Of a DNA stretch of 64,000 nucleotides, positions 1 to 64,000 are shown in pieces. A program made the translations under genes and the position numbers. Origin of the DNA: Natrinema sp. CBA1119 (GTDB taxonomy: Archaea > Halobacteriota > Halobacteria > Halobacteriales > Natrialbaceae); contig NZ_PDBS01000001.1 of assembly GCF_002572525.1 (NCBI RefSeq), positions 558,001 to 622,000 of the forward strand. The letters run 5' to 3'. Position 1 is the first letter of the stretch. Each line of letters starts with the position of its first letter. The notes under the pieces were generated by a model that made no database searches, was not told the DNA's origin, and saw only the letters and a list, made by a program, of their open reading frames with translations.

Positions 1-304
1 GATCGATCGTGAGTTTCGCGTGTGGCATTGAGGGTAACTCCTCGTCGGGAATTGTTCTGAATAACACCAGTCACTAATATGTTCGTGATACGCTCAATGG
101 TTCGCACTAGCGACTAACCGGTATAGACTCGCACTCATACATAATGCTGGAAATCACAGCTCATGAGGCGTTTAGCGTACTACAAGCTGAATCCAGGGTT
201 GTTTCCTTTTATGGTATCGATAGTCTTTTCCACGACACGGACAGGCTGGTATTTCTTGAATTACAAACAATCACAGAAATGTCAAACCAACGGACGAGTT
301 CACA
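1..304. other. Upstream non-coding region
   Basis: No coding sequence with haloarchaeal composition is visible on either strand. The stretch is A/T-richer than the genes and must hold the promoter of the MMPL exporter beginning at 305. I see no convincing TATA box at the leaderless distance, so that transcript probably has a longer leader. The short frames in this part lack the acidic composition of genes here. Confidence 0.5.
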
Positions 305-3172
305 ATGACGCCCGGTATAAGCGAGCAGATCACGGAAAACGCTCGTCTCGTGATCGCAGTCATGCTCATCGCATCGGCCGTCATTGTCGCCGGGATCCCA
401 ATGGTCGAACGCTCGACTTCGCTTGATCAGTTCCAGACTGATGCTGACGAAGCTGACGCGCTCGATTACTCCGAGGGGAACTTCTCTGCGGGCACGACGA
501 ACACGACGTCTGCACAGATCATCGTCCAAGACGATGACGTCCTCGACAAGGAGACACTCGTTTCGATACTCGAATACGAGCAAACAGTACGGAACAACGA
601 AACGGTCAACGGCACACTCGTCGAGAACGACTCCACGCGGAGCGTCGCGAATCTGATCGCAACTACGGCGTTCCGTGACGACCAAGCCGAGGAGCTTCGA
701 ACCCGTGAGCGCGAACTCTCCGAGACGGAATCGACGCTCGACGCTACCCTCGATTCGCTCGCTCATAACCCGAACGCCAGCATCCGACCGGCGTTCGAGG
801 ATGTCAACGCGAACACGTCGATAAATCTCACCGAGACGGAGTACGCGCTCTTTACGAACGCCGTCGAGGAGCGTCGCGCGGCGACTGATGAGAACGCGAC
901 TACCGACGGCCAAAACGGGACCGGAGACGGTGACGGGAACGTCACGCAACGTATACTGGCCGAAGAGTACGCGGCCCTCTCCGAGGACAAGCAGCGCCTG
1001 AGCAATCTCGACCCCTCTCTCAGTACTCAAATCGACGAACTCCGGTCGCTGAACGAGTCACAGGTCGATGGAATCGTTACCAACGTACTCACTGGAAACA
1101 CGAGTCGATCGACACAGGCGCTCGCGTTCATGCCCGACTATTACGAGCGGGGATCAACCGAAGCCAACGCGACACTGCTCGTGGTGTCCCAGGAGACACC
1201 TGGTGGCTCGTTTGCGCCGGGTGACGCGCCCGACGAGATTGAGGACTCCCAAGTGGCCATGACAGACCTCGCACCGGACGACGACTCTATGTCTGTCCTG
1301 ATTTACGGGGATGGCATCGTGTCCACGGAGATTATTGACTCAATGGTCGACAGCGTCCTGCTGGTCGGGCCGCTGGCCGTCGCGTTCGTCCTGCTCGTCC
1401 TCGTGGTCGTCTACAGGGACTTGCCCGACATCCTGCTCGGACTCCTCGGAATCGTCCTCGTCCTCGCGTGGACGTTCGGTGCAATGGGGTGGTTCGACAT
1501 CGCGTTCAGCCAGCCGTTCATCGTCGTTCTCGTTCTTCTCACCGGGCTTTCCATCGACTACGGGCTCCACGTCGTGATGCGCTACCGCGAGGCCCGCGGG
1601 TCCAGTGAAACGGCACCCAGTCGCGCCATGGCCGTCGCACTCGGTAGTGTCGGTGTCGCGCTCGTTTACGTGACTACAACGACTGTCATCGGCTTCCTTT
1701 CAAACCTCACGAGTCCGCTGGCAGTCTTCCGTGAACTCGGGATCGTTAGCGCGATCGGGATCGTTGCCACACTACTCATCTTCGGCGTCTTCGTCCCTGC
1801 GCTGAAGGTCGAACTCGACGAGCTGCTCGAGAGCCGCGGTGTTGACCGTGTGAAACCGGCAGTCGGGACTGGGACCGGATTAATCAGTCGCCTCCTCGAT
1901 ACCGGTGCGACACTCGCAACGACGGCCCCATACGTCGTTATCATTGTCGCACTCCTCGTTAGTAGTGTGGGCGTTTACGGTGCGACGGGAATCAACGCCA
2001 GCTTCGAGCAGTCCGACTTCCTGGCGGAGGACCCCGACGACTGGCTGAAGAACTTACCCGGCCCGATTGCACCGGGAACGTACACGGCAGAAACGGCAAT
2101 TGACACGCTCGACTCTGATTTTATTAGACAGGATACAACGACGACGATACTCGTCAGGGGTGACGTAGCCGACCCCGCAACGCTTGATCGCCTCAACTCG
2201 GCGCGGAAGAACGCCAGCAGCATGGATACGACGGAGACGTACATCGGTGGCGAGGCCGCGATCACTGATCCGATAACGGTGATGGATCGAGTCGCGGCGG
2301 AGAACGACTCGTTCAACGCGACGCTCGCGGCCGCCGATACCGATAACGATGGTGTCCCGGACGAAAACGTGGCCACCGTCTACGAAGAACTCTACCGAAT
2401 CGCGCCCGAAGAGGCAGAGAATGTCATCTACCGTGATGACGGCGAGTACCGGGCGATTCGGATGGTTGTAATGGTCGACGGGAGTGCTGAAGACGAAACC
2501 GTCCGTGACCAGATGGGGTGGATCGCTGAGGACGTCGACGGCGAGGGCGTTTCAACGATCGCAACGGGGGACACCATCGTGAACCAGATCACGGCTGATC
2601 AGCTCGCGGAGACAGCCTTCATGAGTCTGGTGGTCGCGCTTGTGTCGGTACTCGTCGTCCTTACGGCCGCCTACCGGTTCACTGAGGGGAGCGCCTCACT
2701 CGGAGTCATAACGATCGTTCCTGTCGCGTTCACCCTGACATGGGTACTCGGAACGATGGCGCTGCTCGATATCCCGTTCAATATCGTCACTGGCATGATC
2801 ACCGGACTTACCATCGGACTCGGAGTGGACTATAGTCTCCACATCAGCGAACGGTTTAACCAGGAACTCGAGGAGACGGAGACAGTCGCGGCGGCACTGC
2901 ACGAGACTGTGAGTGGTACTGGCGGCGCACTGCTCTCGAGTGCAGTGACGACTGCCAGCGGATTTGCTGTGTTGCTCGTCGCGATACTTCCGTTCCTCCA
3001 GTCATTCGGCCTTATTACTGCGCTCACCATCGTCTTCGCCTTCCTTGCAAGCGTGTTCGTCCTTCCAAGTCTATTGGTCGTCTGGGCTCGGCTCGTGGGT
3101 CGCGGCGAGGGTACGGATACAGACTCGTGTGGTGCGGCGGCCGAGACCAACAGTGATGTCCCTAGGCGATAG
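305..3172 (+). CDS. RND superfamily (MMPL-type) exporter
   Basis: A 955-residue integral membrane protein of the RND/MMPL superfamily, expected to move a lipid or hydrophobic substrate outward using the ion gradient. It has the duplicated RND layout: one N-terminal helix, a large external loop (about residues 40-340), a five- to six-helix sterol-sensing-like bundle (about 346-500), then a second helix, loop and bundle (from about 770). Each bundle carries the buried acidic motif of the proton or sodium relay: SIDYGLH near residue 418 and GVDYSLH near residue 840. Both external loops are acidic and rich in NxT/NxS sites, as expected for a halophile surface protein. It stands alone, with no periplasmic adaptor gene nearby. 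The family call is firm; the substrate is not predictable. Confidence 0.93.
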   Translation: MTPGISEQITENARLVIAVMLIASAVIVAGIPMVERSTSLDQFQTDADEADALDYSEGNFSAGTTNTTSAQIIVQDDDVLDKETLVSILEYEQTVRNNETVNGTLVENDSTRSVANLIATTAFRDDQAEELRTRERELSETESTLDATLDSLAHNPNASIRPAFEDVNANTSINLTETEYALFTNAVEERRAATDENATTDGQNGTGDGDGNVTQRILAEEYAALSEDKQRLSNLDPSLSTQIDELRSLNESQVDGIVTNVLTGNTSRSTQALAFMPDYYERGSTEANATLLVVSQETPGGSFAPGDAPDEIEDSQVAMTDLAPDDDSMSVLIYGDGIVSTEIIDSMVDSVLLVGPLAVAFVLLVLVVVYRDLPDILLGLLGIVLVLAWTFGAMGWFDIAFSQPFIVVLVLLTGLSIDYGLHVVMRYREARGSSETAPSRAMAVALGSVGVALVYVTTTTVIGFLSNLTSPLAVFRELGIVSAIGIVATLLIFGVFVPALKVELDELLESRGVDRVKPAVGTGTGLISRLLDTGATLATTAPYVVIIVALLVSSVGVYGATGINASFEQSDFLAEDPDDWLKNLPGPIAPGTYTAETAIDTLDSDFIRQDTTTTILVRGDVADPATLDRLNSARKNASSMDTTETYIGGEAAITDPITVMDRVAAENDSFNATLAAADTDNDGVPDENVATVYEELYRIAPEEAENVIYRDDGEYRAIRMVVMVDGSAEDETVRDQMGWIAEDVDGEGVSTIATGDTIVNQITADQLAETAFMSLVVALVSVLVVLTAAYRFTEGSASLGVITIVPVAFTLTWVLGTMALLDIPFNIVTGMITGLTIGLGVDYSLHISERFNQELEETETVAAALHETVSGTGGALLSSAVTTASGFAVLLVAILPFLQSFGLITALTIVFAFLASVFVLPSLLVVWARLVGRGEGTDTDSCGAAAETNSDVPRR

Positions 3173-3820
3173 ACCAACCCGCCATCCGGTCTAAACAGTC
3201 CGCCCTGTGACGTTCCCGCTTTCGGCATTGTCAGATGTATGCTAGTTTGGTTTCGTCATGGACGAGATCACTGGTTGTCTTGTCACATCCATCGATCAGG
3301 AGGCCGAACGTATGATAAACCCCATCGAAGTGAAGTAGGCGGATATGTACCGATCAAATCACTTTCATAACCGGTGCATCATAACCCACCACGACTACCT
3401 CCGCTGGCCTTCAACGATGGACGCAACGGTTTACCATTGCCAGCGCGGGGTCGTTCGTCGCGTTCCTCCTTGTGCCCTCCGTCGACGCCAGCCAGCAAAC
3501 CGCCGGTTGATCGGCCTGTTCGGTTTTGGTTGTCCGATGGTCTTCGGGATGAGGTACCTTCTTTTCCCTCTCTACGTCGGCCGAACGCTCGTTGACCATC
3601 GCCTCACGGAAAACGGACGTGAGGAGAAAATGCGCGATAGCGGGATTTGAACCACTCCCGATCCGCACATTCTGTCGCAAACGAACTCGCGAGCGAGTAG
3701 GATCGGAAACGAGATTTGAAATTACGGACGTCCCGGGGCGCGAGCGGAGCGAACGCGACCGTCTTCGAGCAGACTTCGACCGACTCGGCCCCGAACGGAG
3801 CCACCGGCGGTGACGAATCG
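3173..3820. other. Long intergenic region with tRNA-like scrap
   Basis: About 650 bases without a convincing gene. Read on the minus strand, 3632-3660 contains a T-arm-like string (GGTTCAAATCCCGC) followed by TATCGCGCA. This resembles the 3' end of a tRNA gene, but no matching acceptor, D or anticodon arms precede it. The rest shows no strong palindromes, and the frames crossing it are short and basic. Confidence 0.4.
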
Positions 3821-4072
3821 CTAACTCTCGAGGTAGCCCAGCGACTCGAGGCGCGCTTCGACTTCGTCCTGCGCTTCCGCCTCGTAGTCGTCCGTTTCGG
3901 TTTCGGCTTCGACGGTGGCCAGGACCTCTTCAACGACGAACGTCACGTACTCGTCGGCCGAGTCGAAGTCGCTTCTGGGAACTCGAGATTCGATCCGCGA
4001 AACGAGTTCCGACGGGAGTGCGATCGATTCGTGGTCATCGCGGTCCAGCTCAACGGTCTGATTCGAAGCCAT
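3821..4072 (-). CDS. Small acidic ribbon-helix-helix-like protein
   Basis: An 83-residue, strongly acidic protein. The N-terminal half (about 10-50: a beta-strand followed by SELVSRIESRV and SADEYVTFVVEEVL) has the strand-helix-helix pattern of CopG/ribbon-helix-helix proteins. The C-terminus ends in VEARLESLGYL, the kind of tail that closes many alkaline-phosphatase-superfamily and sulfatase proteins. It is divergent from the sulfatase gene at 4182, and both genes have an A/T-rich box (TAATTATC type) about 28-30 bases before the start, which supports leaderless starts. It could be a regulator of, or partner for, the neighbouring hydrolase. Function is inferred from pattern only. Confidence 0.75.
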   Translation of the reverse strand: MASNQTVELDRDDHESIALPSELVSRIESRVPRSDFDSADEYVTFVVEEVLATVEAETETDDYEAEAQDEVEARLESLGYLES

Positions 4073-4096
4073 GACGCGACTATCGGCGCACGAGCT

Positions 4097-4106
4097 AGAT
4101 AATTAC
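4097..4106 (-). promoter_or_regulatory. TATA-like box of the RHH-like gene
   Basis: An A/T-rich box (AATTATCT on the minus strand), centred about 30 bases before the start at 4072, fits an archaeal TATA element driving a leaderless transcript. Confidence 0.5.
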
Positions 4107-4147
4107 CCGGCGTATAAACGGTTGAGGCTGCCGAATACGACACCGGC

Positions 4148-4157
4148 ATTAATTATC
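4148..4157 (+). promoter_or_regulatory. TATA-like box of the sulfatase-like gene
   Basis: ATTAATTATC is centred about 28 bases before the ATG at 4182, the distance expected for a leaderless haloarchaeal transcript. It faces the box of the divergent small gene across about 45 bases. Confidence 0.55.
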
Positions 4158-4181
4158 GTGGCCGGATAGCCTCTCGACAGA

Positions 4182-5429
4182 ATGGGCGATCAACGGAACG
4201 TTATCCTACTGACTGTCGACAGTCTTCGACTCGATTACTGTGGCTATGCGGACGACTCGTCGGGATCGATGCCGACCCTCGAGCGACTCGCCGACGAGGG
4301 ACTCGCGTTCGAGAACGCGATCGCGACGGGGCCGGCGACCCACGAGTCGGCGACGACGTTCATGACGGGAGCGCACGCCGTCGAGCGATCGGGGAGCACG
4401 GAGTTCACCAAAGCACAGATGCGAACCCATATCCAGTCGCACCTCCGCTCGCAGCGGACGATAGCCGAGCGGCTGTCGGCGGCCGGGTACGACACGGCGG
4501 GGTTCACCGCGAATCCGTGGACCTCGAGTCACTTCGGCTTCGATGCCGGCTTCGACCACTTCCAGGACTTCATGGACGAGGACCTCTCGTCGGGGCTCAT
4601 CGAGGGCGGGAAGCCGGATGACTCGATCCGCTACGCGCTCGTCCAGGCCCTCAACTGGTGGCAGGGCCAGGACATGTTCATGTCGTGGGAGACGTATTAC
4701 GACGAGCTGTCGTCCTGGCTCGAGAGCGCCGACGAGCCCTACTTTATGTGGTCGTTCCTGGTCGATCCGCACCTCCCCTACATCCCGGGCGACGAGTATC
4801 GCTCGCGCTCGAGAGTGATGACGTATCTGGCGAATATATGGATGTACGCCGGCCGACCGGATTGGTTCGACGAGCGGTTCCGCGCGGCGCTTCTGGACGC
4901 ATACGAGGATACGGTTCGACACACCGATGCGTTCCTTTCGCAGTTGCTCGACGATCTCGACGAGATGGACGAAGATCCATTGCTTGTGATCCATGCGGAC
5001 CACGGCGAACTGTTCGGCGAACACGGCCGGTACGGCCACGGCGGGTACCCGCACGAAGAGCTCGCGCAGGTGCCACTGGTCGTCGCCAACGGGCCGACCG
5101 ATACCGTGACGGAGCCGTTCTCCCTGCGCCGACTGCCCGAACTCGTCTCGACGCTGGCGGCGGGCGGCGACTACGAGGCGGTGACGGACCCCTGGGTGAT
5201 CACGCGGAATCGGAATCCGACCACGTGCGTTCGCGGTGCGAACTGGAAGTACAGTAGGACACACACGGGTGAGGAGCGGCTTCGTTCGCTGCCGGAAGAA
5301 GAGCCACTGGAAAACGAGGAACTGCGCGCGATCGGCAGCCGACTGGTCGATGACTGGGAAGCCGCGAAATCCGAGCGCGAACGGATCGTCGGGGCCGTCG
5401 ACGACCTCCCGATCGCCGACAAAGCGTAG
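4182..5429 (+). CDS. Sulfatase-like hydrolase (alkaline phosphatase superfamily)
   Basis: A 415-residue protein of the sulfatase/alkaline-phosphatase superfamily. The N-terminus has the metal-binding strand ILLTVDSLRLDY (about 7-18), followed by MPTLERLADEGLAFENA as in sulfatases. A second metal site is visible at HADHGELFGEHG (about 270-281). The active-site segment reads ATGPATHESATTFMTG where classical sulfatases have C/S-x-P-x-R, so the formylglycine cysteine or serine and the arginine are absent. A threonine nucleophile is likelier, as in phosphodiesterase or phosphoglycerol-transferase-type members. No signal peptide is visible, so it is probably cytoplasmic. The promoter box and the ATG fit a leaderless start. 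Substrate unknown. Confidence 0.88.
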   Translation: MGDQRNVILLTVDSLRLDYCGYADDSSGSMPTLERLADEGLAFENAIATGPATHESATTFMTGAHAVERSGSTEFTKAQMRTHIQSHLRSQRTIAERLSAAGYDTAGFTANPWTSSHFGFDAGFDHFQDFMDEDLSSGLIEGGKPDDSIRYALVQALNWWQGQDMFMSWETYYDELSSWLESADEPYFMWSFLVDPHLPYIPGDEYRSRSRVMTYLANIWMYAGRPDWFDERFRAALLDAYEDTVRHTDAFLSQLLDDLDEMDEDPLLVIHADHGELFGEHGRYGHGGYPHEELAQVPLVVANGPTDTVTEPFSLRRLPELVSTLAAGGDYEAVTDPWVITRNRNPTTCVRGANWKYSRTHTGEERLRSLPEEEPLENEELRAIGSRLVDDWEAAKSERERIVGAVDDLPIADKA

Positions 5430-5482
5430 GCGACCCCGTCCGACGGCACGAGTTAGCCGAGTGATAAAACGACAGACGCCGC

Positions 5483-6253
5483 TCAGACCGCCTCGACGCG
5501 CTGGAACAGCGCCGCGCCGATCGCGACCATCGCGGCCGACGAGACGACGAGCGCGCCGAGATCGAGCCAGACGGAAAACGACGAGGTGCCGACCAGCACC
5601 CCTCGCAGTCCGTCGACCCCGTAGGTCAACGGGTTCGCGTACGCCAGATACCGCACCGAACTCGGGAGCCCCTCGAGCGGGTACAGTGCCCCGGAGAGGA
5701 AGAAGAGCGGGAAGATGACAAACTGGACGATCAGGCCGAACCCCTCGCTGTCGCTGAACTGGGAGGCCAGCGCGATCCCGAAGCCGACGAACGTGATCGC
5801 GAGGAGCGCGAGGAAGACGGCCGCGATCGGGAGCGAGAGCAGGCTTACAGGTACGAACCCGAGCGGTATCGAGAGCCCGAGGATCAGGAGGGCCTGTACG
5901 AGCGCCGTCGTCGACCCGCCAGCGATCCGGCCGAGGACGATCGAGGTGCGACTCACGGGCGCGACGAGGATCTCCTTCAGGAAGCCGACATCCTGATCCG
6001 CCAGAATCGAGAGGCCGGCGAACGAGGCCCCGAACAGCATCGTGAAGCCGACGATTCCGGGCACGAGGTACTGCAGATAGTCGACGTCCTCGGGAAGGCC
6101 CGGGATCGCCGCACCCTGAAACCCGAATCCCATGAAGACCAGAAACAACAGCGGCATCGCCAGCGAGCCGACGATCCGCGACGGCGACCGGAGGAATCGC
6201 TTCGTATCGCGCAGCCAGAGCCCGTAGATCGCCTGCGGATCGACGAGTCTCAT
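5483..6253 (-). CDS. ABC-2 type transporter permease (DrrB-like)
   Basis: A 256-residue membrane protein with about six hydrophobic segments and the layout of ABC-2 exporters of the DrrB/NodJ type: a cytoplasmic N-terminus (IYGLWLRDTKRFLRSPSR), then TM segments beginning about residue 28. The conserved stretch ADQDVGFLKEILVAPVSRTSIVLG near 88-110 is the coupling region typical of these permeases. Its ATG overlaps the stop of the upstream ATPase gene (ATGA, 6250-6253), so the two are translationally coupled. Together they form an exporter with two permease and two ATPase copies. The substrate (drug, lipid or glycan) cannot be told. Confidence 0.93.
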   Translation of the reverse strand: MRLVDPQAIYGLWLRDTKRFLRSPSRIVGSLAMPLLFLVFMGFGFQGAAIPGLPEDVDYLQYLVPGIVGFTMLFGASFAGLSILADQDVGFLKEILVAPVSRTSIVLGRIAGGSTTALVQALLILGLSIPLGFVPVSLLSLPIAAVFLALLAITFVGFGIALASQFSDSEGFGLIVQFVIFPLFFLSGALYPLEGLPSSVRYLAYANPLTYGVDGLRGVLVGTSSFSVWLDLGALVVSSAAMVAIGAALFQRVEAV

Positions 6254-7308
6254 GGCCGATCCTCCGTGGAAACCGCGCTCGAGCGGTCGTCGCCGGACTC
6301 GAGTGCCGTCCCCGTCTGGTCACCGCTCGCCATCACGGTCTGATCTCCGGCTGCTCCGTTCCGGTCGCTGCCCGCCGCCGAGCGATCGGTCAGTTCGAGG
6401 AAGACGTTCTCGAGGGTCGGCTCGCGGAGATCAACCGACGAGATGCGGACGCCCGCGTCGTCGGCCAGTCGAACGAGGTCGGCGATCCGCGCGTCGCCGT
6501 CGTCGACTGTAACCCGGACGCCGTCGTTGCTCGCGGTGTACTCGCGGCTCCACGATTGTTCCTCGAGTCGGTCGAACAGCGCTGTCGGGTCGTCGTCGCT
6601 CGCGAACTCGAGGGCGACGACGTCGCCGCCGAGCGACGCTTTAAGCGCCGACGGCGAGTCCATCGCGACGATATCGCCGTTGTCGACGATCGCCACGCGG
6701 TCACAGAGGTGGTCGGCCTCCTCGATGTAGTGGGTCGTCAGAACGATCGAGACGCCGGCCTCCTCGTTCAGCCGTTGGATGTACTCCCAGGTGTCGCGGC
6801 GAGTGCGCGCGTCAAGGCCCACGGTCGGCTCGTCGAGGAAGAGGACGGCGGGTTCGTGCAGCAACCCGCGGGCGATCTCGAGGCGGCGCTTCATGCCGCC
6901 GGAGTAGGTACCGACGGGCTCGTCGCGCTCGGCGGAGAGTCCGACGAGTGCGAGCACCTCGTCGATTCGCTCTGCGCGTTCGGCTCGATTCTGACCGTAC
7001 AGTCGCGAGTGAAACGCGAGGTTCTCCGCGCCGGTGAGCTCCTCGTCGAGGGCAGGTTCCTGGAAAACGATGCCGATACTGGATCGAACGGCCCCCCGTT
7101 CGGACCGGATATCGTGTCCGTTGACCGACGCCGTTCCGGAACTCGGTGGGAGGAGCGTCACGAGCATGTTGATCAGCGTGGACTTGCCCGCGCCGTTCGG
7201 CCCGAGCAGTCCGAACAGTTCGCCGCGCTCAACCGCGAACGACAGGTCGTCGACCGCGGTCACGCCGTCGAACTCCTTGGTGATACTGTCGACGTGGATC
7301 GCTTTCAT
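6250..7308 (-). CDS. ABC transporter ATP-binding protein (DrrA-like)
   Basis: A 352-residue ATPase with all ABC signatures: Walker A GPNGAGKST near residue 37, Q-loop VFQEPALDEEL near 83, signature YSGGMKRRLE near 135, Walker B AVLFLDEPTVGLD near 156, and the H-loop histidine in LTTHYIEEADHLC near 190. Residues about 225-310 form the extra C-terminal domain of the DrrA/daunorubicin-resistance subfamily. The last 40 residues are a low-complexity acidic tail. It is the first gene of a two-gene exporter operon. A palindrome just upstream of the start (7328-7345) overlaps the promoter and suggests repression by a TetR-type protein. Confidence 0.95.
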   Translation of the reverse strand: MKAIHVDSITKEFDGVTAVDDLSFAVERGELFGLLGPNGAGKSTLINMLVTLLPPSSGTASVNGHDIRSERGAVRSSIGIVFQEPALDEELTGAENLAFHSRLYGQNRAERAERIDEVLALVGLSAERDEPVGTYSGGMKRRLEIARGLLHEPAVLFLDEPTVGLDARTRRDTWEYIQRLNEEAGVSIVLTTHYIEEADHLCDRVAIVDNGDIVAMDSPSALKASLGGDVVALEFASDDDPTALFDRLEEQSWSREYTASNDGVRVTVDDGDARIADLVRLADDAGVRISSVDLREPTLENVFLELTDRSAAGSDRNGAAGDQTVMASGDQTGTALESGDDRSSAVSTEDRP

Positions 7309-7327
7309 GGCGGTATCGTTCTAGTAC

Positions 7328-7345
7328 TGACTGGACGGTCAGTCA
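7328..7345. promoter_or_regulatory. Palindromic operator upstream of the ABC exporter
   Basis: TGACTGGACGGTCAGTCA is an inverted repeat with six-base arms TGACTG/CAGTCA and a six-base spacer. It lies 20-37 bases before the ATPase start at 7308, adjoining the likely minus-strand TATA element TTTATTG (7344-7350). Such dyads, close to GACTGACCGGTCAGTC, are typical TetR-family operators in front of exporter genes. No TetR gene lies next to it in this window. Confidence 0.6.
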
Positions 7346-7389
7346 ATAAACAGTCGTCGGTTGGGAGCACTGTCGGCTGAGCGGTCCCG

Positions 7390-7932
7390 CTATATCGGGG
7401 TGTCGGGATTCCGATCGCGGAGATCGACGATTGCGGCGAAGACGGCTCCGAGGACGACGCCGAACAGTGCGTGCCCGAGCAGGCTGCCGGCGGCGACCGA
7501 CGAGAAGGTCTGCTCGCCGACGCCGAGCGTGGATACCCAGACGGGGAGGACGATCAGCGGGAGAATCGCCCAGACCGTGAGTCCGAAGACGAGTCCGGCT
7601 CCGATCAGCCGGATGATGATTCCGGTACGAGAGAGCACGTCGGTCTCGACGTCAGTCCGGAGCACTCCGAGGATCCAGGGTCGCGTGACGAGCAGGCCGA
7701 AGAGCACTCCGAGGACGACCCCGTGGGCGATATGGATCCCCCAGCCGAGGGGGCCGGCGGGCTCGAGGCCGTAGATCGCGGGGATGGCGGCCTCGAGGAC
7801 GCCCGGCTCGAGGAGCACCATGACGATGCCAAAGGCGACTGCGCCGATCGCACCGCCGAGCGCGCCGCCGACGAACCAGCCGGTGGTGCCGCGCAGTCCG
7901 AACGCAGTCGTCGTGTCGGATTCGCCGCTCAT
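7390..7932 (-). CDS. Conserved haloarchaeal membrane protein
   Basis: A 180-residue hydrophobic protein with about four to five transmembrane segments (about 18-40, 60-82, 105-130, 145-170 from the chosen start). The first segment is glycine-rich (GWFVGGALGGAIGAVAFGIVM), and the protein ends in VDLRDRNPDTPI on the cytoplasmic side. The pattern resembles small haloarchaeal membrane proteins of unassigned function. I chose the internal ATG at 7932 because the 14 residues before it are not hydrophobic and look like leader sequence; the longer form would start at 7974. It faces away from the ABC operon and converges on nothing. Confidence 0.75.
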   Translation of the reverse strand: MSGESDTTTAFGLRGTTGWFVGGALGGAIGAVAFGIVMVLLEPGVLEAAIPAIYGLEPAGPLGWGIHIAHGVVLGVLFGLLVTRPWILGVLRTDVETDVLSRTGIIIRLIGAGLVFGLTVWAILPLIVLPVWVSTLGVGEQTFSSVAAGSLLGHALFGVVLGAVFAAIVDLRDRNPDTPI

Positions 7933-8028
7933 CGTGGACAGGCTATCACGAACGGGTCCAAAAGTGTTCGTCACGGTCGGCGATGGGGACAGTCACCCGT
8001 CGCGGACCGTCCGAACCCGGACATTGTA

Positions 8029-8613
8029 GTGGATCGCCCGCCAAGCGATCCCGTGGAGTACGAACTGCTCGGCTGGCCGCCCGACGGCCCCAAACTCCGG
8101 CTCGATCACGAACGGTTCAGCTACGCCGGCAAGTTCGTCATGACGAACTCCGGCAAGGCGGTGGCTCGAGCCCCCGACGGCCGGATCGTCGCAGCGGTGG
8201 CGTTCAACGAGGATCGCACCGACGCGGACACGCTGTGGCTGCGCTACGTGACCGTCGACCGAGAGCTTCGGGGTGAGGGAATCGGTCCCCGACTCTGCGG
8301 GCTGGTCCGTGATCGCGCGGTCGAACGCGGCTACGACCGGCTTCGAATCGCCGTCAACAACCCCTACGCCTACGAGGCGCTCTACCGGACCGGTTTTTCC
8401 TATACCGGCGAGACGACCGGCATCGCCGAACTGATCCTCGAGTATTCGGAACCGACCGACGACTGGCACCCGGACGAGCGCGAGCGCTATCAGGCCGGTC
8501 TCGAGGAGTTTCGCGACCGAGATCTTTCAGACGACGAGCACGAGTTCCTCGAGGCGCGGCGTGACAGCGGGCCGCCCGCCCTCGAGTCTCACGACGGCGA
8601 TAGTAGCCACTGA
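8029..8613 (+). CDS. GNAT family N-acetyltransferase
   Basis: A 194-residue acetyltransferase. The acetyl-CoA loop is visible as RGEGIGPRLCGLVRDRA (about 85-101), preceded by the strand LWLRYVTVDREL and followed by RLRIAVNNPYAYEALYRTGF, the usual GNAT C-terminal strand and helix. The start is uncertain: the frame is open far upstream, but family-like sequence begins only at VEYELLGWPPDGPK, so I chose the GTG at 8029; GTG 8053 is the alternative. The last codons, AGT AGC CAC TGA, are the left end of the inserted MITE-like element at 8601, so the C-terminus has been replaced by element sequence. Acceptor substrate unknown. Confidence 0.8.
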   Translation: MDRPPSDPVEYELLGWPPDGPKLRLDHERFSYAGKFVMTNSGKAVARAPDGRIVAAVAFNEDRTDADTLWLRYVTVDRELRGEGIGPRLCGLVRDRAVERGYDRLRIAVNNPYAYEALYRTGFSYTGETTGIAELILEYSEPTDDWHPDERERYQAGLEEFRDRDLSDDEHEFLEARRDSGPPALESHDGDSSH

Positions 8614-8809
8614 ACGTCACTGCACACCTGATCGAACGACGCGAGCGCGGTTCGGAGCGAGCGCGGTTCGGAGCGAACGGAGTGAGCGAGAACCGCGGGA
8701 ACGCGAACGGTGAGCGAAGCGAGCCGTGAGCAAACGAAGTGAGCGAGAACCGCGAACGAGAACCGCGGACTGTGCGATCGGTGTGTAAATCGTTTCAATT
8801 GGTACTATA
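8601..8809. mobile_element. MITE-like element with GC-rich insert (copy A)
   Basis: The left end TAGTAGCCACTGAACGTCA and the right end (GTGTGTAAATCGTTTCAATT then GGTACTATA) match the two ends of the compact 82-base elements at 13396 and 61666. Between them is about 130 bases of a GC-rich repeat built on GAGCGAGAACCGCG and GAGCGAAGCGAGCCGTGAGC. The same core recurs at 13262-13370 and, inverted, at 16480-16625. No transposase is encoded, so mobilisation would be in trans. Confidence 0.7.
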
Positions 8810-8825
8810 ACTGACGCACCAATCG

Positions 8826-9830
8826 TCACGCGAAGGTATCGACCACTGTCCCCGTGTCTGGACCGGACGTGTAGTAGTAGCCGTCGGCTTCGGAAAGGGT
8901 TCCCCAGTCCTGCCAGCTCCCCTCGTAGTTCCGGACGGTCTCCCACTCGAGTTGCTCCATAATAAACCAGCCGACGGAGCCGCGGACACCGGTCGAGCAG
9001 TACGATATCGCCTCCTCAGCCGGATCAAGACCGGCATCGTCCAGCCACAGCGTTTCGAGGTCCGCCGGCGAGCGAAGCCGGTCTCCGTTGTCGATGAGAT
9101 TCTGCGTGAACTCGATATTTACTGCACCGGTTATATGGCCGCGTCGACTGACATCGTCGTTCCCGTGATCGCCGCGGTACTCCGCCGGCGACCGATTATC
9201 GACAAGTTGGACGTTCGCTCCGTCCTCGTCAACGGCAGCAGCGACGCGGTCGCGAGTCGCGATCACGTCCATCTCGAGTTCGGGATCGTAGCTCGCGGTG
9301 GTGGGTTCGGGGGTTCCGGTTTCGGTTTCGCCGTCGGCGGCCGTCCAGACCGAGAACCCGCCATCGAGCAAGGAGACGGTTCCGTCGTGACCGATCGCAC
9401 GAAGCGTGTAGATCGCGTAGGTTTCCCACAGATTCGACCCTGCACCGTAGACGACCACGTCATCGGCGGGTGTTATGCCGGCGTCCGCGACGACGTCCGC
9501 GATCGCGTCCGGTGTGGCTTCGTATCCGTCCGTCGTTTCCTCGTAGTGCTGTTCCAGCATCGCCGTCTCCGGAAGTCGATGTGCGCCGGCGATATGCCCC
9601 TCGGTAAACGACGTATTATCCCGAATATCGAGAAGTTCGACGTCGCTGAGGTGCTCCTCGAGCCACATGCTATCGACGACTGCCTCGAACTCGTCGGCTG
9701 CCGGCGTCGCGTACAGGTCCGGATCCGCCTCGCCGTTCGCGCCGAGACAGCCCGCGATCGAGAGTCCGCTGGCGACTGCGCCAGTTCCCAGCAGCACTGT
9801 CCGTCGGTCGAGTCGGTGATTCGGATCCAC
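8826..9830 (-). CDS. Tat-exported rhodanese-type sulfurtransferase lipoprotein
   Basis: A 334-residue tandem-rhodanese protein, predicted to move a sulfane sulfur between donors and acceptors at the cell surface. The N-terminus carries a twin-arginine signal (LDRRTVLLGTGAVASGLSIAGC), with the lipobox cysteine at about residue 28. Domain 1 (about 45-155) keeps LLDIRDNTSFTEGHIAGA but reads VVVYGAGS where the catalytic cysteine should be, so it is inactive. Domain 2 (about 185-320) has LVDNRSPAEYRGD and the active loop SYCSTGVRGS with the nucleophilic cysteine. This one-dead, one-live arrangement is the classic thiosulfate/3-mercaptopyruvate sulfurtransferase form. The gene is single. Confidence 0.92.
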   Translation of the reverse strand: MDPNHRLDRRTVLLGTGAVASGLSIAGCLGANGEADPDLYATPAADEFEAVVDSMWLEEHLSDVELLDIRDNTSFTEGHIAGAHRLPETAMLEQHYEETTDGYEATPDAIADVVADAGITPADDVVVYGAGSNLWETYAIYTLRAIGHDGTVSLLDGGFSVWTAADGETETGTPEPTTASYDPELEMDVIATRDRVAAAVDEDGANVQLVDNRSPAEYRGDHGNDDVSRRGHITGAVNIEFTQNLIDNGDRLRSPADLETLWLDDAGLDPAEEAISYCSTGVRGSVGWFIMEQLEWETVRNYEGSWQDWGTLSEADGYYYTSGPDTGTVVDTFA

Positions 9831-9979
9831 GTGTCACTAGGTGAGTGGCTCTCGCTGTGCAAAAGCGTAGCGTCGCTCGGACCCTACTGCTCGAGGCCCG
9901 AGAGCCGTGGACGGAGACGGTCCACTCGCGTACATCGAGAAGGCAACGTTTCAAATCCCAGTCCGCCCAACTACCCCCA

Positions 9980-10957
9980 ATGGGAAATGCTGCACTACGG
10001 GATATCGCCGTCATCGAGGAGATTCCCTTCGATGACATCGAAGGCGTCGTCGCCGTCGACGCGCATAACTGGCTCTACCGCTATCTGACCACGACGGTCA
10101 AGTGGACCAACAGCGCAAAATATACGACCGGCGACGGAACCGAGGTCGCCAACCTCGTCGGAATCGTCCAGGGACTCCCCAAGTTCTTCGAGAACGACGT
10201 GACGCCGGTGATGGTCTTCGACGGCGGCCCCTCCGAACTCAAAGACGACGAAATCGAATCCCGCCGCGAACAGCGGCGGAGCTACGAGGAGCAACTCGAG
10301 ACGGCCCGCGAGGAGGGTGATGCGGTCGCCATCGCACAACTCGAGTCGCGAACCCAGCGGCTGACGCCGACGATTCAGGAGACTAGCCGGGAACTGCTGC
10401 GACTTCTCGACGTGCCGATCGTCGAAGCGCCGGCGGAGGGGGAAGCCCAGGCCGCCCACATGGTCAAGCGGGGCGACGCCGACTACGTCGGCTCGGAGGA
10501 CTACGACGCCCTGCTCTTCGGCTCCCCACTCACTCTTCGCCAGCTGACGAGCAAGGGGGATCCCGAACTGATGGATCTCGAGGCCACCCTCGCACACCAC
10601 GAGCTGACCCTCGAGCAGCTGATCGACGCGGCGATCCTTATCGGGACGGACTTCAACGAGGGCGTCTCCGGCATCGGCCCGAAAACGGCCATCTCGGCGA
10701 TTACCGAACACGGCGACCTCTGGAGCGTGCTCGAGGCGCGGGGCGCACACATCGAGTACGGCGACCGCGTCCGGCAGCTGTTCCGCGACCCGAACGTGAC
10801 CGACGACTACGAGTTCGACGCGGCCATCGATCCGGATCTCGAGGCGGCCCGCGAGTTCGTCTGCGAGGAGTGGGCGGTCGACGACGACGAGGTCGCCCGC
10901 GGCTTCGAGCGGATCGAGGAGAGCGTCACGCAGACGGGGTTAGACCGCTGGACGTGA
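9980..10957 (+). CDS. fen: Flap endonuclease 1
   Basis: A 325-residue structure-specific nuclease that removes 5' flaps during Okazaki fragment maturation and base excision repair. The N-domain has [13 protein letters not shown] (metal-binding Asp near residue 23) and [11 protein letters not shown] (near 75). The I-domain has [33 protein letters not shown] with the acidic cluster, and the helix-two-turn-helix DNA-binding site is [17 protein letters not shown]. The C-terminus QTGLDRWT is a PCNA-interacting (PIP) motif ending in Thr where the usual second aromatic stands. I chose the ATG at 9980 because MGNAALRDI is the family N-terminus; the open frame extends back to 9845 without family sequence. 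Length fits archaeal FEN1. Confidence 0.97.
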
Positions 10958-11100
10958 CGGATCCCGGACGGCCAGACGAGTCGACGGCGGATGTCTCTCG
11001 GACCGTCGTGTCCCGCTCATACGGACAACTGTCAGTCAGTTCCGGCGTACCTGTACGATGGGGCGCAGGTGCACTGCTGACTCAGTTACAGCAGACAATC

Positions 11101-11388
11101 TCACTCGTCCCGTAGCGTGTGTTCGTGAGACGGCGTCCCCTCACCCAATGGAGACACCTCGACGCGGCCGTTTCCGTCGACAGACACGTCACAGCCCCTG
11201 TACCGAAACTGTATTCGAAGTTCGGTCGGTCCCGAATCGACGAGAGAATCGAGCGCTTCCGGATCGACCGCTTCGTAAAGCGGCGGCGTCAGCTCTATCG
11301 GTGATTCATCGAACACGGTTGCGACCGCCGTGACGACGTCTTCGCTGGGCGAACTCCGTCCGTTGGACTGCTGGGGTGCTGGCGGCAT
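11101..11388 (-). CDS. HalOD1 output domain protein
   Basis: A 95-residue acidic protein made essentially of one HalOD1 domain. The signature ELTPPLYEAVDPEALDSLVDSG lies near residues 32-54, followed by two strands (ELRIQFRYRGCDVSVDGNGRVEVS). HalOD1 is a haloarchaea-specific domain found alone or at the end of signalling proteins; its molecular role is not established. The gene is single, convergent with fen, and 120 bases from the Lrp/AsnC regulator gene. Confidence 0.85.
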   Translation of the reverse strand: MPPAPQQSNGRSSPSEDVVTAVATVFDESPIELTPPLYEAVDPEALDSLVDSGPTELRIQFRYRGCDVSVDGNGRVEVSPLGEGTPSHEHTLRDE

Positions 11389-11510
11389 TGGCCGCCTCTA
11401 GTCCGAGGAGGGGTTAAACGCTTTCGTATATTGTACAATTTACACCAGACTGGGGGCCTGCCGGCAACCGAGTCGTAAAGCGGCCCACCGTCGATGAAAC
11501 GAACGAAAAC

Positions 11511-11981
11511 TCAGCCGTCGGTCGTATACTTCTCCCCGAAGTGGTCGAACGACTGCCTGGCCGCTTCGACGATGACGCTCGTTTTCGTGATCTCGATGCC
11601 GAGTTCGTGTAACTCGTCGGTGACCGCTTCCGCGCGCTCTTGGGAGCGGGAAACGAGTTCGATATGCAGATCGTCTTCATCGGTCAGCAACCGTCTCACG
11701 CTGATGACGTTCTCGAGGTCGCTGACGGCCGTGACGATCTGCTCGTCGTTACCCTGAATCGACCCGACGAGGAGCATCCGTTGTTCGAACCCGGCTGTCT
11801 CGTAGTCTATTTCGGGTTCGTAGCCCGTGATAACCCCGTTTTCCTCGAGGTTCTTGATCCGCGCTGCGACGGTGCTCGCCGCGAGATCTACCCGCTCGCC
11901 GATCGATTCTGTCGTCGCATTGCGCGCGTCGTCCTGGAGGGCATGAAGGATCGCCATGTCGCCTCTGTCGAGATCGACCAT
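11511..11981 (-). CDS. Lrp/AsnC family transcriptional regulator
   Basis: A 156-residue regulator. Residues 1-60 form the winged helix-turn-helix (LDRGDMAILHALQDDARNAT, then ESIGERVDLAASTVAARIKNLEENGVITGYEPEIDYETAG). Residues about 65-140 form an RAM/AsnC ligand-binding fold (RMLLVGSI, VISVRRLLTDEDDLHIELV, LHELGIEITKTSVIVE). I chose the ATG at 11981, where the domain begins; a minus-strand TATA-like box (CCTATATGG, 12013-12021) lies about 38 bases before it, giving a leader of about 12 bases. It is adjacent to, and transcribed in the same direction as, the mvaD gene, with its own promoter. Effector unknown. Confidence 0.92.
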   Translation of the reverse strand: MVDLDRGDMAILHALQDDARNATTESIGERVDLAASTVAARIKNLEENGVITGYEPEIDYETAGFEQRMLLVGSIQGNDEQIVTAVSDLENVISVRRLLTDEDDLHIELVSRSQERAEAVTDELHELGIEITKTSVIVEAARQSFDHFGEKYTTDG

Positions 11982-12130
11982 CGGTGTCAGTACAAACACA
12001 GTATGGGGAACGGTCCATATAGGCTTTTTCGGCGATGGAAAACTGGCGTGACGCGTCTTCGGCGGTCGCTCCGACAGCGCGGGAACGGTTGTCAACGTGG
12101 AACGAACGGCCGGCGGAAAGCCGTCGGGTT

Positions 12131-13114
12131 TCAGAACAGATGCTTGTCTTCGTCGAGGAGTTTCGCGGGACCGCCGACGTTCCAGGTGGTCGTGGAGACG
12201 CCGCAGTCAGAGACCGCTTCCTCGACTTCTTCGGCGTACTCGTCGGTGGTGTTGACGTAGACGCTGGCACCGGTGTCGGTCGAGAAGTAGACGGGAATGT
12301 CCTCTTCTTCACGGAGTTCGCGCACTTTGTTGAAGACGGCGAGCGTGGCCGGCTGCCAGTAGACCCAGCCGGAGGGGCCGGTCATCGTGGTCGCCGCGAG
12401 CGAGAGCGAGTCGTGTTCGGCGAGTTCGAACGCGCCCTCGAAGTCGTTGTTTCGCAACGCGTCGCGCATCTCCGCGATCTGGCCGTGAATGTGGGCGTTG
12501 CGCGCCTGAAACATGTGACTGTCTGCGGCCTCGCGGTGGGCGTCCTCGGTCTCCTTGTGATAGGGGACGAGTCCGACGATGATCTTGAGGTTCTCGTGGA
12601 GATCGGACGGAATCCGCTTCGAGCGGCAGTCCTCGTCGTTCATCCCGGTGTAGAGCTGGGAGAACGCACCGGTGACCGCGCGCGCGGCCGACGCCGAGCC
12701 GACGCGGGCGATCGTCGAGATCTCCTGTTTGCTGGCGTCGAGTTCGGCGGCCTCTGCCAGCGCCATCGCCGCCGCCGCGAAGCCGGACGACGACGACCCG
12801 AGACCGACGTTCGAGGGGAAACTGTTCTCGCTCTCGAGGCGCACCGGATACACCGTATGGGCGGCGTCGGAGCGCGAGCGGGCCTTCTCGACGACGGCCT
12901 CGACTCGTTCGTACGCGCGGCCGTCGAGTTCCTCGCCGTCGACGACAAAGGTGTCCTCCTCGTAGTCCATCGAGAACTCGACGGTCGTTCGGGTGTGGCT
13001 GGGGGCCGTACAGACGCTGATGCTGTCGTGATACGGGAGCCGCTTGATATCGTCGCGCATCCCGTGGTACTTGACCAGCCCCTGAATGGGGTGGGCCATC
13101 GCCGTGGCTTTCAT
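12131..13114 (-). CDS. mvaD: Phosphomevalonate decarboxylase
   Basis: A 327-residue GHMP-fold enzyme. It matches the haloarchaeal mevalonate decarboxylase family, which in Haloferax is known to act on mevalonate phosphate, giving isopentenyl phosphate in the archaeal mevalonate pathway. Visible motifs are MAHPIQGLVKYHGMRD at the N-terminus, the GHMP phosphate-binding loop FPSNVGLGSSSSGFAAAAMAL (about 98-118), RVGSASAARAVTGAF (about 135-149), and the C-terminal catalytic region PVYFSTDTGASVYVNTT (near 278-294). I chose the start at MKATAMAHP (13114); the 12 codons before it are not family-like. Its product would feed prenyl synthases such as the one at 18110. Confidence 0.93.
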   Translation of the reverse strand: MKATAMAHPIQGLVKYHGMRDDIKRLPYHDSISVCTAPSHTRTTVEFSMDYEEDTFVVDGEELDGRAYERVEAVVEKARSRSDAAHTVYPVRLESENSFPSNVGLGSSSSGFAAAAMALAEAAELDASKQEISTIARVGSASAARAVTGAFSQLYTGMNDEDCRSKRIPSDLHENLKIIVGLVPYHKETEDAHREAADSHMFQARNAHIHGQIAEMRDALRNNDFEGAFELAEHDSLSLAATTMTGPSGWVYWQPATLAVFNKVRELREEEDIPVYFSTDTGASVYVNTTDEYAEEVEEAVSDCGVSTTTWNVGGPAKLLDEDKHLF

Positions 13115-13237
13115 ACCCAGATAGGTGGCTGAAGGCCGCTTAAAGTTCACGGCATCCTATCGATTCCACAGGTCTGGGATGGCGGCGGCGCATTCACCGG
13201 TTTGTCGGATATCCACCGTGGGCGGGGTATCCGATTC

Positions 13238-13394
13238 GTGGCTGCACACACGACCGCACGACGGGAGCGCGGTTCGGAGCGAACGGAGTGAGCGAGAACC
13301 GCGGGAATGCGAACGGCGAGCGAAGCGAGCCGTGAGCAAACGGAGCGAGCGAGAACCGCGGACTGTGCGATCGGCGTATGAATCGTTTCAGTGA
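13238..13394. mobile_element. MITE-like element with GC-rich insert, truncated (copy B1)
   Basis: It contains the same GC-rich core as copy A (GAGCGCGGTTCGGAGCGAACGGAGTGAGCG and on to GCGGACTGTGCGATCGG). It is followed by the right arm GAATCGTTTCAGTG, which breaks off where copy B2 begins. The left terminus is diverged (GTGGCTGCACACACGACCG). The break suggests that B2 inserted into, or recombined with, the end of B1. Confidence 0.55.
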
Positions 13395-13395
13395 A

Positions 13396-13477
13396 TAGTA
13401 GCCACTGCAAGTCAATACACATTGATCGGACAGCTATCGTGCGATCAGGTGTGTAAATAGTTGCAGTTGTTACTATA
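13396..13477. mobile_element. Compact 82-base MITE-like element (copy B2)
   Basis: Begins TAGTAGCCACTGCAAGTCA and ends AATAGTTGCAGTTGTTACTATA, an imperfect palindrome over its whole length. It aligns end to end with the 82-base copy at 61666. There is no open reading frame of its own. Confidence 0.65.
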
Positions 13478-13505
13478 CTATGCCACGGTGCGCTGGCGAA
13501 CGATA

Positions 13506-14129
13506 CTACGCGTCGGTCTCGAGTTTCGTGTCGACCTCCGTCTCTTCTTCGAGCGTCTCGAGTCGCTGCTCGAGCGATGCGATATCGTCCCGCAGGTCGA
13601 TCTGTAGCCGTTCGAGATCGGCCTCGAGTTCCGACGTGACCGCGTCAAAGGCGGTCGCGACCGTTTGCTCGAGGGTCTCGAGATCGTCCGCGAGCGCGTC
13701 CAACTGGGCGGCATCGGTGTCGGTGCCGGTGTCGGCATACGCGTCCGTAACGGAATCACGGACAGCGGTGAGCTCCGATCGGAGCCCCCTCGTCTCGGAT
13801 TCGAGGGCCGTCAATCGGTCGTCGAATCCCTGCAACCGACGCGCGAGGGAATCGAGCCGCGGTTCGAGGTCGTTCTCGATCGCGGTCCGCAACTCCGCGT
13901 TGACCGCCGCGCGGTCGTCGACGTCCGCCCGCAGCGTCTCGAGATCGTCCTCGATATCCGCGACTCGGTCCGCACTGGCCGTTCGCTCCAGGTCGAGCGC
14001 CCGACGGAGCGTCGCCGCGTTCGGTCCGTCGTCGGCCTCGAGTTCTGCGAGCAATACGTCGAGAAGGCCGGTAGCCCGCCCCTCCACTGTCCGATCGAAC
14101 CGCGCACGAGTGTCATCATCCCCTGTCAT
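13506..14129 (-). CDS. Coiled-coil protein of unknown function
   Basis: A 207-residue, very acidic protein that is almost entirely heptad-like. Segments such as VADIEDDLETLRADVDD, LEPRLDSLARRLQGFDDRLTALESETRGL and ERLQIDLRDDIASLEQRLETLEEE (about 55-200) predict several long coiled coils. There is no signal peptide and no membrane segment. The acidic composition, ATG start and lack of stop codons make it a real gene. It is single, with an A/T-rich upstream region at 14130-14200. Similar coiled-coil proteins in haloarchaea are uncharacterised, and I assign no function. Confidence 0.75.
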   Translation of the reverse strand: MTGDDDTRARFDRTVEGRATGLLDVLLAELEADDGPNAATLRRALDLERTASADRVADIEDDLETLRADVDDRAAVNAELRTAIENDLEPRLDSLARRLQGFDDRLTALESETRGLRSELTAVRDSVTDAYADTGTDTDAAQLDALADDLETLEQTVATAFDAVTSELEADLERLQIDLRDDIASLEQRLETLEEETEVDTKLETDA

Positions 14130-14349
14130 TATCGAAATTCGACCCCGGTCGAACTCCCTTCATACTAGTATACCGACGCATGATAATAATGTCCCTTCAG
14201 TAACTCCCCAGACGTATCCAATTCGCGCGTCTCTGCTCGGCACCGGTACCGACGGCCATCGAAATCGAGAGTGCTGACGGATCACCGCGGCGCGGACGGA
14301 CCGCCTCGAACCGAACGGCTCAAATGCGCGCTCTCGCAACGGTTTCAGC

Positions 14350-15033
14350 ATGGGAACACCCCTCGAGACCCGCGCCGACCAGGCCGAGGCGATCGTCGAC
14401 CGCCTCGAGGACGCCTATCCGGACTCGACGATTTCGCTGCGATACGCGAATCGCCTGGAGCTGCTGATCGCGGTGATCCTCTCGGCGCAGTGCACGGACG
14501 AGCGGGTGAACGAGGAGACGAAACACCTCTTCGAGAAATACGACGGGGCCGAAGACTACGCGAACGCAGACCAGGAGGAACTCGCGGAAGATCTGAACTC
14601 GATCACCTACTACAACAGCAAGGCCGAATACATCCGCACCTCCTGCGAGACGATCCTCGAGGAACACGACGGCGAGGTGCCGGACACGATGGATGAGCTG
14701 ACCGAGCTCTCGGGCGTAGGTCGGAAGACGGCGAACGTCGTCCTCCAGCACGCTCACGACATCGTCGAGGGAATCGTCGTTGACACGCACGTCCAGCGAC
14801 TCTCGCGGCGGCTGGGACTCACCGAAGAGGAACGGCCCGAACGGATCGAGACCGACCTGATGGAGATCGTCCCCGAGGACGACTGGCAGCAGTTCACGCA
14901 CCTCTGTATCGATCACGGGCGGGCGACCTGTACGGCTCGGAACCCCGACTGTGCCGACTGCGTACTGGCGGATATCTGCCCCTCGGAGAAGGGCGACGGC
15001 GAGATTGACCTCGCCTCCGGGGAGCCCTGGTAA
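14350..15033 (+). CDS. nth: Endonuclease III (DNA glycosylase/AP lyase)
   Basis: A 227-residue base-excision repair enzyme acting on oxidised pyrimidines. The helix-hairpin-helix is LTELSGVGRKTANVVL, with the catalytic Lys at 126; the catalytic Asp is D145 in VDTHVQRLSRRLGL. The C-terminal iron-sulfur loop has Cys 194, 201, 204 and 210 (C-x6-C-x2-C-x5-C), the exact endonuclease III pattern. Length is standard for the family. The start at MGTPLETRADQAEAI gives the usual N-terminus. It is transcribed in the same direction as the small acidic protein gene that follows 90 bases later. Confidence 0.97.
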   Translation: MGTPLETRADQAEAIVDRLEDAYPDSTISLRYANRLELLIAVILSAQCTDERVNEETKHLFEKYDGAEDYANADQEELAEDLNSITYYNSKAEYIRTSCETILEEHDGEVPDTMDELTELSGVGRKTANVVLQHAHDIVEGIVVDTHVQRLSRRLGLTEEERPERIETDLMEIVPEDDWQQFTHLCIDHGRATCTARNPDCADCVLADICPSEKGDGEIDLASGEPW

Positions 15034-15122
15034 CCGTCCGAGATGGTGATATAACCGACATGCCGACTGTCGCAAGCCTAATTCCTTTTCAGCGACCGCC
15101 GGTATCCCCATCCGGGATCACT

Positions 15123-15383
15123 ATGTCCGACAACACTGACGAGCGCGAGAACACCGGCACGGACGAACACGGGCGGGACGTGCAACTCGAGCACGAGGAA
15201 ACGGATCCTGAGGAAGCGCGGGACGAGGAAGAACTCACCGAGGAAGAGAAGGAAGCCCGCGAGCGACAGGACGAGGAGCAGCGCCGGCAGGACATCGAAC
15301 ACAAGTCCGACGACCGAGTCGACGACGCCCTCGAGAACGCGAACCCGGATCACCACCGGGACGAGGAGCCGTACAATAGCTGA
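15123..15383 (+). CDS. Small highly charged protein
   Basis: An 86-residue protein dominated by Glu, Asp and Arg (DEEELTEEEKEARERQDEEQ near 40-58), likely helical and soluble. I chose the ATG at 15123, since the 21 codons before it have intergenic composition. The composition is typical of haloarchaeal proteins, and the frame is free of stops. No domain is recognisable. It follows nth on the same strand, but no functional link can be shown. Confidence 0.6.
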   Translation: MSDNTDERENTGTDEHGRDVQLEHEETDPEEARDEEELTEEEKEARERQDEEQRRQDIEHKSDDRVDDALENANPDHHRDEEPYNS

Positions 15384-15497
15384 ACGAAGCTCGAGTCGAA
15401 GCGATCCGGGTTCCGCCCGCTGACAACCGCAGACAACTGTCCCGCGGACAACTGCCGATACCGGCGCTTTCGCCCTCGATGCTGCCGATTCCTCGAC

Positions 15498-16358
15498 TTA
15501 GCCCTCGAGCCGATCGTCCGGAACGACCAGCGTCGGGAGCGTTCCGGCGAGGGAGACGACGACCCGCGAGTCGACGGAGACCGTGCCGACCGCTCGGCCG
15601 TCGACGACGAGGGTGACGTCGCTCTCCTCGCGTTCGACCGTGAACACGAGGTCGTCGTTCGGGAGTACCCACCGACGGGTCTGCGTGACGAAGGGGCCGA
15701 TCGGTGCGACCGCGGCCGCGTCGACGCCCGCCGAGAGGGACGGCGCGTCGACCGCGCTCGCATAGCCGTGGCTTCCCGCCGGCGTCGCCGCGACGACCCC
15801 GTCGGCGCGAAAGGTCGCGACCGATGCGTCCCGGCTTCGGACGCCGTACTCGGAGATCCGCGCCGGTTCGTCGGTGACCAGCGTCACGTCGAACAGCGCG
15901 CGCTCTCCGCCGCCGATATCGTACCGATCGGTCCCCGATTCCGTTCGATCGGTCTCCGGTTCGGTCCCGGATTCCGTTTCAGGTCTCGATCTCGGCTCGA
16001 GGGTGACGCCGAAAACTGGGCGAGAACGGTGAACGGCGCGTCCCTCGAGCATCGCCATGACCGCGTCCGGAACGCGGTCGCGGTCGACCGTCTCCATTCC
16101 TGTGACGGGGCCGACCGGGAGAACGGGCGTTTCGACGCCGGTGCGAGCGACCGCCGACAATGCCGCTTCGTCGACCGTCACGAGCACCGACGGCTCCGCC
16201 GCGAGAACGGCATCGAGGCCGCCGGTGACGATGGTCGCGTCCGCATCGGCGAGCACCGACTCAAGTTCCTCGACGGTCTCTCTGGCATCGCTCGGATCCG
16301 CTTCGCGGTCGACGACGCCGACAACGGGTGAATCGCCCGCACTCCACGCGGCATCCAT
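15498..16358 (-). CDS. NAD kinase-like protein, catalytic motif missing
   Basis: A 286-residue protein related to ATP-NAD kinases. The C-terminal half matches well: ALFDVTLVTDEPARISEYGVRSRD, then ATFRADGVVAATPAGSHGYASAVDAPSLSAGVDAAAVAPIGPF (about 180-225), which mirrors the DG-STPTGSTAY and PI regions of NAD kinase. The N-terminal half lacks the GGDGT motif needed for phosphoryl transfer and reads IVTGGLDAVLA instead. I therefore expect a regulatory or NAD-sensing role, or a different activity, rather than canonical NAD phosphorylation. The start at MDAAWSAGD (16358) was chosen because upstream residues are basic and not family-like. Confidence 0.72.
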   Translation of the reverse strand: MDAAWSAGDSPVVGVVDREADPSDARETVEELESVLADADATIVTGGLDAVLAAEPSVLVTVDEAALSAVARTGVETPVLPVGPVTGMETVDRDRVPDAVMAMLEGRAVHRSRPVFGVTLEPRSRPETESGTEPETDRTESGTDRYDIGGGERALFDVTLVTDEPARISEYGVRSRDASVATFRADGVVAATPAGSHGYASAVDAPSLSAGVDAAAVAPIGPFVTQTRRWVLPNDDLVFTVEREESDVTLVVDGRAVGTVSVDSRVVVSLAGTLPTLVVPDDRLEG

Positions 16359-16479
16359 GACCGGCAGTTCACGCGGCCCGCTCAAAAGCGTACGGTTGTC
16401 GGTCGCCGACCGCGTTCCGGCGGTCGATTGGAGTCGGCGGCGATGGCCACATCGCAGCGAAAAGCGTTCACGGGCCGAT

Positions 16480-16625
16480 GGCACAGTCCGCGGTCCTCGC
16501 TCGCGGTGTTCGCTCACCGTTCGCATCCCCCTGATTCTCGCTCACGGTGGTCGCTCACGGCTCGCTTCGCTCACCGTTCGCATTCCCGCGGTTCTCGCTC
16601 AGTGAGCGAGAACCGCGCATCCCTC
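16480..16625. repeat. GC-rich repeat core, inverted copy
   Basis: Reverse-complement copy of the core of elements A and B1: it contains GCACAGTCCGCGG, CTCACGGCTCGCTTCGCTCACCG and GCATTCCCGCGGTTCTCGCTCA. It ends in a local inverted repeat (GGTTCTCGCTCA/TGAGCGAGAACC, 16592-16617) that can form a strong hairpin. The TAGTAGCCAC ends are absent. It lies between the divergent starts of no genes, just downstream of the M28 peptidase gene, so it may also end that transcript. Confidence 0.6.
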
Positions 16626-16649
16626 GTTCGATCGGGCGTACGCTGCCGG

Positions 16650-17972
16650 TCAATTGCTTCCAGACTCGTCGTACGGCCAGTCGCCGGTGATCCGCATCCC
16701 TTCGGCGAGGTCCTGTGATTCGAGGTCGGTCGCGATCGCGTCTGGATCCCGGTGGTCGATCGTCACGTCCTCGCGAGCGAGTGCGACGACGTACTCGGTC
16801 AGGAGGATCGCCTGTTCGGACAGGGTCCGGGGCTCGAGTTTCTCGATCGTATCGGCGAAGGTGTGACCCCAGCCCCGCCCCGCACCGTCCGACATTGATT
16901 TGACGTGACAGCCGGGCACGCCCCACGTGACGAACGACCAGTGATCGCTGTGGGGGCCGAGTTTCGGCACGGTGCCGATCGGCTGATCGTACCGGTCCGC
17001 GACGTCGTTCGCCACGTCCCGGAGTGCGTCGAATCCGTGGGTAACGATCGAGAGCGTCCGATCGCGGACGACGCCGTCGTTGTTGACCACTGCTTTGATC
17101 GACTCGTGATCGATCCGCTCGGCGGCCCGCGTGGAACCGACCAGTCCGACCTCCTCCGCGCCGAAGGCGACGAACTCAACACGGGTCTCGAGTTCCGCCT
17201 CGCGATCCGCGAGGGCGTTCGCGATCTCGACGATCATCGCGGTTCCCGCCCCGTTGTCCATCGCTCCCTCAGAGATGTCGTGAGCGTCGACGTGGCTCGT
17301 CACGAGGACGCGCTCGGCGGTGTCGGGACCGAGTTCGGCGCGGACGTTCTGGCTCTCCGCGGGGTGGATATCGGCTTCGACGGAGAGCGTGATCGACTCG
17401 CCGTCGAACCGGCGGGCCAGCCGCGACCCGGCCTCGCTCGAGACGCCGACGGCCGGTATCTCGCCGACGGGTTCCTCGTCCGTTCCCACGCTACCGGTCG
17501 GGGGAAGACAGCCCTCGACGTGATTTCGGTAGACGAACCCCACCGCGCCGTTCTCGACGGCGTGATAGTACTTCTCCCGGCGGTGGAGATGCCGATCGTA
17601 GTAGTCGGGCACGTCGCTACGGACCATGACGACGGCGTCCTCGACGTCGCTCTCCTTGAAGTCCGCGGGGAGGCCGTAACCGAGATCGATCAGCGGCGCG
17701 ACGACGCGGTCGGACGGACTGCGCGGCAGCGCGATGCAGTCCTGCGTGGTGTCGCCGGCCGTGATCGCGCTGTCGCCTCGGGTCCAGCCCTGAATCTCGA
17801 ACGGCTCGAGTCGGACGTCTCGCGCGCCGACGTCGGCTAGCGCGTCCCGCGTCAGTTCGGCGGCTTCGCGTTCGCCCTCGCTGCCGGCCATGCGATTCCC
17901 CACGTCGACGAGGGCCTCGAGGTGGTCCCAGCCGACGTCGCTCTCGAAGACGGAGCCGATCCAGGCGGTCAT
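16650..17972 (-). CDS. M28 family zinc aminopeptidase
   Basis: A 440-residue peptidase of family M28. The two-zinc site is visible: SHVDAHD (His and Asp, near 228), MDNGAGT (Asp near 240), GAEEVGLVGS (Glu-Glu pair near 273), NNDGV (near 298) and GHTFADT (His near 375). Residues about 90-205 form the inserted PA-like domain (VVMVRSDVPDYYDRHLHRREKYYHAVENGAVGFVY). There is no signal peptide or membrane segment, so it is probably a cytoplasmic aminopeptidase that recycles peptides. It is divergent from the prenyl synthase gene and has no operon partner. Specificity cannot be read from the sequence. Confidence 0.93.
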   Translation of the reverse strand: MTAWIGSVFESDVGWDHLEALVDVGNRMAGSEGEREAAELTRDALADVGARDVRLEPFEIQGWTRGDSAITAGDTTQDCIALPRSPSDRVVAPLIDLGYGLPADFKESDVEDAVVMVRSDVPDYYDRHLHRREKYYHAVENGAVGFVYRNHVEGCLPPTGSVGTDEEPVGEIPAVGVSSEAGSRLARRFDGESITLSVEADIHPAESQNVRAELGPDTAERVLVTSHVDAHDISEGAMDNGAGTAMIVEIANALADREAELETRVEFVAFGAEEVGLVGSTRAAERIDHESIKAVVNNDGVVRDRTLSIVTHGFDALRDVANDVADRYDQPIGTVPKLGPHSDHWSFVTWGVPGCHVKSMSDGAGRGWGHTFADTIEKLEPRTLSEQAILLTEYVVALAREDVTIDHRDPDAIATDLESQDLAEGMRITGDWPYDESGSN

Positions 17973-18109
17973 GACTGGAACGTGGACCGATGGACTGGTA
18001 ACTGTACCGCTCGATCGCGACGGATACCGGGAACTGTCCGACGGTTTTCAACAGTTGGTGACACGACAAACTGCGAATCTTTTTCACGCCGCTCCCTCTC
18101 GGACTCGAT

Positions 18110-19174
18110 ATGCGGGAGACGCTAGCCGACTGGCGGCCGGCCATCGACGAAGCGATCGCCGACCTGGTTCCGCGCGAGATCGACGCCGACTACCTCGAAT
18201 CGTTCTTCGGGTCCCCGACGTACGAGTACGATCCCCACGGCATCCAGCGCGCGCTAGCGACGCCGCTGTGGGATCTGCTCGACCGCGGCGGTAAACGGTG
18301 GCGTGCGATACTCTTCCTCGTCTTCGTCGAGGGGTTCGGCGAGGATCCGGCCGAGTATCTGCCCTACGCCTGCATTCCGGAGATCCTGCACAACGGGACG
18401 ATCATCGTCGACGACGTCGAGGACGGGGCCACGATTCGACGCGGCGAACAGGCGCTTCACCGCCTCTACGGCCGTGATATCGCGCTCAACGCCGGCAACG
18501 CGATGTACTTCCTGCCGTTGAAGGTCATCAGCCGGAATCCGGCCGACCTCCCGGCCGATCGGCGACTGGCCGCCTACGAGATGCTGATGGACGAACTCAA
18601 TCGCACCCACCTCGGCCAGGGGATGGACATCTGCTGGCACAACGAACGCGATGTCCGGATCAACACGGCACAGTATCTGGAGATGTGCGCGTGCAAGACC
18701 GGCTGTCTCGGCCGGATCGTGGCTCGCCTCGCCGCGATTATCACCGACCAGCCCGACGACATCGAGGCAGCGATCGCCGAGTACGCCGAACTGACCGCGG
18801 TCGCCTTCCAGATCGGCGACGACATTCTCGACGTCGAAAATTCGCTGGGACGGGCCGGCGAGTTCGGCAAGGAGTTCGGCAACGACATCCGCGAGGGGAA
18901 GAAGACCCTCATGGTCATCCACGCCATCGAGGCAAGCGAGCCGGAGCGCGCCCGACGGCTGCAGGCGATCCTCGAGGCCGACGACAATACCGACGAGGAG
19001 ATCCTCGAGGCTCTGGAACTCTTCGAGGCCGCCGGCAGTATCGAGTACGCCCGCGAGCGCGCGCTCGAGTTGGCCGCCGATGCGCGCGCGGCGATCGACG
19101 GTGTGGACTTCGACGCGGAGACCACTCGGAAGCTCGAGGAGTTCACGGAGTTCGTCATCGAGCGCGACGAGTAG
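18110..19174 (+). CDS. Polyprenyl (geranylgeranyl-type) diphosphate synthase
   Basis: A 354-residue trans-prenyltransferase. The first aspartate-rich motif is IIVDDVEDGATIRRG (DDVED at 101-105). The second is QIGDDILDVENSLGRAGEFGKEFGNDIREGKKTLM (near 238-273). GGKRWR (60-65) is the usual diphosphate-binding stretch. It condenses IPP with allylic diphosphates in the making of archaeal C20/C25 lipids or quinone side chains; exact chain length is not clear. Natrialbaceae make C25 as well as C20 chains, and this could serve either. The ATG at 18110 gives the usual N-terminus (MRETLADWRPAIDEAI). Confidence 0.93.
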   Translation: MRETLADWRPAIDEAIADLVPREIDADYLESFFGSPTYEYDPHGIQRALATPLWDLLDRGGKRWRAILFLVFVEGFGEDPAEYLPYACIPEILHNGTIIVDDVEDGATIRRGEQALHRLYGRDIALNAGNAMYFLPLKVISRNPADLPADRRLAAYEMLMDELNRTHLGQGMDICWHNERDVRINTAQYLEMCACKTGCLGRIVARLAAIITDQPDDIEAAIAEYAELTAVAFQIGDDILDVENSLGRAGEFGKEFGNDIREGKKTLMVIHAIEASEPERARRLQAILEADDNTDEEILEALELFEAAGSIEYARERALELAADARAAIDGVDFDAETTRKLEEFTEFVIERDE

Positions 19175-19311
19175 TCGCCCCGCGGGACTCGAACGATTCG
19201 TTCGCGCGGTCGCGGCGGGCGATAATTTGATTCTTCGAGTCGAGACGCGAGACAGTCACGAACGATGAACAGTAGGGCCAGATACTACAGTCTCGGTGTG
19301 GAACCCCGGGT

Positions 19312-19731
19312 ATGGCCGACCACTCGAGGCGGGGCGAGACAGATCGCACGGACGCCGCGAGACCGTGGCCGATCCTCGTGGCCCTCGGACTCGTCGGCTC
19401 GGAGGTCGGCATCGTCGTCGATCTCGTCCCGATCGCCGTCGGCGGACTCGTCGTCTTCGCCGCGAGCGTCGCCGGCATCCTCGCGGACGCCAACTACGTG
19501 GACCGACCGCTCGCGTTCGCGGCCACGTTCGGCGCGGCGTTCGTCGTCGTCGGCGCGGTACTGGCCGCCCACGGCACCGGAACCCTGCCGATCGCCCCGC
19601 TCGAGCCCCTCACCGGTCTGGCGAGTCGCGGCGCGGCGCTCGTCGTCGCCGGCGTGGTAACGATCGGCGGGGCCGGCCTCGTGCGGTCCCGCCGAACCGA
19701 GCGCGGCCAGAGCCGGGGAATCGAATCGTGA
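19312..19731 (+). CDS. Small membrane protein (cox-cluster type)
   Basis: A 139-residue protein with a charged N-terminus (about 20 residues) and four hydrophobic segments (about 20-40, 43-60, 70-88, 100-122). I recognise it as similar to the short haloarchaeal membrane proteins annotated near haem-copper terminal oxidase genes (cox-cluster proteins), but only by general pattern. It is followed 56 bases later by another small membrane protein gene in the same direction, probably co-transcribed. No oxidase catalytic subunit lies in the window. Confidence 0.7.
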   Translation: MADHSRRGETDRTDAARPWPILVALGLVGSEVGIVVDLVPIAVGGLVVFAASVAGILADANYVDRPLAFAATFGAAFVVVGAVLAAHGTGTLPIAPLEPLTGLASRGAALVVAGVVTIGGAGLVRSRRTERGQSRGIES

Positions 19732-19787
19732 ATCGAAACCGTTCACCGAACGACTCGCTCGAGACACCACGAATCTAACAGCTACCG

Positions 19788-20036
19788 ATGAGCCGACCTG
19801 CCTTCGACGCGGAAGTAGCGCTCGACCTCGCAGTCAACACGGTCCCCTTCCTGATCATGGCGTTCTTCGTCGCGGTCTTCGCGGTGTTCAACCCGTGGGG
19901 GTTCGATCCGCTCCAGTCGACGATTCAGTTCGCCGTTCTGCTGTCGACGATGGGAACGCTCGCGTTCGTGACCTACCTCGCGGCTCGAGTGATCGAAACT
20001 GACGACCGGACGCGATACGACACCGGCGAGCCCTGA
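19788..20036 (+). CDS. Small two-helix membrane protein
   Basis: An 82-residue protein with two transmembrane segments (about 17-37: VPFLIMAFFVAVFAVFNPWG, and about 46-68) and an acidic tail. The pattern resembles a haloarchaeal DUF6684-like protein often found beside terminal oxidase genes. It is downstream of, and in the same direction as, the 139-residue membrane protein, and convergent with the 44-residue microprotein at 20066. Function is not known. Confidence 0.7.
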   Translation: MSRPAFDAEVALDLAVNTVPFLIMAFFVAVFAVFNPWGFDPLQSTIQFAVLLSTMGTLAFVTYLAARVIETDDRTRYDTGEP

Positions 20037-20065
20037 TTGCGGCCGAGAGTCGACCGTGGTCGCGG

Positions 20066-20200
20066 TCAGTTGATGATGAGCACGAACCCGGTCACCGCCA
20101 TCATACCCGAAATTCCGACCAAGAGGAGCAAGAACAGTTCCTTTTCGGAGAGCCGGCGCTGCGGTGTCGGTCGATCGGACTCGGCCTTATCGGAGCTCAT
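20066..20200 (-). CDS. 44-residue single-span membrane microprotein
   Basis: A short gene read directly from the sequence. The ATG on the minus strand at 20200 gives 44 codons ending in TGA. The protein has a charged, polar N-terminus (MSSDKAESDRPTPQRR) followed by one hydrophobic helix (about 22-43) that reaches the C-terminus. The clean split between charged head and single helix, and its place among other small membrane protein genes, argue that it is real. It may be a small subunit or assembly factor of a membrane complex, but that is inference. Confidence 0.5.
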   Translation of the reverse strand: MSSDKAESDRPTPQRRLSEKELFLLLLVGISGMMAVTGFVLIIN

Positions 20201-20446
20201 AGACGACCACTATCGGCAAGATACACGACAGACGGGCAAGAGCGTTTCCCAGCTTTGGTCAGCAGACGAGGAAGCGACCGGTGCCCTTGGGGAGCTACCG
20301 GGGCCATGCGGGGGTGTCACCGGTTCCATGCGGAGGTGCCACCGACCGAGACTCGGGCACGGAGTGAGTCGAGGTCCGCGCTGGCCGAAACGATGGAAGA
20401 ACACACCGGGCGGTATCACCACTGCAGACGCGGTCTCCCTTGAAAA
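20201..20446. other. Intergenic stretch
   Basis: No gene of convincing composition is seen. It contains two imperfect copies of GCCATGCGGGGGTGTCACCGG-type sequence (about 20302-20348: CATGCGGGGGTGTCACC and CATGCGGAGGTGCCACC, 27 bases apart), a short direct repeat of unknown role. Confidence 0.4.
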
Positions 20447-20590
20447 CTACTGCGAGATCGTCGACGGCTCCCGATCGGTCCGCGCCCCAGAGCGGGGGGT
20501 GACGCAGTTTGAGCACCGAGCGGGACCGTCGATCCGATCGAACAGCCGTTCACCGCAATCAGGACAGTTTCCATCAGGATATCGAACCAT
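20447..20590 (-). CDS. Zinc-ribbon microprotein (47 residues)
   Basis: Read directly from the sequence: the ATG at 20590 opens 47 codons to a TAG at 20447. The protein has two CxxC pairs, CPDC (Cys 9 and 12) and CSNC (Cys 26 and 29), spaced as a four-cysteine zinc ribbon, then a polar tail. A TATA-like box on the minus strand (CATATAGC, 20613-20620) is centred about 27 bases before the ATG, as for leaderless haloarchaeal genes. Haloarchaea are known to carry many zinc-finger proteins under 70 residues with mostly unknown roles. The paired cysteines and promoter make this a credible gene. Confidence 0.6.
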   Translation of the reverse strand: MVRYPDGNCPDCGERLFDRIDGPARCSNCVTPRSGARTDREPSTISQ

Positions 20591-20612
20591 ACACCAATAA
20601 GACAAGAAAGGG

Positions 20613-20620
20613 GCTATATG
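20613..20620 (-). promoter_or_regulatory. TATA-like box of the zinc microprotein gene
   Basis: CATATAGC on the minus strand, centred 27 bases before the ATG at 20590; the spacing fits a leaderless archaeal promoter. Confidence 0.5.
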
Positions 20621-20815
20621 TTTTGCGGCTCTGCCCCGTCGATAGGAGACACCGGAGAATACGCGTCTTGTGTCATCGACAGACTCCGTTTCAAATTTGT
20701 TAGTTGAAACGATAGTGTGTCCGTTCCATCAGTATCCGTCCGAGCGTGGGTTCGATCGTCGACCGGCCATCACCACAGCACAAACTCCACCATCCGGGAC
20801 GATGTATCGGGAGCC

Positions 20816-21082
20816 GTGACCGACGATCGAACGATCGCCGGCAGGGAAGCCGTCGCCAGCCTCGGCCTCGCACTGGTCATCGCGACCGCCGCCTTCGGGG
20901 CGCTGCTCGGTGCGACCCTCCCCGACTACACCGGGCTCGAGACGATCACTATCGGGACGGTCGCGGTGGCCGTCTCGCCGCTCTCACTCGCCGCCTACGG
21001 TGCCGTCGCCGTCAGTCTTCTGCTGGTATCGCTCGGGGTCGTCGTCGGCATCCTCTCTCAGTTCGACGACGACGCCGTGTAG
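20816..21082 (+). CDS. Small two-helix membrane protein (cox-cluster type)
   Basis: An 88-residue protein from the GTG at 20816. It has an N-terminal polar stretch (TDDRTIAGREAV) and two to three hydrophobic segments (about 14-33, 40-60 and 60-80), and ends in QFDDDAV. It is the third or fourth short membrane protein within 1.8 kb and resembles small haloarchaeal proteins found near terminal oxidases. The GTG start was preferred because the upstream 33 codons are polar and not acidic. It is convergent with the mutase gene. Function unknown. Confidence 0.62.
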   Translation: MTDDRTIAGREAVASLGLALVIATAAFGALLGATLPDYTGLETITIGTVAVAVSPLSLAAYGAVAVSLLLVSLGVVVGILSQFDDDAV

Positions 21083-21132
21083 TCGTCGTCCCAGCCATTC
21101 CCCCGCTACCGGAATCGGTCCGTCAGACCGTC

Positions 21133-22833
<1,701 letters not shown>

Positions 22834-23059
22834 GATCGTAATATTTGCCGACGGCGCAATGAAGGTTCGGGAAGGACGGATCGGCGTGCGAAACGAATCG
22901 AAGAGAGAAACGGGTCGGTGGGAGAGACGGCCAGTGTTCGGGGACCGCCACGAGTCGATTTGACGGGAGAAGGGGCCGATCGTCAGACGACCGCTGGCTC
23001 CGACCGGCAGCGTCCGACGAGTGTAAGACACCGTCGCGAACGGCGGGCTACCGACGGCG

Positions 23060-23887
23060 TTACTCCGTTTCCCTGCCGTCACCGCCCTCGGACTGCAGCC
23101 GCTTCGTCGTCTGAACCAGCGGATGGCGGGCATAGTCGACGACATCGATGTCGTCGATCCGCTCGAGGCCCTCCTTTTCGGCCGTGCGTGCCATCCCCAG
23201 ATCGATTTCGGTGTCGACGACGATAACGTAGGCGTCCATCTCGTCGATTCCAAGCCGGTCAGCCGCGAGCACGCGGTGGTGGCCGTCCGCCAGCAGGAGG
23301 GTGCCGTCGTTGTCGATAACGACCAGCGGCTCGGCCAGCCCCCGCTCGAGTTCGTAGCGTCTGCCCTCGAGTTCGTCGGCGTAGACCCGTCCCTGCGTGG
23401 GCGTCAGGTCCGAGAGCGGAACGGTCCGACGCTCCTCCGCCAAGTCGATCTCGTGGATCTGCTCGAGGGTTCGCATCAGCTTGCCGACCTTCTCGGGGGT
23501 CGCGCGCTCGATCTGACTGCGGATGACATCCGCGTTGGAGATGATTCCCACCAGATTGCCCGCGTCGTCGACGACGGGGAGTTTCTGGATGCCCGAGCGG
23601 AGGATGACTCGAGCAGCGTCATTGATCTTCATGTCGGGGTGGGCGACCAGCAGATCGGTCGCCATAACCTTGAAGATCAGGTCGTCGTCCCCGGCGAGCA
23701 GCAGGTCGCGAGCGCTGATGAAGCCCTCGACGCGACGTCGCTCGCAGACCGGAAAGCCGCTGTGCTCCTCGCTCTCGGCGATCCGCGTCGCGACCTCGCT
23801 GACGGTCTCGTCCGGCGACACCGTCGCCACGTCGCGCGTCATATACTCTTTGACCTTGGGTTTCGTCCGGTCCGACACGACATCCAT
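23060..23887 (-). CDS. CBS-pair protein with ParB-like domain
   Basis: A 275-residue protein. Two CBS motifs lie at about 8-60 (VKEYMTRDVATVSPDETVSEVATRIAESEEHSGFPVCERRRVEGFISARDLL) and about 70-125 (KLPVVDDAGNLVGIISNADVI); such pairs bind adenine nucleotides. Residues about 145-230 look like a ParB/sulfiredoxin-type domain, with EPLVVIDNDGTLLLADGHHRVLAADRLG near 185-212 (the GHHR nucleotide-binding motif). This combination is known in archaea but its substrate is not. The start at MDVVSDRTKPK (23887) was chosen over the longer frame. It runs in the same direction as the DHH phosphoesterase gene 80 bases upstream. Confidence 0.88.
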   Translation of the reverse strand: MDVVSDRTKPKVKEYMTRDVATVSPDETVSEVATRIAESEEHSGFPVCERRRVEGFISARDLLLAGDDDLIFKVMATDLLVAHPDMKINDAARVILRSGIQKLPVVDDAGNLVGIISNADVIRSQIERATPEKVGKLMRTLEQIHEIDLAEERRTVPLSDLTPTQGRVYADELEGRRYELERGLAEPLVVIDNDGTLLLADGHHRVLAADRLGIDEMDAYVIVVDTEIDLGMARTAEKEGLERIDDIDVVDYARHPLVQTTKRLQSEGGDGRETE

Positions 23888-23969
23888 ACACGGAGACACG
23901 AGAGCCGCGCGCAAAAGTACTGGTACTGACGCCGCCCGCCGAATTTCTACTCTCGGCCCTCGACACCGC

Positions 23970-25466
23970 TCACGCCGACTCGCCGCCTTCCGGCTCGCCT
24001 CGCTGGGTGAACAGCCACTCGCTTGTCTGCGTGTAGGCGCCCACCGGGACCCCGGGTCGCGTCTGGATCGCCTCGAAGAACCGGTTCGTGATCACCTCCT
24101 CGACCACGCTGACGATCGATTCGACCTCCACTTCGTGGTCGGCGCTGCCCAGAATCCCGATCTCGAGTTGCGCGCCGGCCATGTCCGCGTGGCCGCCGGC
24201 GCTGCCGATCCGATCGAACCCGTCCCGGAGCGTTTCGCCGAGGTCGACGTCGGCGGCTCGCGAGCGGGCCGACAGGAACACCATCTCGTCGTCGAACCCG
24301 AACACGAGCGTCGTCTCGACGCCTTCCATCGCGAGCAGCTGATCGGCCGCCTGAGGTAACGCGTCCCGATCCCCGATCCGCCCGACGCTGGCGACGGCCA
24401 CCGAATCGCGCTGGACGCGGTTCTTGATCGCCCGCGCGATCGTCTCGAGGGTTTCGCCCTCGAGCGAGGGCTGTTCAATCTGGCGCAGGATCGACGTATC
24501 GACGTGGGGAGACAGGGTGGAGGCGGCCCTGAAGTCGGCGGGCGAGACTTGCCGCGTGAAATCGTTCGTGTCGACTCGGATGCCGTACAACAGCGCCGTC
24601 GCCGTCGAGGGGTCGAACGCGAGATCGAAGCGATCGACGTACTCCGTCAGGACGGTGCTGGTCGCACCCGCACCCTCTCGGAGGTCGACGAACTCGCCGG
24701 GGACCGGCCCGCGCGGCGGATGGTGGTCAATGACGATATCGACGTGGAGGTCCGTCGGAAGCTGATCGTTGACGCCGGGACGGGAGTGATCGACCAGCGC
24801 GAACGCCGAATACTCCGCGAGGGAGTCGTCGGGAGCCATGTTTCGCAGATCCAACTCGAGCAAGTTGACCATGGCCCGGTTCTCCTGGTGGGAGATGTCG
24901 CCGAAGTAGCAGGCGTCGGCAGTGACGCCGACGGACTCGGCGACGCCGACGAGCGCGACCGCGCTCGCGATCGCGTCCGGGTCCGGATTGTCGTGGGCCA
25001 CGACCGCCAGCCGACCGTCGATCCGCCCCAATTGCTCCCGGAGTTCGATCGCCGCTTCGGCGGACGGGCTCGCCGTCCCGTCGACCGCGCGGTCGGCCAT
25101 CGCGTCCGTGGGATCGATGATCCGATCCGCGCGGGCCGCAAACCAGTCGCGGTCGGCGGCCGTCGCGTTACCGCCCAGATAGGCCACGATCATGGTATCG
25201 GGAAATCGCTCGCGCGCGGCCTCGAGCGCGGCCCGATTGACGTCGGTTCGGTCGCTCCCAACGAAGATCACGTCCGGCGTGTCGACGTTCGCGATAGTGT
25301 CGGGATCGGCCGGATCCGCGCTCCGAGACGGTACGCTCTCGTCGCGCAACGTCTCGACGACGCTCTCGTCGTTGGTGATGACGAGCATGCGGCCGTCGCG
25401 CTCGGCGACCTGATCGGTCACCTGACGGCAGACGGTTCCGCAGCCGAGCACGAGCCGAAAAACCAT
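23970..25466 (-). CDS. DHH family phosphoesterase with N-terminal nucleotide-binding domain
   Basis: A 498-residue protein. Residues 1-115 form a TrkA-N-like Rossmann domain (MVFRLVLGCGTVCRQVTDQVAERDGRMLVITND). The DHH nuclease core follows, with metal motifs VVAHDNPDPDAIASAVAL (near 155), LVDHSRPGVND (near 230) and IVIDHHPPRG (near 248), and the DHHA1 substrate motif SAGGHADMAGAQLE (near 433). It probably hydrolyses a small nucleotide, such as a cyclic dinucleotide or short oligonucleotide, under control of the nucleotide-binding domain. The gene is 55 bases after nuoN on the same strand, so readthrough from the nuo operon is possible. Confidence 0.92.
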   Translation of the reverse strand: MVFRLVLGCGTVCRQVTDQVAERDGRMLVITNDESVVETLRDESVPSRSADPADPDTIANVDTPDVIFVGSDRTDVNRAALEAARERFPDTMIVAYLGGNATAADRDWFAARADRIIDPTDAMADRAVDGTASPSAEAAIELREQLGRIDGRLAVVAHDNPDPDAIASAVALVGVAESVGVTADACYFGDISHQENRAMVNLLELDLRNMAPDDSLAEYSAFALVDHSRPGVNDQLPTDLHVDIVIDHHPPRGPVPGEFVDLREGAGATSTVLTEYVDRFDLAFDPSTATALLYGIRVDTNDFTRQVSPADFRAASTLSPHVDTSILRQIEQPSLEGETLETIARAIKNRVQRDSVAVASVGRIGDRDALPQAADQLLAMEGVETTLVFGFDDEMVFLSARSRAADVDLGETLRDGFDRIGSAGGHADMAGAQLEIGILGSADHEVEVESIVSVVEEVITNRFFEAIQTRPGVPVGAYTQTSEWLFTQRGEPEGGESA

Positions 25467-25521
25467 TTGCCGCGGCTTGCAACCCCGAGGGCTAAAAGCT
25501 ACCGGGTCTCCCGTCGGGCGA

Positions 25522-27048
25522 CTACGCGATGACCGCGGCCGCCGCCTCGGTCGCAGCGTCGGCGATCGGGTCGAACGCCGGCAGGATGAGAACTGTGATC
25601 ACTGCGGCGACGATGATCGCCGCGTAGAGCCCGGTCGGCTGGGCGAGTCGATCCCGATCGACGATCGGGTCCTCGATCCAGAGCACCTTGACCAGCCGCG
25701 AGTAGTAGTACAGCGAGAGCGCGCTGTTGACGACGAGCGCAGCGGCGACGAGGAGCAGTGCCGTGTTGTCCGCGGCCGCCTCGATCGTCGCGGTGTACAG
25801 GAGGTACTTGCTCCAGAAGCCGCCGAACAGCGGGATGCCCGCGAGGCTGAACATGAAGACCGCCATCGCGGCGCAGGCGAACGGCGCCTGTTTCGCGAGG
25901 CCGCTGTAGTCCTCGAAGGTGCGGCCGACGCCCCAGTACTCCGCCAAGCCGACGAACAGGAACGCCCCCGTGTTCATGAAGCCATAGACCAGCAGGTGCA
26001 TCATGGCCGCGCCCATGACTCGTTCGCCGGCCCCGGTCGAGAGGGCCGCCAATCCGATCAGCACGTAGCCGGCGTGACCGATCGAGGAGTAGGCGAGCAT
26101 CCGCTTGACGTTCTCCTGGGTCGCCGCCGCGAAGTTTCCGACCGTCATCGTGACGATCGCGAGGATAACGAACGCCCACGTCCAGTCGACGCCGATGACG
26201 GCGGTCGTCGCCTCGAGCGGGAACGCCGTCGTGAACACGCGGAAGGCGAGCACGAAGCCGGCGGCCTTCGAGGCCGAGGAAAGGAACGCCGAGATCGGTG
26301 CTGGCGCGCCCTCGTAGGCTTCGGGTGCCCAGAAGTGGAAGGGAACGCTCGCGGTCTTGAACGCGATCCCGCCGATCAGCATGAGGATACCCAGTCCGAG
26401 CAGGCCGCCCATCTCGCCGGCATCACCGAGGTTGGCCGCGATCGCCTCGAGTTGCAGCGAGCCGGTCGCGCCGTAGACCAGCGAGACGCCGTAGACGAAG
26501 ATCGCCGACGAGAGCGCCCCGATCAGGAAGTACTTCAGGCCCGCTTCGATGCTGCCGCGGTTGTCCTTCAAGATCGCGACGAGCGCGTACGACGGCAGGC
26601 TCGTCAGCTCGAGCGCGATGAAGATCGTCACGAGACTGTTCGACGCGGCCATCATCGACATCCCGGTCGCCGCGAGGATGATCAGCGAGTAGTACTCGGC
26701 CTGATAGGTGTGATCTCGCAGGTAATCGTAGCTCGCCACCGTGACGAGGGCGGTGACGACCGCGATGATAATCATGAAGTACAGCGCCAGCTGATCGACG
26801 ACGAACTGGCCGTCCATGATATCGATGACGCCGTAGTTGTCGATCCCGGTCGCCCCGACGCCGGCGGCGGTGAACCAGACGGCGACGGCCAGCGACGACA
26901 GCGAGCCGGCGACGGCGGTGCCGGCGAGCAGCGTCCGGTTCGTCGAGCGCGGGTTGATGCTGTCGAACAGGAACAAGACGAGCGCCGTCCCCGCCAGGAT
27001 CAGTGCCGGTGCGAGCGCGGTCCACTCGGGAAGTTCGAGGACCGCCAT
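25522..27048 (-). CDS. nuoN: NADH-quinone oxidoreductase-like subunit N
   Basis: A 508-residue antiporter-like subunit of the respiratory complex I family with about 14 transmembrane helices. Characteristic stretches are MSMMAASNSLVTIFIALELTSLPSYAL, with the key helix-5 Glu (near 145), and the helix-7 Lys region EAGLKYFLIGALSSAIFVYG (near 185). The central stretch MTVGNFAAATQENVKRMLAYSSIGHAGY (near 285-312) carries the discontinuous helix and its lysine. It is one of the proton-pumping modules. It is the last gene of the nuoA-N operon; its ATG shares one base with the nuoM stop at 27048. Confidence 0.96.
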   Translation of the reverse strand: MAVLELPEWTALAPALILAGTALVLFLFDSINPRSTNRTLLAGTAVAGSLSSLAVAVWFTAAGVGATGIDNYGVIDIMDGQFVVDQLALYFMIIIAVVTALVTVASYDYLRDHTYQAEYYSLIILAATGMSMMAASNSLVTIFIALELTSLPSYALVAILKDNRGSIEAGLKYFLIGALSSAIFVYGVSLVYGATGSLQLEAIAANLGDAGEMGGLLGLGILMLIGGIAFKTASVPFHFWAPEAYEGAPAPISAFLSSASKAAGFVLAFRVFTTAFPLEATTAVIGVDWTWAFVILAIVTMTVGNFAAATQENVKRMLAYSSIGHAGYVLIGLAALSTGAGERVMGAAMMHLLVYGFMNTGAFLFVGLAEYWGVGRTFEDYSGLAKQAPFACAAMAVFMFSLAGIPLFGGFWSKYLLYTATIEAAADNTALLLVAAALVVNSALSLYYYSRLVKVLWIEDPIVDRDRLAQPTGLYAAIIVAAVITVLILPAFDPIADAATEAAAAVIA

Positions 27049-28574
27049 CAGAGATCACCTCCCTGGACGATCGGATCGATTGCGTCGGTTATCATATCGA
27101 AGATCAGGTCGGGGGCCACGCCGAGGGCGATGATGAGTCCCAGCAGGACGACCATCGACGCGACGTCGTGGACCGGTGCGCGGCCGACCTCGTAGTCGGT
27201 CTCGAGTTGATACGGGCCGAACACCGTCCGCTGGAGCGCGAATAGCAGGTAGCCCGCGACGAGGACGATGCCGAACATCGCGAGCGACGTGAAAACGGCC
27301 GAGTACTCGAGCAGTTCGGAGCCGAAAGAGCCGAAGAAGATGAAGTATTCCGCGGCGAAGCCGCTCATCAGCGGCAATCCCATGTAGCCGAAGGCACCGG
27401 CGATGAGGATGCCGACCGCGATCGGCATCCGGTCGGCCATCCCGGACATGTCGGTGACCATGCGAGTGTGTGTCGCATTGTAGATGACGCCGACGGCCAT
27501 GAACATCAGCCCGGAGATCAGGCCGTGGGAGACCATCTGGAACGTCGCCCCGCCGACCCCGAACTGGGTGTACGCGACCAGGCCGAGGATGACGTAGCCC
27601 ATCGACGAGACGGAGGAGTAGGCGACGATCCGCTTCAGGTCCGTCTGGGCCAGTGCGAGCATCGCGCCGTAGATGACGCTGATCACGGCGATCGCAGCGA
27701 TCGGGACCGCGTAGATCTCGACTTGCTCCGGGAACATCGTGAAGTTGAATCGGAGCAGGGCGTAGGTTCCCATCTTCAGCAGAACGCCAGCCAGCAGTAT
27801 CGAGGCCGGTGTCGGCGCTTCCACGTGGGCGTCGGGCAGCCACGTGTGGAACGGCACGATCGGAACTTTCACCGCGAAACCGAGGAACATCGCGACGAAG
27901 ACGACCGAGGCGAGCGCCGTCCCGCCGAGGCCGAAGAGCCCCTCGGGACCGCCCTCGAGCATCGCCGTCGCGATTTCGGGCAGCGCGAAGGAGGTGACCG
28001 AGTCACCGAGCCCGAAGACGAGCGCGATGAACGCACCGAACATCACCAGCGACGCCACGTTCGTGTAGACGAAGAACTTGATCGCGGCGTACTTCCGGCG
28101 CGGGCCGCCCCAGATCCCGATCAGCAGGTACATCGGGATCAGGACCGCCTCCCAGAAGACGAACCAGAGGAAGAAGTCGAGCGCGGTGAAGACGCCGAGC
28201 AGCATCGCCTCGATGAAGAGGATAAGCCCGTAAAACTGGGACTCGCGCTCGTCGATCGGCGTCCACGAACTCACGATCGCCAGCGTACAGAGGATCGTCG
28301 TCAGGACGACCAGCGGCATGCTGATCCCGTCGACGCCAACGAACCACGAGATCGACCGTCCGCCGATCTCGAGCCACGCCGCCTGCGATTCGAACGCCAG
28401 TTCCCCGTCGAGCAGGGCGTTCCCGCTCCCGTCAAAGGCGGCGAACAGCCACAGGGACAGAGCCGCCGGCACGAGGCTGATGGCGAAGGCGAGTTTGCCG
28501 GCGATGCGATTCGGCGCGACGAACGTCACCAGCGCGCCGATCAGTGCGACTGCGATCAGTGTTTCGATCATCAT
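27048..28574 (-). CDS. nuoM: NADH-quinone oxidoreductase-like subunit M
   Basis: A 508-residue antiporter-like subunit of complex I with about 14 helices. The conserved helix-5 glutamate is in LWFVFWEAVLIPMYLLIGIWGG (near 135), the helix-7 region with its lysine is AIKFFVYTNVASLVMFGAFIAL (near 163), and the quinol-oxidoreductase signature HTWLPDAHVEAPTPASILLAGVLLKMG lies near 238-264. The start at 28574 gives an ATGA overlap of 4 bases with the nuoL stop, so it was preferred to the ATG three codons upstream. Confidence 0.96.
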   Translation of the reverse strand: MMIETLIAVALIGALVTFVAPNRIAGKLAFAISLVPAALSLWLFAAFDGSGNALLDGELAFESQAAWLEIGGRSISWFVGVDGISMPLVVLTTILCTLAIVSSWTPIDERESQFYGLILFIEAMLLGVFTALDFFLWFVFWEAVLIPMYLLIGIWGGPRRKYAAIKFFVYTNVASLVMFGAFIALVFGLGDSVTSFALPEIATAMLEGGPEGLFGLGGTALASVVFVAMFLGFAVKVPIVPFHTWLPDAHVEAPTPASILLAGVLLKMGTYALLRFNFTMFPEQVEIYAVPIAAIAVISVIYGAMLALAQTDLKRIVAYSSVSSMGYVILGLVAYTQFGVGGATFQMVSHGLISGLMFMAVGVIYNATHTRMVTDMSGMADRMPIAVGILIAGAFGYMGLPLMSGFAAEYFIFFGSFGSELLEYSAVFTSLAMFGIVLVAGYLLFALQRTVFGPYQLETDYEVGRAPVHDVASMVVLLGLIIALGVAPDLIFDMITDAIDPIVQGGDL

Positions 28575-30619
28575 GCGAACCACCCTCCGAGATAGCCGAG
28601 GACGAGTAGTAAGCCGATGAACCCGCCCACCAACAGCGCCGCGTAGTTAGTCACGATACCCGTCTGGAGCCGTTTCATCCGATCGCTGCCGAACAGACTG
28701 ATCGTCGAGGTCCCGTTGACGACCCCGTCGATGACGGTCTGGTCGAACCGATCGGCCGCTCGAGCCAGTTGGAGCGTGAAGCCTTCGGCGAGCCAGACCT
28801 GGTACTCGTCTTGGTAGTAGTTGCTCTTGAGGACGCGGTACGCGCCGCCGAGCTTCTGCGTGTGACGCGACGGTTCGGGGACGTTGTACAGCGTGTGTGC
28901 CGTGAACGCGCCAGCCAGCGCGAGGCCGAGCGACAGGCCAGCGCTCAACAGCATGGTCGTCGTCTCGGAGCCGACGTAGCTCTCCTCGAAGGCCACCGTC
29001 TCGTGGTAGGCGTGGTAGGTCAGCCCCTCGATGGAGCCGTACTCGCCGTCGAGCCAGAACTCGAGATAGGTGATATTGACGTCGAGCAGGTTCGCGACGG
29101 GCGCGAGGTTCGCGAAGCCGACGACGGCCGCGAGCGTCCCGAGTACGAGCAGCGGGACCTTGACGGCCCAGCCGACCGCGTGAGGCTCCTCAGCCGTCTC
29201 GGAGCGGGGCTCGCCGTGGAAGGTCAGGAAGACCATCCGGAAGGTGTAGAAGCCGGTGAAGAAGACGGCGAGCAGTCCCATCGCGTAGGCCGCGAGGATG
29301 ACCGGCTCCGCCAGGCCGACTGCCAATGCGTCGAACAGCACCTCGTCTTTCGACCAGAAGCCCGAGAAGGGGACGATCCCCGCGAGCGCGAGCGCGCCAG
29401 CGAGGAAGGTGTAGTAGACGACGGGCGCTTTGTCCTTCAGCCCGCCCATCTCCCACATGTCCTGTTCGTGGTGCATGAGGATGATGACAGCACCGGCACC
29501 GAGGAACAGGAGCGCCTTGAAGAAGGCGTGGTTCATGAGGTGGAAGACCCCGGCGACGTAGCCACCGACGCCCAGTCCGAGCATCATATAGCCGTACTGG
29601 CTGATCGTCGAGTACGCCAGCACCTGCTTGATGTCGTCTTTGACGACGGCCATCGTCGCGGCGAACAAGGCGGTGAAGCCGCCGACGAAGGCGATGATCG
29701 CCAGCGCGGTCGGGGAAAGCGCGTAGTATCCGAACATGCGAGCGACCAGATAGACGCCAGCCGCGACCATCGTCGCTGCGTGAATGAGCGCGGAGACGGT
29801 CGTCGGGCCCTCCATGGCGTCGGGCAGCCAGGTGTGGAAGGGGAACTGCGCGGACTTGCCCAGCACCCCGCCGAGCACGAGCAGTCCGGTGATCGTCACC
29901 CAGGTCTCGGCGTCGAAGCCGAACAGCGTCGCGCCGTCGTCGATCGCCGTCTCGGCGGCGGTGACGAACGACTCCTCGCCGGCGAAGCCGACCGTGCCGA
30001 ACGTCGCGGCGATGGCGACGACCCCGACCAGGAAGAAGTAGTCACCGAAGCGGGTGACCAGGAACGCCTTCTTCGCGGCCGAGGGGGCCGATTCCGTGCG
30101 GAACCAGAACCCGATCAGCAGGTACGAGCAGAGCCCGACGAGCTCGAAGAACATGAACGCCATCAGCAGGTTGTCCGCGAAGACAAACGCGAGCATGCTG
30201 AAGGTAAAGAGGCCGAGTTCGGCGTAGTACCGCCGGAGCCCGGTCTCCCCTTCGGCGTTCATATACCCGAGACTGAAGACGTGGACGAGCAAGGCGACGA
30301 GCGAGACGATCACCAGCATGAGCGCCGAGAGCGGATCGATCAGGATCCCGAACGTGAAAGCAATCTCCTCGGCACCGGTCGCGCTCGCGGCCGCGCCGGC
30401 CGTCCACTCGTACAGCGTCGCCTGATGGACGTCGCCGCCCGCGACGGCTGCGAACATGACGAGCGACACGACGAGCGAGCCCGCCGTCGCGATGATGCCC
30501 GCGAACGCGCCCTTCTTCGGCATGTACTTCCCGAAGACGAGCGTGACCGCGAAGGCCACGAGCGGGAACACTGCGATCGCCGGTGCGAATCCGAACGGAT
30601 CTGTTGCTATTGCGGCCAT
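28571..30619 (-). CDS. nuoL: NADH-quinone oxidoreductase-like subunit L
   Basis: The largest antiporter-like subunit at 682 residues, with about 16 helices. The conserved region includes FMFFELVGLCSYLLIGFWF (helix-5 Glu), the HTWLPDAMEGPTTVSALIHAATMVAAG signature (near 245-271), and LAYSTISQYGYMMLGLGVGGY (near 328). The C-terminal extension (about 500-682) should form the lateral helix that braces NuoM and NuoN. It starts one base after the nuoK stop and overlaps nuoM by 4 bases. Confidence 0.96.
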   Translation of the reverse strand: MAAIATDPFGFAPAIAVFPLVAFAVTLVFGKYMPKKGAFAGIIATAGSLVVSLVMFAAVAGGDVHQATLYEWTAGAAASATGAEEIAFTFGILIDPLSALMLVIVSLVALLVHVFSLGYMNAEGETGLRRYYAELGLFTFSMLAFVFADNLLMAFMFFELVGLCSYLLIGFWFRTESAPSAAKKAFLVTRFGDYFFLVGVVAIAATFGTVGFAGEESFVTAAETAIDDGATLFGFDAETWVTITGLLVLGGVLGKSAQFPFHTWLPDAMEGPTTVSALIHAATMVAAGVYLVARMFGYYALSPTALAIIAFVGGFTALFAATMAVVKDDIKQVLAYSTISQYGYMMLGLGVGGYVAGVFHLMNHAFFKALLFLGAGAVIILMHHEQDMWEMGGLKDKAPVVYYTFLAGALALAGIVPFSGFWSKDEVLFDALAVGLAEPVILAAYAMGLLAVFFTGFYTFRMVFLTFHGEPRSETAEEPHAVGWAVKVPLLVLGTLAAVVGFANLAPVANLLDVNITYLEFWLDGEYGSIEGLTYHAYHETVAFEESYVGSETTTMLLSAGLSLGLALAGAFTAHTLYNVPEPSRHTQKLGGAYRVLKSNYYQDEYQVWLAEGFTLQLARAADRFDQTVIDGVVNGTSTISLFGSDRMKRLQTGIVTNYAALLVGGFIGLLLVLGYLGGWFA

Positions 30620-30620
30620 C

Positions 30621-30926
30621 TTACCACCTCATGGTCGTCGGAACCGTGACGTCGACGTCACGGAAGTTACGGTACAACACCAGAATGATCCCGAGTCCGA
30701 CGGCTACCTCGGCGGCGGCGAGCGCCATCGTAAAGAGCGCGAACAACTGCCCCGTGAGGTTGCCGTGATAGAACGCGAACGCGATCAAATTGATATTCGC
30801 CGCGTTCAACATGAGTTCGACGGACATCAGGAACAACAGTGCGTTGCGACGCGTCAGCACGCCGAAGAGACCGATACAGAACACTGCCATCGACAGCAGC
30901 ACGTAGTACTGCACGTCGACGGTCAT
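30621..30926 (-). CDS. nuoK: NADH-quinone oxidoreductase-like subunit K
   Basis: A 101-residue three-helix subunit. The membrane glutamates needed for proton transfer are visible in LLFLMSVELMLNAANINLIAF (near 30-50) and in MALAAAEVAVGLGIILVLYRNF (near 67-88). Length and helix number are standard. It overlaps the upstream nuoJ2 by 4 bases and is separated from nuoL by one base. Confidence 0.96.
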   Translation of the reverse strand: MTVDVQYYVLLSMAVFCIGLFGVLTRRNALLFLMSVELMLNAANINLIAFAFYHGNLTGQLFALFTMALAAAEVAVGLGIILVLYRNFRDVDVTVPTTMRW

Positions 30927-31354
30927 CGATCTGCACCTCCCGTCTCGGCTGAGCCGGCGTCAGCGCCACCGTCGGCGACGGCCGGCTCCGGTCCCGTCTC
31001 GCTGCTCGAGGCCTCGCCGGTGCTCGAGAGCGCGGCGACGGGCTCGCCCTCTTCTTCGCGTTTCGCGAGGACGAGCGAGGCGTCGAGCGCGGCGTCGAGT
31101 GCGATCGCGACGAGCAAGACGGCGGCGAGGAACGGTTCCGTGCCGCCGATTTCTTGTAGCGAGTCGAAGCCGAACAGCGCGTAGCCGAGTTCGGCCGTGA
31201 TCGAGACGTCGTCGGGGAAGCCGGCCCCCGCGGCCTGGGTCATCGGCTCGAAGGCCGTGTTCAGCGTGATGAGCGCCATCACGCCGAATAGACCGACAGC
31301 GAGCAACCCCGGAACCAGCGTCTTGCCGAGTCGAAGTTTCGGACCGGTCGTCAT
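30923..31354 (-). CDS. nuoJ2: NADH-quinone oxidoreductase-like subunit J, C-terminal part
   Basis: A 143-residue protein from the ATG at 31354, chosen because it gives a 4-base overlap with nuoJ1 and removes a basic, non-hydrophobic extension. It has two membrane segments, VPGLLAVGLFGVMALITLNTAF and FLAAVLLVAIALDAALDASLVLA, which match the last two helices of bacterial NuoJ. A long Ser/Glu-rich tail follows. Haloarchaea are known to split NuoJ into two genes, and this is the second half. Confidence 0.92.
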   Translation of the reverse strand: MTTGPKLRLGKTLVPGLLAVGLFGVMALITLNTAFEPMTQAAGAGFPDDVSITAELGYALFGFDSLQEIGGTEPFLAAVLLVAIALDAALDASLVLAKREEEGEPVAALSSTGEASSSETGPEPAVADGGADAGSAETGGADR

Positions 31355-31623
31355 GCCTGTACCACCTCGTCTGCGTCGGCGTCGTCGCGCTCGGTCAGCA
31401 TGACGGCGAACGTGATGAGGACGAGGACCCCGCCCACGTAGACGAGGATCTGCATCATGGCGACGAATTCGGCCGCCAGCATCACGTAGTGGACCGCCAC
31501 GCTGAGCAACGCTACGCCAAGCAGGAGCGCCGAATGCCACGGGTCCTGCATGAGCACGACACCCACCGCGCTGGCCAGCGTCACGATGGCGAACAGCGCG
31601 AACGCGATCAGCTCGTAGTTCAT
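31351..31623 (-). CDS. nuoJ1: NADH-quinone oxidoreductase-like subunit J, N-terminal part
   Basis: A 90-residue protein with three hydrophobic helices (about 4-22, 28-50, 56-76). The third carries the conserved NuoJ stretch EFVAMMQILVYVGGVLVLITFAVML. It corresponds to the first half of a full-length NuoJ. It overlaps nuoJ2 by 4 bases and follows nuoI after 39 bases, the widest gap inside the operon. Confidence 0.94.
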   Translation of the reverse strand: MNYELIAFALFAIVTLASAVGVVLMQDPWHSALLLGVALLSVAVHYVMLAAEFVAMMQILVYVGGVLVLITFAVMLTERDDADADEVVQA

Positions 31624-31662
31624 GGTTGTTGATAGTGCCCGTTTGCGGGACGGGCGGACCCG

Positions 31663-32124
31663 TTACTGGTAGTCGACCTCCCCCTCACCCTCGCCGACCC
31701 ACGCGCCCCGGTCGGGTTCGCGTGCGGCGAGCGGGTCGATGTCCTTGTACCACGGTACCGCTTTCAGCTGCTCTTTGTTGTAGACGAAATCGTGTTTCGT
31801 GTCCGCGGTGAACTCGAAGTTCTCCGTGAGCAGGATGGCGTCGACGGGACAGACCTCCTCGCAGAGCCGGCAGTAGATGCACTGCCCGATGTGGAGGTTG
31901 TACTGTTCACCGTTTCGCTGGTCGTCCATCACGATCTGAATCGTGTCGTTCGGACAGACGTTCTCGCACTGGCGACACCAGATACACCGTTCCTGACTGA
32001 ACTTGTGAACGCCCCGAAAGCGCGGCGAAACGTCGGGTGCGGTCTCCGGGTACTCCACCGTAAAGGTGGAGCCGTCCAATGCGTGCTTCATTGTCGTTGC
32101 CATCGATTTGAGTATCCCGATCAT
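31663..32124 (-). CDS. nuoI: NADH-quinone oxidoreductase-like subunit I (two 4Fe-4S clusters)
   Basis: A 153-residue ferredoxin-type subunit that carries electrons toward the quinone site. It has two C-x2-C-x2-C-x3-CP motifs: CIWCRQCENVCP (Cys 47, 50, 53, 57) and CIYCRLCEEVCP (Cys 82, 85, 88, 92). I chose the ATG at 32124 because it gives a 4-base overlap with nuoH and the standard N-terminus MIGILKSMATTMKHAL. Length fits the family. Confidence 0.96.
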   Translation of the reverse strand: MIGILKSMATTMKHALDGSTFTVEYPETAPDVSPRFRGVHKFSQERCIWCRQCENVCPNDTIQIVMDDQRNGEQYNLHIGQCIYCRLCEEVCPVDAILLTENFEFTADTKHDFVYNKEQLKAVPWYKDIDPLAAREPDRGAWVGEGEGEVDYQ

Positions 32125-33200
32125 GCTAGCAGCCCCACGATTACCGCGGTCAGGACGAGATTGGCGAAAGAGAGGACCAACAGCCCCTTCCAGCCGATCT
32201 CGATCAGTTGGTCGATCCGAACGCGTGGCACCGCCGAACGAAGCCACTGCGTGGCGAAGAACACCGCCCAGATCTTGATGAGGAACCAGACGATGCCCGG
32301 GAGGATCGGTCCGGCGGGTCCACCGAGGAAGATCGTCGCGATGATCGCGCCGCCGAGGAAGATGTGGAGGAACTCCCCGAGGTAGATCAGCACGAAGTAG
32401 ACCGAGGAGTACTCGGTCTGGTAGCCAGCGACGATCTCGGTCGGTGCCTCCGGCGTGTCGAAGGGATTACGGCCGACTTCCGCGAAGTTCGCGACGAGGA
32501 ACAGGACGAACGCGAAGGGGTTGACGAACGCGTACCACGTCGGAATCGATATCCCGGCGATCTCGATCAGCGTCTCGTGTTGGGCCGCGACGATTTCGCC
32601 CATCTGCAGCGTGCCGGCGAAGATCACGACCGACATCCCGGTGACGACCAGCGGGATCTCGTAGGCGATGTTCTGTGCCACCGCCCGGAGTCCCCCGATC
32701 AGGGAGTACTTGTTCGCCGACGCGTAGCCGGCCATCACCAGTCCGAGGCTCGCGATTCCCGAGATCGCGAAGACGTACGCGAGTCCGACTTCGGGGTCCG
32801 CGAGTTGGATCCCGTTGCCCATCGGAATGACGGCAAAGCCAAGCAGGGCCGAGGAGACGACGACGATCGGCGCGAGATCCCACGCTGGTCGATCCGCGTT
32901 CTCGGGAACGATCAACTCCTTCGAGAGCATCCGAACGGCGTCGGCGATGATGATCCCGATTCCGGCGGGACCGATCTGATTGATCGAGATTCGATCCGTG
33001 AAGGAGGCGGTAATCTTCCGCTTCGCCCACGGGCCAGCGAGGGCGGTCATCGTGAGCATCAGGGAGCCGACGAATATCGCCCCGACGAGGGTCGCCAGCA
33101 GTTCGCCGGCGAGCCCGAACTGGTCGAGCCCCGTCAGGTTCCCCAACCGCTCGGGAAGCAAGACCGTATCCTGCAGCGGGACGGACGCCACGCCGGACAT
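32121..33200 (-). CDS. nuoH: NADH-quinone oxidoreductase-like subunit H
   Basis: A 359-residue membrane subunit with eight or nine helices that forms the quinone chamber. Family stretches are GPWAKRKITASFTDRISINQIGPAGIGIIIADAVRML (near 56-92), GYASANKYSLIGGLRAVAQNIAYEIPL (near 157-183), and NFAEVGRNPFDTPEAPTEIVAGYQTEYSS (near 238-266), whose acidic residues line the quinone path. It follows nuoCD by one base and overlaps nuoI by 4 bases. Confidence 0.97.
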   Translation of the reverse strand: MSGVASVPLQDTVLLPERLGNLTGLDQFGLAGELLATLVGAIFVGSLMLTMTALAGPWAKRKITASFTDRISINQIGPAGIGIIIADAVRMLSKELIVPENADRPAWDLAPIVVVSSALLGFAVIPMGNGIQLADPEVGLAYVFAISGIASLGLVMAGYASANKYSLIGGLRAVAQNIAYEIPLVVTGMSVVIFAGTLQMGEIVAAQHETLIEIAGISIPTWYAFVNPFAFVLFLVANFAEVGRNPFDTPEAPTEIVAGYQTEYSSVYFVLIYLGEFLHIFLGGAIIATIFLGGPAGPILPGIVWFLIKIWAVFFATQWLRSAVPRVRIDQLIEIGWKGLLVLSFANLVLTAVIVGLLA

Positions 33201-33201
33201 C

Positions 33202-34863
33202 TTACCGGTCCACCTCCCCGAGCACGATATCGAGGCTGCCCAGCGACGCGATCAGGTCGGGAACGTACTCGCCTTCAGACATCTCGGGCAGCGCCGAGAG
33301 GTTGTGAAAGCACGGACTCCGGATCTTGAACCGGCCCGGCTTGTCCGTCCCGTCCGAGCGAATGTAAATGCCGAGTTCGCCCTTCGCCCCTTCGACGGCG
33401 CGATACACCTCCGTGTCCGCGTCGGGTTTCAGCGTCCGCGGGACGTTGCTCTGGACCGTCCGCTCGTCTTCGGGCCAGTCCTCGAGCAGGTCGACACACT
33501 GCTCGATGATCTTCGCGGACTCCTCGACCTCCTGCATCCGCACGAGGACGCGACTGTAGTTGTCGCAGCCGTCCTCGGTGACGACGTCCCACTCGAGGTT
33601 CTCGTAGTAGCCGTAGGGGTCGTCGCGACGGAGGTCGTAATCGATGCCCGAGCCCCGCGCGACTGGACCCGTACAGCCGTACTGTTTGGCGACCTCTGGC
33701 TCGAGAATACCGGTGTCGTGGCACCGTATCTGGAAGATTTCGTTGCCGGTCAGCAGGTCGTTGTACTCGTCGACCTTCGCGGGGAGCCCGTCGAGGAAGT
33801 CTCGCGTCTTCTCGAAGAACTCCTCGCGTGGTTCCGGAAGGTCCCAGGCGACCCCTCCCAGTCGGAAGTAGTTGAACATGAGCCGCTGGCCGGTCAGGTC
33901 CTCGAGGATGTCCTGAATGACCTCGCGGTCGCGCATGCCGTATTGGAAGATGGCGGTGAAGTCGCCGTAGACGTCCAGCGCAAACGTGGCCAGCGCGAGC
34001 ATGTGCGCGGCGATCCGGCACATCTCGGCGCTCATCGTCCGGATGACCTGGGCGTACTCGGGGACCTCGATATCCGCGAGGTCCTCGGCCGTGCGCGCGT
34101 AGGCCCACTCGTTGAGCAGGCCCGCCGAGACGTAGTCCCAGCGGTCCGGGTAGGGCATGATCTGGTGACGATAGGTCCCCTGCTGGCACATCTGTTCCTC
34201 GCAGCGGTGCAGATAGCCGATGTCAGGGTCGACGTCGACGACCGTTTCGCCGTCTAGCACCGTCTCGATGTGGAGCACGCCGTGGGTCGCCGGGTGGTGT
34301 GGACCGATGTTGAGGAACATCGTATCCGACTCGTCGTCGTGGTGGTCCGGCTGGACCGGGTTGGCGTGTTCCGAGAGAGTCACCAGCTGCGGTTTCTCCT
34401 GATCGTAGTCCCGCCCCAGCGGATGGCCCTGCCAGGTTTCGGGCAGGAGGATCCGACGCGGATCGGGGTGGCCCTCGTAGTCGATGCCGACGAGGTCGAA
34501 GGCTTCCCGCTCGTGCCAGTCGGCCGTCCGGAAGACCGGTTCGGCGGTCTGACTGACCGGGTTATCGGTGGTCGTCGGGACGACGATCGAGACCTCCTGG
34601 GTCGGATCCGCATACTTCCGGAGGTGGTAGATCGATTCGTACCGATCGGCGTACTCCTGTGCGGTGAGATTTGCGAGGTGATCGAACCCCGCCTCGTCCC
34701 GGAGGTCGCTCAGGACGCTCTGGACGTCGTCCGGCCGGATGACGAATCCCGGCGCGTTCAGGTGATCGTCGCGTGCGAGCGCGCGGTCACCGATCAGCGC
34801 CGCGAGGTCGTCTTCCGACACCTCGACCGGCGGCTGCTGTCCTCGCTCGAGTCCCGTGCTCAT
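33202..34863 (-). CDS. nuoCD: Fused NADH-quinone oxidoreductase-like subunit C/D
   Basis: A 553-residue fusion of the 30 kDa and 49 kDa subunits. The NuoC part (about 40-165) ends with [22 protein letters not shown]. The NuoD part begins near residue 180 with [25 protein letters not shown], the quinone-site loop, and continues with [29 protein letters not shown]. The C-terminus [41 protein letters not shown] is the usual NuoD ending. Fusion of C and D is common in archaea. It has 4-base coupling to nuoB upstream. Confidence 0.97.
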
Positions 34864-35567
34864 GGCGAATCAGCCCAGTTGTAGCGCATGACGAGGTCGT
34901 CCTCGTCGATCTCGCTTGCCAGTTTCTGGACGAGTTCGTCCTCCGGCAGGTCCCCGAACTCCTCGAGTTCGTACGGTTTGACGACGACTGGTGTCGACTC
35001 GCCGTTGCGGATCCGCTCCTGGAGTTTGACGATGCCGTAGACGAGGGCCTCCGGCCGTGGCGGGCAGCCGGGGACGTGGATGTCGATGGGAATTATCTCC
35101 TCGGCACCCTTGACGACGTTGTAGCCCTCCTGGAAGGGGCCGCCGGAGATGGTACACGAGCCCATGCCGACCACGAACTTGGGTTCGGGCATCTGGTCGT
35201 AGACCCGCTTCATTCGGGGGCCGAACTTCGAGACGATCGTCCCCGGAACGATCATCACGTCGGCCTGCCGCGGCGAGGCGCGGGGAACGCCGGCTCCGAA
35301 GCGATCCAGATCGTGTTTGATCGCGTACGTGTGCATCATCTCGATGCTGCAGCACGCGATTCCGAACTGGAGCATGAACATGGAGTTGCCCCGCACCCAG
35401 TTCATGAACTTGTCGAACTTCGTGAGGATAAACGGAGTCGAACCGAAGGCCTCGCGAAGTTTGGAGTTGAAGCGGTCGTCGGCACCCTCACCGATCCGCG
35501 AGTCGCGGGTGTCCGACGACGGTGCGGTGCTGTCGTAGATTTGCTGGCGTGGTTGTTCGCTACTCAT
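34860..35567 (-). CDS. nuoB: NADH-quinone oxidoreductase-like subunit B (cluster N2)
   Basis: A 235-residue subunit that binds the 4Fe-4S cluster N2 next to the quinone site. The ligands are the adjacent cysteines C72-C73 in [13 protein letters not shown]138 in MGSCTISGG and C168 in [12 protein letters not shown], the exact family pattern. The first 40 residues are a halophile-type acidic extension. It has 4-base overlaps with both nuoA and nuoCD. Confidence 0.97.
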
Positions 35568-35971
35568 TGTCTGTCAGTTTCCAGCTGGCGAGCGGTCTGT
35601 GCCCACTGTACTGCGCCGTTGCGCCATGCCCACGCGAGTCCGACGAGCAGGATGGCGACGAACAACAGCATCGGCCCGAGCGCACTGACGAGCGAGATTT
35701 CCTCCGCCGCGAGCGCATCCTGATAGGCGACCGCCCACGGGAACAGGAGGACGGCCTCGATATCGAAGATGACGAACAGAAGCGCAACCATGTAGTACTG
35801 AATATTGAACCGGATGCGCGTTCCGCCGGTCGGAATCTCGCCACTCTCGTAGGTGGCGCGTTTGCTCGTTTCGGGCACGGTGGGTCGCAGGAGGTACGAT
35901 ACCGCCATCATGCTGAACGGTATCAGTACTCCGACGAGTGCCAGCGCCCCGATAGCGATCCAATCATTCAT
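35564..35971 (-). CDS. nuoA: NADH-quinone oxidoreductase-like subunit A
   Basis: A 135-residue, three-helix subunit and the first gene of the operon. The conserved ATYESGEIPTGGTRIRFNIQYYMVALLFVIFDIEAVLLFPWAVAY (about 38-82) contains the acidic motif in the second helix. I chose the ATG at 35971 (MNDWIAIGALALVG) rather than the one at 36007, because the likely TATA element (CTTATGTG, 36003-36010) overlaps the latter. It starts an operon of 11 genes spanning more than 10 kb. Confidence 0.94.
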   Translation of the reverse strand: MNDWIAIGALALVGVLIPFSMMAVSYLLRPTVPETSKRATYESGEIPTGGTRIRFNIQYYMVALLFVIFDIEAVLLFPWAVAYQDALAAEEISLVSALGPMLLFVAILLVGLAWAWRNGAVQWAQTARQLETDRQ

Positions 35972-36002
35972 CTCGGTAACGTTCGAGGCTTCAAACCGCA
36001 CG

Positions 36003-36010
36003 CACATAAG
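36003..36010 (-). promoter_or_regulatory. TATA-like box of the nuo operon
   Basis: CTTATGTG on the minus strand, 32-39 bases before the nuoA ATG at 35971; this gives a leader of only a few bases. It decides the choice of start for nuoA. Confidence 0.45.
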
Positions 36011-36329
36011 GGTTGATTCTTCGTTTTTCGGGGAAACACGGGCCAGAGAGGGGGTTCAGAGCGAATAGATCCTCGTAAATAATCACCTTATACTATATAT
36101 AGCTATGTGTAGAGTGAACGGATCGGTAATACAGCATTACTCGAGGCCGAAATCGACCACGACGCGCCGCGTACGGCGGTGATTTCTGCCATACAGCCGA
36201 GTGTCGCTCGACTGGAAGCACGACCGGGAGCACCGCTCACAGTGGCAGAGACACGCGGAATATCCTCCCCTCGGTACGGGCGACGGTACTGATCCCGGTC
36301 TCGGAGTTCACCGATACCGGTCCCGAGGC
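36011..36329. other. Intergenic region between nuoA and purE
   Basis: About 320 bases with no supported gene. There is an A/T-rich run at 36084-36110 (CACCTTATACTATATATAGC) that could serve as a promoter, but no gene starts at the right distance. The purE gene ends at 36330. Confidence 0.45.
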
Positions 36330-36968
36330 TTACCGATCTCGGTCCCGGAACGCCGGCGTCCCGGAGTCGTGAAGTTCTCGAGAGACGTCTCCGACGCCCT
36401 CGCGCAGCTCTTCGTGGTAGGCGACGAGTCGGTCACGAACCGACTCGTGCTGGCGGGCGAGAATCTGGGCGGCCGACAGCGCGGCGTTAAAGGACTTGCC
36501 GGCGTCGACCGCGACCAGCGGCGCCCCCGTGGGCATCCCGATGACGCTGTCGACGGACTTCTCCTGGACCGGAACGCCGATCACCGGCAGCGGATACGCG
36601 ATCGATGCGGTCATGTTCGGGAGATCCGCGGATTTCCCGCCCGCACCGGCGATGATTACGTCGAGGCCCCGCTCTTCGGCCGTCTCCGCGTAAGTCGTCA
36701 TTAAGTCCGGCGTTCGGTGAGCCGAGGTCACGTAGGTCTCGAACGTGAACCGTTCGGCGGGCGGGTTCTCGAAGTCGGTCTGCTCGGCAAAGCCGAGTTC
36801 GTCGACGAACGCGTCGTAGGCACCCCGGCGCGTCCCGCCGGTCATCATCGTCTCGAGGTCGGAGTCGCTACCCATGACGATCCCGACGTCCGGAGTTTCC
36901 TCGGACGGGCGATCCTGTTCGGCCTCGCGGTCCAGGCGCTCGATCAGTTCGCTGACGCTGTCGCTCAT
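36330..36968 (-). CDS. purE: N5-carboxyaminoimidazole ribonucleotide mutase
   Basis: A 212-residue class I PurE that converts N5-CAIR to CAIR in purine synthesis. Visible motifs are VGIVMGSDSDLETM (near 28-41), SAHRTPDLM (near 82-90), IIAGAGGKSADLPNMTASI (near 105-123) and PVIGVPVQEKSVDSVIGMPTGAPLV (near 128-152). An insert of about 20 residues between the first two motifs (GGTRRGAYDAFVDELGFAEQ) is longer than in bacteria. The ATG at 36968 was chosen for MSDSVSELIERLD. It is downstream of purK by 77 bases and almost certainly co-transcribed. Confidence 0.95.
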   Translation of the reverse strand: MSDSVSELIERLDREAEQDRPSEETPDVGIVMGSDSDLETMMTGGTRRGAYDAFVDELGFAEQTDFENPPAERFTFETYVTSAHRTPDLMTTYAETAEERGLDVIIAGAGGKSADLPNMTASIAYPLPVIGVPVQEKSVDSVIGMPTGAPLVAVDAGKSFNAALSAAQILARQHESVRDRLVAYHEELREGVGDVSRELHDSGTPAFRDRDR

Positions 36969-37045
36969 GGCAAGTGGTGGGCGGGCGAGCGACTTGAAAC
37001 AGTGGCAAACGGACCGAGCGACCGGGACGACCTGCAGTCGGCTGG

Positions 37046-38209
37046 CTACGTCCGGAACGTCACGCGCTCCTCGAGGTCGCGGGCGGCCTCCAGTAACGCT
37101 TCGACGTCGGCGCCCTCGGTCTCGCCCGAGACGGTGACGTGGCCCATCTTGCGCAGCGGTCGGGCCTGCCGCTTGCCGTACCAGTGGAGATGCGCCGCGG
37201 GCGTCTCGAGGACGCGGTCGATGTCGCTCAACTCCGCGCGCCGTTCCTCGTCGACGTCGGCCAGCAGGTTCGTCAGAACGGTCGGCGAACGCAGCTCGGT
37301 CGACCCGAGCGGCCACCCCAGCACCGCCCGCGCGTGCTGTTCGAACTGCGAACTCTGGGCGCCCTCGATCGTCCAGTGGCCCGAGTTGTGCGGGCGCGGC
37401 GCGATCTCGTTGAGTAAAACGTCTCCCTCGCGCGTCTCAAAGAGCTCGATCCCGTACACGCCCCGTCCGTCCATCACCTCGAGCACGTCGCGCGCGACCG
37501 CGTGAGCGCGCTCGGTCACGGCCTCGCTCGAGCGCGTCGGAACGACGGTCTCCCGAAGGATCTCGTCCTCGTGGATGTTTTCCCCGATCGGGAAGGTCGC
37601 GATTTCGCCCTCGCCCTTGACCGCGATGACGGACACCTCGCGCTCGAAGTCGACGAACGACTCGACCATCGCGGGGCCGGCAACCGACTCGAGGGCGTCT
37701 TCGGCGTCGGATTTCGACTCGACGGGGACGTTCCCGCGCCCGTCGTAGCCCCCGGTGCGGGCCTTGAGCATCACCGGCGCGCCGTAGTCGTCGATCGCCT
37801 CGCGGACGTCGTCGGCGTCCTCGACCGCGCGGAACGGCGGCACCGGAACGCCGGCGTCCTCGAGGTCGCGTTTCTGAACGAGTTTGTCGTGAATGGTCTC
37901 GAGCGTCGACGGCTTCGGGTGAACGGGTGTGTCAGTGTCGTCGCTCACACGGTCCATCACGTCCTGATCCGCGAGTTCGATTTCGAACGTGAGGACGTCG
38001 GCGCGCGCGGCGAGTTCGCGGATTCCCGCCTCGTCGTCGAACCCGGCGACGATCTGGTCGCGAGCCACCGGCGCGGCGGGACAGTCCGGCGTTGGATCGA
38101 GCACGACCACCTCGATGCCCAGCGGCGCGGCCGCTTCGGCGAGCATCCGCCCGAGCTGTCCTCCGCCGACTACGCCGATCGTGGGTCCCGGCGTCCGTAG
38201 CGTCGTCAT
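37046..38209 (-). CDS. purK: 5-(carboxyamino)imidazole ribonucleotide synthase
   Basis: A 387-residue ATP-grasp enzyme that makes N5-CAIR from AIR, bicarbonate and ATP, the step before PurE. The N-terminus has TIGVVGGGQLGRMLAEAAAPLG. The ATP-grasp core includes VMLKARTGGYDGRGNVPV (near 150-167), a FVDFEREVSVIAV stretch (near 193) and the metal-binding LLNEIAPRPHNSGHWTIEG (near 273-291). The start at MTTLRTPGP (38209) was chosen; the 13 codons upstream are arginine-rich and not family-like. First gene of the purK-purE pair. Confidence 0.95.
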   Translation of the reverse strand: MTTLRTPGPTIGVVGGGQLGRMLAEAAAPLGIEVVVLDPTPDCPAAPVARDQIVAGFDDEAGIRELAARADVLTFEIELADQDVMDRVSDDTDTPVHPKPSTLETIHDKLVQKRDLEDAGVPVPPFRAVEDADDVREAIDDYGAPVMLKARTGGYDGRGNVPVESKSDAEDALESVAGPAMVESFVDFEREVSVIAVKGEGEIATFPIGENIHEDEILRETVVPTRSSEAVTERAHAVARDVLEVMDGRGVYGIELFETREGDVLLNEIAPRPHNSGHWTIEGAQSSQFEQHARAVLGWPLGSTELRSPTVLTNLLADVDEERRAELSDIDRVLETPAAHLHWYGKRQARPLRKMGHVTVSGETEGADVEALLEAARDLEERVTFRT

Positions 38210-38331
38210 GCGCGCCGGTTCTCGTCGCCCGCGCTTAAGAATTCTCAAATGGGCCGTCGCTCGAGAGACGGTGTAGCGGCTTCGTTTTCCTATAAAAACC
38301 TTCGTGCAGAGTGCCCACCTCGGAAATCGGA

Positions 38332-38345
38332 CGGTATTATATATC
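38332..38345 (+). promoter_or_regulatory. TATA-like box of the repeat lipoprotein gene
   Basis: GGTATTATATATCT is centred about 32 bases before the ATG at 38371, supporting that start and a very short leader. Confidence 0.55.
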
Positions 38346-38370
38346 TATGTGGCAAGCTACAGAGAGGAAT

Positions 38371-39198
38371 ATGAAACCGAGCGTCTCGCGACGTCGTGTG
38401 CTCGCCGGAGGGGGACTGAGTGTACTCGCGTCGCTCGCCGGCTGCCTCGCGACGGGACGAGGTGAAACGGAGACCGTAACGGAAACGTACGAGACCGAGG
38501 ATCTCAGTTCGCTCTCGCTCTCGGCCGAGAACGGTTCGGTCACCGTCGAGGGTGAACAGGGTGACACAGTCGAACTTCGGGGTCACAAAGCGGCCCCCAC
38601 CGAGGACGCCCTCGAGTCGCTGTCGATCGAGACCAGTCGCGACGACGGACGTCTCGCGGTCGAAACGCGACAGGAGGACGTCCCGTTCCTGTTCGGTCCC
38701 GACCCGAAACTTGATCTCGAGGCGACGGTTCCCGACGGCGTTCGGGTGACTCGTGCGGCGACGACGAACGGTGATGTCGAGGTGCGAGACGTGACCGGCG
38801 AGCTGACGGCTGACACGACCAACGGAGAGATCGACGTCCAGGGGGTCGACGGGGCACTGGTCGCCGACAGTACCAACGGATCGGTTCGGGTGACCGGCGT
38901 CGACGGCGACGTTCGCGCGGACACGACCAACGGCGATATCGACATCACGGTCGCGGATGGCGACGGCGATTTGACGGCCGAGAGCACCAACGGCGCGGTC
39001 ACCGTTCGCGCACCTCCCTCGCTCGACGCGACCGTCAGCCTCTCGACGACGAACGGAGAGGTCTCGCTCGAGGGGTTCGACGATTCGGAGGCCACGAGCG
39101 AGGATTCGATCGAGGTGACGCTCGGTGACGGGACACGTCGGCTGCGAGTCGACACGACCAACGGCGACGTCGTGGTGCAGAGCGAAAACGGCGGGTGA
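38371..39198 (+). CDS. Tat-exported lipoprotein with DUF4097-type beta repeats
   Basis: A 275-residue surface lipoprotein. The signal SRRRVLAGGGLSVLASLAGC has a twin arginine and a lipobox cysteine near residue 25. The mature part is built of short beta repeats, each with a T/S-T-N-G turn: I count seven (TTNGDVEV, TTNGEIDV, STNGSVRV, TTNGDIDI, STNGAVTV, TTNGEVSL, TTNGDVVV) about 20-30 residues apart, as in DUF4097-like beta-helix/adhesin-type proteins. A TATA-like box at 38332-38345 supports this start. It is divergent from purK. It could be a structural or adhesion protein; its partner is unknown. Confidence 0.88.
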   Translation: MKPSVSRRRVLAGGGLSVLASLAGCLATGRGETETVTETYETEDLSSLSLSAENGSVTVEGEQGDTVELRGHKAAPTEDALESLSIETSRDDGRLAVETRQEDVPFLFGPDPKLDLEATVPDGVRVTRAATTNGDVEVRDVTGELTADTTNGEIDVQGVDGALVADSTNGSVRVTGVDGDVRADTTNGDIDITVADGDGDLTAESTNGAVTVRAPPSLDATVSLSTTNGEVSLEGFDDSEATSEDSIEVTLGDGTRRLRVDTTNGDVVVQSENGG

Positions 39199-39324
39199 GG
39201 TCGCCAAACGGGAGGAAGCCGACATCGCAATTGAACGGACTGAACACTCATCCGGTGGCGGCGTGTCGGCACGCGGCCACCCGAGAACGGTACCTCTTTT
39301 ACCCGCCCTCTCCACCGCTCGCTT

Positions 39325-39756
39325 ATGACCGCGCTCGGACTGGTGGTCGCGGAATTCAACCGTCCGATCACCGAGCAGATGGAGCAGGAAGCGCTCGAGG
39401 CAGCCACCGCCGCGGGCGCCGAGGTGTACGAGACGGTCCGCGTCCCGGGAGTCTACGACGCGCCGCTGGCGGCCGACCGGCTCGCGCGCCGCGAGGACGT
39501 CGACGCCGTGGCCGTCATCGGGACGGTCATCACCGGCGATACCGACCACGACCAGGTGATCACGGACGCCACCGCCCAGGGACTCACCGACGTGAGTCTC
39601 GAGCGCGATACGCCCGTGACCCTCGGCGTGACCGGGCCCGGGATGTCCGCCGCCGAGGCGCGCGAACGCGTCGCAAACGCGGCGAAAGCCGTCGACGGCG
39701 CGCTCGATCTCGTCGACGAACTCCCCGACCCCAGTCCCGCTGCCGATTCAGACTAG
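39325..39756 (+). CDS. ribH: 6,7-dimethyl-8-ribityllumazine synthase
   Basis: A 143-residue enzyme that joins the ribityl-aminouracil and the four-carbon phosphate in riboflavin synthesis. Family features are LGLVVAEFNRPITEQM (near 4-19), ETVRVPGVYDAPLAADRLARREDVDAVAVIGTVITGDTDHDQVITD (near 37-82, with the substrate-binding loop and catalytic His) and PVTLGVTGPGMS (near 97-108). Length is that of archaeal RibH. The aminotransferase gene begins 7 bases after its stop, so the two are co-transcribed. Confidence 0.93.
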   Translation: MTALGLVVAEFNRPITEQMEQEALEAATAAGAEVYETVRVPGVYDAPLAADRLARREDVDAVAVIGTVITGDTDHDQVITDATAQGLTDVSLERDTPVTLGVTGPGMSAAEARERVANAAKAVDGALDLVDELPDPSPAADSD

Positions 39757-39763
39757 ATCCACA

Positions 39764-40909
39764 ATGACGATGGAATTCACCGACCGCGTCAGCCGAGTCG
39801 AACCGTCCGCAACGCTTGCCATCTCCGCGCTCGCCACCGAACTCGAGGCCGACGGCGCAGACGTCGTCGACCTGAGCGTCGGCGAACCCGACTTCCCCAC
39901 ACCCGAGAACATCGTCGAGGCCGGCAAGGACGCGATGGATGCCGGCCACACCGGCTACACCACCTCCGCCGGCATCCTCGAACTGCGCGAGGCGATCGCC
40001 GACAAGCTGGCCGACGACGGCCTCGATCACGACTCGGACGAGATCATCGTCACGCCCGGCGCGAAGCAGGCACTGTACGAAATCGTCCAGGCGCTCGTCG
40101 GCGAGGGCGACGAAGTCGCCCTGCTCGATCCCGCCTGGGTCTCCTACGAGGCGATGGTGAAAATGGCCGGTGGGGATCTCACGCGCGTCGACCTTTCGGA
40201 CTCCGACTTCCAGCTCGAGCCCGCACTCGACGACCTCGCGGCCGCGGTCTCCGACGAAACAGAACTGCTGATCGTCAACTCGCCGTCGAACCCCACCGGC
40301 GCGGTCTACTCAGACGCCGCGCTCGAGGGCGTCCGCGACCTCGCCGTCGAACACGACATCACCGTCATCTCCGACGAGATCTACAAGGAGATCACCTACG
40401 GCGTCGACCCGACGAGCCTCGGCACGCTCGAGGGGATGGCCGACCGCACGGTCACGGTCAACGGCTTCTCGAAGGCCTACTCGATGACCGGCTGGCGGCT
40501 CGGCTACTTCGCCGGCCCCGAGAAACTGATCGACCAGGCCGGGAAGCTCCACAGCCACTCGGTCTCCTCCGCGGTGAACTTCGTCCAGCACGCCGGTCTC
40601 GAGGCCCTCGAGACCGAGGACGCCGTCACGGAGATGACCGACGCGTTCGAAGAGCGCCGCGATCTGGTCGTCGACTTGCTCGCCGAGCACGATGTCGATG
40701 TCGCAGTGCCGGAGGGCGCGTTCTACATGATGCTCCCCGTTGCTGATGACGATCAGGCGTGGTGCGAGGGCGCGATCGAGGACGCCCACGTCGCGACCGT
40801 GCCAGGGAGCGCGTTCGGGACGCCCGGCTATGCGCGAATTTCGTACGCGGCGAGCGAGGAGCGGCTCGAGGAGGGGCTCGAGCGGCTGGCCGAGGAAGGC
40901 TACCTGTAA
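39764..40909 (+). CDS. PLP-dependent aminotransferase (aspartate/aromatic type)
   Basis: A 381-residue fold-type I aminotransferase. The Schiff-base lysine is in VNGFSKAYSMTGWRLGYFAG (near 236), the PLP-phosphate region is VTPGAKQALYEIVQ (near 92-105), NSPSNPTGAVY (near 170) carries the Asn, and SDEIYKEITYG (near 206) the Asp and Tyr. The C-terminal arginine is in YARISYAASEERLEEGL. It probably makes aspartate or aromatic amino acids from the keto acids; the exact substrate is unclear. The start could be 39764 or the ATG two codons later. It is coupled with ribH. Confidence 0.93.
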   Translation: MTMEFTDRVSRVEPSATLAISALATELEADGADVVDLSVGEPDFPTPENIVEAGKDAMDAGHTGYTTSAGILELREAIADKLADDGLDHDSDEIIVTPGAKQALYEIVQALVGEGDEVALLDPAWVSYEAMVKMAGGDLTRVDLSDSDFQLEPALDDLAAAVSDETELLIVNSPSNPTGAVYSDAALEGVRDLAVEHDITVISDEIYKEITYGVDPTSLGTLEGMADRTVTVNGFSKAYSMTGWRLGYFAGPEKLIDQAGKLHSHSVSSAVNFVQHAGLEALETEDAVTEMTDAFEERRDLVVDLLAEHDVDVAVPEGAFYMMLPVADDDQAWCEGAIEDAHVATVPGSAFGTPGYARISYAASEERLEEGLERLAEEGYL

Positions 40910-41000
40910 CCGATTTCCGGCAGTTATCGGCAGTATCGTCACTTCCGGTATCCCGTGTTTTCGCTGCCGCAGCGCGCCGTCACAATTACGACCAGCCGCA

Positions 41001-41010
41001 GGTTTATATT
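41001..41010 (+). promoter_or_regulatory. TATA-like box of the HNH gene
   Basis: GGTTTATATT lies about 24-32 bases before the ATG at 41033, which fixes that ATG as the start of a leaderless gene. Confidence 0.55.
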
Positions 41011-41032
41011 CAATACCGGGGCCACCCCCTGC

Positions 41033-41782
41033 ATGGATTGTCCGACGTGTGGGAAATCTCTCCGGACGACGCAAGGAATGCGACAGCATCACACGAAGGT
41101 ACACGGTGATCCGCTTCCGAACCGAACGTGTAGCGGCTGTGAAACCGAATTCTACGATCCGAAAGCACAGCGAGACTACTGCGAGAGCTGTAATCCGAAC
41201 GGTGGCGAACACAACGGAAACTGGAGCGATGCCACGGAAACTGCGGACTGTAAACGCTGTGGCTCGACGTTTTCGTACTATCCGTCGTCCAAGAAAGGCG
41301 TCTACTGTTCGGAGTGTGTCGAAGCTGCCGAGGGCCTCCTCCCGGACAACTACGCTGTAAAAGGCGATAGAATAACGGTACGGTGCCAGTCTTGTGGGAA
41401 CGGCCTCGAGGTTCGTCCGGCGAGGGTCGACGAACAGAAACGGGGCTTCTTCTGTACGTTGGACTGTTATGGAGACTGGCTTTCGGAGAACGTCGTCGGC
41501 CCGGACCACCATCAGTGGGAGGGCGGGAGGATCGAATACGGCCGTACGTGGTGGCGTATTCGCCGGCGAGCACTCGAGCGGGACGCGTACACGTGTCAGC
41601 ATTGTGGCGCAGAGAAGGCGGAACTCGAGCGGAACCCGGATGTGCATCATCCCCAGCCCGTTCGGTCGTTCGACGACCCTGAGGACGCACACACGATGGA
41701 GAACGTGATTTCCCTCTGCCGGAGCTGTCATCGACGAGCCGAGGAGGGACAGATAGCCGTTTCCCCTCACGCCGAAAAGTAA
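41033..41782 (+). CDS. Multi-zinc-finger HNH endonuclease
   Basis: A 249-residue protein. It opens with a C2H2 finger (CPTCGKSLRTTQGMRQHHTKVHG, residues 3-25). Paired CxxC zinc knuckles follow near 32-52, 70-93 and 118-145. It ends with an HNH nuclease domain (TCQHCGAEKAELERNPDVHHPQPVRSFDDP and on to NVISLCRSCHRR, about 186-238), in which VHHPQPV supplies the catalytic and metal-binding histidines. The middle region WWRIRRRALERD is the usual lead-in to an HNH domain. Such free-standing genes are often homing-type or phage-type nucleases. It ends 36 bases before the tandem tRNA-derived units at 41819. A mobile character is suspected but not proven. Confidence 0.88.
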   Translation: MDCPTCGKSLRTTQGMRQHHTKVHGDPLPNRTCSGCETEFYDPKAQRDYCESCNPNGGEHNGNWSDATETADCKRCGSTFSYYPSSKKGVYCSECVEAAEGLLPDNYAVKGDRITVRCQSCGNGLEVRPARVDEQKRGFFCTLDCYGDWLSENVVGPDHHQWEGGRIEYGRTWWRIRRRALERDAYTCQHCGAEKAELERNPDVHHPQPVRSFDDPEDAHTMENVISLCRSCHRRAEEGQIAVSPHAEK

Positions 41783-41818
41783 CACTATTGTGATGCCGTC
41801 GTCTATTCCCTATCAGGA

Positions 41819-42013
41819 AGTCCCGTGGTGGTGAGCAGTTCCTCTGGAACTGCGATCCTCACGGGGCTTCAAACGCAGTGAGAAGTCCCGTGGTGGTGAG
41901 CAGTTCCTCTGGAACTGCGATCCTCACGGGGCTTCAAACGCAGTGAGAAGTCCCGTGGTGGTAAGCGAATCCTTTGGGTTCGCGAACGACACGGGACGAC
42001 GAGTGAAACGAGG
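41819..42013 (+). ncRNA. Three tandem 65-base tRNA-Gln-derived hairpin units
   Basis: Three units start at 41819, 41884 and 41949, and the tRNA-Gln gene starts at 42014, an exact 65-base period. Each unit begins AGTCCCGTGGTG, identical to the first 12 bases of the tRNA. Units 1 and 2 are identical; unit 3 differs over much of its body. All can fold into a hairpin closed by CCCGTG/CACGGG (the tRNA acceptor strand paired with a new 3' strand). The apical stem is GCAGTTCC/GGAACTGC in units 1-2 but GCGAATCC/GGGTTCGC in unit 3, so both sides changed together. That is the mark of a conserved RNA fold. Transcription and function are inferred; an alternative is a DNA-level duplication with no RNA role. 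Confidence 0.6.
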
Positions 42014-42116
42014 AGTCCCGTGGTGTAGTGGCCAATCATATGGGCCTTTGGACGTGTTCGGTACGCTCCGTCACGGAAGCAAGCCCATGACGGCGGTTCG
42101 AATCCGCCCGGGACTA
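42014..42116 (+). tRNA. tRNA-Gln(TTG) with a 30-base intron
   Basis: The acceptor stem is AGTCCCG (42014-42020)/CGGGACT (42109-42115) with discriminator A. The T-arm is GGCGG-TTCGAAT-CCGCC. The anticodon stem is TGGGC (42041-42045)/GCCCA (42083-42087), with loop C-T-TTG-G-A after splicing, giving anticodon TTG at 42048-42050. The intron is 42052-42081, between positions 37 and 38. Its ends form a bulge-helix-bulge: central helix CTTT/GAAG, three-base bulges GGA and CAA, inner stem CGTG/CACG. Spliced length is 73. CCA is not encoded. An intron in this tRNA is known from other haloarchaea. Confidence 0.95.
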
Positions 42117-42319
42117 TGACATATATTTTATATTTATTTGACCGGGAGTCACATGGATACCTTCTCAGTCCACCACACGACTGACTGTATATCGCCGTCG
42201 TCACAGACATCGCGTCGATAGTATACCGAGAGACGATATTGTTCAAGAACGTTTACGGGAACACACCGTACTCGTCTAACACCTCTATAGTAATCCCTCC
42301 TGTCTCGAGGATAGTCACT
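42117..42319. other. A/T-rich spacer after the tRNA
   Basis: It starts with a T-rich run (ATATATTTTATATTTATTTG, 42121-42140) that probably ends tRNA transcription. The rest leads into the phosphosugar mutase gene and holds no supported gene. Confidence 0.45.
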
Positions 42320-43657
42320 ATGTTCGGAACGAGTGGTATCCGCGGAACCGTCGGTGAGGAGGTAACGGCCGAGCTCGCGCTCGAGGTCGGTCGGGCCGTC
42401 GCGTCCGACGGCTACGATCGGGTCGTCGTCGGGCGGGACGCTCGAGAGAGTGGCAGGGTCCTGACCGGTGCATTGACCGCTGGATTGCGCGAGTGTGGCG
42501 CGGACGTGCTCGAGACGGGGGTTGCGCCGACGCCGACGATCGCGAGGGCGGTCCCGCGGGAGAACGCGGACGCGGGGATCGTCGTCACGGCCTCGCACAA
42601 TCCCGCGCCGGACAACGGGATCAAACTCTGGGCCGCGTCGGGCAAGGCGTTCGATTCCGACCAGCGGGACGCGATCGCGACGCGAGTCGAGTCCGACGAG
42701 TACGACCTGCGGCCCTGGGACGGACACGGCTCGCTCGAGTCGCTCGAGGATTCGACGGATCAACACGCGACGGCGATAACCGAGTCCGTGTCGATCGACG
42801 ACCCGCCGAGCGTCGCCGTCGACATCGGGAACGGGACCGGGGGGATAACCGCACGCGTGCTCTCGGAGCTGGGCTGTGATGTCGTCACGCTGAACGGACA
42901 GCGGGACGGACGTTTCCCCGGGAGACCGAGCGAACCGACTCGAGAGACCCTCGGCGACCTCTCCGCGCTCGTCGAAGCGACGGACGCCAGCGTCGGGATC
43001 GCTCACGACGGCGACGCCGATCGGATGCTGGCCGTCGACGAGACCGGCTCGTTCGTCCCGAAAGACGTGCTCCTGGCCCTGTTCGCACGCGAGACCGCGA
43101 CGGACGGCGACGTGGTCGCCGCGCCGGTCGATACGAGCATGGCGGTCGACGACGCGCTGGCGGCCGTCGGCGCGTCGGTGAGCCGAACGCGGGTCGGCGA
43201 CACGTTCGTTGCCGACCGCGCGACGCAGCCGAACGTGGTCTTCGGCGGCGAACCGAGCGGCGCCTGGATCTGGCCGGACGAAACGCTGTGTCCGGACGGT
43301 CCCCTCGCCGCGTGCAAGCTCGTGGAACTCGTTGCCGATCTCGGGCCGCTCTCGTCGCTCGTTGACGGCGTCGAGACGTACCCGATCCGCCGCGCGTCGG
43401 TTTCCGTCGAGGAGAAAATCGCGGTGATGAATCAGGTTCGCGATCGCGTCAGTGAACGATACGACGATGTCGACACGCTCGACGGCGTCTACGTCGATGT
43501 CGACGACGGCTGGATCCTCTTGCGCGCGAGCGGTACCGAACCGGTCGTCCGGCTCACGGTCGAAGCACGGGACGAGTCAAGAGCCGAACGACTGGAAGCC
43601 GATGCCGTCGGCATCCTCGAGACCGCGATCGCGACCATGGCCGGAATCCGATCGTGA
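42320..43657 (+). CDS. glmM: Phosphohexomutase (phosphoglucosamine mutase-like)
   Basis: A 445-residue alpha-D-phosphohexomutase that interconverts 6- and 1-phosphates of a hexose or hexosamine; the likely product is glucosamine-1-phosphate for UDP-GlcNAc. The phosphoserine is S92 in VTASHNPAPDNGIKLW. The metal loop is DGDADRM (230-236), the sugar-binding loop is FGGEPSG (near 308-314), and the phosphate-binding motif is LLRASGTEPVVR (near 411). The start at MFGTSGIRGT (42320) is the classic family N-terminus. Lengths match archaeal GlmM. It sits at the edge of the glycan region, which would use its product. Specificity (GlcN versus Man/Glc) is not certain. Confidence 0.9.
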   Translation: MFGTSGIRGTVGEEVTAELALEVGRAVASDGYDRVVVGRDARESGRVLTGALTAGLRECGADVLETGVAPTPTIARAVPRENADAGIVVTASHNPAPDNGIKLWAASGKAFDSDQRDAIATRVESDEYDLRPWDGHGSLESLEDSTDQHATAITESVSIDDPPSVAVDIGNGTGGITARVLSELGCDVVTLNGQRDGRFPGRPSEPTRETLGDLSALVEATDASVGIAHDGDADRMLAVDETGSFVPKDVLLALFARETATDGDVVAAPVDTSMAVDDALAAVGASVSRTRVGDTFVADRATQPNVVFGGEPSGAWIWPDETLCPDGPLAACKLVELVADLGPLSSLVDGVETYPIRRASVSVEEKIAVMNQVRDRVSERYDDVDTLDGVYVDVDDGWILLRASGTEPVVRLTVEARDESRAERLEADAVGILETAIATMAGIRS

Positions 43658-43843
43658 CTATCGATTAGTTAAGTTGTCAAATACGCTGCATTCAGGCCTC
43701 TGTGTCGGGTTTAACGCATCGATAATGAAGTGTGCTGTATCCTATGTCGAGTGTAGATACGTGGTGCAACGAACAACACTGCTGCCGTGGGACGACGGCA
43801 GCGGTCGAACGAAACTATTGGTTATAAACGGACAACAGAAACG

Positions 43844-45529
43844 ATGACTCGGGCGTTTCGTCGTGACGACGCGACATCGACGGGGAGTACCGTGAGCGAA
43901 TCGGACGGGCTGGACACGCTGCTCATCGGCATCGATGCGGGCTGTCTATCGGTGTTCGAACGGCTGTTCGAAGACGATCGAATTCCGGCCATCGAGGGGC
44001 TCTGCTCGGCGGGAGTGGCCGCGCCCCTCGAGTCGCAGATCCCGCCGTGGACGCCGAGCGCCTGGCCGTCGATCTATACCGGCGTCAATCCCGGCAAACA
44101 CGGCGTGGTCGGCTTCGTCGGGTACGACGGGTACGACTGGCACGTGACGAGCAACGACGACGTCCACGAGCATCCGCTGTGGACGCTGCTGGATCGACAC
44201 GACCGCTCGAGCGTCGTCGTCAACGCCCCGGTCACCCACCCGCCGGACGAGTTCGACGGTGCGGTCATCCCGGGATTCCTCGGCCCCGAGGACCCGCCGT
44301 GCCATCCCGACGGGCTCCTCGAGGAGGTCCGCGACGCGATCGGAGAGTATCGCGTCTATCCGAACTACACGCGTGACGACGACTCGCTTTCGGACGACGC
44401 GAAGATCGAGGAGTATCGGAATCTCATCCGAATGCGCGGGGAGGCGTTTCGCTATCTCACCGACGAGTTCGACCCGGACTTCGGGTTCGTCCAGTTCCAG
44501 AAGACGGACACGGTCTTCCACGAGCTCAGCGGCGAGAAACGGCACATCGATCCCGTCTACGAGGCGGCTGACGAACAGATCGCGTCGATCCTCAGGGCCT
44601 GCGATCCGGACCGCGTCTTCCTCGTGAGCGACCACGGGATGGGGTCGTACGACGGCTACGAGTTCCGGATCAACGAGTACCTTCGCGACGTGGGATTCCT
44701 CGAGACGACGACTGGCGGCAAGGGAATGCCGTCCTGGACGCCGATGCGCAGACGCCTGCGCGAGGGCGAGGAGTACGACACGTGGGAGCCGGGAACGGTC
44801 GCACGCGCGGCGTCTGTCGCCGCGCGATTCGGCGTTACCGCCCGGCGGGTCAGGACCGCGCTCGAGCGGGTCGGGCTTGCGGACGTCGCCATCGAGCACG
44901 CGCCGGGTGGAATCACTCGAACGGCGAACGAACAGGTCGACTTTGCCGAATCGGAGGCCTACGTTCGTGCCCGGACCGAACTCGGCGTTCGGATCAATCT
45001 CGAGGGTCGGGAGCCAAACGGCGTCGTTCCACAGGAGGAGTACGAGGAACTCCGAGAGAGCCTCATTCGAATGCTACAGGCCGTCGAGACGCCCGATGGC
45101 GAGCCGTTCTTCGAGACGGTCGCGCCGCGCGAGCAGTACTTCCACGGTGACGAAATCGACGAGACGGTCGACGTCGTCACGATCCCCGCTGACTTCGAAC
45201 ACATGCTCTCCGAGCAGCTGGGCGAGGGCGATTACTTCAGCCCGGCCGAACCCTGGAACCACAAGCTCGACGGGGTCTTCATCGCGGCGGGCGAGGGAAT
45301 CGACGAAGACGCCGCGCTCGAGCGGGCGCACCTCTTCGATGTCGCGCCGACGATCATGGCTGCGATGGGGGTCCCCTACAGCGACCGCATGGACGGCACC
45401 GTCGTCCCCGTCGTCGATTCGGGCGAGTCGACGTCCTATCCGGAGTACGAGGAGGGCGAGGAGACGAACAGACCGGCAGCTGACGGAGACGTGACGGACC
45501 GGCTGGCCGATCTCGGATACATGAACTGA
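43844..45529 (+). CDS. Type I phosphodiesterase/nucleotide pyrophosphatase-like protein
   Basis: A 561-residue alkaline-phosphatase-superfamily protein. Metal and nucleophile motifs are LLIGIDAGCLSVFERLF (near 28-44), PPWTPSAWPSIYTGVNPGKHGVVGF (near 66-90, Thr or Ser nucleophile) and the second metal site VFLVSDHGMGSYDGY (near 260-274). HLFDVAPTIMAAMGV lies near 503-517. It ends in DRLADLGYM, like the tail of the small protein at 3821. There is no signal peptide. The GTG at 43892 is an alternative start that would place the TATAA at 43822-43827 at a more normal distance. The substrate may be a phosphodiester of a glycan or nucleotide. Confidence 0.88.
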   Translation: MTRAFRRDDATSTGSTVSESDGLDTLLIGIDAGCLSVFERLFEDDRIPAIEGLCSAGVAAPLESQIPPWTPSAWPSIYTGVNPGKHGVVGFVGYDGYDWHVTSNDDVHEHPLWTLLDRHDRSSVVVNAPVTHPPDEFDGAVIPGFLGPEDPPCHPDGLLEEVRDAIGEYRVYPNYTRDDDSLSDDAKIEEYRNLIRMRGEAFRYLTDEFDPDFGFVQFQKTDTVFHELSGEKRHIDPVYEAADEQIASILRACDPDRVFLVSDHGMGSYDGYEFRINEYLRDVGFLETTTGGKGMPSWTPMRRRLREGEEYDTWEPGTVARAASVAARFGVTARRVRTALERVGLADVAIEHAPGGITRTANEQVDFAESEAYVRARTELGVRINLEGREPNGVVPQEEYEELRESLIRMLQAVETPDGEPFFETVAPREQYFHGDEIDETVDVVTIPADFEHMLSEQLGEGDYFSPAEPWNHKLDGVFIAAGEGIDEDAALERAHLFDVAPTIMAAMGVPYSDRMDGTVVPVVDSGESTSYPEYEEGEETNRPAADGDVTDRLADLGYMN

Positions 45530-45637
45530 GACGGAGTTCGCCACCCGGACGGTTCGTGATTGTCGACTCGGTCGCGTCTCTCGGTCCTGTATGCCGACGC
45601 TCTGAACGGCGCCGATACTTCCTATCTTTAAACAGCG
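45530..45637. other. Intergenic stretch before the IS605-like end
   Basis: No gene is seen. It includes an A/T-richer run (CCTATCTTTAAACAGCGAG, 45621-45639) just before the hairpin. Confidence 0.35.
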
Positions 45638-45671
45638 AGAGAATCCCGCCGTTTACGGCGGGATGATGTCA
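45638..45671 (+). mobile_element. IS200/IS605-like right-end relic
   Basis: A 9-base stem ATCCCGCCG/CGGCGGGAT with loop TTTA (45643-45664) is preceded by GAGA and followed by GATGTCA. This is the arrangement at the right end of haloarchaeal IS200/IS605-type (TnpB) elements. No tnpA or tnpB gene remains nearby, so it is a solo end. A simple terminator hairpin for the upstream phosphodiesterase gene is the alternative. Confidence 0.5.
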
Positions 45672-45807
45672 CGGAACGGTCCGCTGGAACGGTGTACTGA
45701 CGCACCCGCACGGTGAGTCGCAGGTGCGCCGGCACTGACTGGCAGAATTCGTCTGCTCTACCGAGCCGAGCGGGTCGATTTGGCCTACGACAACCCACTT
45801 ACCCGCG

Positions 45808-45815
45808 TTATAAGT
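45808..45815 (+). promoter_or_regulatory. TATA-like box of the HTH-10 regulator gene
   Basis: TTATAAGT is centred 27 bases before the GTG at 45839, fixing that codon as a leaderless start. Confidence 0.6.
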
Positions 45816-45838
45816 ATGGGTTACTGGGGCCAATATCG

Positions 45839-46522
45839 GTGTACGACATCGATCTCTCAATGGGATTTATCGCAGCGATCCGCCTCGTCCACGACGAGCT
45901 TCCGTTAGTGCCGACGATCGAGCACCGATCGGGCGTGACGCTCCGCTACGAGTACGGAGCGATGACCGGCGAGCAACGCCTCCAGTTCGTCTCCGCATTC
46001 GGCGACGAGCACGAGGCCCTCGAGGAGGTAATGGCTGCGGATCCGACCATCGCGAATGCGACGTGCGTCGCGACGTTCGAGAATCGGTCGATCTATCGCG
46101 TCGTCGTCGAGACCGATCTCGAGATCGTTCCCGATCGCTGTGCCGAAGCCGGCCTGTTCGCCTTTCGAATCACGAGCGCTGAGGGTGGCTGGTGCGCACG
46201 GGTTCATCTCCCCGATCGCGACGTGCTGTCGGCGTTCCGGAGCCAGTGTCTCGATCGGGGCATCTCGTTTCACGTGAACCACCTGTACGACTCGTCGGTC
46301 TCCGACGAGCAGACCTACTTCTTGACCGAACGACAACACGAGATCCTCACGATGGCCTACTACGCCGGCTACTTTGAGGTCCCACGCGGGGCGACGCAGG
46401 ACGATCTCGCTGGTCGGCTCGATATCTCGGATTCGGCGGTCTCCCAGCGGATACGGCGCGCCGTTTCCGAACTGATCGCCGCGACGCTCGAGAACGATCG
46501 CGCGCCAGACGAATACGGATAG
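45839..46522 (+). CDS. HTH-10 (bacterio-opsin activator type) transcriptional regulator
   Basis: A 227-residue regulator of the haloarchaeal bat/HTH-10 family. The N-terminal sensor domain (about 1-150) starts VYDIDLSMGFIAAIRLVHDELPLVPTIE. The DNA-binding domain is at the C-terminus: LTERQHEILTMAYYAGYFEVPRGATQDDLAGRLDISDSAVSQRIRRAVSELIA (about 165-217), the family signature. I chose the GTG at 45839 because a TATA-like box is centred 27 bases upstream and the family N-terminus begins there; the open frame reaches 45713. It may control the surface-glycan genes downstream, but that is inference. Confidence 0.93.
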   Translation: MYDIDLSMGFIAAIRLVHDELPLVPTIEHRSGVTLRYEYGAMTGEQRLQFVSAFGDEHEALEEVMAADPTIANATCVATFENRSIYRVVVETDLEIVPDRCAEAGLFAFRITSAEGGWCARVHLPDRDVLSAFRSQCLDRGISFHVNHLYDSSVSDEQTYFLTERQHEILTMAYYAGYFEVPRGATQDDLAGRLDISDSAVSQRIRRAVSELIAATLENDRAPDEYG

Positions 46523-46813
46523 ATCGGTCGACACTAAATATACTGATAATTGATAATTCACGATAAATAACTGCAGTACAGTATAATGATCAGGTCCGAT
46601 ATCGGCATTTAAAGAGCTGTTAAAGTCCATCTAACGGCGAAGAGTCGTCTGCACCCAGCTAATTCCCGTTCCTAATTGTATGTTGGTCAACCATTTCAAA
46701 AATAGGACTTGTATGCCCCTATCGATAACAGGAATCACATTCTTACTTAAAAGCTTGCTATCCGAATCCATAGATACTGGACCCCATCATCACTCACAAC
46801 GAAGTGACTTTCA
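46523..46813. other. A/T-rich region before the beta-helix gene
   Basis: About 290 bases of unusually A/T-rich sequence, including a short direct repeat (TGATAATTGATAATTC, 46541-46560). No gene is supported. It likely holds the promoter of the exported beta-helix protein. Confidence 0.45.
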
Positions 46814-48463
46814 ATGTCGGATAGAAGTGGTATGCAGCGCTCGAATCGTGACGTTTCTCGTGGCTCTCGGTTAGTCGAGGGGAATGACGGTCAGCCGTCT
46901 TCCGAGGGAGGACCTTCGAAAACACAGTCGAGACGTCGGTTTCTGGGAGGAACAGTGGCGGCATGTGCCGCCGGAATCGGACTGACGTCAACAGCCACCG
47001 CGTCCGCAGATCGGTATGGACACTACTACGACGACTACGCGACCGTCGTGGACGTGACCGAGGCCGGCGCGGACGATACCGGCTCGGAATCGATCACGCC
47101 CGTGCTCGAGAAACTCCGAGATGACGATACACTGCTCGTGTTTCCCGAAGGGGAATACTTCATGGACGAGCAGTTCAGATTCACCGGTTTCGATAACTTC
47201 GGCGTCGTCGGCGAGAACGCGACGCTGGTTCCGGCGGACTTTCACGAGTTCAATGGCCCGCGGTATCGTCTCTTCCGGCTCGGCGTGTCGTCAAGACCCG
47301 GTGGTCGCGTTCGATTCGAAGGGTTCGACGTCGACCAGCGGGCCCCCGACACGGGGATCCGAACGATCGAGACGTACGCCTCCGAGCGCCTCGAAGTGCG
47401 GGACATCACCGTCCACGGCCAACACGATAGCGGGACCTGGGGACCCGGACTGTTCAACATTACCGATCCCGACGGCCGAGGTATCGTCGAACGATTCCGC
47501 GTTCCGGACGGCGCCGCGTGGATCAACAACACCCCGAACGCGGGTAACAACTGGCGTGGACCGATCGGTATCGAGGCCACGCTGAACGAGGGGACGCTCA
47601 CGTTCAAGAATTGTTGGGTCGGGCCGTTCCCGAGCAACGGACTCTACGCGTCGGGCGGCAACGGCAAGATCATCGTCGAGGGCGGCTGGTACTGGGACAG
47701 TAACGGGGCAAACGTTCGCGTCGGCGGCACCCACAGCGAAATTCGGTGGCCGACAGTCGAAATCAAATCGAGTCGACCGGAGGACACGATCCAGCGGGGG
47801 ATTCGGGTCGAAAACGGTCGCGATTTCAAGATTCATGGTGCAGCCGTCAATATCACCTCCCCCATGCCGTCCAGTCACGCGATTTCGGTAATGAACACCT
47901 GTGAGAGCGCCCGTATCGAGAGAACAACGCTCGATATCCGTGGCGAAGACGTGAACCACGGGATCGTCTGCTCACCCGTCTCTGGAGACACGACGATCGT
48001 CGACACGACGATCACCCACGAGGCCTCGGGCGGCTATCCGCTGTGGATACAGGACAGTGACAGCAGCGGACGGGTTCTCGCCGAGTACCTCACGATCGAC
48101 GGGCAGGCGGGCGAGGACGGCGGTTTCCGCGACGGAATTCGCTGCGAACGGGACAACTGCCGATTCAACGTCGTCGACATCAAGCAACAGGGTCGCGCCG
48201 GTGTGGACCGGAACGCGATCGTCAACACGAGTGCGGACCTGACGGTCTACCGATCCAACCTGCGTGCCAGCAAGTATCCGTACATCGATATCGGCTCCGG
48301 ATCCCTCGTTCTCGATTCGGACCTCGAATCGTCGTCCGGTCTCGAGGCCGCCTGTCTCTACGCGTCGTGTGATAGCCCGGCGTTCAAGGACAACAGACTG
48401 GTCAACGGGATCCGTAACTTCGGTGCGAGCGACGTCACGACCTGGAAGAACACGTACCAGTAG
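46814..48463 (+). CDS. Tat-exported right-handed beta-helix protein
   Basis: A 549-residue secreted protein. The Tat signal is SRRRFLGGTVAACAAGIGLTSTATASA (about residues 39-65), preceded by an unusually long polar N-terminus of 38 residues. There is no lipobox, so it is probably released or loosely attached. The body has parallel beta-helix repeats as in pectate-lyase-fold proteins, with many short strands such as TLTFKNCWVGPF, KIIVEGGWYWDS, ARIERTTLDIRG and TTIVDTTITHEA (about 240-460), and a C-terminal cap. Proteins of this type bind or cleave polysaccharides. No catalytic triad can be identified. It opens the glycan region. Confidence 0.88.
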   Translation: MSDRSGMQRSNRDVSRGSRLVEGNDGQPSSEGGPSKTQSRRRFLGGTVAACAAGIGLTSTATASADRYGHYYDDYATVVDVTEAGADDTGSESITPVLEKLRDDDTLLVFPEGEYFMDEQFRFTGFDNFGVVGENATLVPADFHEFNGPRYRLFRLGVSSRPGGRVRFEGFDVDQRAPDTGIRTIETYASERLEVRDITVHGQHDSGTWGPGLFNITDPDGRGIVERFRVPDGAAWINNTPNAGNNWRGPIGIEATLNEGTLTFKNCWVGPFPSNGLYASGGNGKIIVEGGWYWDSNGANVRVGGTHSEIRWPTVEIKSSRPEDTIQRGIRVENGRDFKIHGAAVNITSPMPSSHAISVMNTCESARIERTTLDIRGEDVNHGIVCSPVSGDTTIVDTTITHEASGGYPLWIQDSDSSGRVLAEYLTIDGQAGEDGGFRDGIRCERDNCRFNVVDIKQQGRAGVDRNAIVNTSADLTVYRSNLRASKYPYIDIGSGSLVLDSDLESSSGLEAACLYASCDSPAFKDNRLVNGIRNFGASDVTTWKNTYQ

Positions 48464-48727
48464 TCGGCGACGCGCGGCCGCTATTGGTATCCGTTTTCCG
48501 TCGATTCTTCTCCCCGTTCTCCCGTTTCTTCATCGCTGACTCTCGCCATTTCTCCGTTGCGCATCCACAACTATATCTCCGTGAATACGGCTCTCGAGGC
48601 CATTTAGCCCCCGTATAATAACGCCACGCTGTGGACACCGTCTTCGTACAGTGAGTACGTCGGATCGTGACCGATCGTCGGCAGGGATGGCTGTCGATTG
48701 GCAGCTCGAAGGAATCAGGGGGAAACC
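48464..48727. other. Intergenic region before the flippase
   Basis: About 260 bases with no supported gene. It contains the flippase promoter; no clear TATA box at a leaderless distance is seen. Confidence 0.35.
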
Positions 48728-50350
48728 GTGAACAGGAGTATTACGAGCGGCGTCGTCTCGGTCGTCAGCGCGAAAATCGTCGCACTGGTCGTCACTGCGC
48801 TTTCGACGCCGCTGCTGTACCGATTTCTCGGTGCGTCGGCGTTCGGCGAGTACGCGTTTTTGCTGTCCATCTTCGCGATCTACATGATCTTCGTCAGTTC
48901 GGGGATCACGGACGGTGTCCGAAAGTTCCTCGCCGAGGACCGCACTGTGGCGAACTGGAGCGAACACGTCGTCGGCTTTTATTTCCGGCTGGCGATCTTG
49001 CTGGCCGGTCTCGGGGCGCTCCTGCTGGTACTCGCGACCAAGTTCGGGCTCGTCGGCTTCGCCTTCGGCTCCGAGCTGACGATCTACTTCTACGTCCTCG
49101 CGGCGCTCGTTATTACGGCACAGTTCCGTGACTTCGGACGGAAGACGCTCATGGGGTTCGGCCTCGAGCGATACTCGGAACCGCTCAAGGTTCTCGACAA
49201 AGTTGGCTTCGTCGCAGTCGCAATCCCGCTAACCTACCTCGGCGTCGGTGTGATGGGCGCGCTCGCAGGGCATCTGTTCGCGAGTCTCCTCGTCGGCGTG
49301 GTCGGACTCCTCCTCGTTCACCGACGGATTTCGCTGTCGTCCGTCTTCTCTAGCCCGACAGAACGGTTTCCCCGGACGGAGATGCTCACGTTCAACTCGA
49401 TGAGCATTGCGCTGATTTTCCTGATGATGTCGCTCTATCACATCGATATCATCATGCTCAACCGGTTTCAGTCGGATTCGGCGGTCGGTAACTACAAGGC
49501 AGCGCTGACGATCGCCGAGTTCCTCTGGTTCGTCCCGATGGCGATCCAGACGGTGTTCGTCCACTCGACATCAGAGCTGTGGTCGCAGAACCGCTATCAA
49601 AAGATTTCGGAACTCGTCTCTCGGACGACGCGCTATACGTTTCTGCTGACGGCCGTCATGGCCGTCGGACTCGCGGCGCTGGCAGACGTCGCCGTCCCGA
49701 TCTACTTCGGTGCTGAGGCCGAACCGGCGATCACGCCCCTGTTGCTGTTGCTCCCCGGCGCGCTCGGGTTCGCGATCGCGCGACCGATTCTCGCGGTCTC
49801 ACAGGGGGAAGGAACGCTTCGGTATCCGGTCATAGCCACCGGCGGCGCGGCTCTGGTCAACCTGGTGCTCAACCTCGCCCTTATTCCACCGTTTGGAATG
49901 CGAGGCGCGGCCGTCGCGACCAGCATCGGATACGGGTCGATGTTCGTCTTCCACTGCTGGAGCGCCCGACTCGTCGGCTTCGACCCACTCGCGGATGCCC
50001 GGCTCAGTCGGGCAGCACTGACAACGCTCCTGGCAGCCGTCCCTATCGTTGCCCTCTCGACGGCAATCACGAATCCGTGGATTGCGCTCGCAGTCGTTCC
50101 ACCCGTCGGGTTCGGAATCTTCATCACGTTCGCCTTGCTGGTCGGAGCGATCGATATAGCAGAACCGTTCGAGATACTGTCCCTATTTCCCGATCCGATC
50201 GGCGCGAAAGCGGACGGCATTACCACCCGTCTCGTGAACAGAGAGACCGACGGCTCGGGCCGTAACTGGTTGCAGAGTCTGCTGTTCCTCGCTGGACTGT
50301 CGTTGTTACTCTCGGGGCTCGCGTTCGGGATCCTTGATCCCGGAATGTGA
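48728..50350 (+). CDS. Polysaccharide/lipid-linked oligosaccharide flippase
   Basis: A 540-residue MATE-like (Wzx/AglR type) flippase with about 14 transmembrane helices. Family stretches are the N-terminus NRSITSGVVSVVSAKIVALVVTAL, FLGASAFGEYAFLLSIFAIYMIFVSSGI (near 35-62), HIDIIMLNRFQSDSAVGNYKAALTIAE (near 240-266), and LPGALGFAIARPILAVSQGEGTLRYP (near 340-365). The GTG at 48728 (VNRSITSG) was chosen; the frame opens only with a TTG ten codons upstream. It likely translocates a lipid-linked glycan across the membrane. It sits amid genes for exported glycan-processing proteins. Confidence 0.92.
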   Translation: MNRSITSGVVSVVSAKIVALVVTALSTPLLYRFLGASAFGEYAFLLSIFAIYMIFVSSGITDGVRKFLAEDRTVANWSEHVVGFYFRLAILLAGLGALLLVLATKFGLVGFAFGSELTIYFYVLAALVITAQFRDFGRKTLMGFGLERYSEPLKVLDKVGFVAVAIPLTYLGVGVMGALAGHLFASLLVGVVGLLLVHRRISLSSVFSSPTERFPRTEMLTFNSMSIALIFLMMSLYHIDIIMLNRFQSDSAVGNYKAALTIAEFLWFVPMAIQTVFVHSTSELWSQNRYQKISELVSRTTRYTFLLTAVMAVGLAALADVAVPIYFGAEAEPAITPLLLLLPGALGFAIARPILAVSQGEGTLRYPVIATGGAALVNLVLNLALIPPFGMRGAAVATSIGYGSMFVFHCWSARLVGFDPLADARLSRAALTTLLAAVPIVALSTAITNPWIALAVVPPVGFGIFITFALLVGAIDIAEPFEILSLFPDPIGAKADGITTRLVNRETDGSGRNWLQSLLFLAGLSLLLSGLAFGILDPGM

Positions 50351-50359
50351 CAGTCTCCT

Positions 50360-50644
50360 CGCCGTAAACGGAGGGAGCAATGCTCCCTCACGCAGTCGAG
50401 CGTAGCCCGACGACTGCGAGGCGTCCCCTCATGGAGAATACCAGTCAGTCGTCGTCTCCAGACTCGTCGGTTCCAACCGGCTGCCCGAGACCTTCGGTTT
50501 GGTGAACGCAAAGAAAGAGTTCCAACTCTGTAACCCCCGTGAGCGTCATCTACAAGGGCTTCTCGCTCGTCTCACAGTGAGCCGTGGCTGTGTTACGGAA
50601 ATGCGAGGAGAAAACCCCGTCCAGAAGGGCGGAGAGGATGTCAA
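50360..50644. mobile_element. IS200/IS605-like deletion derivative (PATE-like)
   Basis: The region begins with CGCCGTAAACG and a hairpin GAGGGAGC-AAT-GCTCCCTC (50371-50389). It ends with CCGTCC-AGAA-GGGCGG (50617-50632), followed by GAGGATGTCAA, the pattern of a haloarchaeal IS200/IS605 right end. In between there is no intact transposase. Short palindrome-associated derivatives of this kind are known in haloarchaea. Borders are approximate. Confidence 0.45.
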
Positions 50645-50726
50645 TGTGACTGACTGGCAACACAAGCAGAACTTCGGGCTGTTCAGCGGTCGATGGAGAC
50701 ACTCCTCGAGCCACCATCGGTCCACG

Positions 50727-51992
50727 TTACGATTCTAACAGGTCGGTCGCGCTCACGACCTCGACGTTCTGCCCGTCGATGTACTCGAGGACGCGTTCGA
50801 ACTCGCGTTCACTGATGCCGTCTTCGGTCCCGATATAATCGAACTGCAACACCGCGAGCTGGCCGTACTTGGCGGCGTAGTCGACGTACGTTTTCGTCTC
50901 GTCTCCGGCACCGCCGGCGAAGAATCCCACGTTGTAGGGGTCGGTGAGCGCCAGCCCGTTCGGACCGCCGCCGAACCGAAACGCCTGTTCGTGGTGTTCC
51001 TCGACGAGGTCGCGAGCGGTCGGGCTGAGCACGTTCCGCGGGGTGATAAAGTGCTTCGCGCCGTCCTCGAAGCCGCGGCTCTCGAGATACAGTTTCGTGT
51101 CTCGAATCATCCGCGCTTGCTCTTTAGAGGGGTATTCGTGGAGGAAGTGAGCGCCGGTTCGCGGCCGGGCCGCCATGTCCCAGCCCGCGTCGCTCAGTTC
51201 CTCGAGCCTGTCGATCGTGAGCCGATCGCCCTGCCCGACTGCTTCGGGCATGACCGCTTCGACGCCCGCGTAGCCGTAGGTATCCATCCGTTCGAAGGCC
51301 TCCGCGTAGTGGCTCTCGAACATCCCGTCGAACAGGAGCATTACCTTGCCCGTTGCCGGACGATCGACGACGCGAAGGTCATCGACCTGGCAGTCGATCG
51401 AGCCGGACGTGTCACCGCGCCGGCGAGCGGTCAGTCGAATCTCACTGACGTCCGTCAAATCCGGCTCCCCCTCGATCTGACCGGTGCCGAAGTCGACGCG
51501 TACCCATCGATCGGACGGTCCGATGAGCGTTCGTTGCAGCACGTACGCGTTTCGCGAGTTCGGTGCGAACAGCTCGAGCGAGAGCCGGAGCTGTTCGCGG
51601 CCGGTGAACTTCACGGCGAGCGAGAGGTTCGAACCGCGCAGGTCCAATCCGTCGACGGCCTTGTAGATCGCCGCGTGCTCCGTGTCCTCGCTCGCGGTGA
51701 GGCGAGCCGACTGCGATCCGCCGTACGGATCGTCGGTCCCGGCCTCGAGGGTGCCGCCGTCGATCATCGCGATCCAGTCGTTGAGGGACTCGAAGTCATC
51801 GATCGATTCCCCAGGAAGCGCCGGCAGTCCGTCAGTGCCCGACTGACCGTCGTCTCCGTTCGGCGTCGACCCCGCCGGCGACGAGGTATCGTTGCCACGC
51901 CACTCCCGCAACTGAGAGAGACAACCGGAGAGTCCGAGCGTTCCAGCCGCTGCAACGGTCGTCACAAACGATCGTCGGTTTCTGTTCGTCAT
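50727..51992 (-). CDS. Tat-lipoprotein polysaccharide deacetylase-like protein
   Basis: A 421-residue surface protein. The signal NRRSFVTTVAAAGTLGLSGC has twin arginines and a lipobox cysteine near residue 24. Residues about 60-200 form a beta-sandwich, probably carbohydrate-binding (AIYKAVDGLDLRGSNLSLAVKFTG, VRVDFGTGQIEG). The C-terminal part (about 215-420) has a polysaccharide-deacetylase (NodB) outline: VMLLFDGMFESHYAEAFERMD in place of the usual TFDDG strand, then GWDMAARPRTGAHFLHEY. The canonical Asp-Asp pair is reduced to one Asp, so activity may be weak or altered. The TATA-like box (TGTATAAG, 52023-52030, minus strand) supports the start; GTG 51995 is one codon further. Confidence 0.85.
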   Translation of the reverse strand: MTNRNRRSFVTTVAAAGTLGLSGCLSQLREWRGNDTSSPAGSTPNGDDGQSGTDGLPALPGESIDDFESLNDWIAMIDGGTLEAGTDDPYGGSQSARLTASEDTEHAAIYKAVDGLDLRGSNLSLAVKFTGREQLRLSLELFAPNSRNAYVLQRTLIGPSDRWVRVDFGTGQIEGEPDLTDVSEIRLTARRRGDTSGSIDCQVDDLRVVDRPATGKVMLLFDGMFESHYAEAFERMDTYGYAGVEAVMPEAVGQGDRLTIDRLEELSDAGWDMAARPRTGAHFLHEYPSKEQARMIRDTKLYLESRGFEDGAKHFITPRNVLSPTARDLVEEHHEQAFRFGGGPNGLALTDPYNVGFFAGGAGDETKTYVDYAAKYGQLAVLQFDYIGTEDGISEREFERVLEYIDGQNVEVVSATDLLES

Positions 51993-52227
51993 CACCCACG
52001 TCGACGGATCGTTTGATCTTTCTTATACAGTTGTTAGCCGGCCCCTGTCAACCGATGAGACCGATCGGCTGTCCCCGGACGACGACCGGTTGCTGCAGCT
52101 CTACCGATTCGCCTCAGCGTGTCGGTACCGACGGCGCTGCGTGCACGCCACCGCGAGAGACGATACCGACGGCCAACGGCGTTTATCCACGTGATAATAA
52201 ACCGATCGGGAGAGGTACGACCGGTAA
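51993..52227. promoter_or_regulatory. Divergent promoter region between deacetylase and glycosyltransferase genes
   Basis: About 235 bases between two divergent starts. It contains TGTATAAG (minus strand, 52023-52030) about 30 bases before the deacetylase start. For the glycosyltransferase, TGATAATAAA (52191-52200) lies 28-37 bases before the ATG at 52228, as expected for a leaderless promoter. No gene is seen. Confidence 0.45.
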
Positions 52228-53202
52228 ATGACTCGAGTCAGCGTCATCATCCCGACGTACAACAGAGCGGCGACGCTTGGACGCGCGATCGACAGCGCGC
52301 TCGAACAGACAATCGACGACCTCGAGGTCGTCGTGGTCGACGACGGTTCGACCGACGACACCGAGTCAGTGCTGGCCGGGTACGAGGATCCGCGAGTTCG
52401 GACGATCATCCACGCGACCAACCAGGGTGCAAACGTCGCCCGGAACACGGGACTCGAACACGTACGCGGGGAGTACGTCGCCTTCCTCGACTCGGACGAC
52501 GTCTGGCACCCCGCGAAACTCGAGCGCCAGCTCGCGGCCCTCGAAGACCGCTCGAGCATCTGGGTCGGGGCCTACTGTGACACGACGTACGATCTGTCGG
52601 GAACGAGCGGCTGGCTCCGGTCGACCGCCGCGTCCGCGCTCGCTCGAGGGGACGACGATCCCACGAAAGAGGGCGGCGAGGAGCTGGTCGGTGAGATCCT
52701 TGCGGACAATGTCCAGCCCGGAGCCGGTTCGACGCTGCTCGTCCGCACGGCGGTCGCCAGGGACGCCGGCGGTTTCGACGAGGAACTGGATCGGTTTCAG
52801 GACCCGGAGTTCTGTCTACGCGTTCTCGAGCAGGGGAAGCTCGCCTGTGTCGACGACGTTCTCGTCCACCGTGACGATACCGGCCACCCATCAGCCGACG
52901 TCATTAAAAACGCGAGCAGGCAGTATCTCTCGGCGTACGAAGACGAGGTCGAACGCTTCGAGAACGAGGGGTATGAGATTCGCTCGAGCCACGAACTCAT
53001 CCTCGCGAAGCGATACCTCGCAGAGGGACGATTCCTGCGAGGGGCGTGGCACTTGCGGAACGCCGCCACGTCGCCGCGGTCGTACCCCGGTATCTGCTGG
53101 GTCACCGGCACCGGGGTTCGACGGCGACCGCTTCCAGTCGTTTTCACCCTCGGCTTCCTGCTTGTCGCTCTCATATTCGGTCAGCGCGCACGTTCTCAGT
53201 GA
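52228..53202 (+). CDS. Family 2 glycosyltransferase
   Basis: A 324-residue inverting glycosyltransferase of the GT-A fold, using a nucleotide-sugar donor. The N-terminal strands RVSVIIPTYNRAATLGRAIDSALEQT (3-28) and LEVVVVDDGSTDDTESVL (near 32-49) bind the nucleotide. The metal-binding DxD is FLDSDDVWHP (near 90). Residues to about 260 complete the domain. A hydrophobic tail (PLPVVFTLGFLLVALIFG, about 299-316) suggests attachment to the membrane. It belongs with the glycan genes nearby. Confidence 0.94.
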   Translation: MTRVSVIIPTYNRAATLGRAIDSALEQTIDDLEVVVVDDGSTDDTESVLAGYEDPRVRTIIHATNQGANVARNTGLEHVRGEYVAFLDSDDVWHPAKLERQLAALEDRSSIWVGAYCDTTYDLSGTSGWLRSTAASALARGDDDPTKEGGEELVGEILADNVQPGAGSTLLVRTAVARDAGGFDEELDRFQDPEFCLRVLEQGKLACVDDVLVHRDDTGHPSADVIKNASRQYLSAYEDEVERFENEGYEIRSSHELILAKRYLAEGRFLRGAWHLRNAATSPRSYPGICWVTGTGVRRRPLPVVFTLGFLLVALIFGQRARSQ

Positions 53203-53352
53203 ACGCGCCCGTTCGCGGCCGATCGTTTTCGATTCGGGACGAGCGCAGCGTGCGCGTTCTCTCGACGCGAACCATTGCAGAACCGAAACGGATCCGTTTT
53301 CATCGGTTATCGCACCTGTAGTAAAGCCGACCGCAACCGACGGGCCGGACGG

Positions 53353-54636
53353 ATGAGACGCGATTCACTTTCACGAAGATCTGTACTGGGCGCGACAGCC
53401 GGTTTTGCACTCGCGAGTGCAAGTGCTGCCGGCGTCGTCGGCGGTGCGATCCAAAACGAGGAGGGAAGCGTCAGTCGAGACTCCATCGTCATCCGGGAGG
53501 GAACGGACGAGGAGACGACGGCGTACGTGACGACTGCGGATACCGACGGGCCGACAGCGATCGTCGTCGGCGGAATGCACGGAAACGAGACTGCGGGCTA
53601 TACGGCCGCGGGCCGGATCGCCGACTGGACGATCGACGCCGGCACGCTCGTGGCGATCCCCGAGGCGAACGCCGTTGCGATCGAGCGCGGGACCAGGAAC
53701 GACGACGAGGGGAACAACCTCAATCGGCAGTTCTCCGAGGGGGAGACGCCGGGGACGGCACTCGCACGCGCTATCTGGGAGGTCGTCAGCGAGTACGACC
53801 CGGACATCCTGATCGATCTCCACGAATCGACGGGGATCTACGCGGGCGACCCCATGGACGGGGTCGGGCAAGCGATTTTCCACTCCAGCGGTGATGAGGC
53901 GGCTGCCGCCGCGGATGCGGCCGACTACGTCACTCGGAACTACGTAGACAACCCCACTCGCGCGTTCCAGACCGGCCCGTTCTCCATGCCCGACACCGAC
54001 CCGAGCGGCTTGCTCGCTCACAAGGCCGCGCGTGATCTGAACGCCGACGGGTTCCTCGCCGAGACCGTTTCAACCGATGTGGAACTCGAGACCCGTGTCC
54101 AGTGGCACACGGCTATCGTCGAGCGGCTTTTGGAGGGCGAATTGCTCCTCGAGGACTCCGACAGCGGCAGTCCTCCTGAAGCGCCGATTGACGAGGAGCC
54201 GGCGGAGTCCAAACCCGAGCCCGAACCTGAACCCGAGCCCGTGGACAACGACGTTGACGACGATACCGAAGCGTCCGGAAACGAGGCCGACGATGAGGCC
54301 TCGAACGAGGACGGCGACGAGTCCTCGGGCGACGATAGTGCGAGCACAAGCAATGAGTCACCGACCGCGAAGATCGAGGTCCGTCCGACGTGGACCAGCG
54401 AAACGGCGCTCGAGCCGGGTCAGACGGTCACGCTCGACGCGTCGAGGTCGTCCGATCCGGACGGCGAACTCGTTGACTACGAGTGGTGCGTCGGCAACGA
54501 CGGCTCGTTCGACGAGACCGGCGAGACGATCGAGGTGACGGTCAGCGCACCCGGCGAACACCCGGTCGTGTTGCGCGTCGTCGACGGCGGCGGCTCGACT
54601 GACACTGACCGGATTACGCTCGCGACGAACTGCTGA
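53353..54636 (+). CDS. Exported M14/desuccinylase-like protein with PKD-like C-terminus
   Basis: A 427-residue protein. The Tat signal is LSRRSVLGATAGFALASASAAG (about 7-28), without a lipobox. The enzymatic part (about 45-265) resembles succinylglutamate desuccinylase/aspartoacylase (zinc carboxypeptidase fold): GGMHGNETAGY (His-Glu zinc ligands, near 75-85), NNLNRQFS (near 121) and ILIDLHESTGIY (His ligand, near 152). An acidic low-complexity linker (about 270-345) leads to a PKD-like beta-sandwich (VTLDASRSSDPDGELVDYEWCVG, to the end). The combination suggests a cell-surface peptidase or amidase tethered by the PKD domain. The start at MRRDSLSRR (53353) was chosen for the signal. Confidence 0.87.
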   Translation: MRRDSLSRRSVLGATAGFALASASAAGVVGGAIQNEEGSVSRDSIVIREGTDEETTAYVTTADTDGPTAIVVGGMHGNETAGYTAAGRIADWTIDAGTLVAIPEANAVAIERGTRNDDEGNNLNRQFSEGETPGTALARAIWEVVSEYDPDILIDLHESTGIYAGDPMDGVGQAIFHSSGDEAAAAADAADYVTRNYVDNPTRAFQTGPFSMPDTDPSGLLAHKAARDLNADGFLAETVSTDVELETRVQWHTAIVERLLEGELLLEDSDSGSPPEAPIDEEPAESKPEPEPEPEPVDNDVDDDTEASGNEADDEASNEDGDESSGDDSASTSNESPTAKIEVRPTWTSETALEPGQTVTLDASRSSDPDGELVDYEWCVGNDGSFDETGETIEVTVSAPGEHPVVLRVVDGGGSTDTDRITLATNC

Positions 54637-54785
54637 GCCGCTGGGTGTCGGGCCGACCGCACCGATGGCGGCCACGGCCGGAGCACCGTTGCTTCCGGCT
54701 CGGAAACAGCGGCAATCTCTCCCTGACACCATCCGTTTCGAGAAGTAGTCCGCGCGCACCGAGCGGGTGAACCGATCGTCGCCGA

Positions 54786-56111
54786 TCAGCGATTGCTTGT
54801 TCGCATCTTCCAGAGATCGTCGAAGGTGATGACCTCGACGTCGGCGCTATCGATGTGCTCGAGTAATGTCTCGTAGTCGCCCTCTGGCATCGTGTTGTTG
54901 GCATCGAAGGCGTGGAAGTTCAGGATCGTACACTGGTTGTGCGCTGCGGCGAGATCGACGCACCGTTTCGAGATCTCGAGGTCGTGCCCGATCGTCCGCG
55001 GTAACGCGAGCGGATCGAAGCCGTAGACGTTCGTCGTGTTGACGTCGCCGGCCTGATTGAAGCCGCCGCAGTAGTGGTATTTAGCGGTTTGCTCGAGGCT
55101 CGTCTTATCGTAGCTGTTGTGCGGGTAGACGATGTAGTTCGCCCCTTCGAACCCGTTGTCGATGTACCACTGCTTGTCCGCCTTGAGTCTGCCTTCGATT
55201 TCCGATCCGTCGGTTTCAGCTATCGGATCGTGTGTCCCGTGGACGACGATCTGATCGCCCGCCTCCTGGCGCTCTATGAGCTCCGAGCGCGACATGGTTC
55301 CGTCTTCGCCCTGTTCAACCCACCGCGGAACCGGTGCCTGCACCGTCTGGAACCCGTACTCGTCGTGGAGCGGCGCGGCCGTCTCGTAGTAGTCGAGCAT
55401 CCCGTCGTCCCAGCTCAGCATGACGTACCCCTGATCGGGCGTCTCGTGCGTGCGCAGGTCGTCGATCCAGACCTCGGCCTCCGGCATGGAGTGAAGCAAC
55501 TGAATCTCGAGCCGATCGAGGTTATCGAGGTCGGGTTCGTACTCGCTCTGCTGGAATACCCCGGGGCTCGCCCGGAACCAGCCGATGTCGGGCGAACGGT
55601 ACGTGATTTCGCGGAGCGAGTACACTTTCGAGCTTCCGAACCGGTCGACGAGACGCAGGTTGACCGTGATGCTCTCTGGCGTCGTCGTCCGGATGGCGAA
55701 AGACAGGTCCGTCTCCGTCATGTCCTCGCCCCCGAGACTTCGCTGGGCGACGACATTCTCGCTACCGTTCGACTGGAGCTTGAAGCTCTGCTCGCCGGCG
55801 AAGACGGTGTCCGTGTCCGCTTCGCCCGACCCCTGCTCGACGGTCCAGGGCTCGAGATCGCTGAAGTCGTCGAACGACTTTCCGGGTTGGCGAAGCCGTT
55901 CTCTGCTGTTGAATTCCGTTTCGAGCGGCGGAACGCCGTCAGCCAATCCCGGTACCGAGTCGTCCGAATCGTCCGTCGTTTCGTCCGATGAGTCCCCGTT
56001 CCCCGTGCCGGTCGCAGACCTGATCTGATCTGCACAGCCCGCCATTCCGGTGAGACCGGCTGCACCCGACAGTGCGAGGAACCGTCGTCGTGTCGCGCGT
56101 TTCCGTGACAT
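54786..56111 (-). CDS. Tat-lipoprotein polysaccharide deacetylase
   Basis: A 441-residue surface enzyme. The signal TRRRFLALSGAAGLTGMAGC carries a twin arginine and a lipobox cysteine near residue 26. Residues about 75-215 form a sandwich domain (ENVVAQRSLGGEDMTETDLSFAIRTT). The deacetylase domain follows with YVMLSWDDGMLDYYETAAPLHDEYGF (catalytic Asp-Asp, near 229-254), VVHGTHDP (the zinc-binding His pair, near 289), and a late YIVYPHNSYD strand (near 320). Overall layout equals the gene at 50727, but the metal-binding residues are kept here, so this is the likely active one. A/T-rich CTATAATAATAG (56140-56151, minus strand) lies about 35 bases before the start. Confidence 0.9.
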   Translation of the reverse strand: MSRKRATRRRFLALSGAAGLTGMAGCADQIRSATGTGNGDSSDETTDDSDDSVPGLADGVPPLETEFNSRERLRQPGKSFDDFSDLEPWTVEQGSGEADTDTVFAGEQSFKLQSNGSENVVAQRSLGGEDMTETDLSFAIRTTTPESITVNLRLVDRFGSSKVYSLREITYRSPDIGWFRASPGVFQQSEYEPDLDNLDRLEIQLLHSMPEAEVWIDDLRTHETPDQGYVMLSWDDGMLDYYETAAPLHDEYGFQTVQAPVPRWVEQGEDGTMSRSELIERQEAGDQIVVHGTHDPIAETDGSEIEGRLKADKQWYIDNGFEGANYIVYPHNSYDKTSLEQTAKYHYCGGFNQAGDVNTTNVYGFDPLALPRTIGHDLEISKRCVDLAAAHNQCTILNFHAFDANNTMPEGDYETLLEHIDSADVEVITFDDLWKMRTSNR

Positions 56112-56333
56112 TAGCGATCCGATGGTACTGCCAGCAATCCTATTATTATAGATCTAATAGTCGGGATCGGGGGCCGCTCGTATCGGCGCTCGACGGCCGT
56201 TTCAGTACTTAACAGTCGCATAGTTATTGAGAACACCTGCGGAGGAGATTACGAAGGCGTCCGTACATGGGGGTGTGGGGAGAGGCGTATTCCACGCTCC
56301 GACCGGACGCCGTCTACGCGGTGGTCTTCGACG

Positions 56334-58037
56334 ATGAACAGGGAACTCTTCGGTGTATTCGGCGGTATTGACGCGTTCGAACGGTTCAGATCCAGTGATG
56401 ACTTCGACGAAGTACTCACCGGATCGACCGTCACGGTCGGAATCAGGGATTCCGATCTCGGGACGCCCGGTTGGAGCGCGACATACTCTCGCGACGACGG
56501 CTACTGCCTCATCTGGGGGGAAGCGTACGTTCCCGACGACGAGCCCAACACCGCTCGCTGGCTCCTCGAACACTACGAGTCGGCGGGAATCGACGCACTA
56601 GAGCGCCTCAACGGATCGTATCTGGCCGTGATCGACACCGAAGCGAGCGATGAGGCATTCGTCGCGACGGATCCGATTCGATCCCGAGAGTGCTTTTACA
56701 CCGACGAGTCCGGAACTCGCGTTTTCGGAACCGATTCCGCCGAAGTCGCACGCACGATTACGGATCCGACGCTGCATCGGAACGGAATTCTCGAGTTCCT
56801 GCACCTGGGAGTGACGCTCGGCGAAAAGACGGCCGTCACGGGACTACACCGACTCCCGATCGACAGTCGACTCGCGCCCGCGTCGGTCGACTCGCTCGAA
56901 CGGTTCGTCTACGACCCACAGTCGTCTTCGGAATTCAACGTGGTCGACGAACTCGCCGATCGCCTCGAACGAGCGATCGAACGGCGGTCGTCGCTGCCCG
57001 GACAAAAGGGCATTCTCCTCTCGGCGGGCTACGACTCGCGGATCGTCCTCTCACAGGTCGACGATATCGACTGCAGTTACACGGTCGGCTCACTGGACGC
57101 ACAGGAGGTCCAGGCTGCGAGATCGCTCGCTGCTCAGTACGGCACGAGTCACACCGCCTTCCCACCGGACGAGCGGTATCTCCGGCCCGACGAGTCGAAG
57201 ATCCCGTACTCACAGGGAATCAAGGAATCATTGCACATCCACCACGCCGGCTATACGGACGAGATCGGCGTCGATACGATGTATCACGGCCTCCTCTGTG
57301 ACACGTTCTTCCGGGGGCATTTCACCGCCTCGAAGACCGTCGATGTCCTCGACAAGCGTATCCCGACCGGCGGACTCGAGTCCGATCCCGACCCCGTCGA
57401 GGTGTTCCTCGAGAAGTTCGGGTACAACCACGACGCCAGCCTCGAGTTGGCCGACAGAACGTCCTTCGATGTCGATCCGGACGCGTTCGTCAGGGCGGCC
57501 ATCGCCGACGAATTCGACTCGAGACGGTCGCGTGCGGATCAAATACAGAACGCGCTGTCCTGTTGTGGCATCGCGAACCAGCCGTCGATACCGTTTCACA
57601 ACCACCTCTCCGATCACTTCGTGACGTCGTTTCTGGCGACGGATCGCGAACTGATCGACTGGCATCTCCGGACGCCGCCGGAACACCGAACGACGGAAAC
57701 GTTCCTCCGCGCGTGCGAGCGGGTCGACAACGATATCCTGCGACACAGACCCCCCGATCGACCGTACGATGCGACGCTACTCAACGAGGTCGAAGGGTTC
57801 GTTCGCCGGAAGACGCCGTTTCTCTCGTCATTCGAACCGCCCTGGCCGGACCGAAAAACGCTCTTCGAACGCCACGACTTCGATCGGCGGCTACTGGGCG
57901 ACCTCGAGCACGTCCACGGCCTGCCAGCCAGACACAAACTCAGGCTCACTGATCTCCACGGGTGGCTCGAGTGCAAGTCGGAGTTACGGGAGCAACTACT
58001 CCCGTGGCTCCGACCACCGGCTCCGGTAGTCGCGTAA
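56334..58037 (+). CDS. Asparagine-synthase-like protein without glutaminase cysteine
   Basis: A 567-residue protein with the two-domain plan of asparagine synthetase B. Residues 1-195 look like the Ntn glutaminase domain (ERLNGSYLAVIDTEASDEAFVATDPIRSRECFYTDESGTRVFGTDSAEVA), but the N-terminal catalytic Cys (MCGI) is missing; it begins MNRELFGVFGG. The synthase domain follows with PP-loop GILLSAGYDSRIVLSQV (near 222-238), where the usual SGGLDS reads SAGYDS. It could transfer an amine from ammonia, or carry out adenylation and amidation of a sugar acid. Such proteins often occur in glycan clusters. Its position in the surface region supports that. Confidence 0.85.
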   Translation: MNRELFGVFGGIDAFERFRSSDDFDEVLTGSTVTVGIRDSDLGTPGWSATYSRDDGYCLIWGEAYVPDDEPNTARWLLEHYESAGIDALERLNGSYLAVIDTEASDEAFVATDPIRSRECFYTDESGTRVFGTDSAEVARTITDPTLHRNGILEFLHLGVTLGEKTAVTGLHRLPIDSRLAPASVDSLERFVYDPQSSSEFNVVDELADRLERAIERRSSLPGQKGILLSAGYDSRIVLSQVDDIDCSYTVGSLDAQEVQAARSLAAQYGTSHTAFPPDERYLRPDESKIPYSQGIKESLHIHHAGYTDEIGVDTMYHGLLCDTFFRGHFTASKTVDVLDKRIPTGGLESDPDPVEVFLEKFGYNHDASLELADRTSFDVDPDAFVRAAIADEFDSRRSRADQIQNALSCCGIANQPSIPFHNHLSDHFVTSFLATDRELIDWHLRTPPEHRTTETFLRACERVDNDILRHRPPDRPYDATLLNEVEGFVRRKTPFLSSFEPPWPDRKTLFERHDFDRRLLGDLEHVHGLPARHKLRLTDLHGWLECKSELREQLLPWLRPPAPVVA

Positions 58038-58153
58038 CCGTTCGACTCGCCCCGACGAGTGACGGGGACGAATAGATTTCGACTCTAACAGCCACCGTTG
58101 AAAACGCTCTAACACCCCTTTATTCCGTTCCCAACCGTTAAATCGTGAGAAGC

Positions 58154-58162
58154 CTTATATAC
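58154..58162 (+). promoter_or_regulatory. TATA-like box of the membrane regulator gene
   Basis: CTTATATAC is centred 26 bases before the ATG at 58184 and so supports the internal start. Confidence 0.6.
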
Positions 58163-58183
58163 CACGGGGTTTTAGCGCGGAAT

Positions 58184-58669
58184 ATGCGTCTGACGCCGTC
58201 TTGGCTGCGCTCTTCGTCGGGGGATTCCGCCGAAGAGCAGTTCGAGGATTCTGATGCGCTTTCCGGAGTGACGATGGTCTATGCTCCGGAAAGCGATTTT
58301 TCGGGGGACGGTACGATCGACACCCGTATCGGGGACTTCATTCCGGAATCCGATGCCGCCCTCGTCGCCGTCCTTGACGAGATGAGTACCCCAGTGACCG
58401 TCGATGAAGTCACCGATACGCTGGTCGAACCGGCTCGCCCATCGATCGAAACGTGGGCGACTATCCACGAACGACTCCATCAGAACCGCTTGCCGGCACT
58501 CGACGCGAAGGGTGCCATCGAGTTCGACGAAACACAGGGGTTGATCGAACGGTCCACGGATCAATCGGGCGTAGGTCGGTCACTCTCACGAGCGAAGCTT
58601 GCAGTGATCTCGGTCGGGATACTGCTCGTGCTCATCGTGTTCGTCTCGGCGTTTGTTCTCATTGCATAA
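58184..58669 (+). CDS. Membrane-anchored DUF7344-like winged-helix protein
   Basis: A 161-residue protein. The middle (about 65-130: AALVAVLDEMSTPVTVDEVTDTLVE, then WATIHERLHQNRLPALDAKGAIEFDETQGLIE) has the winged-helix pattern of haloarchaeal DUF7344-like regulators. A single transmembrane helix (AKLAVISVGILLVLIVFVSAFVLIA) closes the protein at about 137-161. The TATA-like box at 58154 fixes the ATG at 58184 rather than the one at 58145. It converges on the gene at 58736, which has a related layout. It may sense the membrane or surface state, an inference from layout. Confidence 0.8.
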   Translation: MRLTPSWLRSSSGDSAEEQFEDSDALSGVTMVYAPESDFSGDGTIDTRIGDFIPESDAALVAVLDEMSTPVTVDEVTDTLVEPARPSIETWATIHERLHQNRLPALDAKGAIEFDETQGLIERSTDQSGVGRSLSRAKLAVISVGILLVLIVFVSAFVLIA

Positions 58670-58735
58670 CGGAGAGAGCCACGAGCCTCGTTCCTGTATC
58701 GGTCACGCTGTCGCAGAACAGTTCACTAACTGTCG

Positions 58736-59347
58736 TCAGTTGACGAGCCGACTGATCGTGAGCACCGTAAAGAGCGAGAGGATGAGTGCGCTCAGGCCGA
58801 TCCCCGAGAGGAACGAGGTAAACGGCAGCTCGATCACTGCACCGAGGAGGATCGCATAGGAGAGCACCGTTGCGCCGATATAGTAGTCCTCCCACTCCGG
58901 GCTCTCAACGCCCGTTTCGTCGACCGATTCGTCGGTCGAATCCAATTCGAGGTATTTGTCGACTCGATCAGCGAGGGGCTTTCGCTCGACGATGCCACGG
59001 TTCTGCTGGTAGTCGATCAGGCCAGCTTCGTCGAGCTTCGAGAGATGCGACTGATAGAGCGGGATGTAGACGCGCTGGCGCTGCGTGGACGTGAGTTCTT
59101 CGACGGTCGTATCGTGCTCCCACGCTGCGACCTGTTCTGCAACGTCGCGCATGCGTACGGGGCCGTCAGAGCCGCGGAGGTAGCGGAGAACCATCCGACG
59201 CCGTTCGTTTTGGAGAAGATGAAAGACATCGTCTTTCGAAAACGTCTGCTCCTCGGAGGGACAATCAGCTTCGTCAACCTCGACCTGAGCGTCATCGATC
59301 ACACCCTGCTCATCATTCCCATCGGAGCTGATATGTTTCGCTTTCAT
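58736..59347 (-). CDS. Membrane-anchored DUF7344-like regulator
   Basis: A 203-residue protein. The DUF7344-like winged helix lies at about 35-115: SKDDVFHLLQNERRRMVLRYLRGSDGPVRMRDVAEQVAAWEHDTTVEELTSTQRQRVYIPLYQSHLSKLDEAGLIDYQQNRGIVE. Two transmembrane helices (about 155-175 and 178-198) follow at the C-terminus. The start at MKAKHISSDG (59347) was preferred over the ATG four codons upstream. It is convergent with the gene at 58184, and the two share the HTH-plus-membrane plan. Targets unknown. Confidence 0.85.
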   Translation of the reverse strand: MKAKHISSDGNDEQGVIDDAQVEVDEADCPSEEQTFSKDDVFHLLQNERRRMVLRYLRGSDGPVRMRDVAEQVAAWEHDTTVEELTSTQRQRVYIPLYQSHLSKLDEAGLIDYQQNRGIVERKPLADRVDKYLELDSTDESVDETGVESPEWEDYYIGATVLSYAILLGAVIELPFTSFLSGIGLSALILSLFTVLTISRLVN

Positions 59348-59735
59348 TTCGACAATCATCCCTATTCAGGAGAGGGTAATAAAGGATAGAAATCGTGTAT
59401 CTGAGAATTACTTGATTCACGTGATTTCACAACCGCCGATCTATCTTTTAGTTATTTTTATACCCACATAAACAGGCGTAGAGCTCCTAAATAGCCATAT
59501 TTGAATAGGGGATAGGGTATTTATTTCGAGGACACACTCTATGTGGATTTCGGAAACTTATCCCGATTTTCAGATCATTCACGCTCCTATGGCGCGCAAG
59601 AATCGGCGCACGAAAACTGAGGGGATTTGTTGTCGAGATCGTTATAACTCAGCGTCAGACGACCGTCAGACCAACCCGTTATATCGGGCTTATATTGGCG
59701 ATAATAAACCGCCACCGTCCCCTCGTGACGAGACA
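59348..59735. other. A/T-rich divergent promoter region
   Basis: Nearly 390 bases of strongly A/T-rich sequence between the start of the DUF7344-like gene and the DUF1616 gene. It contains several TATA-like runs (TTTTTATACC near 59454-59463, GTTATAACTC at 59641-59650, GCTTATATTG at 59689-59698) and no supported gene. The lower GC than both neighbours marks it as regulatory. Confidence 0.5.
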
Positions 59736-60725
59736 ATGAGCGACAACCAGTTGTGGTATCTGGATCTGGCAGCCGTCGTCGCAGTCACTGGCGCCCTCAC
59801 GCTCGGAATTCTTTCAGGAGTATCCGGCGCGATACGAATTGTAGTATCGATTCCGCTTATTCTCTTTCTTCCCGGGTATGCGCTTGTCTCTGCCCTCTTT
59901 CCGGACAAGCCCAACGACGACTATCGCTCCTTCGATCAGGAGAAAACCGGGCTCGGGAATCCGCTGTTAGTTAGTGGCGGACTCGAGGCGATCGAACGAA
60001 CCATCCTGTCAGTGGTTTTTAGCGTTGCACTCGTCCCCGCGATTACCCTTTTTGCAAGCGTAACCCCTAGGGGTTTGACGCTCGAGCCGGTGCTCCTCGG
60101 ACTGGCAGTTGTCACCGTCGCCCTGGCACTGCTTGCGATTGGTTCTCGATATCGCTGTCCGCCCGATAGACGGTTCGTTCCCGCCGTTTCGTCGATATCC
60201 CCGTTCTTTTCCCGGGGACGACCGAGTCCGTACGAGCGAGTTAACGTTCGCCCGTACAACATCGCCATCGTGATCGGAATCGGCCTGTTGCTCGCGAGCG
60301 CCGGGTTCGCCCTCGCAAACCCACCACAGCACGATGGATATACGGAGATTTCCGTGGAAACGGACAACGTCACCGGTGACACCGACACGATCTACGACTC
60401 GACGTATACCGCGGGGGAGAGCCAGGAGCTGCAGGCGACGATCACGAATCAGGAACACGAAGAGCGACAGTACACGACCGTGGTACTGCTCCAGCGGGTG
60501 AGTTCCGACGGTGAGACCGTGACCGTCAACGAGTCGGTCGAGATGGACAGGCAGAGCGCGACAGTTTCCGATGGCGACTCTCACCAGCAGACCCTCGAGG
60601 TCACGCCGACGATGCGAGGCGACGACCTTCGACTGACCCTGTTACTCTATGACGGCGAAGCGCCGGCGGAGCCGACGGCTGAGAACGCCTATCGCAAACT
60701 TCACTTGCCGATCGAGGTCTCATAG
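59736..60725 (+). CDS. DUF1616 membrane protein
   Basis: A 329-residue protein. Four transmembrane segments (about 8-28, 35-52, 90-110, 115-135) come first, with the DUF1616-type stretch IPLILFLPGYALVSALFP (near 37-54). A fifth helix near 177-197 leads to an extracellular domain of beta type (about 205-329: ETDNVTGDTDTIYDSTYTAGESQELQATITNQEHEERQYTTVVLLQRV). The family is widespread in haloarchaea, often near N-glycosylation or surface-glycan genes; its role is unknown. The start at MSDNQLWYLD (59736) was chosen. The YdjM-like gene begins directly after its stop. Confidence 0.88.
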   Translation: MSDNQLWYLDLAAVVAVTGALTLGILSGVSGAIRIVVSIPLILFLPGYALVSALFPDKPNDDYRSFDQEKTGLGNPLLVSGGLEAIERTILSVVFSVALVPAITLFASVTPRGLTLEPVLLGLAVVTVALALLAIGSRYRCPPDRRFVPAVSSISPFFSRGRPSPYERVNVRPYNIAIVIGIGLLLASAGFALANPPQHDGYTEISVETDNVTGDTDTIYDSTYTAGESQELQATITNQEHEERQYTTVVLLQRVSSDGETVTVNESVEMDRQSATVSDGDSHQQTLEVTPTMRGDDLRLTLLLYDGEAPAEPTAENAYRKLHLPIEVS

Positions 60726-61304
60726 ATGTGGCCGTGGGAGCATCTCGCGTTCGCGTACGTCCTGTACTCGCTGACCAGGAACGTGCTCTCTCGGACAGCA
60801 CCCTCGACCCAGGAAACGATCGCCGTCGCTGTCGGCTCACAGTTTCCGGATCTGCTCGACAAACCGCTCGCCTGGACGTTCGGAGTTATGGAGACCGGAT
60901 ACGCTGTCGGCCACTCGATCTTTGCCGCGCCGTTCATCATTCTTGTAGCGTACGCGGTGGCCGCTCGTCGAGGGGACCGAATCCTCGCGGGTGCGTTCGC
61001 GTTCGCACACCTCTCGCACCCGGTTGCCGATCTGCTCAACCGCATACTCAGCGGACGAGCAGTCGACCTGCGGATCGTTCTCTGGCCGATCGAATCGCCG
61101 CCACCGGCCACGCAGGGCGGGTTCATCGATCATTTTGCCCGCTACTTCATCCAGTACGTGAACGCGATCGTCGCCGGCGGATTGACGCTGCAGGTCGTCT
61201 TTCAGTCGCTGCTCGCTCTCGCCGTTCTGGCACTCTGGCTGTTCGACGGTGCGCCGGTCGCTGCTGACATCTGGCGAGGGGTGCACGCCCAAAGACAGCA
61301 GTGA
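60726..61304 (+). CDS. YdjM-like membrane-bound metal-dependent hydrolase
   Basis: A 192-residue membrane protein of the inner-membrane metal-dependent hydrolase type (YdjM/LexA-binding family). It has about five hydrophobic segments and conserved polar residues: WPWEHLAFAYVLYS (His near 6), VAVGSQFPDLLDKPLAW (Asp pair near 42-45), GHSIFAA (His near 63) and FAHLSHPVADLLN (His and Asp near 95-102). These make up the proposed metal site; the reaction is unknown. Its ATG is immediately after the DUF1616 stop codon, so the two are coupled. Confidence 0.88.
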   Translation: MWPWEHLAFAYVLYSLTRNVLSRTAPSTQETIAVAVGSQFPDLLDKPLAWTFGVMETGYAVGHSIFAAPFIILVAYAVAARRGDRILAGAFAFAHLSHPVADLLNRILSGRAVDLRIVLWPIESPPPATQGGFIDHFARYFIQYVNAIVAGGLTLQVVFQSLLALAVLALWLFDGAPVAADIWRGVHAQRQQ

Positions 61305-61665
61305 GCGGCAATCAAACGGCGTCGGAAGTGTCTCGAGCGAGCCACGACATATTCGACAGTGTTCGTTCTCGAGACGCTGCGTTCACTACTGCAGCTGTTC
61401 TCTTGGCCGCGTTGTCCGTTAGTCGACCGGGCGAACGACGAGCAAGTACCCGAACCGTCAGCCGTGACCACGGGTCGCAGTTGTGCCGCTACGTGTTCGC
61501 TCGAGCGAACCGCTGGTCGACACAGTGGCCGCGGCAGCGTGGCTTCTCGCCCTCGAAACGATGCGGGGTAAATACGCGGGCTGGTCGAACAAGCGGTACT
61601 GACCGTTCCGATACCGGTGAGACGCGACAGAAAGAAGCGATTGGGTCGATTCGTCGTCAGATCTA
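61305..61665. other. Intergenic region before the MITE-like element
   Basis: About 360 bases with no supported gene; the frames are basic and arginine-rich, unlike real proteins here. It lies between convergent genes. Confidence 0.4.
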
Positions 61666-61747
61666 TAGTAGCCACTGAACGTCATTGCACGCCTAATCGA
61701 CCGACAGTTGTATGATCAGTGTGTGAATCATTTCAGTGGCTACTATA
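61666..61747. mobile_element. Compact 82-base MITE-like element (copy D)
   Basis: A nearly complete palindrome: TAGTAGCCACTGAA at the left and TTCAGTGGCTACTA(TA) at the right form a perfect 14-base terminal inverted repeat. The interior arms (GTCATTGCACGCCTAATCG and, on the other strand, ATGATTCACACACTGATCAT) are similar but diverged. Length equals that of copy B2. No coding capacity. It lies in the spacer between the convergent YdjM-like and GT-C-like genes. Confidence 0.72.
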
Positions 61748-61798
61748 CTTTCGATGATTCGAACGCCAGCGAACTGAAACCGCCGACGAGAGCGAGGA

Positions 61799-63781
61799 TC
61801 AGTTTCCAGCCGGAGACGGCGTACAGAACGTTACATCACCGTTCGTGTAGACCGTCCCCTGATCCGGACGGCAGAGTTGCGCTCGAGAGGGGTTCATTAT
61901 CTGCGCGTTCCCGTTGGCGTCCGGGAAGAACACCGCGTCGGTCGATTGCTCCGTTCGGTAGACCGTGTAGCTGTGATTCGTTGCACCGCCTTCAGGAACC
62001 GTCGCGGTCGTCGTCGATGGATAGGCACCAGTCCGATCGATCAGCGTCTGATACGGGTGGTCAGTGTGAAGTTGCTGATCCCTCCGAATTTCATCACCCG
62101 AGGGTGAGCCAGTCAGTTCGCCGATCGCCTGGGCCGCGGCGAGTTCCGTCTGGTCGTACGCGAGGCGCTCGTGGTGATCCGAGAAAACCGGGTTGTCGGC
62201 GTTGCTCCCGGGAGCGAGGACCATCGCGCCGGGAAAAACGAGCGAGAACAGGATCAACACGGTGACGGCGAGTGCCGGCGTCAGGCTCCCCCGAAGCGTC
62301 TGCAGTCCGATCGCACCGAGGATGGCCATCGGCGCGTAGAGGAACGCGAACCAGCGCGTGGGGATGAAGTTCCGGATGCCGAACATCGGCAATCCGAGGA
62401 CGAACACGAGCATGAACGCCGCCGCAAGCAGGAGGGTGAACACCGACTGTTCGGCGCGTCGCCTGTGGACAACGTACAGACAGCCGACGAACGTTACTCC
62501 GAGCAAGAGTAGGAAGCCGAGCGCGTCCACGTAGGGAACCACCTGATCGATCAGCGACGGTGCGGCCTCGGCCCCTGCCTCACCGCCGTCGGACGAGGAC
62601 GCGCTCGCGATATTGAGGAAGCCGGCGCTCTCCTCGAGTGTCTGTGAGAAGTAGCTCAGAACCGTGGCCAGGAACGACTCCTGTCGGTACGGCGTGAGCG
62701 ACCAGACGAAGATCGTCAGCCCCAGATTGAAGACGACGAGCCCGACGAGGTTGACCGGTTTCTTCGTCCGGAAGACGCTCGTATCGAGCCGCGTCAGCCC
62801 CAGCGGACCGATCACGAACACGACCTGTGCGAGAAACGCCGCGAGCAGCAAGACGAGCATGATGAACGTCGACACCTGGTGCGTGAGGATGACGGCGACG
62901 CTCATCAGGAGGAGGAGGGAGAAGTCCCGGATCGTGTACTCGATCCGCATCACCCGGATCAGCGCGTACAGCATCCCGAGGAAGAAGACCAAGCCCAGAC
63001 TCGTCGGGATGATATGCATTCCCCACCTCGCGACGTGACTCGAGAACGCGTAGAGCGCCGTCGCCAGCACCGCCCACCGCACCGGGACGAGCAGGTTCGT
63101 CGTCGAGTAGACGAGCAGGGCTGCCAGGGGCATCACGATTCCGACGGAGAGGTACAACGCGGCGCGAATCGGAACGTCGTACAGCAGTGACGAGGTGGCC
63201 ACCAGCAGGTGGTAGAACGGCGATCCGTAGTGTTTGTCGTGAGAGATCGCGCTCAGGGACTCCTCCGTTAGAATCGCGTCGACGAACCCCTGGTGCGTCC
63301 AGATATCGATCCCGACGTACCCCGGCGTCGCGTACAGTGCGGTAAACCGGAAGACGAACGCGAAGCAGACGATCTGAAACACCAGCAGTCCGGGATGGAG
63401 GTCGCGGTCGCTCGCGAAGAGGACCTGGCCGATAACGAGCGTCCCGACGACGCTCGCCAGTCCGAAGAAGAGGAGGGTTCGCTCCCCCTGTATGACAGTG
63501 AGCGTCACGAGCGCGGCGAGTCCGACCAGCACGACACTCGGGAGCGCCATCGTCACCGCGGACGGGAGGGTCGGGAACGTCTGCGCGTCGTCCCGCTGCT
63601 GGTACAAGGAGAGAAGATACAGCGCACACGCGGTTCCGAGTACCAGCGGGACGGTATTGATGTACAGCTGCGACGTGAGGAATCGGAGCGGGAACAGCAG
63701 CGCTGCGAACAGGAACCCAGCGATCGCCGCGAGCGTGTCGAGTCGCAGCGGCCGCAGTTCCGACAACGAGCTAAACTTCAT
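61799..63781 (-). CDS. Large multi-pass membrane protein, GT-C glycosyltransferase-like
   Basis: A 660-residue protein. About 13 transmembrane helices fill residues 15-500, followed by a soluble C-terminal domain (about 530-660) on the outside. The first long external loop, ALYATPGYVGIDIWTHQGFVDAILTEESLSAISHDKHYGSPFYHLLVA (near 145-192), has the acidic residues and placement of the catalytic loop of GT-C enzymes that use polyprenyl-phosphate sugars. Similar haloarchaeal proteins are annotated as dolichyl-phosphate-mannose or STT3-like. The start at MKFSSLSELRP (63781) was chosen. It overlaps the end of the next glycosyltransferase gene by 11 bases, so they form an operon. Acceptor unknown. 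Confidence 0.82.
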   Translation of the reverse strand: MKFSSLSELRPLRLDTLAAIAGFLFAALLFPLRFLTSQLYINTVPLVLGTACALYLLSLYQQRDDAQTFPTLPSAVTMALPSVVLVGLAALVTLTVIQGERTLLFFGLASVVGTLVIGQVLFASDRDLHPGLLVFQIVCFAFVFRFTALYATPGYVGIDIWTHQGFVDAILTEESLSAISHDKHYGSPFYHLLVATSSLLYDVPIRAALYLSVGIVMPLAALLVYSTTNLLVPVRWAVLATALYAFSSHVARWGMHIIPTSLGLVFFLGMLYALIRVMRIEYTIRDFSLLLLMSVAVILTHQVSTFIMLVLLLAAFLAQVVFVIGPLGLTRLDTSVFRTKKPVNLVGLVVFNLGLTIFVWSLTPYRQESFLATVLSYFSQTLEESAGFLNIASASSSDGGEAGAEAAPSLIDQVVPYVDALGFLLLLGVTFVGCLYVVHRRRAEQSVFTLLLAAAFMLVFVLGLPMFGIRNFIPTRWFAFLYAPMAILGAIGLQTLRGSLTPALAVTVLILFSLVFPGAMVLAPGSNADNPVFSDHHERLAYDQTELAAAQAIGELTGSPSGDEIRRDQQLHTDHPYQTLIDRTGAYPSTTTATVPEGGATNHSYTVYRTEQSTDAVFFPDANGNAQIMNPSRAQLCRPDQGTVYTNGDVTFCTPSPAGN

Positions 63782-64000
63782 GACTGACCCCCGCTCGATG
63801 GGTCGTCCCGGTCGGCCGCTCGAGGACGCGACGATACACGTCGAGGAGCTGGTCGCCCATCGCCTCGAGCCCGAGCCCGTCGATCGCGTCGCGCCCGTTC
63901 GACCGACGAGCGCCGTCGAGGACGCGCTCGAGGCCGGCGGCGAGTTCGTCGTCGGTCGTCCCCACGACGCAGTCATCGACGTCGCCGATCGTCTCGCGGA
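63771..64000 (-). CDS. Glycosyltransferase family 4-type protein, C-terminal part
   Basis: The gene continues beyond the window edge; only the last 75 or so residues are seen. The visible part reads RETIGDVDDCVVGTTDDELAAGLERVLDG and on to the end (GTTHRAGVSHEV), with the helical tail of GT-B (family 1/4) enzymes, in which the domain swaps back after the second Rossmann fold. Its stop overlaps the start of the GT-C-like gene by 11 bases. The call rests on tail pattern and neighbourhood only. Confidence 0.6.
   Translation of the reverse strand, partial: RETIGDVDDCVVGTTDDELAAGLERVLDGARRSNGRDAIDGLGLEAMGDQLLDVYRRVLERPTGTTHRAGVSHEV

Follow-up and report, generated by a model that had tools for sequence, protein, structure and literature searches.

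The tRNA-Gln(UUG) gene of Natrinema sp. CBA1119 is preceded by three 65-nt hairpin units in exact register with it, and these units look like members of an undescribed repeat that is rebuilt from tRNA gene ends and occurs class-wide in Halobacteria. The units are probably transcribed together with the tRNA. They lie in a 64,000-nucleotide stretch of contig NZ_PDBS01000001.1 (the window). Few genes have been studied as much as those for tRNAs, yet in this genome nearly half of them (about 20/47) are accompanied by a nearby copy of their own 5' end, 3' end, or both. More than half of the Halobacteriales genomes that we scanned have 5' units. Units that are transcribed would amount to a new kind of pre-tRNA leader and trailer, and units made at the DNA level would reveal a copying process, so far unrecognised, that acts on tRNA ends.

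At this locus, AGTCCCGTGGTG is present four times at exact 65-base spacing, in the three units and in the tRNA gene, whose first 12 nt form the final R copy of the array. The exact period described in the first-pass annotation is therefore borne out by the coordinates and by this repeated sequence. Unit 2 repeats unit 1 without a difference (100% identity); unit 3, at 68% identity, keeps R (AGTCCCGTGGTG) with both sides of the apical stem altered. The compensatory change claimed for this stem is real: GCAGTTCC/GGAACTGC is replaced by GCGAATCC/GGGTTCGC, with one T.G pair included. The units fold far more strongly than shuffled sequence as RNA (z of -6.45 and -4.39) and likewise as DNA (z of -4.8 and -3.7), and the unit 1 R1 match in the covariance-model search had an E value of 3.7e-17. 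Because of its intron of ~30 to 31 nt, ARAGORN misses or mislabels tRNA-Gln(UUG).

Table 1. Features of the tRNA-Gln(UUG) locus of Natrinema sp. CBA1119 (window positions)
Feature	Position	Strand	Evidence
HNH endonuclease ORF adjoining the array, outside the unit system	41033..41782	+	PF01844 28.9 bits, cut-off 21.4
Promoter-like motif AAGTAACACTATTGTG of the tRNA-Gln leader (putative promoter)	41777..41792	+	conserved in relatives
Unit 1: R (AGTCCCGTG), A hairpin 41835-41853 (GCAGTTCC/GGAACTGC), R' 41860-41867, tail B	41819..41883	+	repeat spacing, folding, covariation
Unit 2, same sequence as unit 1	41884..41948	+	repeat comparison, covariance-model search
Unit 3: same R, apical stem GCGAATCC/GGGTTCGC, R' CACGGGAC, B mini-hairpin GA-GT-GAA-AC-GA	41949..42013	+	E 2.2e-16
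tRNA-Gln(UUG) gene, ~30-31-nt intron at about 42052-42082	42014..42116	+	Rfam RF00005, 50.7 bits

The order of a unit is R-A-R'-B-[R of the tRNA], in which R copies the first ~9 to 12 nt of the adjoining tRNA gene, R' is R inverted, A forms a GA...GA-closed hairpin, and B is a mini-hairpin GA-xy-NNN-y'x'-GA with a loop that is mostly GNA. We measured covariation in 33 distinct tRNA-Gln units from this and other genomes, picked by 5' sequence rather than by pairing. In this set, 96.0% of stem cells were paired, versus 87.3% after shuffling and 23 to 49% when the partner was slid by 1 to 3 columns. Two-sided changes affected 51 cells (17 expected), and 10 of the 16 pairs had changed on both sides. 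Together with the folding scores, this covariation bears out the description of the units as tRNA-end-derived hairpins with maintained stems. Non-Watson-Crick cells were G.U in 30 cases versus A.C in 6 (25 versus 2 on the 3' side alone). This bias was not built in by selection, because the set was chosen by 5' sequence and not by pairing, though its related sequences are not independent; the count was taken from these 33 units alone, a larger 96-unit set being biased by its pairing-based extraction. The excess of G.U over A.C suggests that the folded sense strand is under selection, either as RNA or as single-stranded DNA. Among the B tails, 48/79 form both mini-stem pairs (1.0 expected after shuffling), with the variants AC/GT, GT/AC, and GC/GC. 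As DNA, GNA mini-hairpins of this kind have an unusually high stability, and this is part of why we favour a DNA-level process.

Among the curated Rfam models, nothing but tRNA passed the gathering score, and relaxing the E value added chance microRNA and CRISPR matches. A CRISPR array was rejected: the units are contiguous 65-mers with no spacers. The loop GTGGTGA/GANNNN keeps a tandem GA, but it has no consistent 3-nt bulge or 4-bp central helix, and we therefore do not claim a canonical kink-turn, bulge-helix-bulge, or C/D or H/ACA guide, all of which were judged by eye.

The apical body GGTGAGC-stem-GCGA is common to isotypes, and the outer arms follow the local tRNA; the same A body was found at Gln, Gly, and Thr tRNAs. 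All 96 extracted units had arms matching their own tRNA, a rate conditioned on a filter of at least 5/6 arm bases. The extraction was centred on body and structure, and the spread of arm types is informative (GCGCCGG, GCGGCGG, GCGGCGA, GCACCGG, GTGCCGG, GCGCTGG, AGTCCCG, and AGTCCCA). Where the acceptor stem of a species' tRNA has changed, the unit arms have changed along with it, and at 12/12 cells where a unit's own R had drifted, R' was able to pair with the R of the tRNA. A passive slippage scar, in which part of the tRNA 5' end was duplicated in tandem and palindrome correction during replication alone kept the stems perfect, with no selection, would give direct repeats, identical units 1 and 2, and inverted loops. 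We consider this origin improbable, since it leaves unexplained an A body common to different tRNAs, the conserved GA closures, the B mini-hairpins, and the G.U bias. The earlier suggestion of a "scar of repeated insertion" comes close to the tRNA-end repeat that we prefer.

A covariance model built from the units matched 163/292 Halobacteriales genomes and 50/77 genera at an E value of ≤1e-5; in a first run, 49/61 genomes had a match at an E value of ≤0.5. Of the three findings that the first-pass annotation had named as refuting its reading, two, a lack of homologous units in other genomes and a lack of covariation in an alignment of several units, were contradicted. A scan of 84,980 prokaryotic species with a strict apical pattern gave 50 matches, all in Halobacteria, 48 of them on the 5' side of a tRNA remnant or of a gene for tRNA-Gly, -Gln, or -Thr. 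When we inspected 40 of the strongest covariance-model matches outside the training loci, all 40 were directly 5' of tRNA-Gly or tRNA-Gln. Twenty weaker matches were mixed: seven were 5' of tRNA-Gly, most others were antisense beside or near a tRNA 3' end, and two (L240 and L258) had no tRNA in reach. The looser pattern TGAGCN15-16GCGA was overwhelmed by chance matches in the three genomes searched. In Natrinema sp. CBA1119, two units also precede tRNA-Gly(CCC), the second such locus, and no units were found at those tRNA-Asp genes whose 5' end is similar. The recurrence of the same few tRNAs across the class and the unit-free tRNA-Asp genes hint at a function, and one in tRNA maturation is possible. 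At one Natrialba swarupiae locus (L229), a unit chain is followed by an apparent tRNA-Gly 3' end alone, as if a unit had replaced the tRNA core.

The number of units varies from 0 to 3 among close species, and many species have none. Decayed copies were seen among the tRNA-Gln leaders (L051, L074, and unit 1 of L077), and the apical loop is inverted (GAT/ATC) between close species. In a probable Haloferax genus (g71, with a 31-nt tRNA-Gln intron), tRNA-Gly(CCC) has three units in the order a,b,c in one species and a,c,b in two species, and no units in a fourth; these arrays end exactly at the tRNA 5' end. Downstream of the same tRNA in probable Haloferax (L308 to L310), we also observed the tRNA 3' end GGTTCAATTCCCGGTCGGCGCA copied once or several times in tandem. 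Deletion between direct repeats of 10 to 19 bp has been described for haloarchaea, in work on Haloquadratum walsbyi (PMC3119063).

The first-pass annotation had also proposed that the adjacent gene, described as an HNH nuclease rich in zinc knuckles, could be a mobile partner of the units. The HNH assignment held (PF01844), and the zinc-finger matches fell below the cut-off. The ORF has haloviral homologues (~34% identity) and belongs to an ordinary HNH family. Its 3' end is overlapped by the promoter-like motif. An origin of the units through this protein, acting as a mobile endonuclease on the 5' end of the tRNA, is favoured by the HNH gene adjoining the array in Natrinema sp. CBA1119 and some related genomes. 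However, among 81 tRNA-Gln loci an HNH-like motif was present upstream in 18/34 with units and 19/47 without (Fisher p = 0.37), so no association was found, and the 16 unit-bearing loci that lack the motif contradict an HNH origin. The protein also comes from an ordinary haloviral HNH family, and we regard this origin as very improbable.

We collected tRNA-Gln(UUG) loci from 60 relatives and inspected their leaders. The distance from AAGTAACACTATTGTG to the tRNA was 40 to 48 nt in most unit-free genomes, ~102 to 116 nt with one unit (129 in one case), 163 to 182 with two, and 237 with three (Natrinema sp. CBA1119). Subtracting 65 per unit nearly always returned the distance to about 37 to 52 nt; the units therefore lie between the promoter-like motif and the tRNA and would be expected in the pre-tRNA leader. 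A conserved, covarying fold between tRNA and promoter, the latter putative from its conservation, is the arrangement of a structured pre-tRNA leader RNA. In the published map of Haloferax volcanii, one tRNA, tRNA-Gly(CCC), has an exceptional 300-nt leader, and tRNA-Gly(TCC) has no proximal start site (PMC4983044). Since these tRNAs are of isotypes that carry unit arrays, the units are likely transcribed as part of the tRNA leader. Two promoter types were observed among 61 tRNA-Gln leaders, AAGTAACACTATTGTG (P1) and AACAATAACTCATAAGCC (P2). Units accompanied P1 in 25/42 leaders versus 1/14 for P2 (p = 0.0006, uncorrected for relatedness), a suggestive association with one promoter type.

A strong rival is that the units are a selected RNA module: hairpins in the leader that mimic the acceptor stem and have a role in the dosage or the maturation of pre-tRNA. 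They might serve as RNase P decoys or pacing hairpins, or work as a switch, with R' pairing either with the unit's R or with the 5' strand of the tRNA. The earlier suggestion of small RNAs cut by RNase P/Z is possible as well. Stem covariation, a sense strand that tolerates G.U and avoids A.C, the confinement of units to leaders of a few isotypes across the class, and the preference for one promoter type would all fit such a module, and the pairing of R' with the tRNA's R at every drifted cell would permit a unit-unit/unit-tRNA switch. Set against these are the swings from 0 to 3 units among close species, the many species with none, and the decayed copies. We hold a selected RNA module to be possible rather than probable, and the sites described below weigh on the same question.

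The wider family extends to tRNA 3' ends. We searched for a second copy of the last 16 nt, allowing at most 2 mismatches, and found one 86 to 164 nt downstream of 18/47 tRNA genes of Natrinema sp. CBA1119; shuffled flanks gave 0.0. These copies are ordered T-hairpin-T'-B-T, the topology of the 5' units. At such loci (e.g., L144, L147, L152, L154, L166, L168, L330, and L331), a hairpin and an inverted T-arm come before the copy, often together with 'AGTCGCAGC...GACCGTCTT'. In the same genome, 5' copies with hairpin character occur at five tRNAs (Gln-UUG, Gly-CCC, Glu-CTC, Glu-TTC, and Thr-CGT); a sixth match, at Thr-TGT, may be due to chance (2.1 expected at that tolerance). In other genomes, A-type units lie antisense at the 3' end of some tRNA-Ala and tRNA-Arg genes. 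A related chain is in frame within a 390-aa open frame of Natrinema sp. CBA1119 (L258, C1:1395866-1395929, minus strand), where it translates as ...SDGGE... repeats, and one other family (f6) has more such chains (L268, L272, L278, and L281); these are related chains and not window units. Chains in ORFs and other non-leader sites fall mainly within one family. The antisense units and the in-frame chains fit no tRNA-leader function and argue against one that is exclusive, which also counts against the selected RNA module.

Our preferred reading is a haloarchaeal tRNA-end repeat element that arises and disappears through copying at the DNA level, travels in the leader, and is taken off by RNase P; we judge its chances to be evenly balanced. 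Its direct basis is the anatomy of the units, their covariation, the match to their own tRNA, their leader position and distribution, and the differences in presence and order between species; transcription at the tRNA-Gln locus, removal by RNase P, and the DNA mechanism are what we infer in it. The leader modules would be transcribed as acceptor-stem-like hairpins and discarded with the RNase P cut at the 5' end of the tRNA. They would be gained, and re-matched to their own tRNA, by DNA-level copying at tRNA gene ends, through snap-back template switching or cassette-like recombination at folded single strands. A double snap-back or a cassette-like reaction at folded tRNA ends could yield R-A-R'-B-R directly, and recombination between direct R copies could lose or multiply units. 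Any mechanism is constrained by arms that consist of the adjacent tRNA end and its inverted copy, by shared GA-closed loops and boundary R repeats, by rapid gain, loss, and shuffling, and by selection on the folded strand. The last counts against the tRNA-end repeat, in that a purely passive DNA process would not need a selected folded sense strand. We offer more speculatively, and consider rather unlikely, a process dedicated to recognising tRNA gene ends in folded form and to copying them, direct and inverted, into flanking arrays: an integron-like or template-switching system with the tRNA acceptor end as its att site, whose leader and trailer hairpins tune tRNA maturation.

Integron attC cassette arrays are tandem, bounded by short direct core repeats, and have an imperfect hairpin per unit. 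The unit arrays resemble them in having tandem hairpin units between direct core repeats, a resemblance only, but hold no genes, and their core is a tRNA gene end. Like the tRNA-gene att sites of integrative elements, the 3' units duplicate at least 16 nt of the tRNA 3' end; unlike them, the copies are ~0.1 kb apart, too short for an integrase gene, include an internal inverted copy, and use both 5' and 3' ends. Rickettsia palindromic elements carry their own conserved ends, whereas the arms of the units copy the adjoining tRNA end. Those elements are small palindromic repeats also found in frame inside ORFs (PMC10969869), and similar in-frame insertion was seen here in related chains (L258, L268, L272, L278, and L281) and not in the window units. 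They form families of ~150 bp (PMC10969869), in contrast to units of ~65 bp in in-register arrays at tRNA genes. The small mobile repeats, PATEs, and MITEs of H. walsbyi are likewise short, palindromic, and transposase-free, with loss via 10- to 19-bp direct repeats, but they are defined by their own terminal sequences, and the available part of their description contains no family with arms matching a target tRNA (PMC3119063). A MITE or small mobile repeat would have termini conserved independently of site; the units do not, as R and R' change with the adjoining tRNA. As for MITE-like dispersal, the strict body was at tRNAs or a tRNA remnant in 48/50 matches, with related chains elsewhere mainly in one family. 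The units occupy the position of RNase P-cut pre-tRNA 5' leaders, and for H. volcanii tRNA-Gly(CCC) a leader of 300 nt is reported (PMC4983044); in the open-access literature we found no description of leaders in which a tRNA's own 5' end is copied in tandem. The earlier statement that no described system has this layout agrees with our search of that literature, which also gave no described family whose tested features the units display.

Two minor observations concern other repeats. The B-loop motif CGAACGAAGTGAG occurs at three other window sites (8674-8686, 8731-8743, and 13280-13292; 0.2 expected by chance). The motif TGAGCGAGAACCGCGGGAATGCGA recurs at many sites of the Natrinema sp. CBA1119 genome and is apparently another dispersed repeat.
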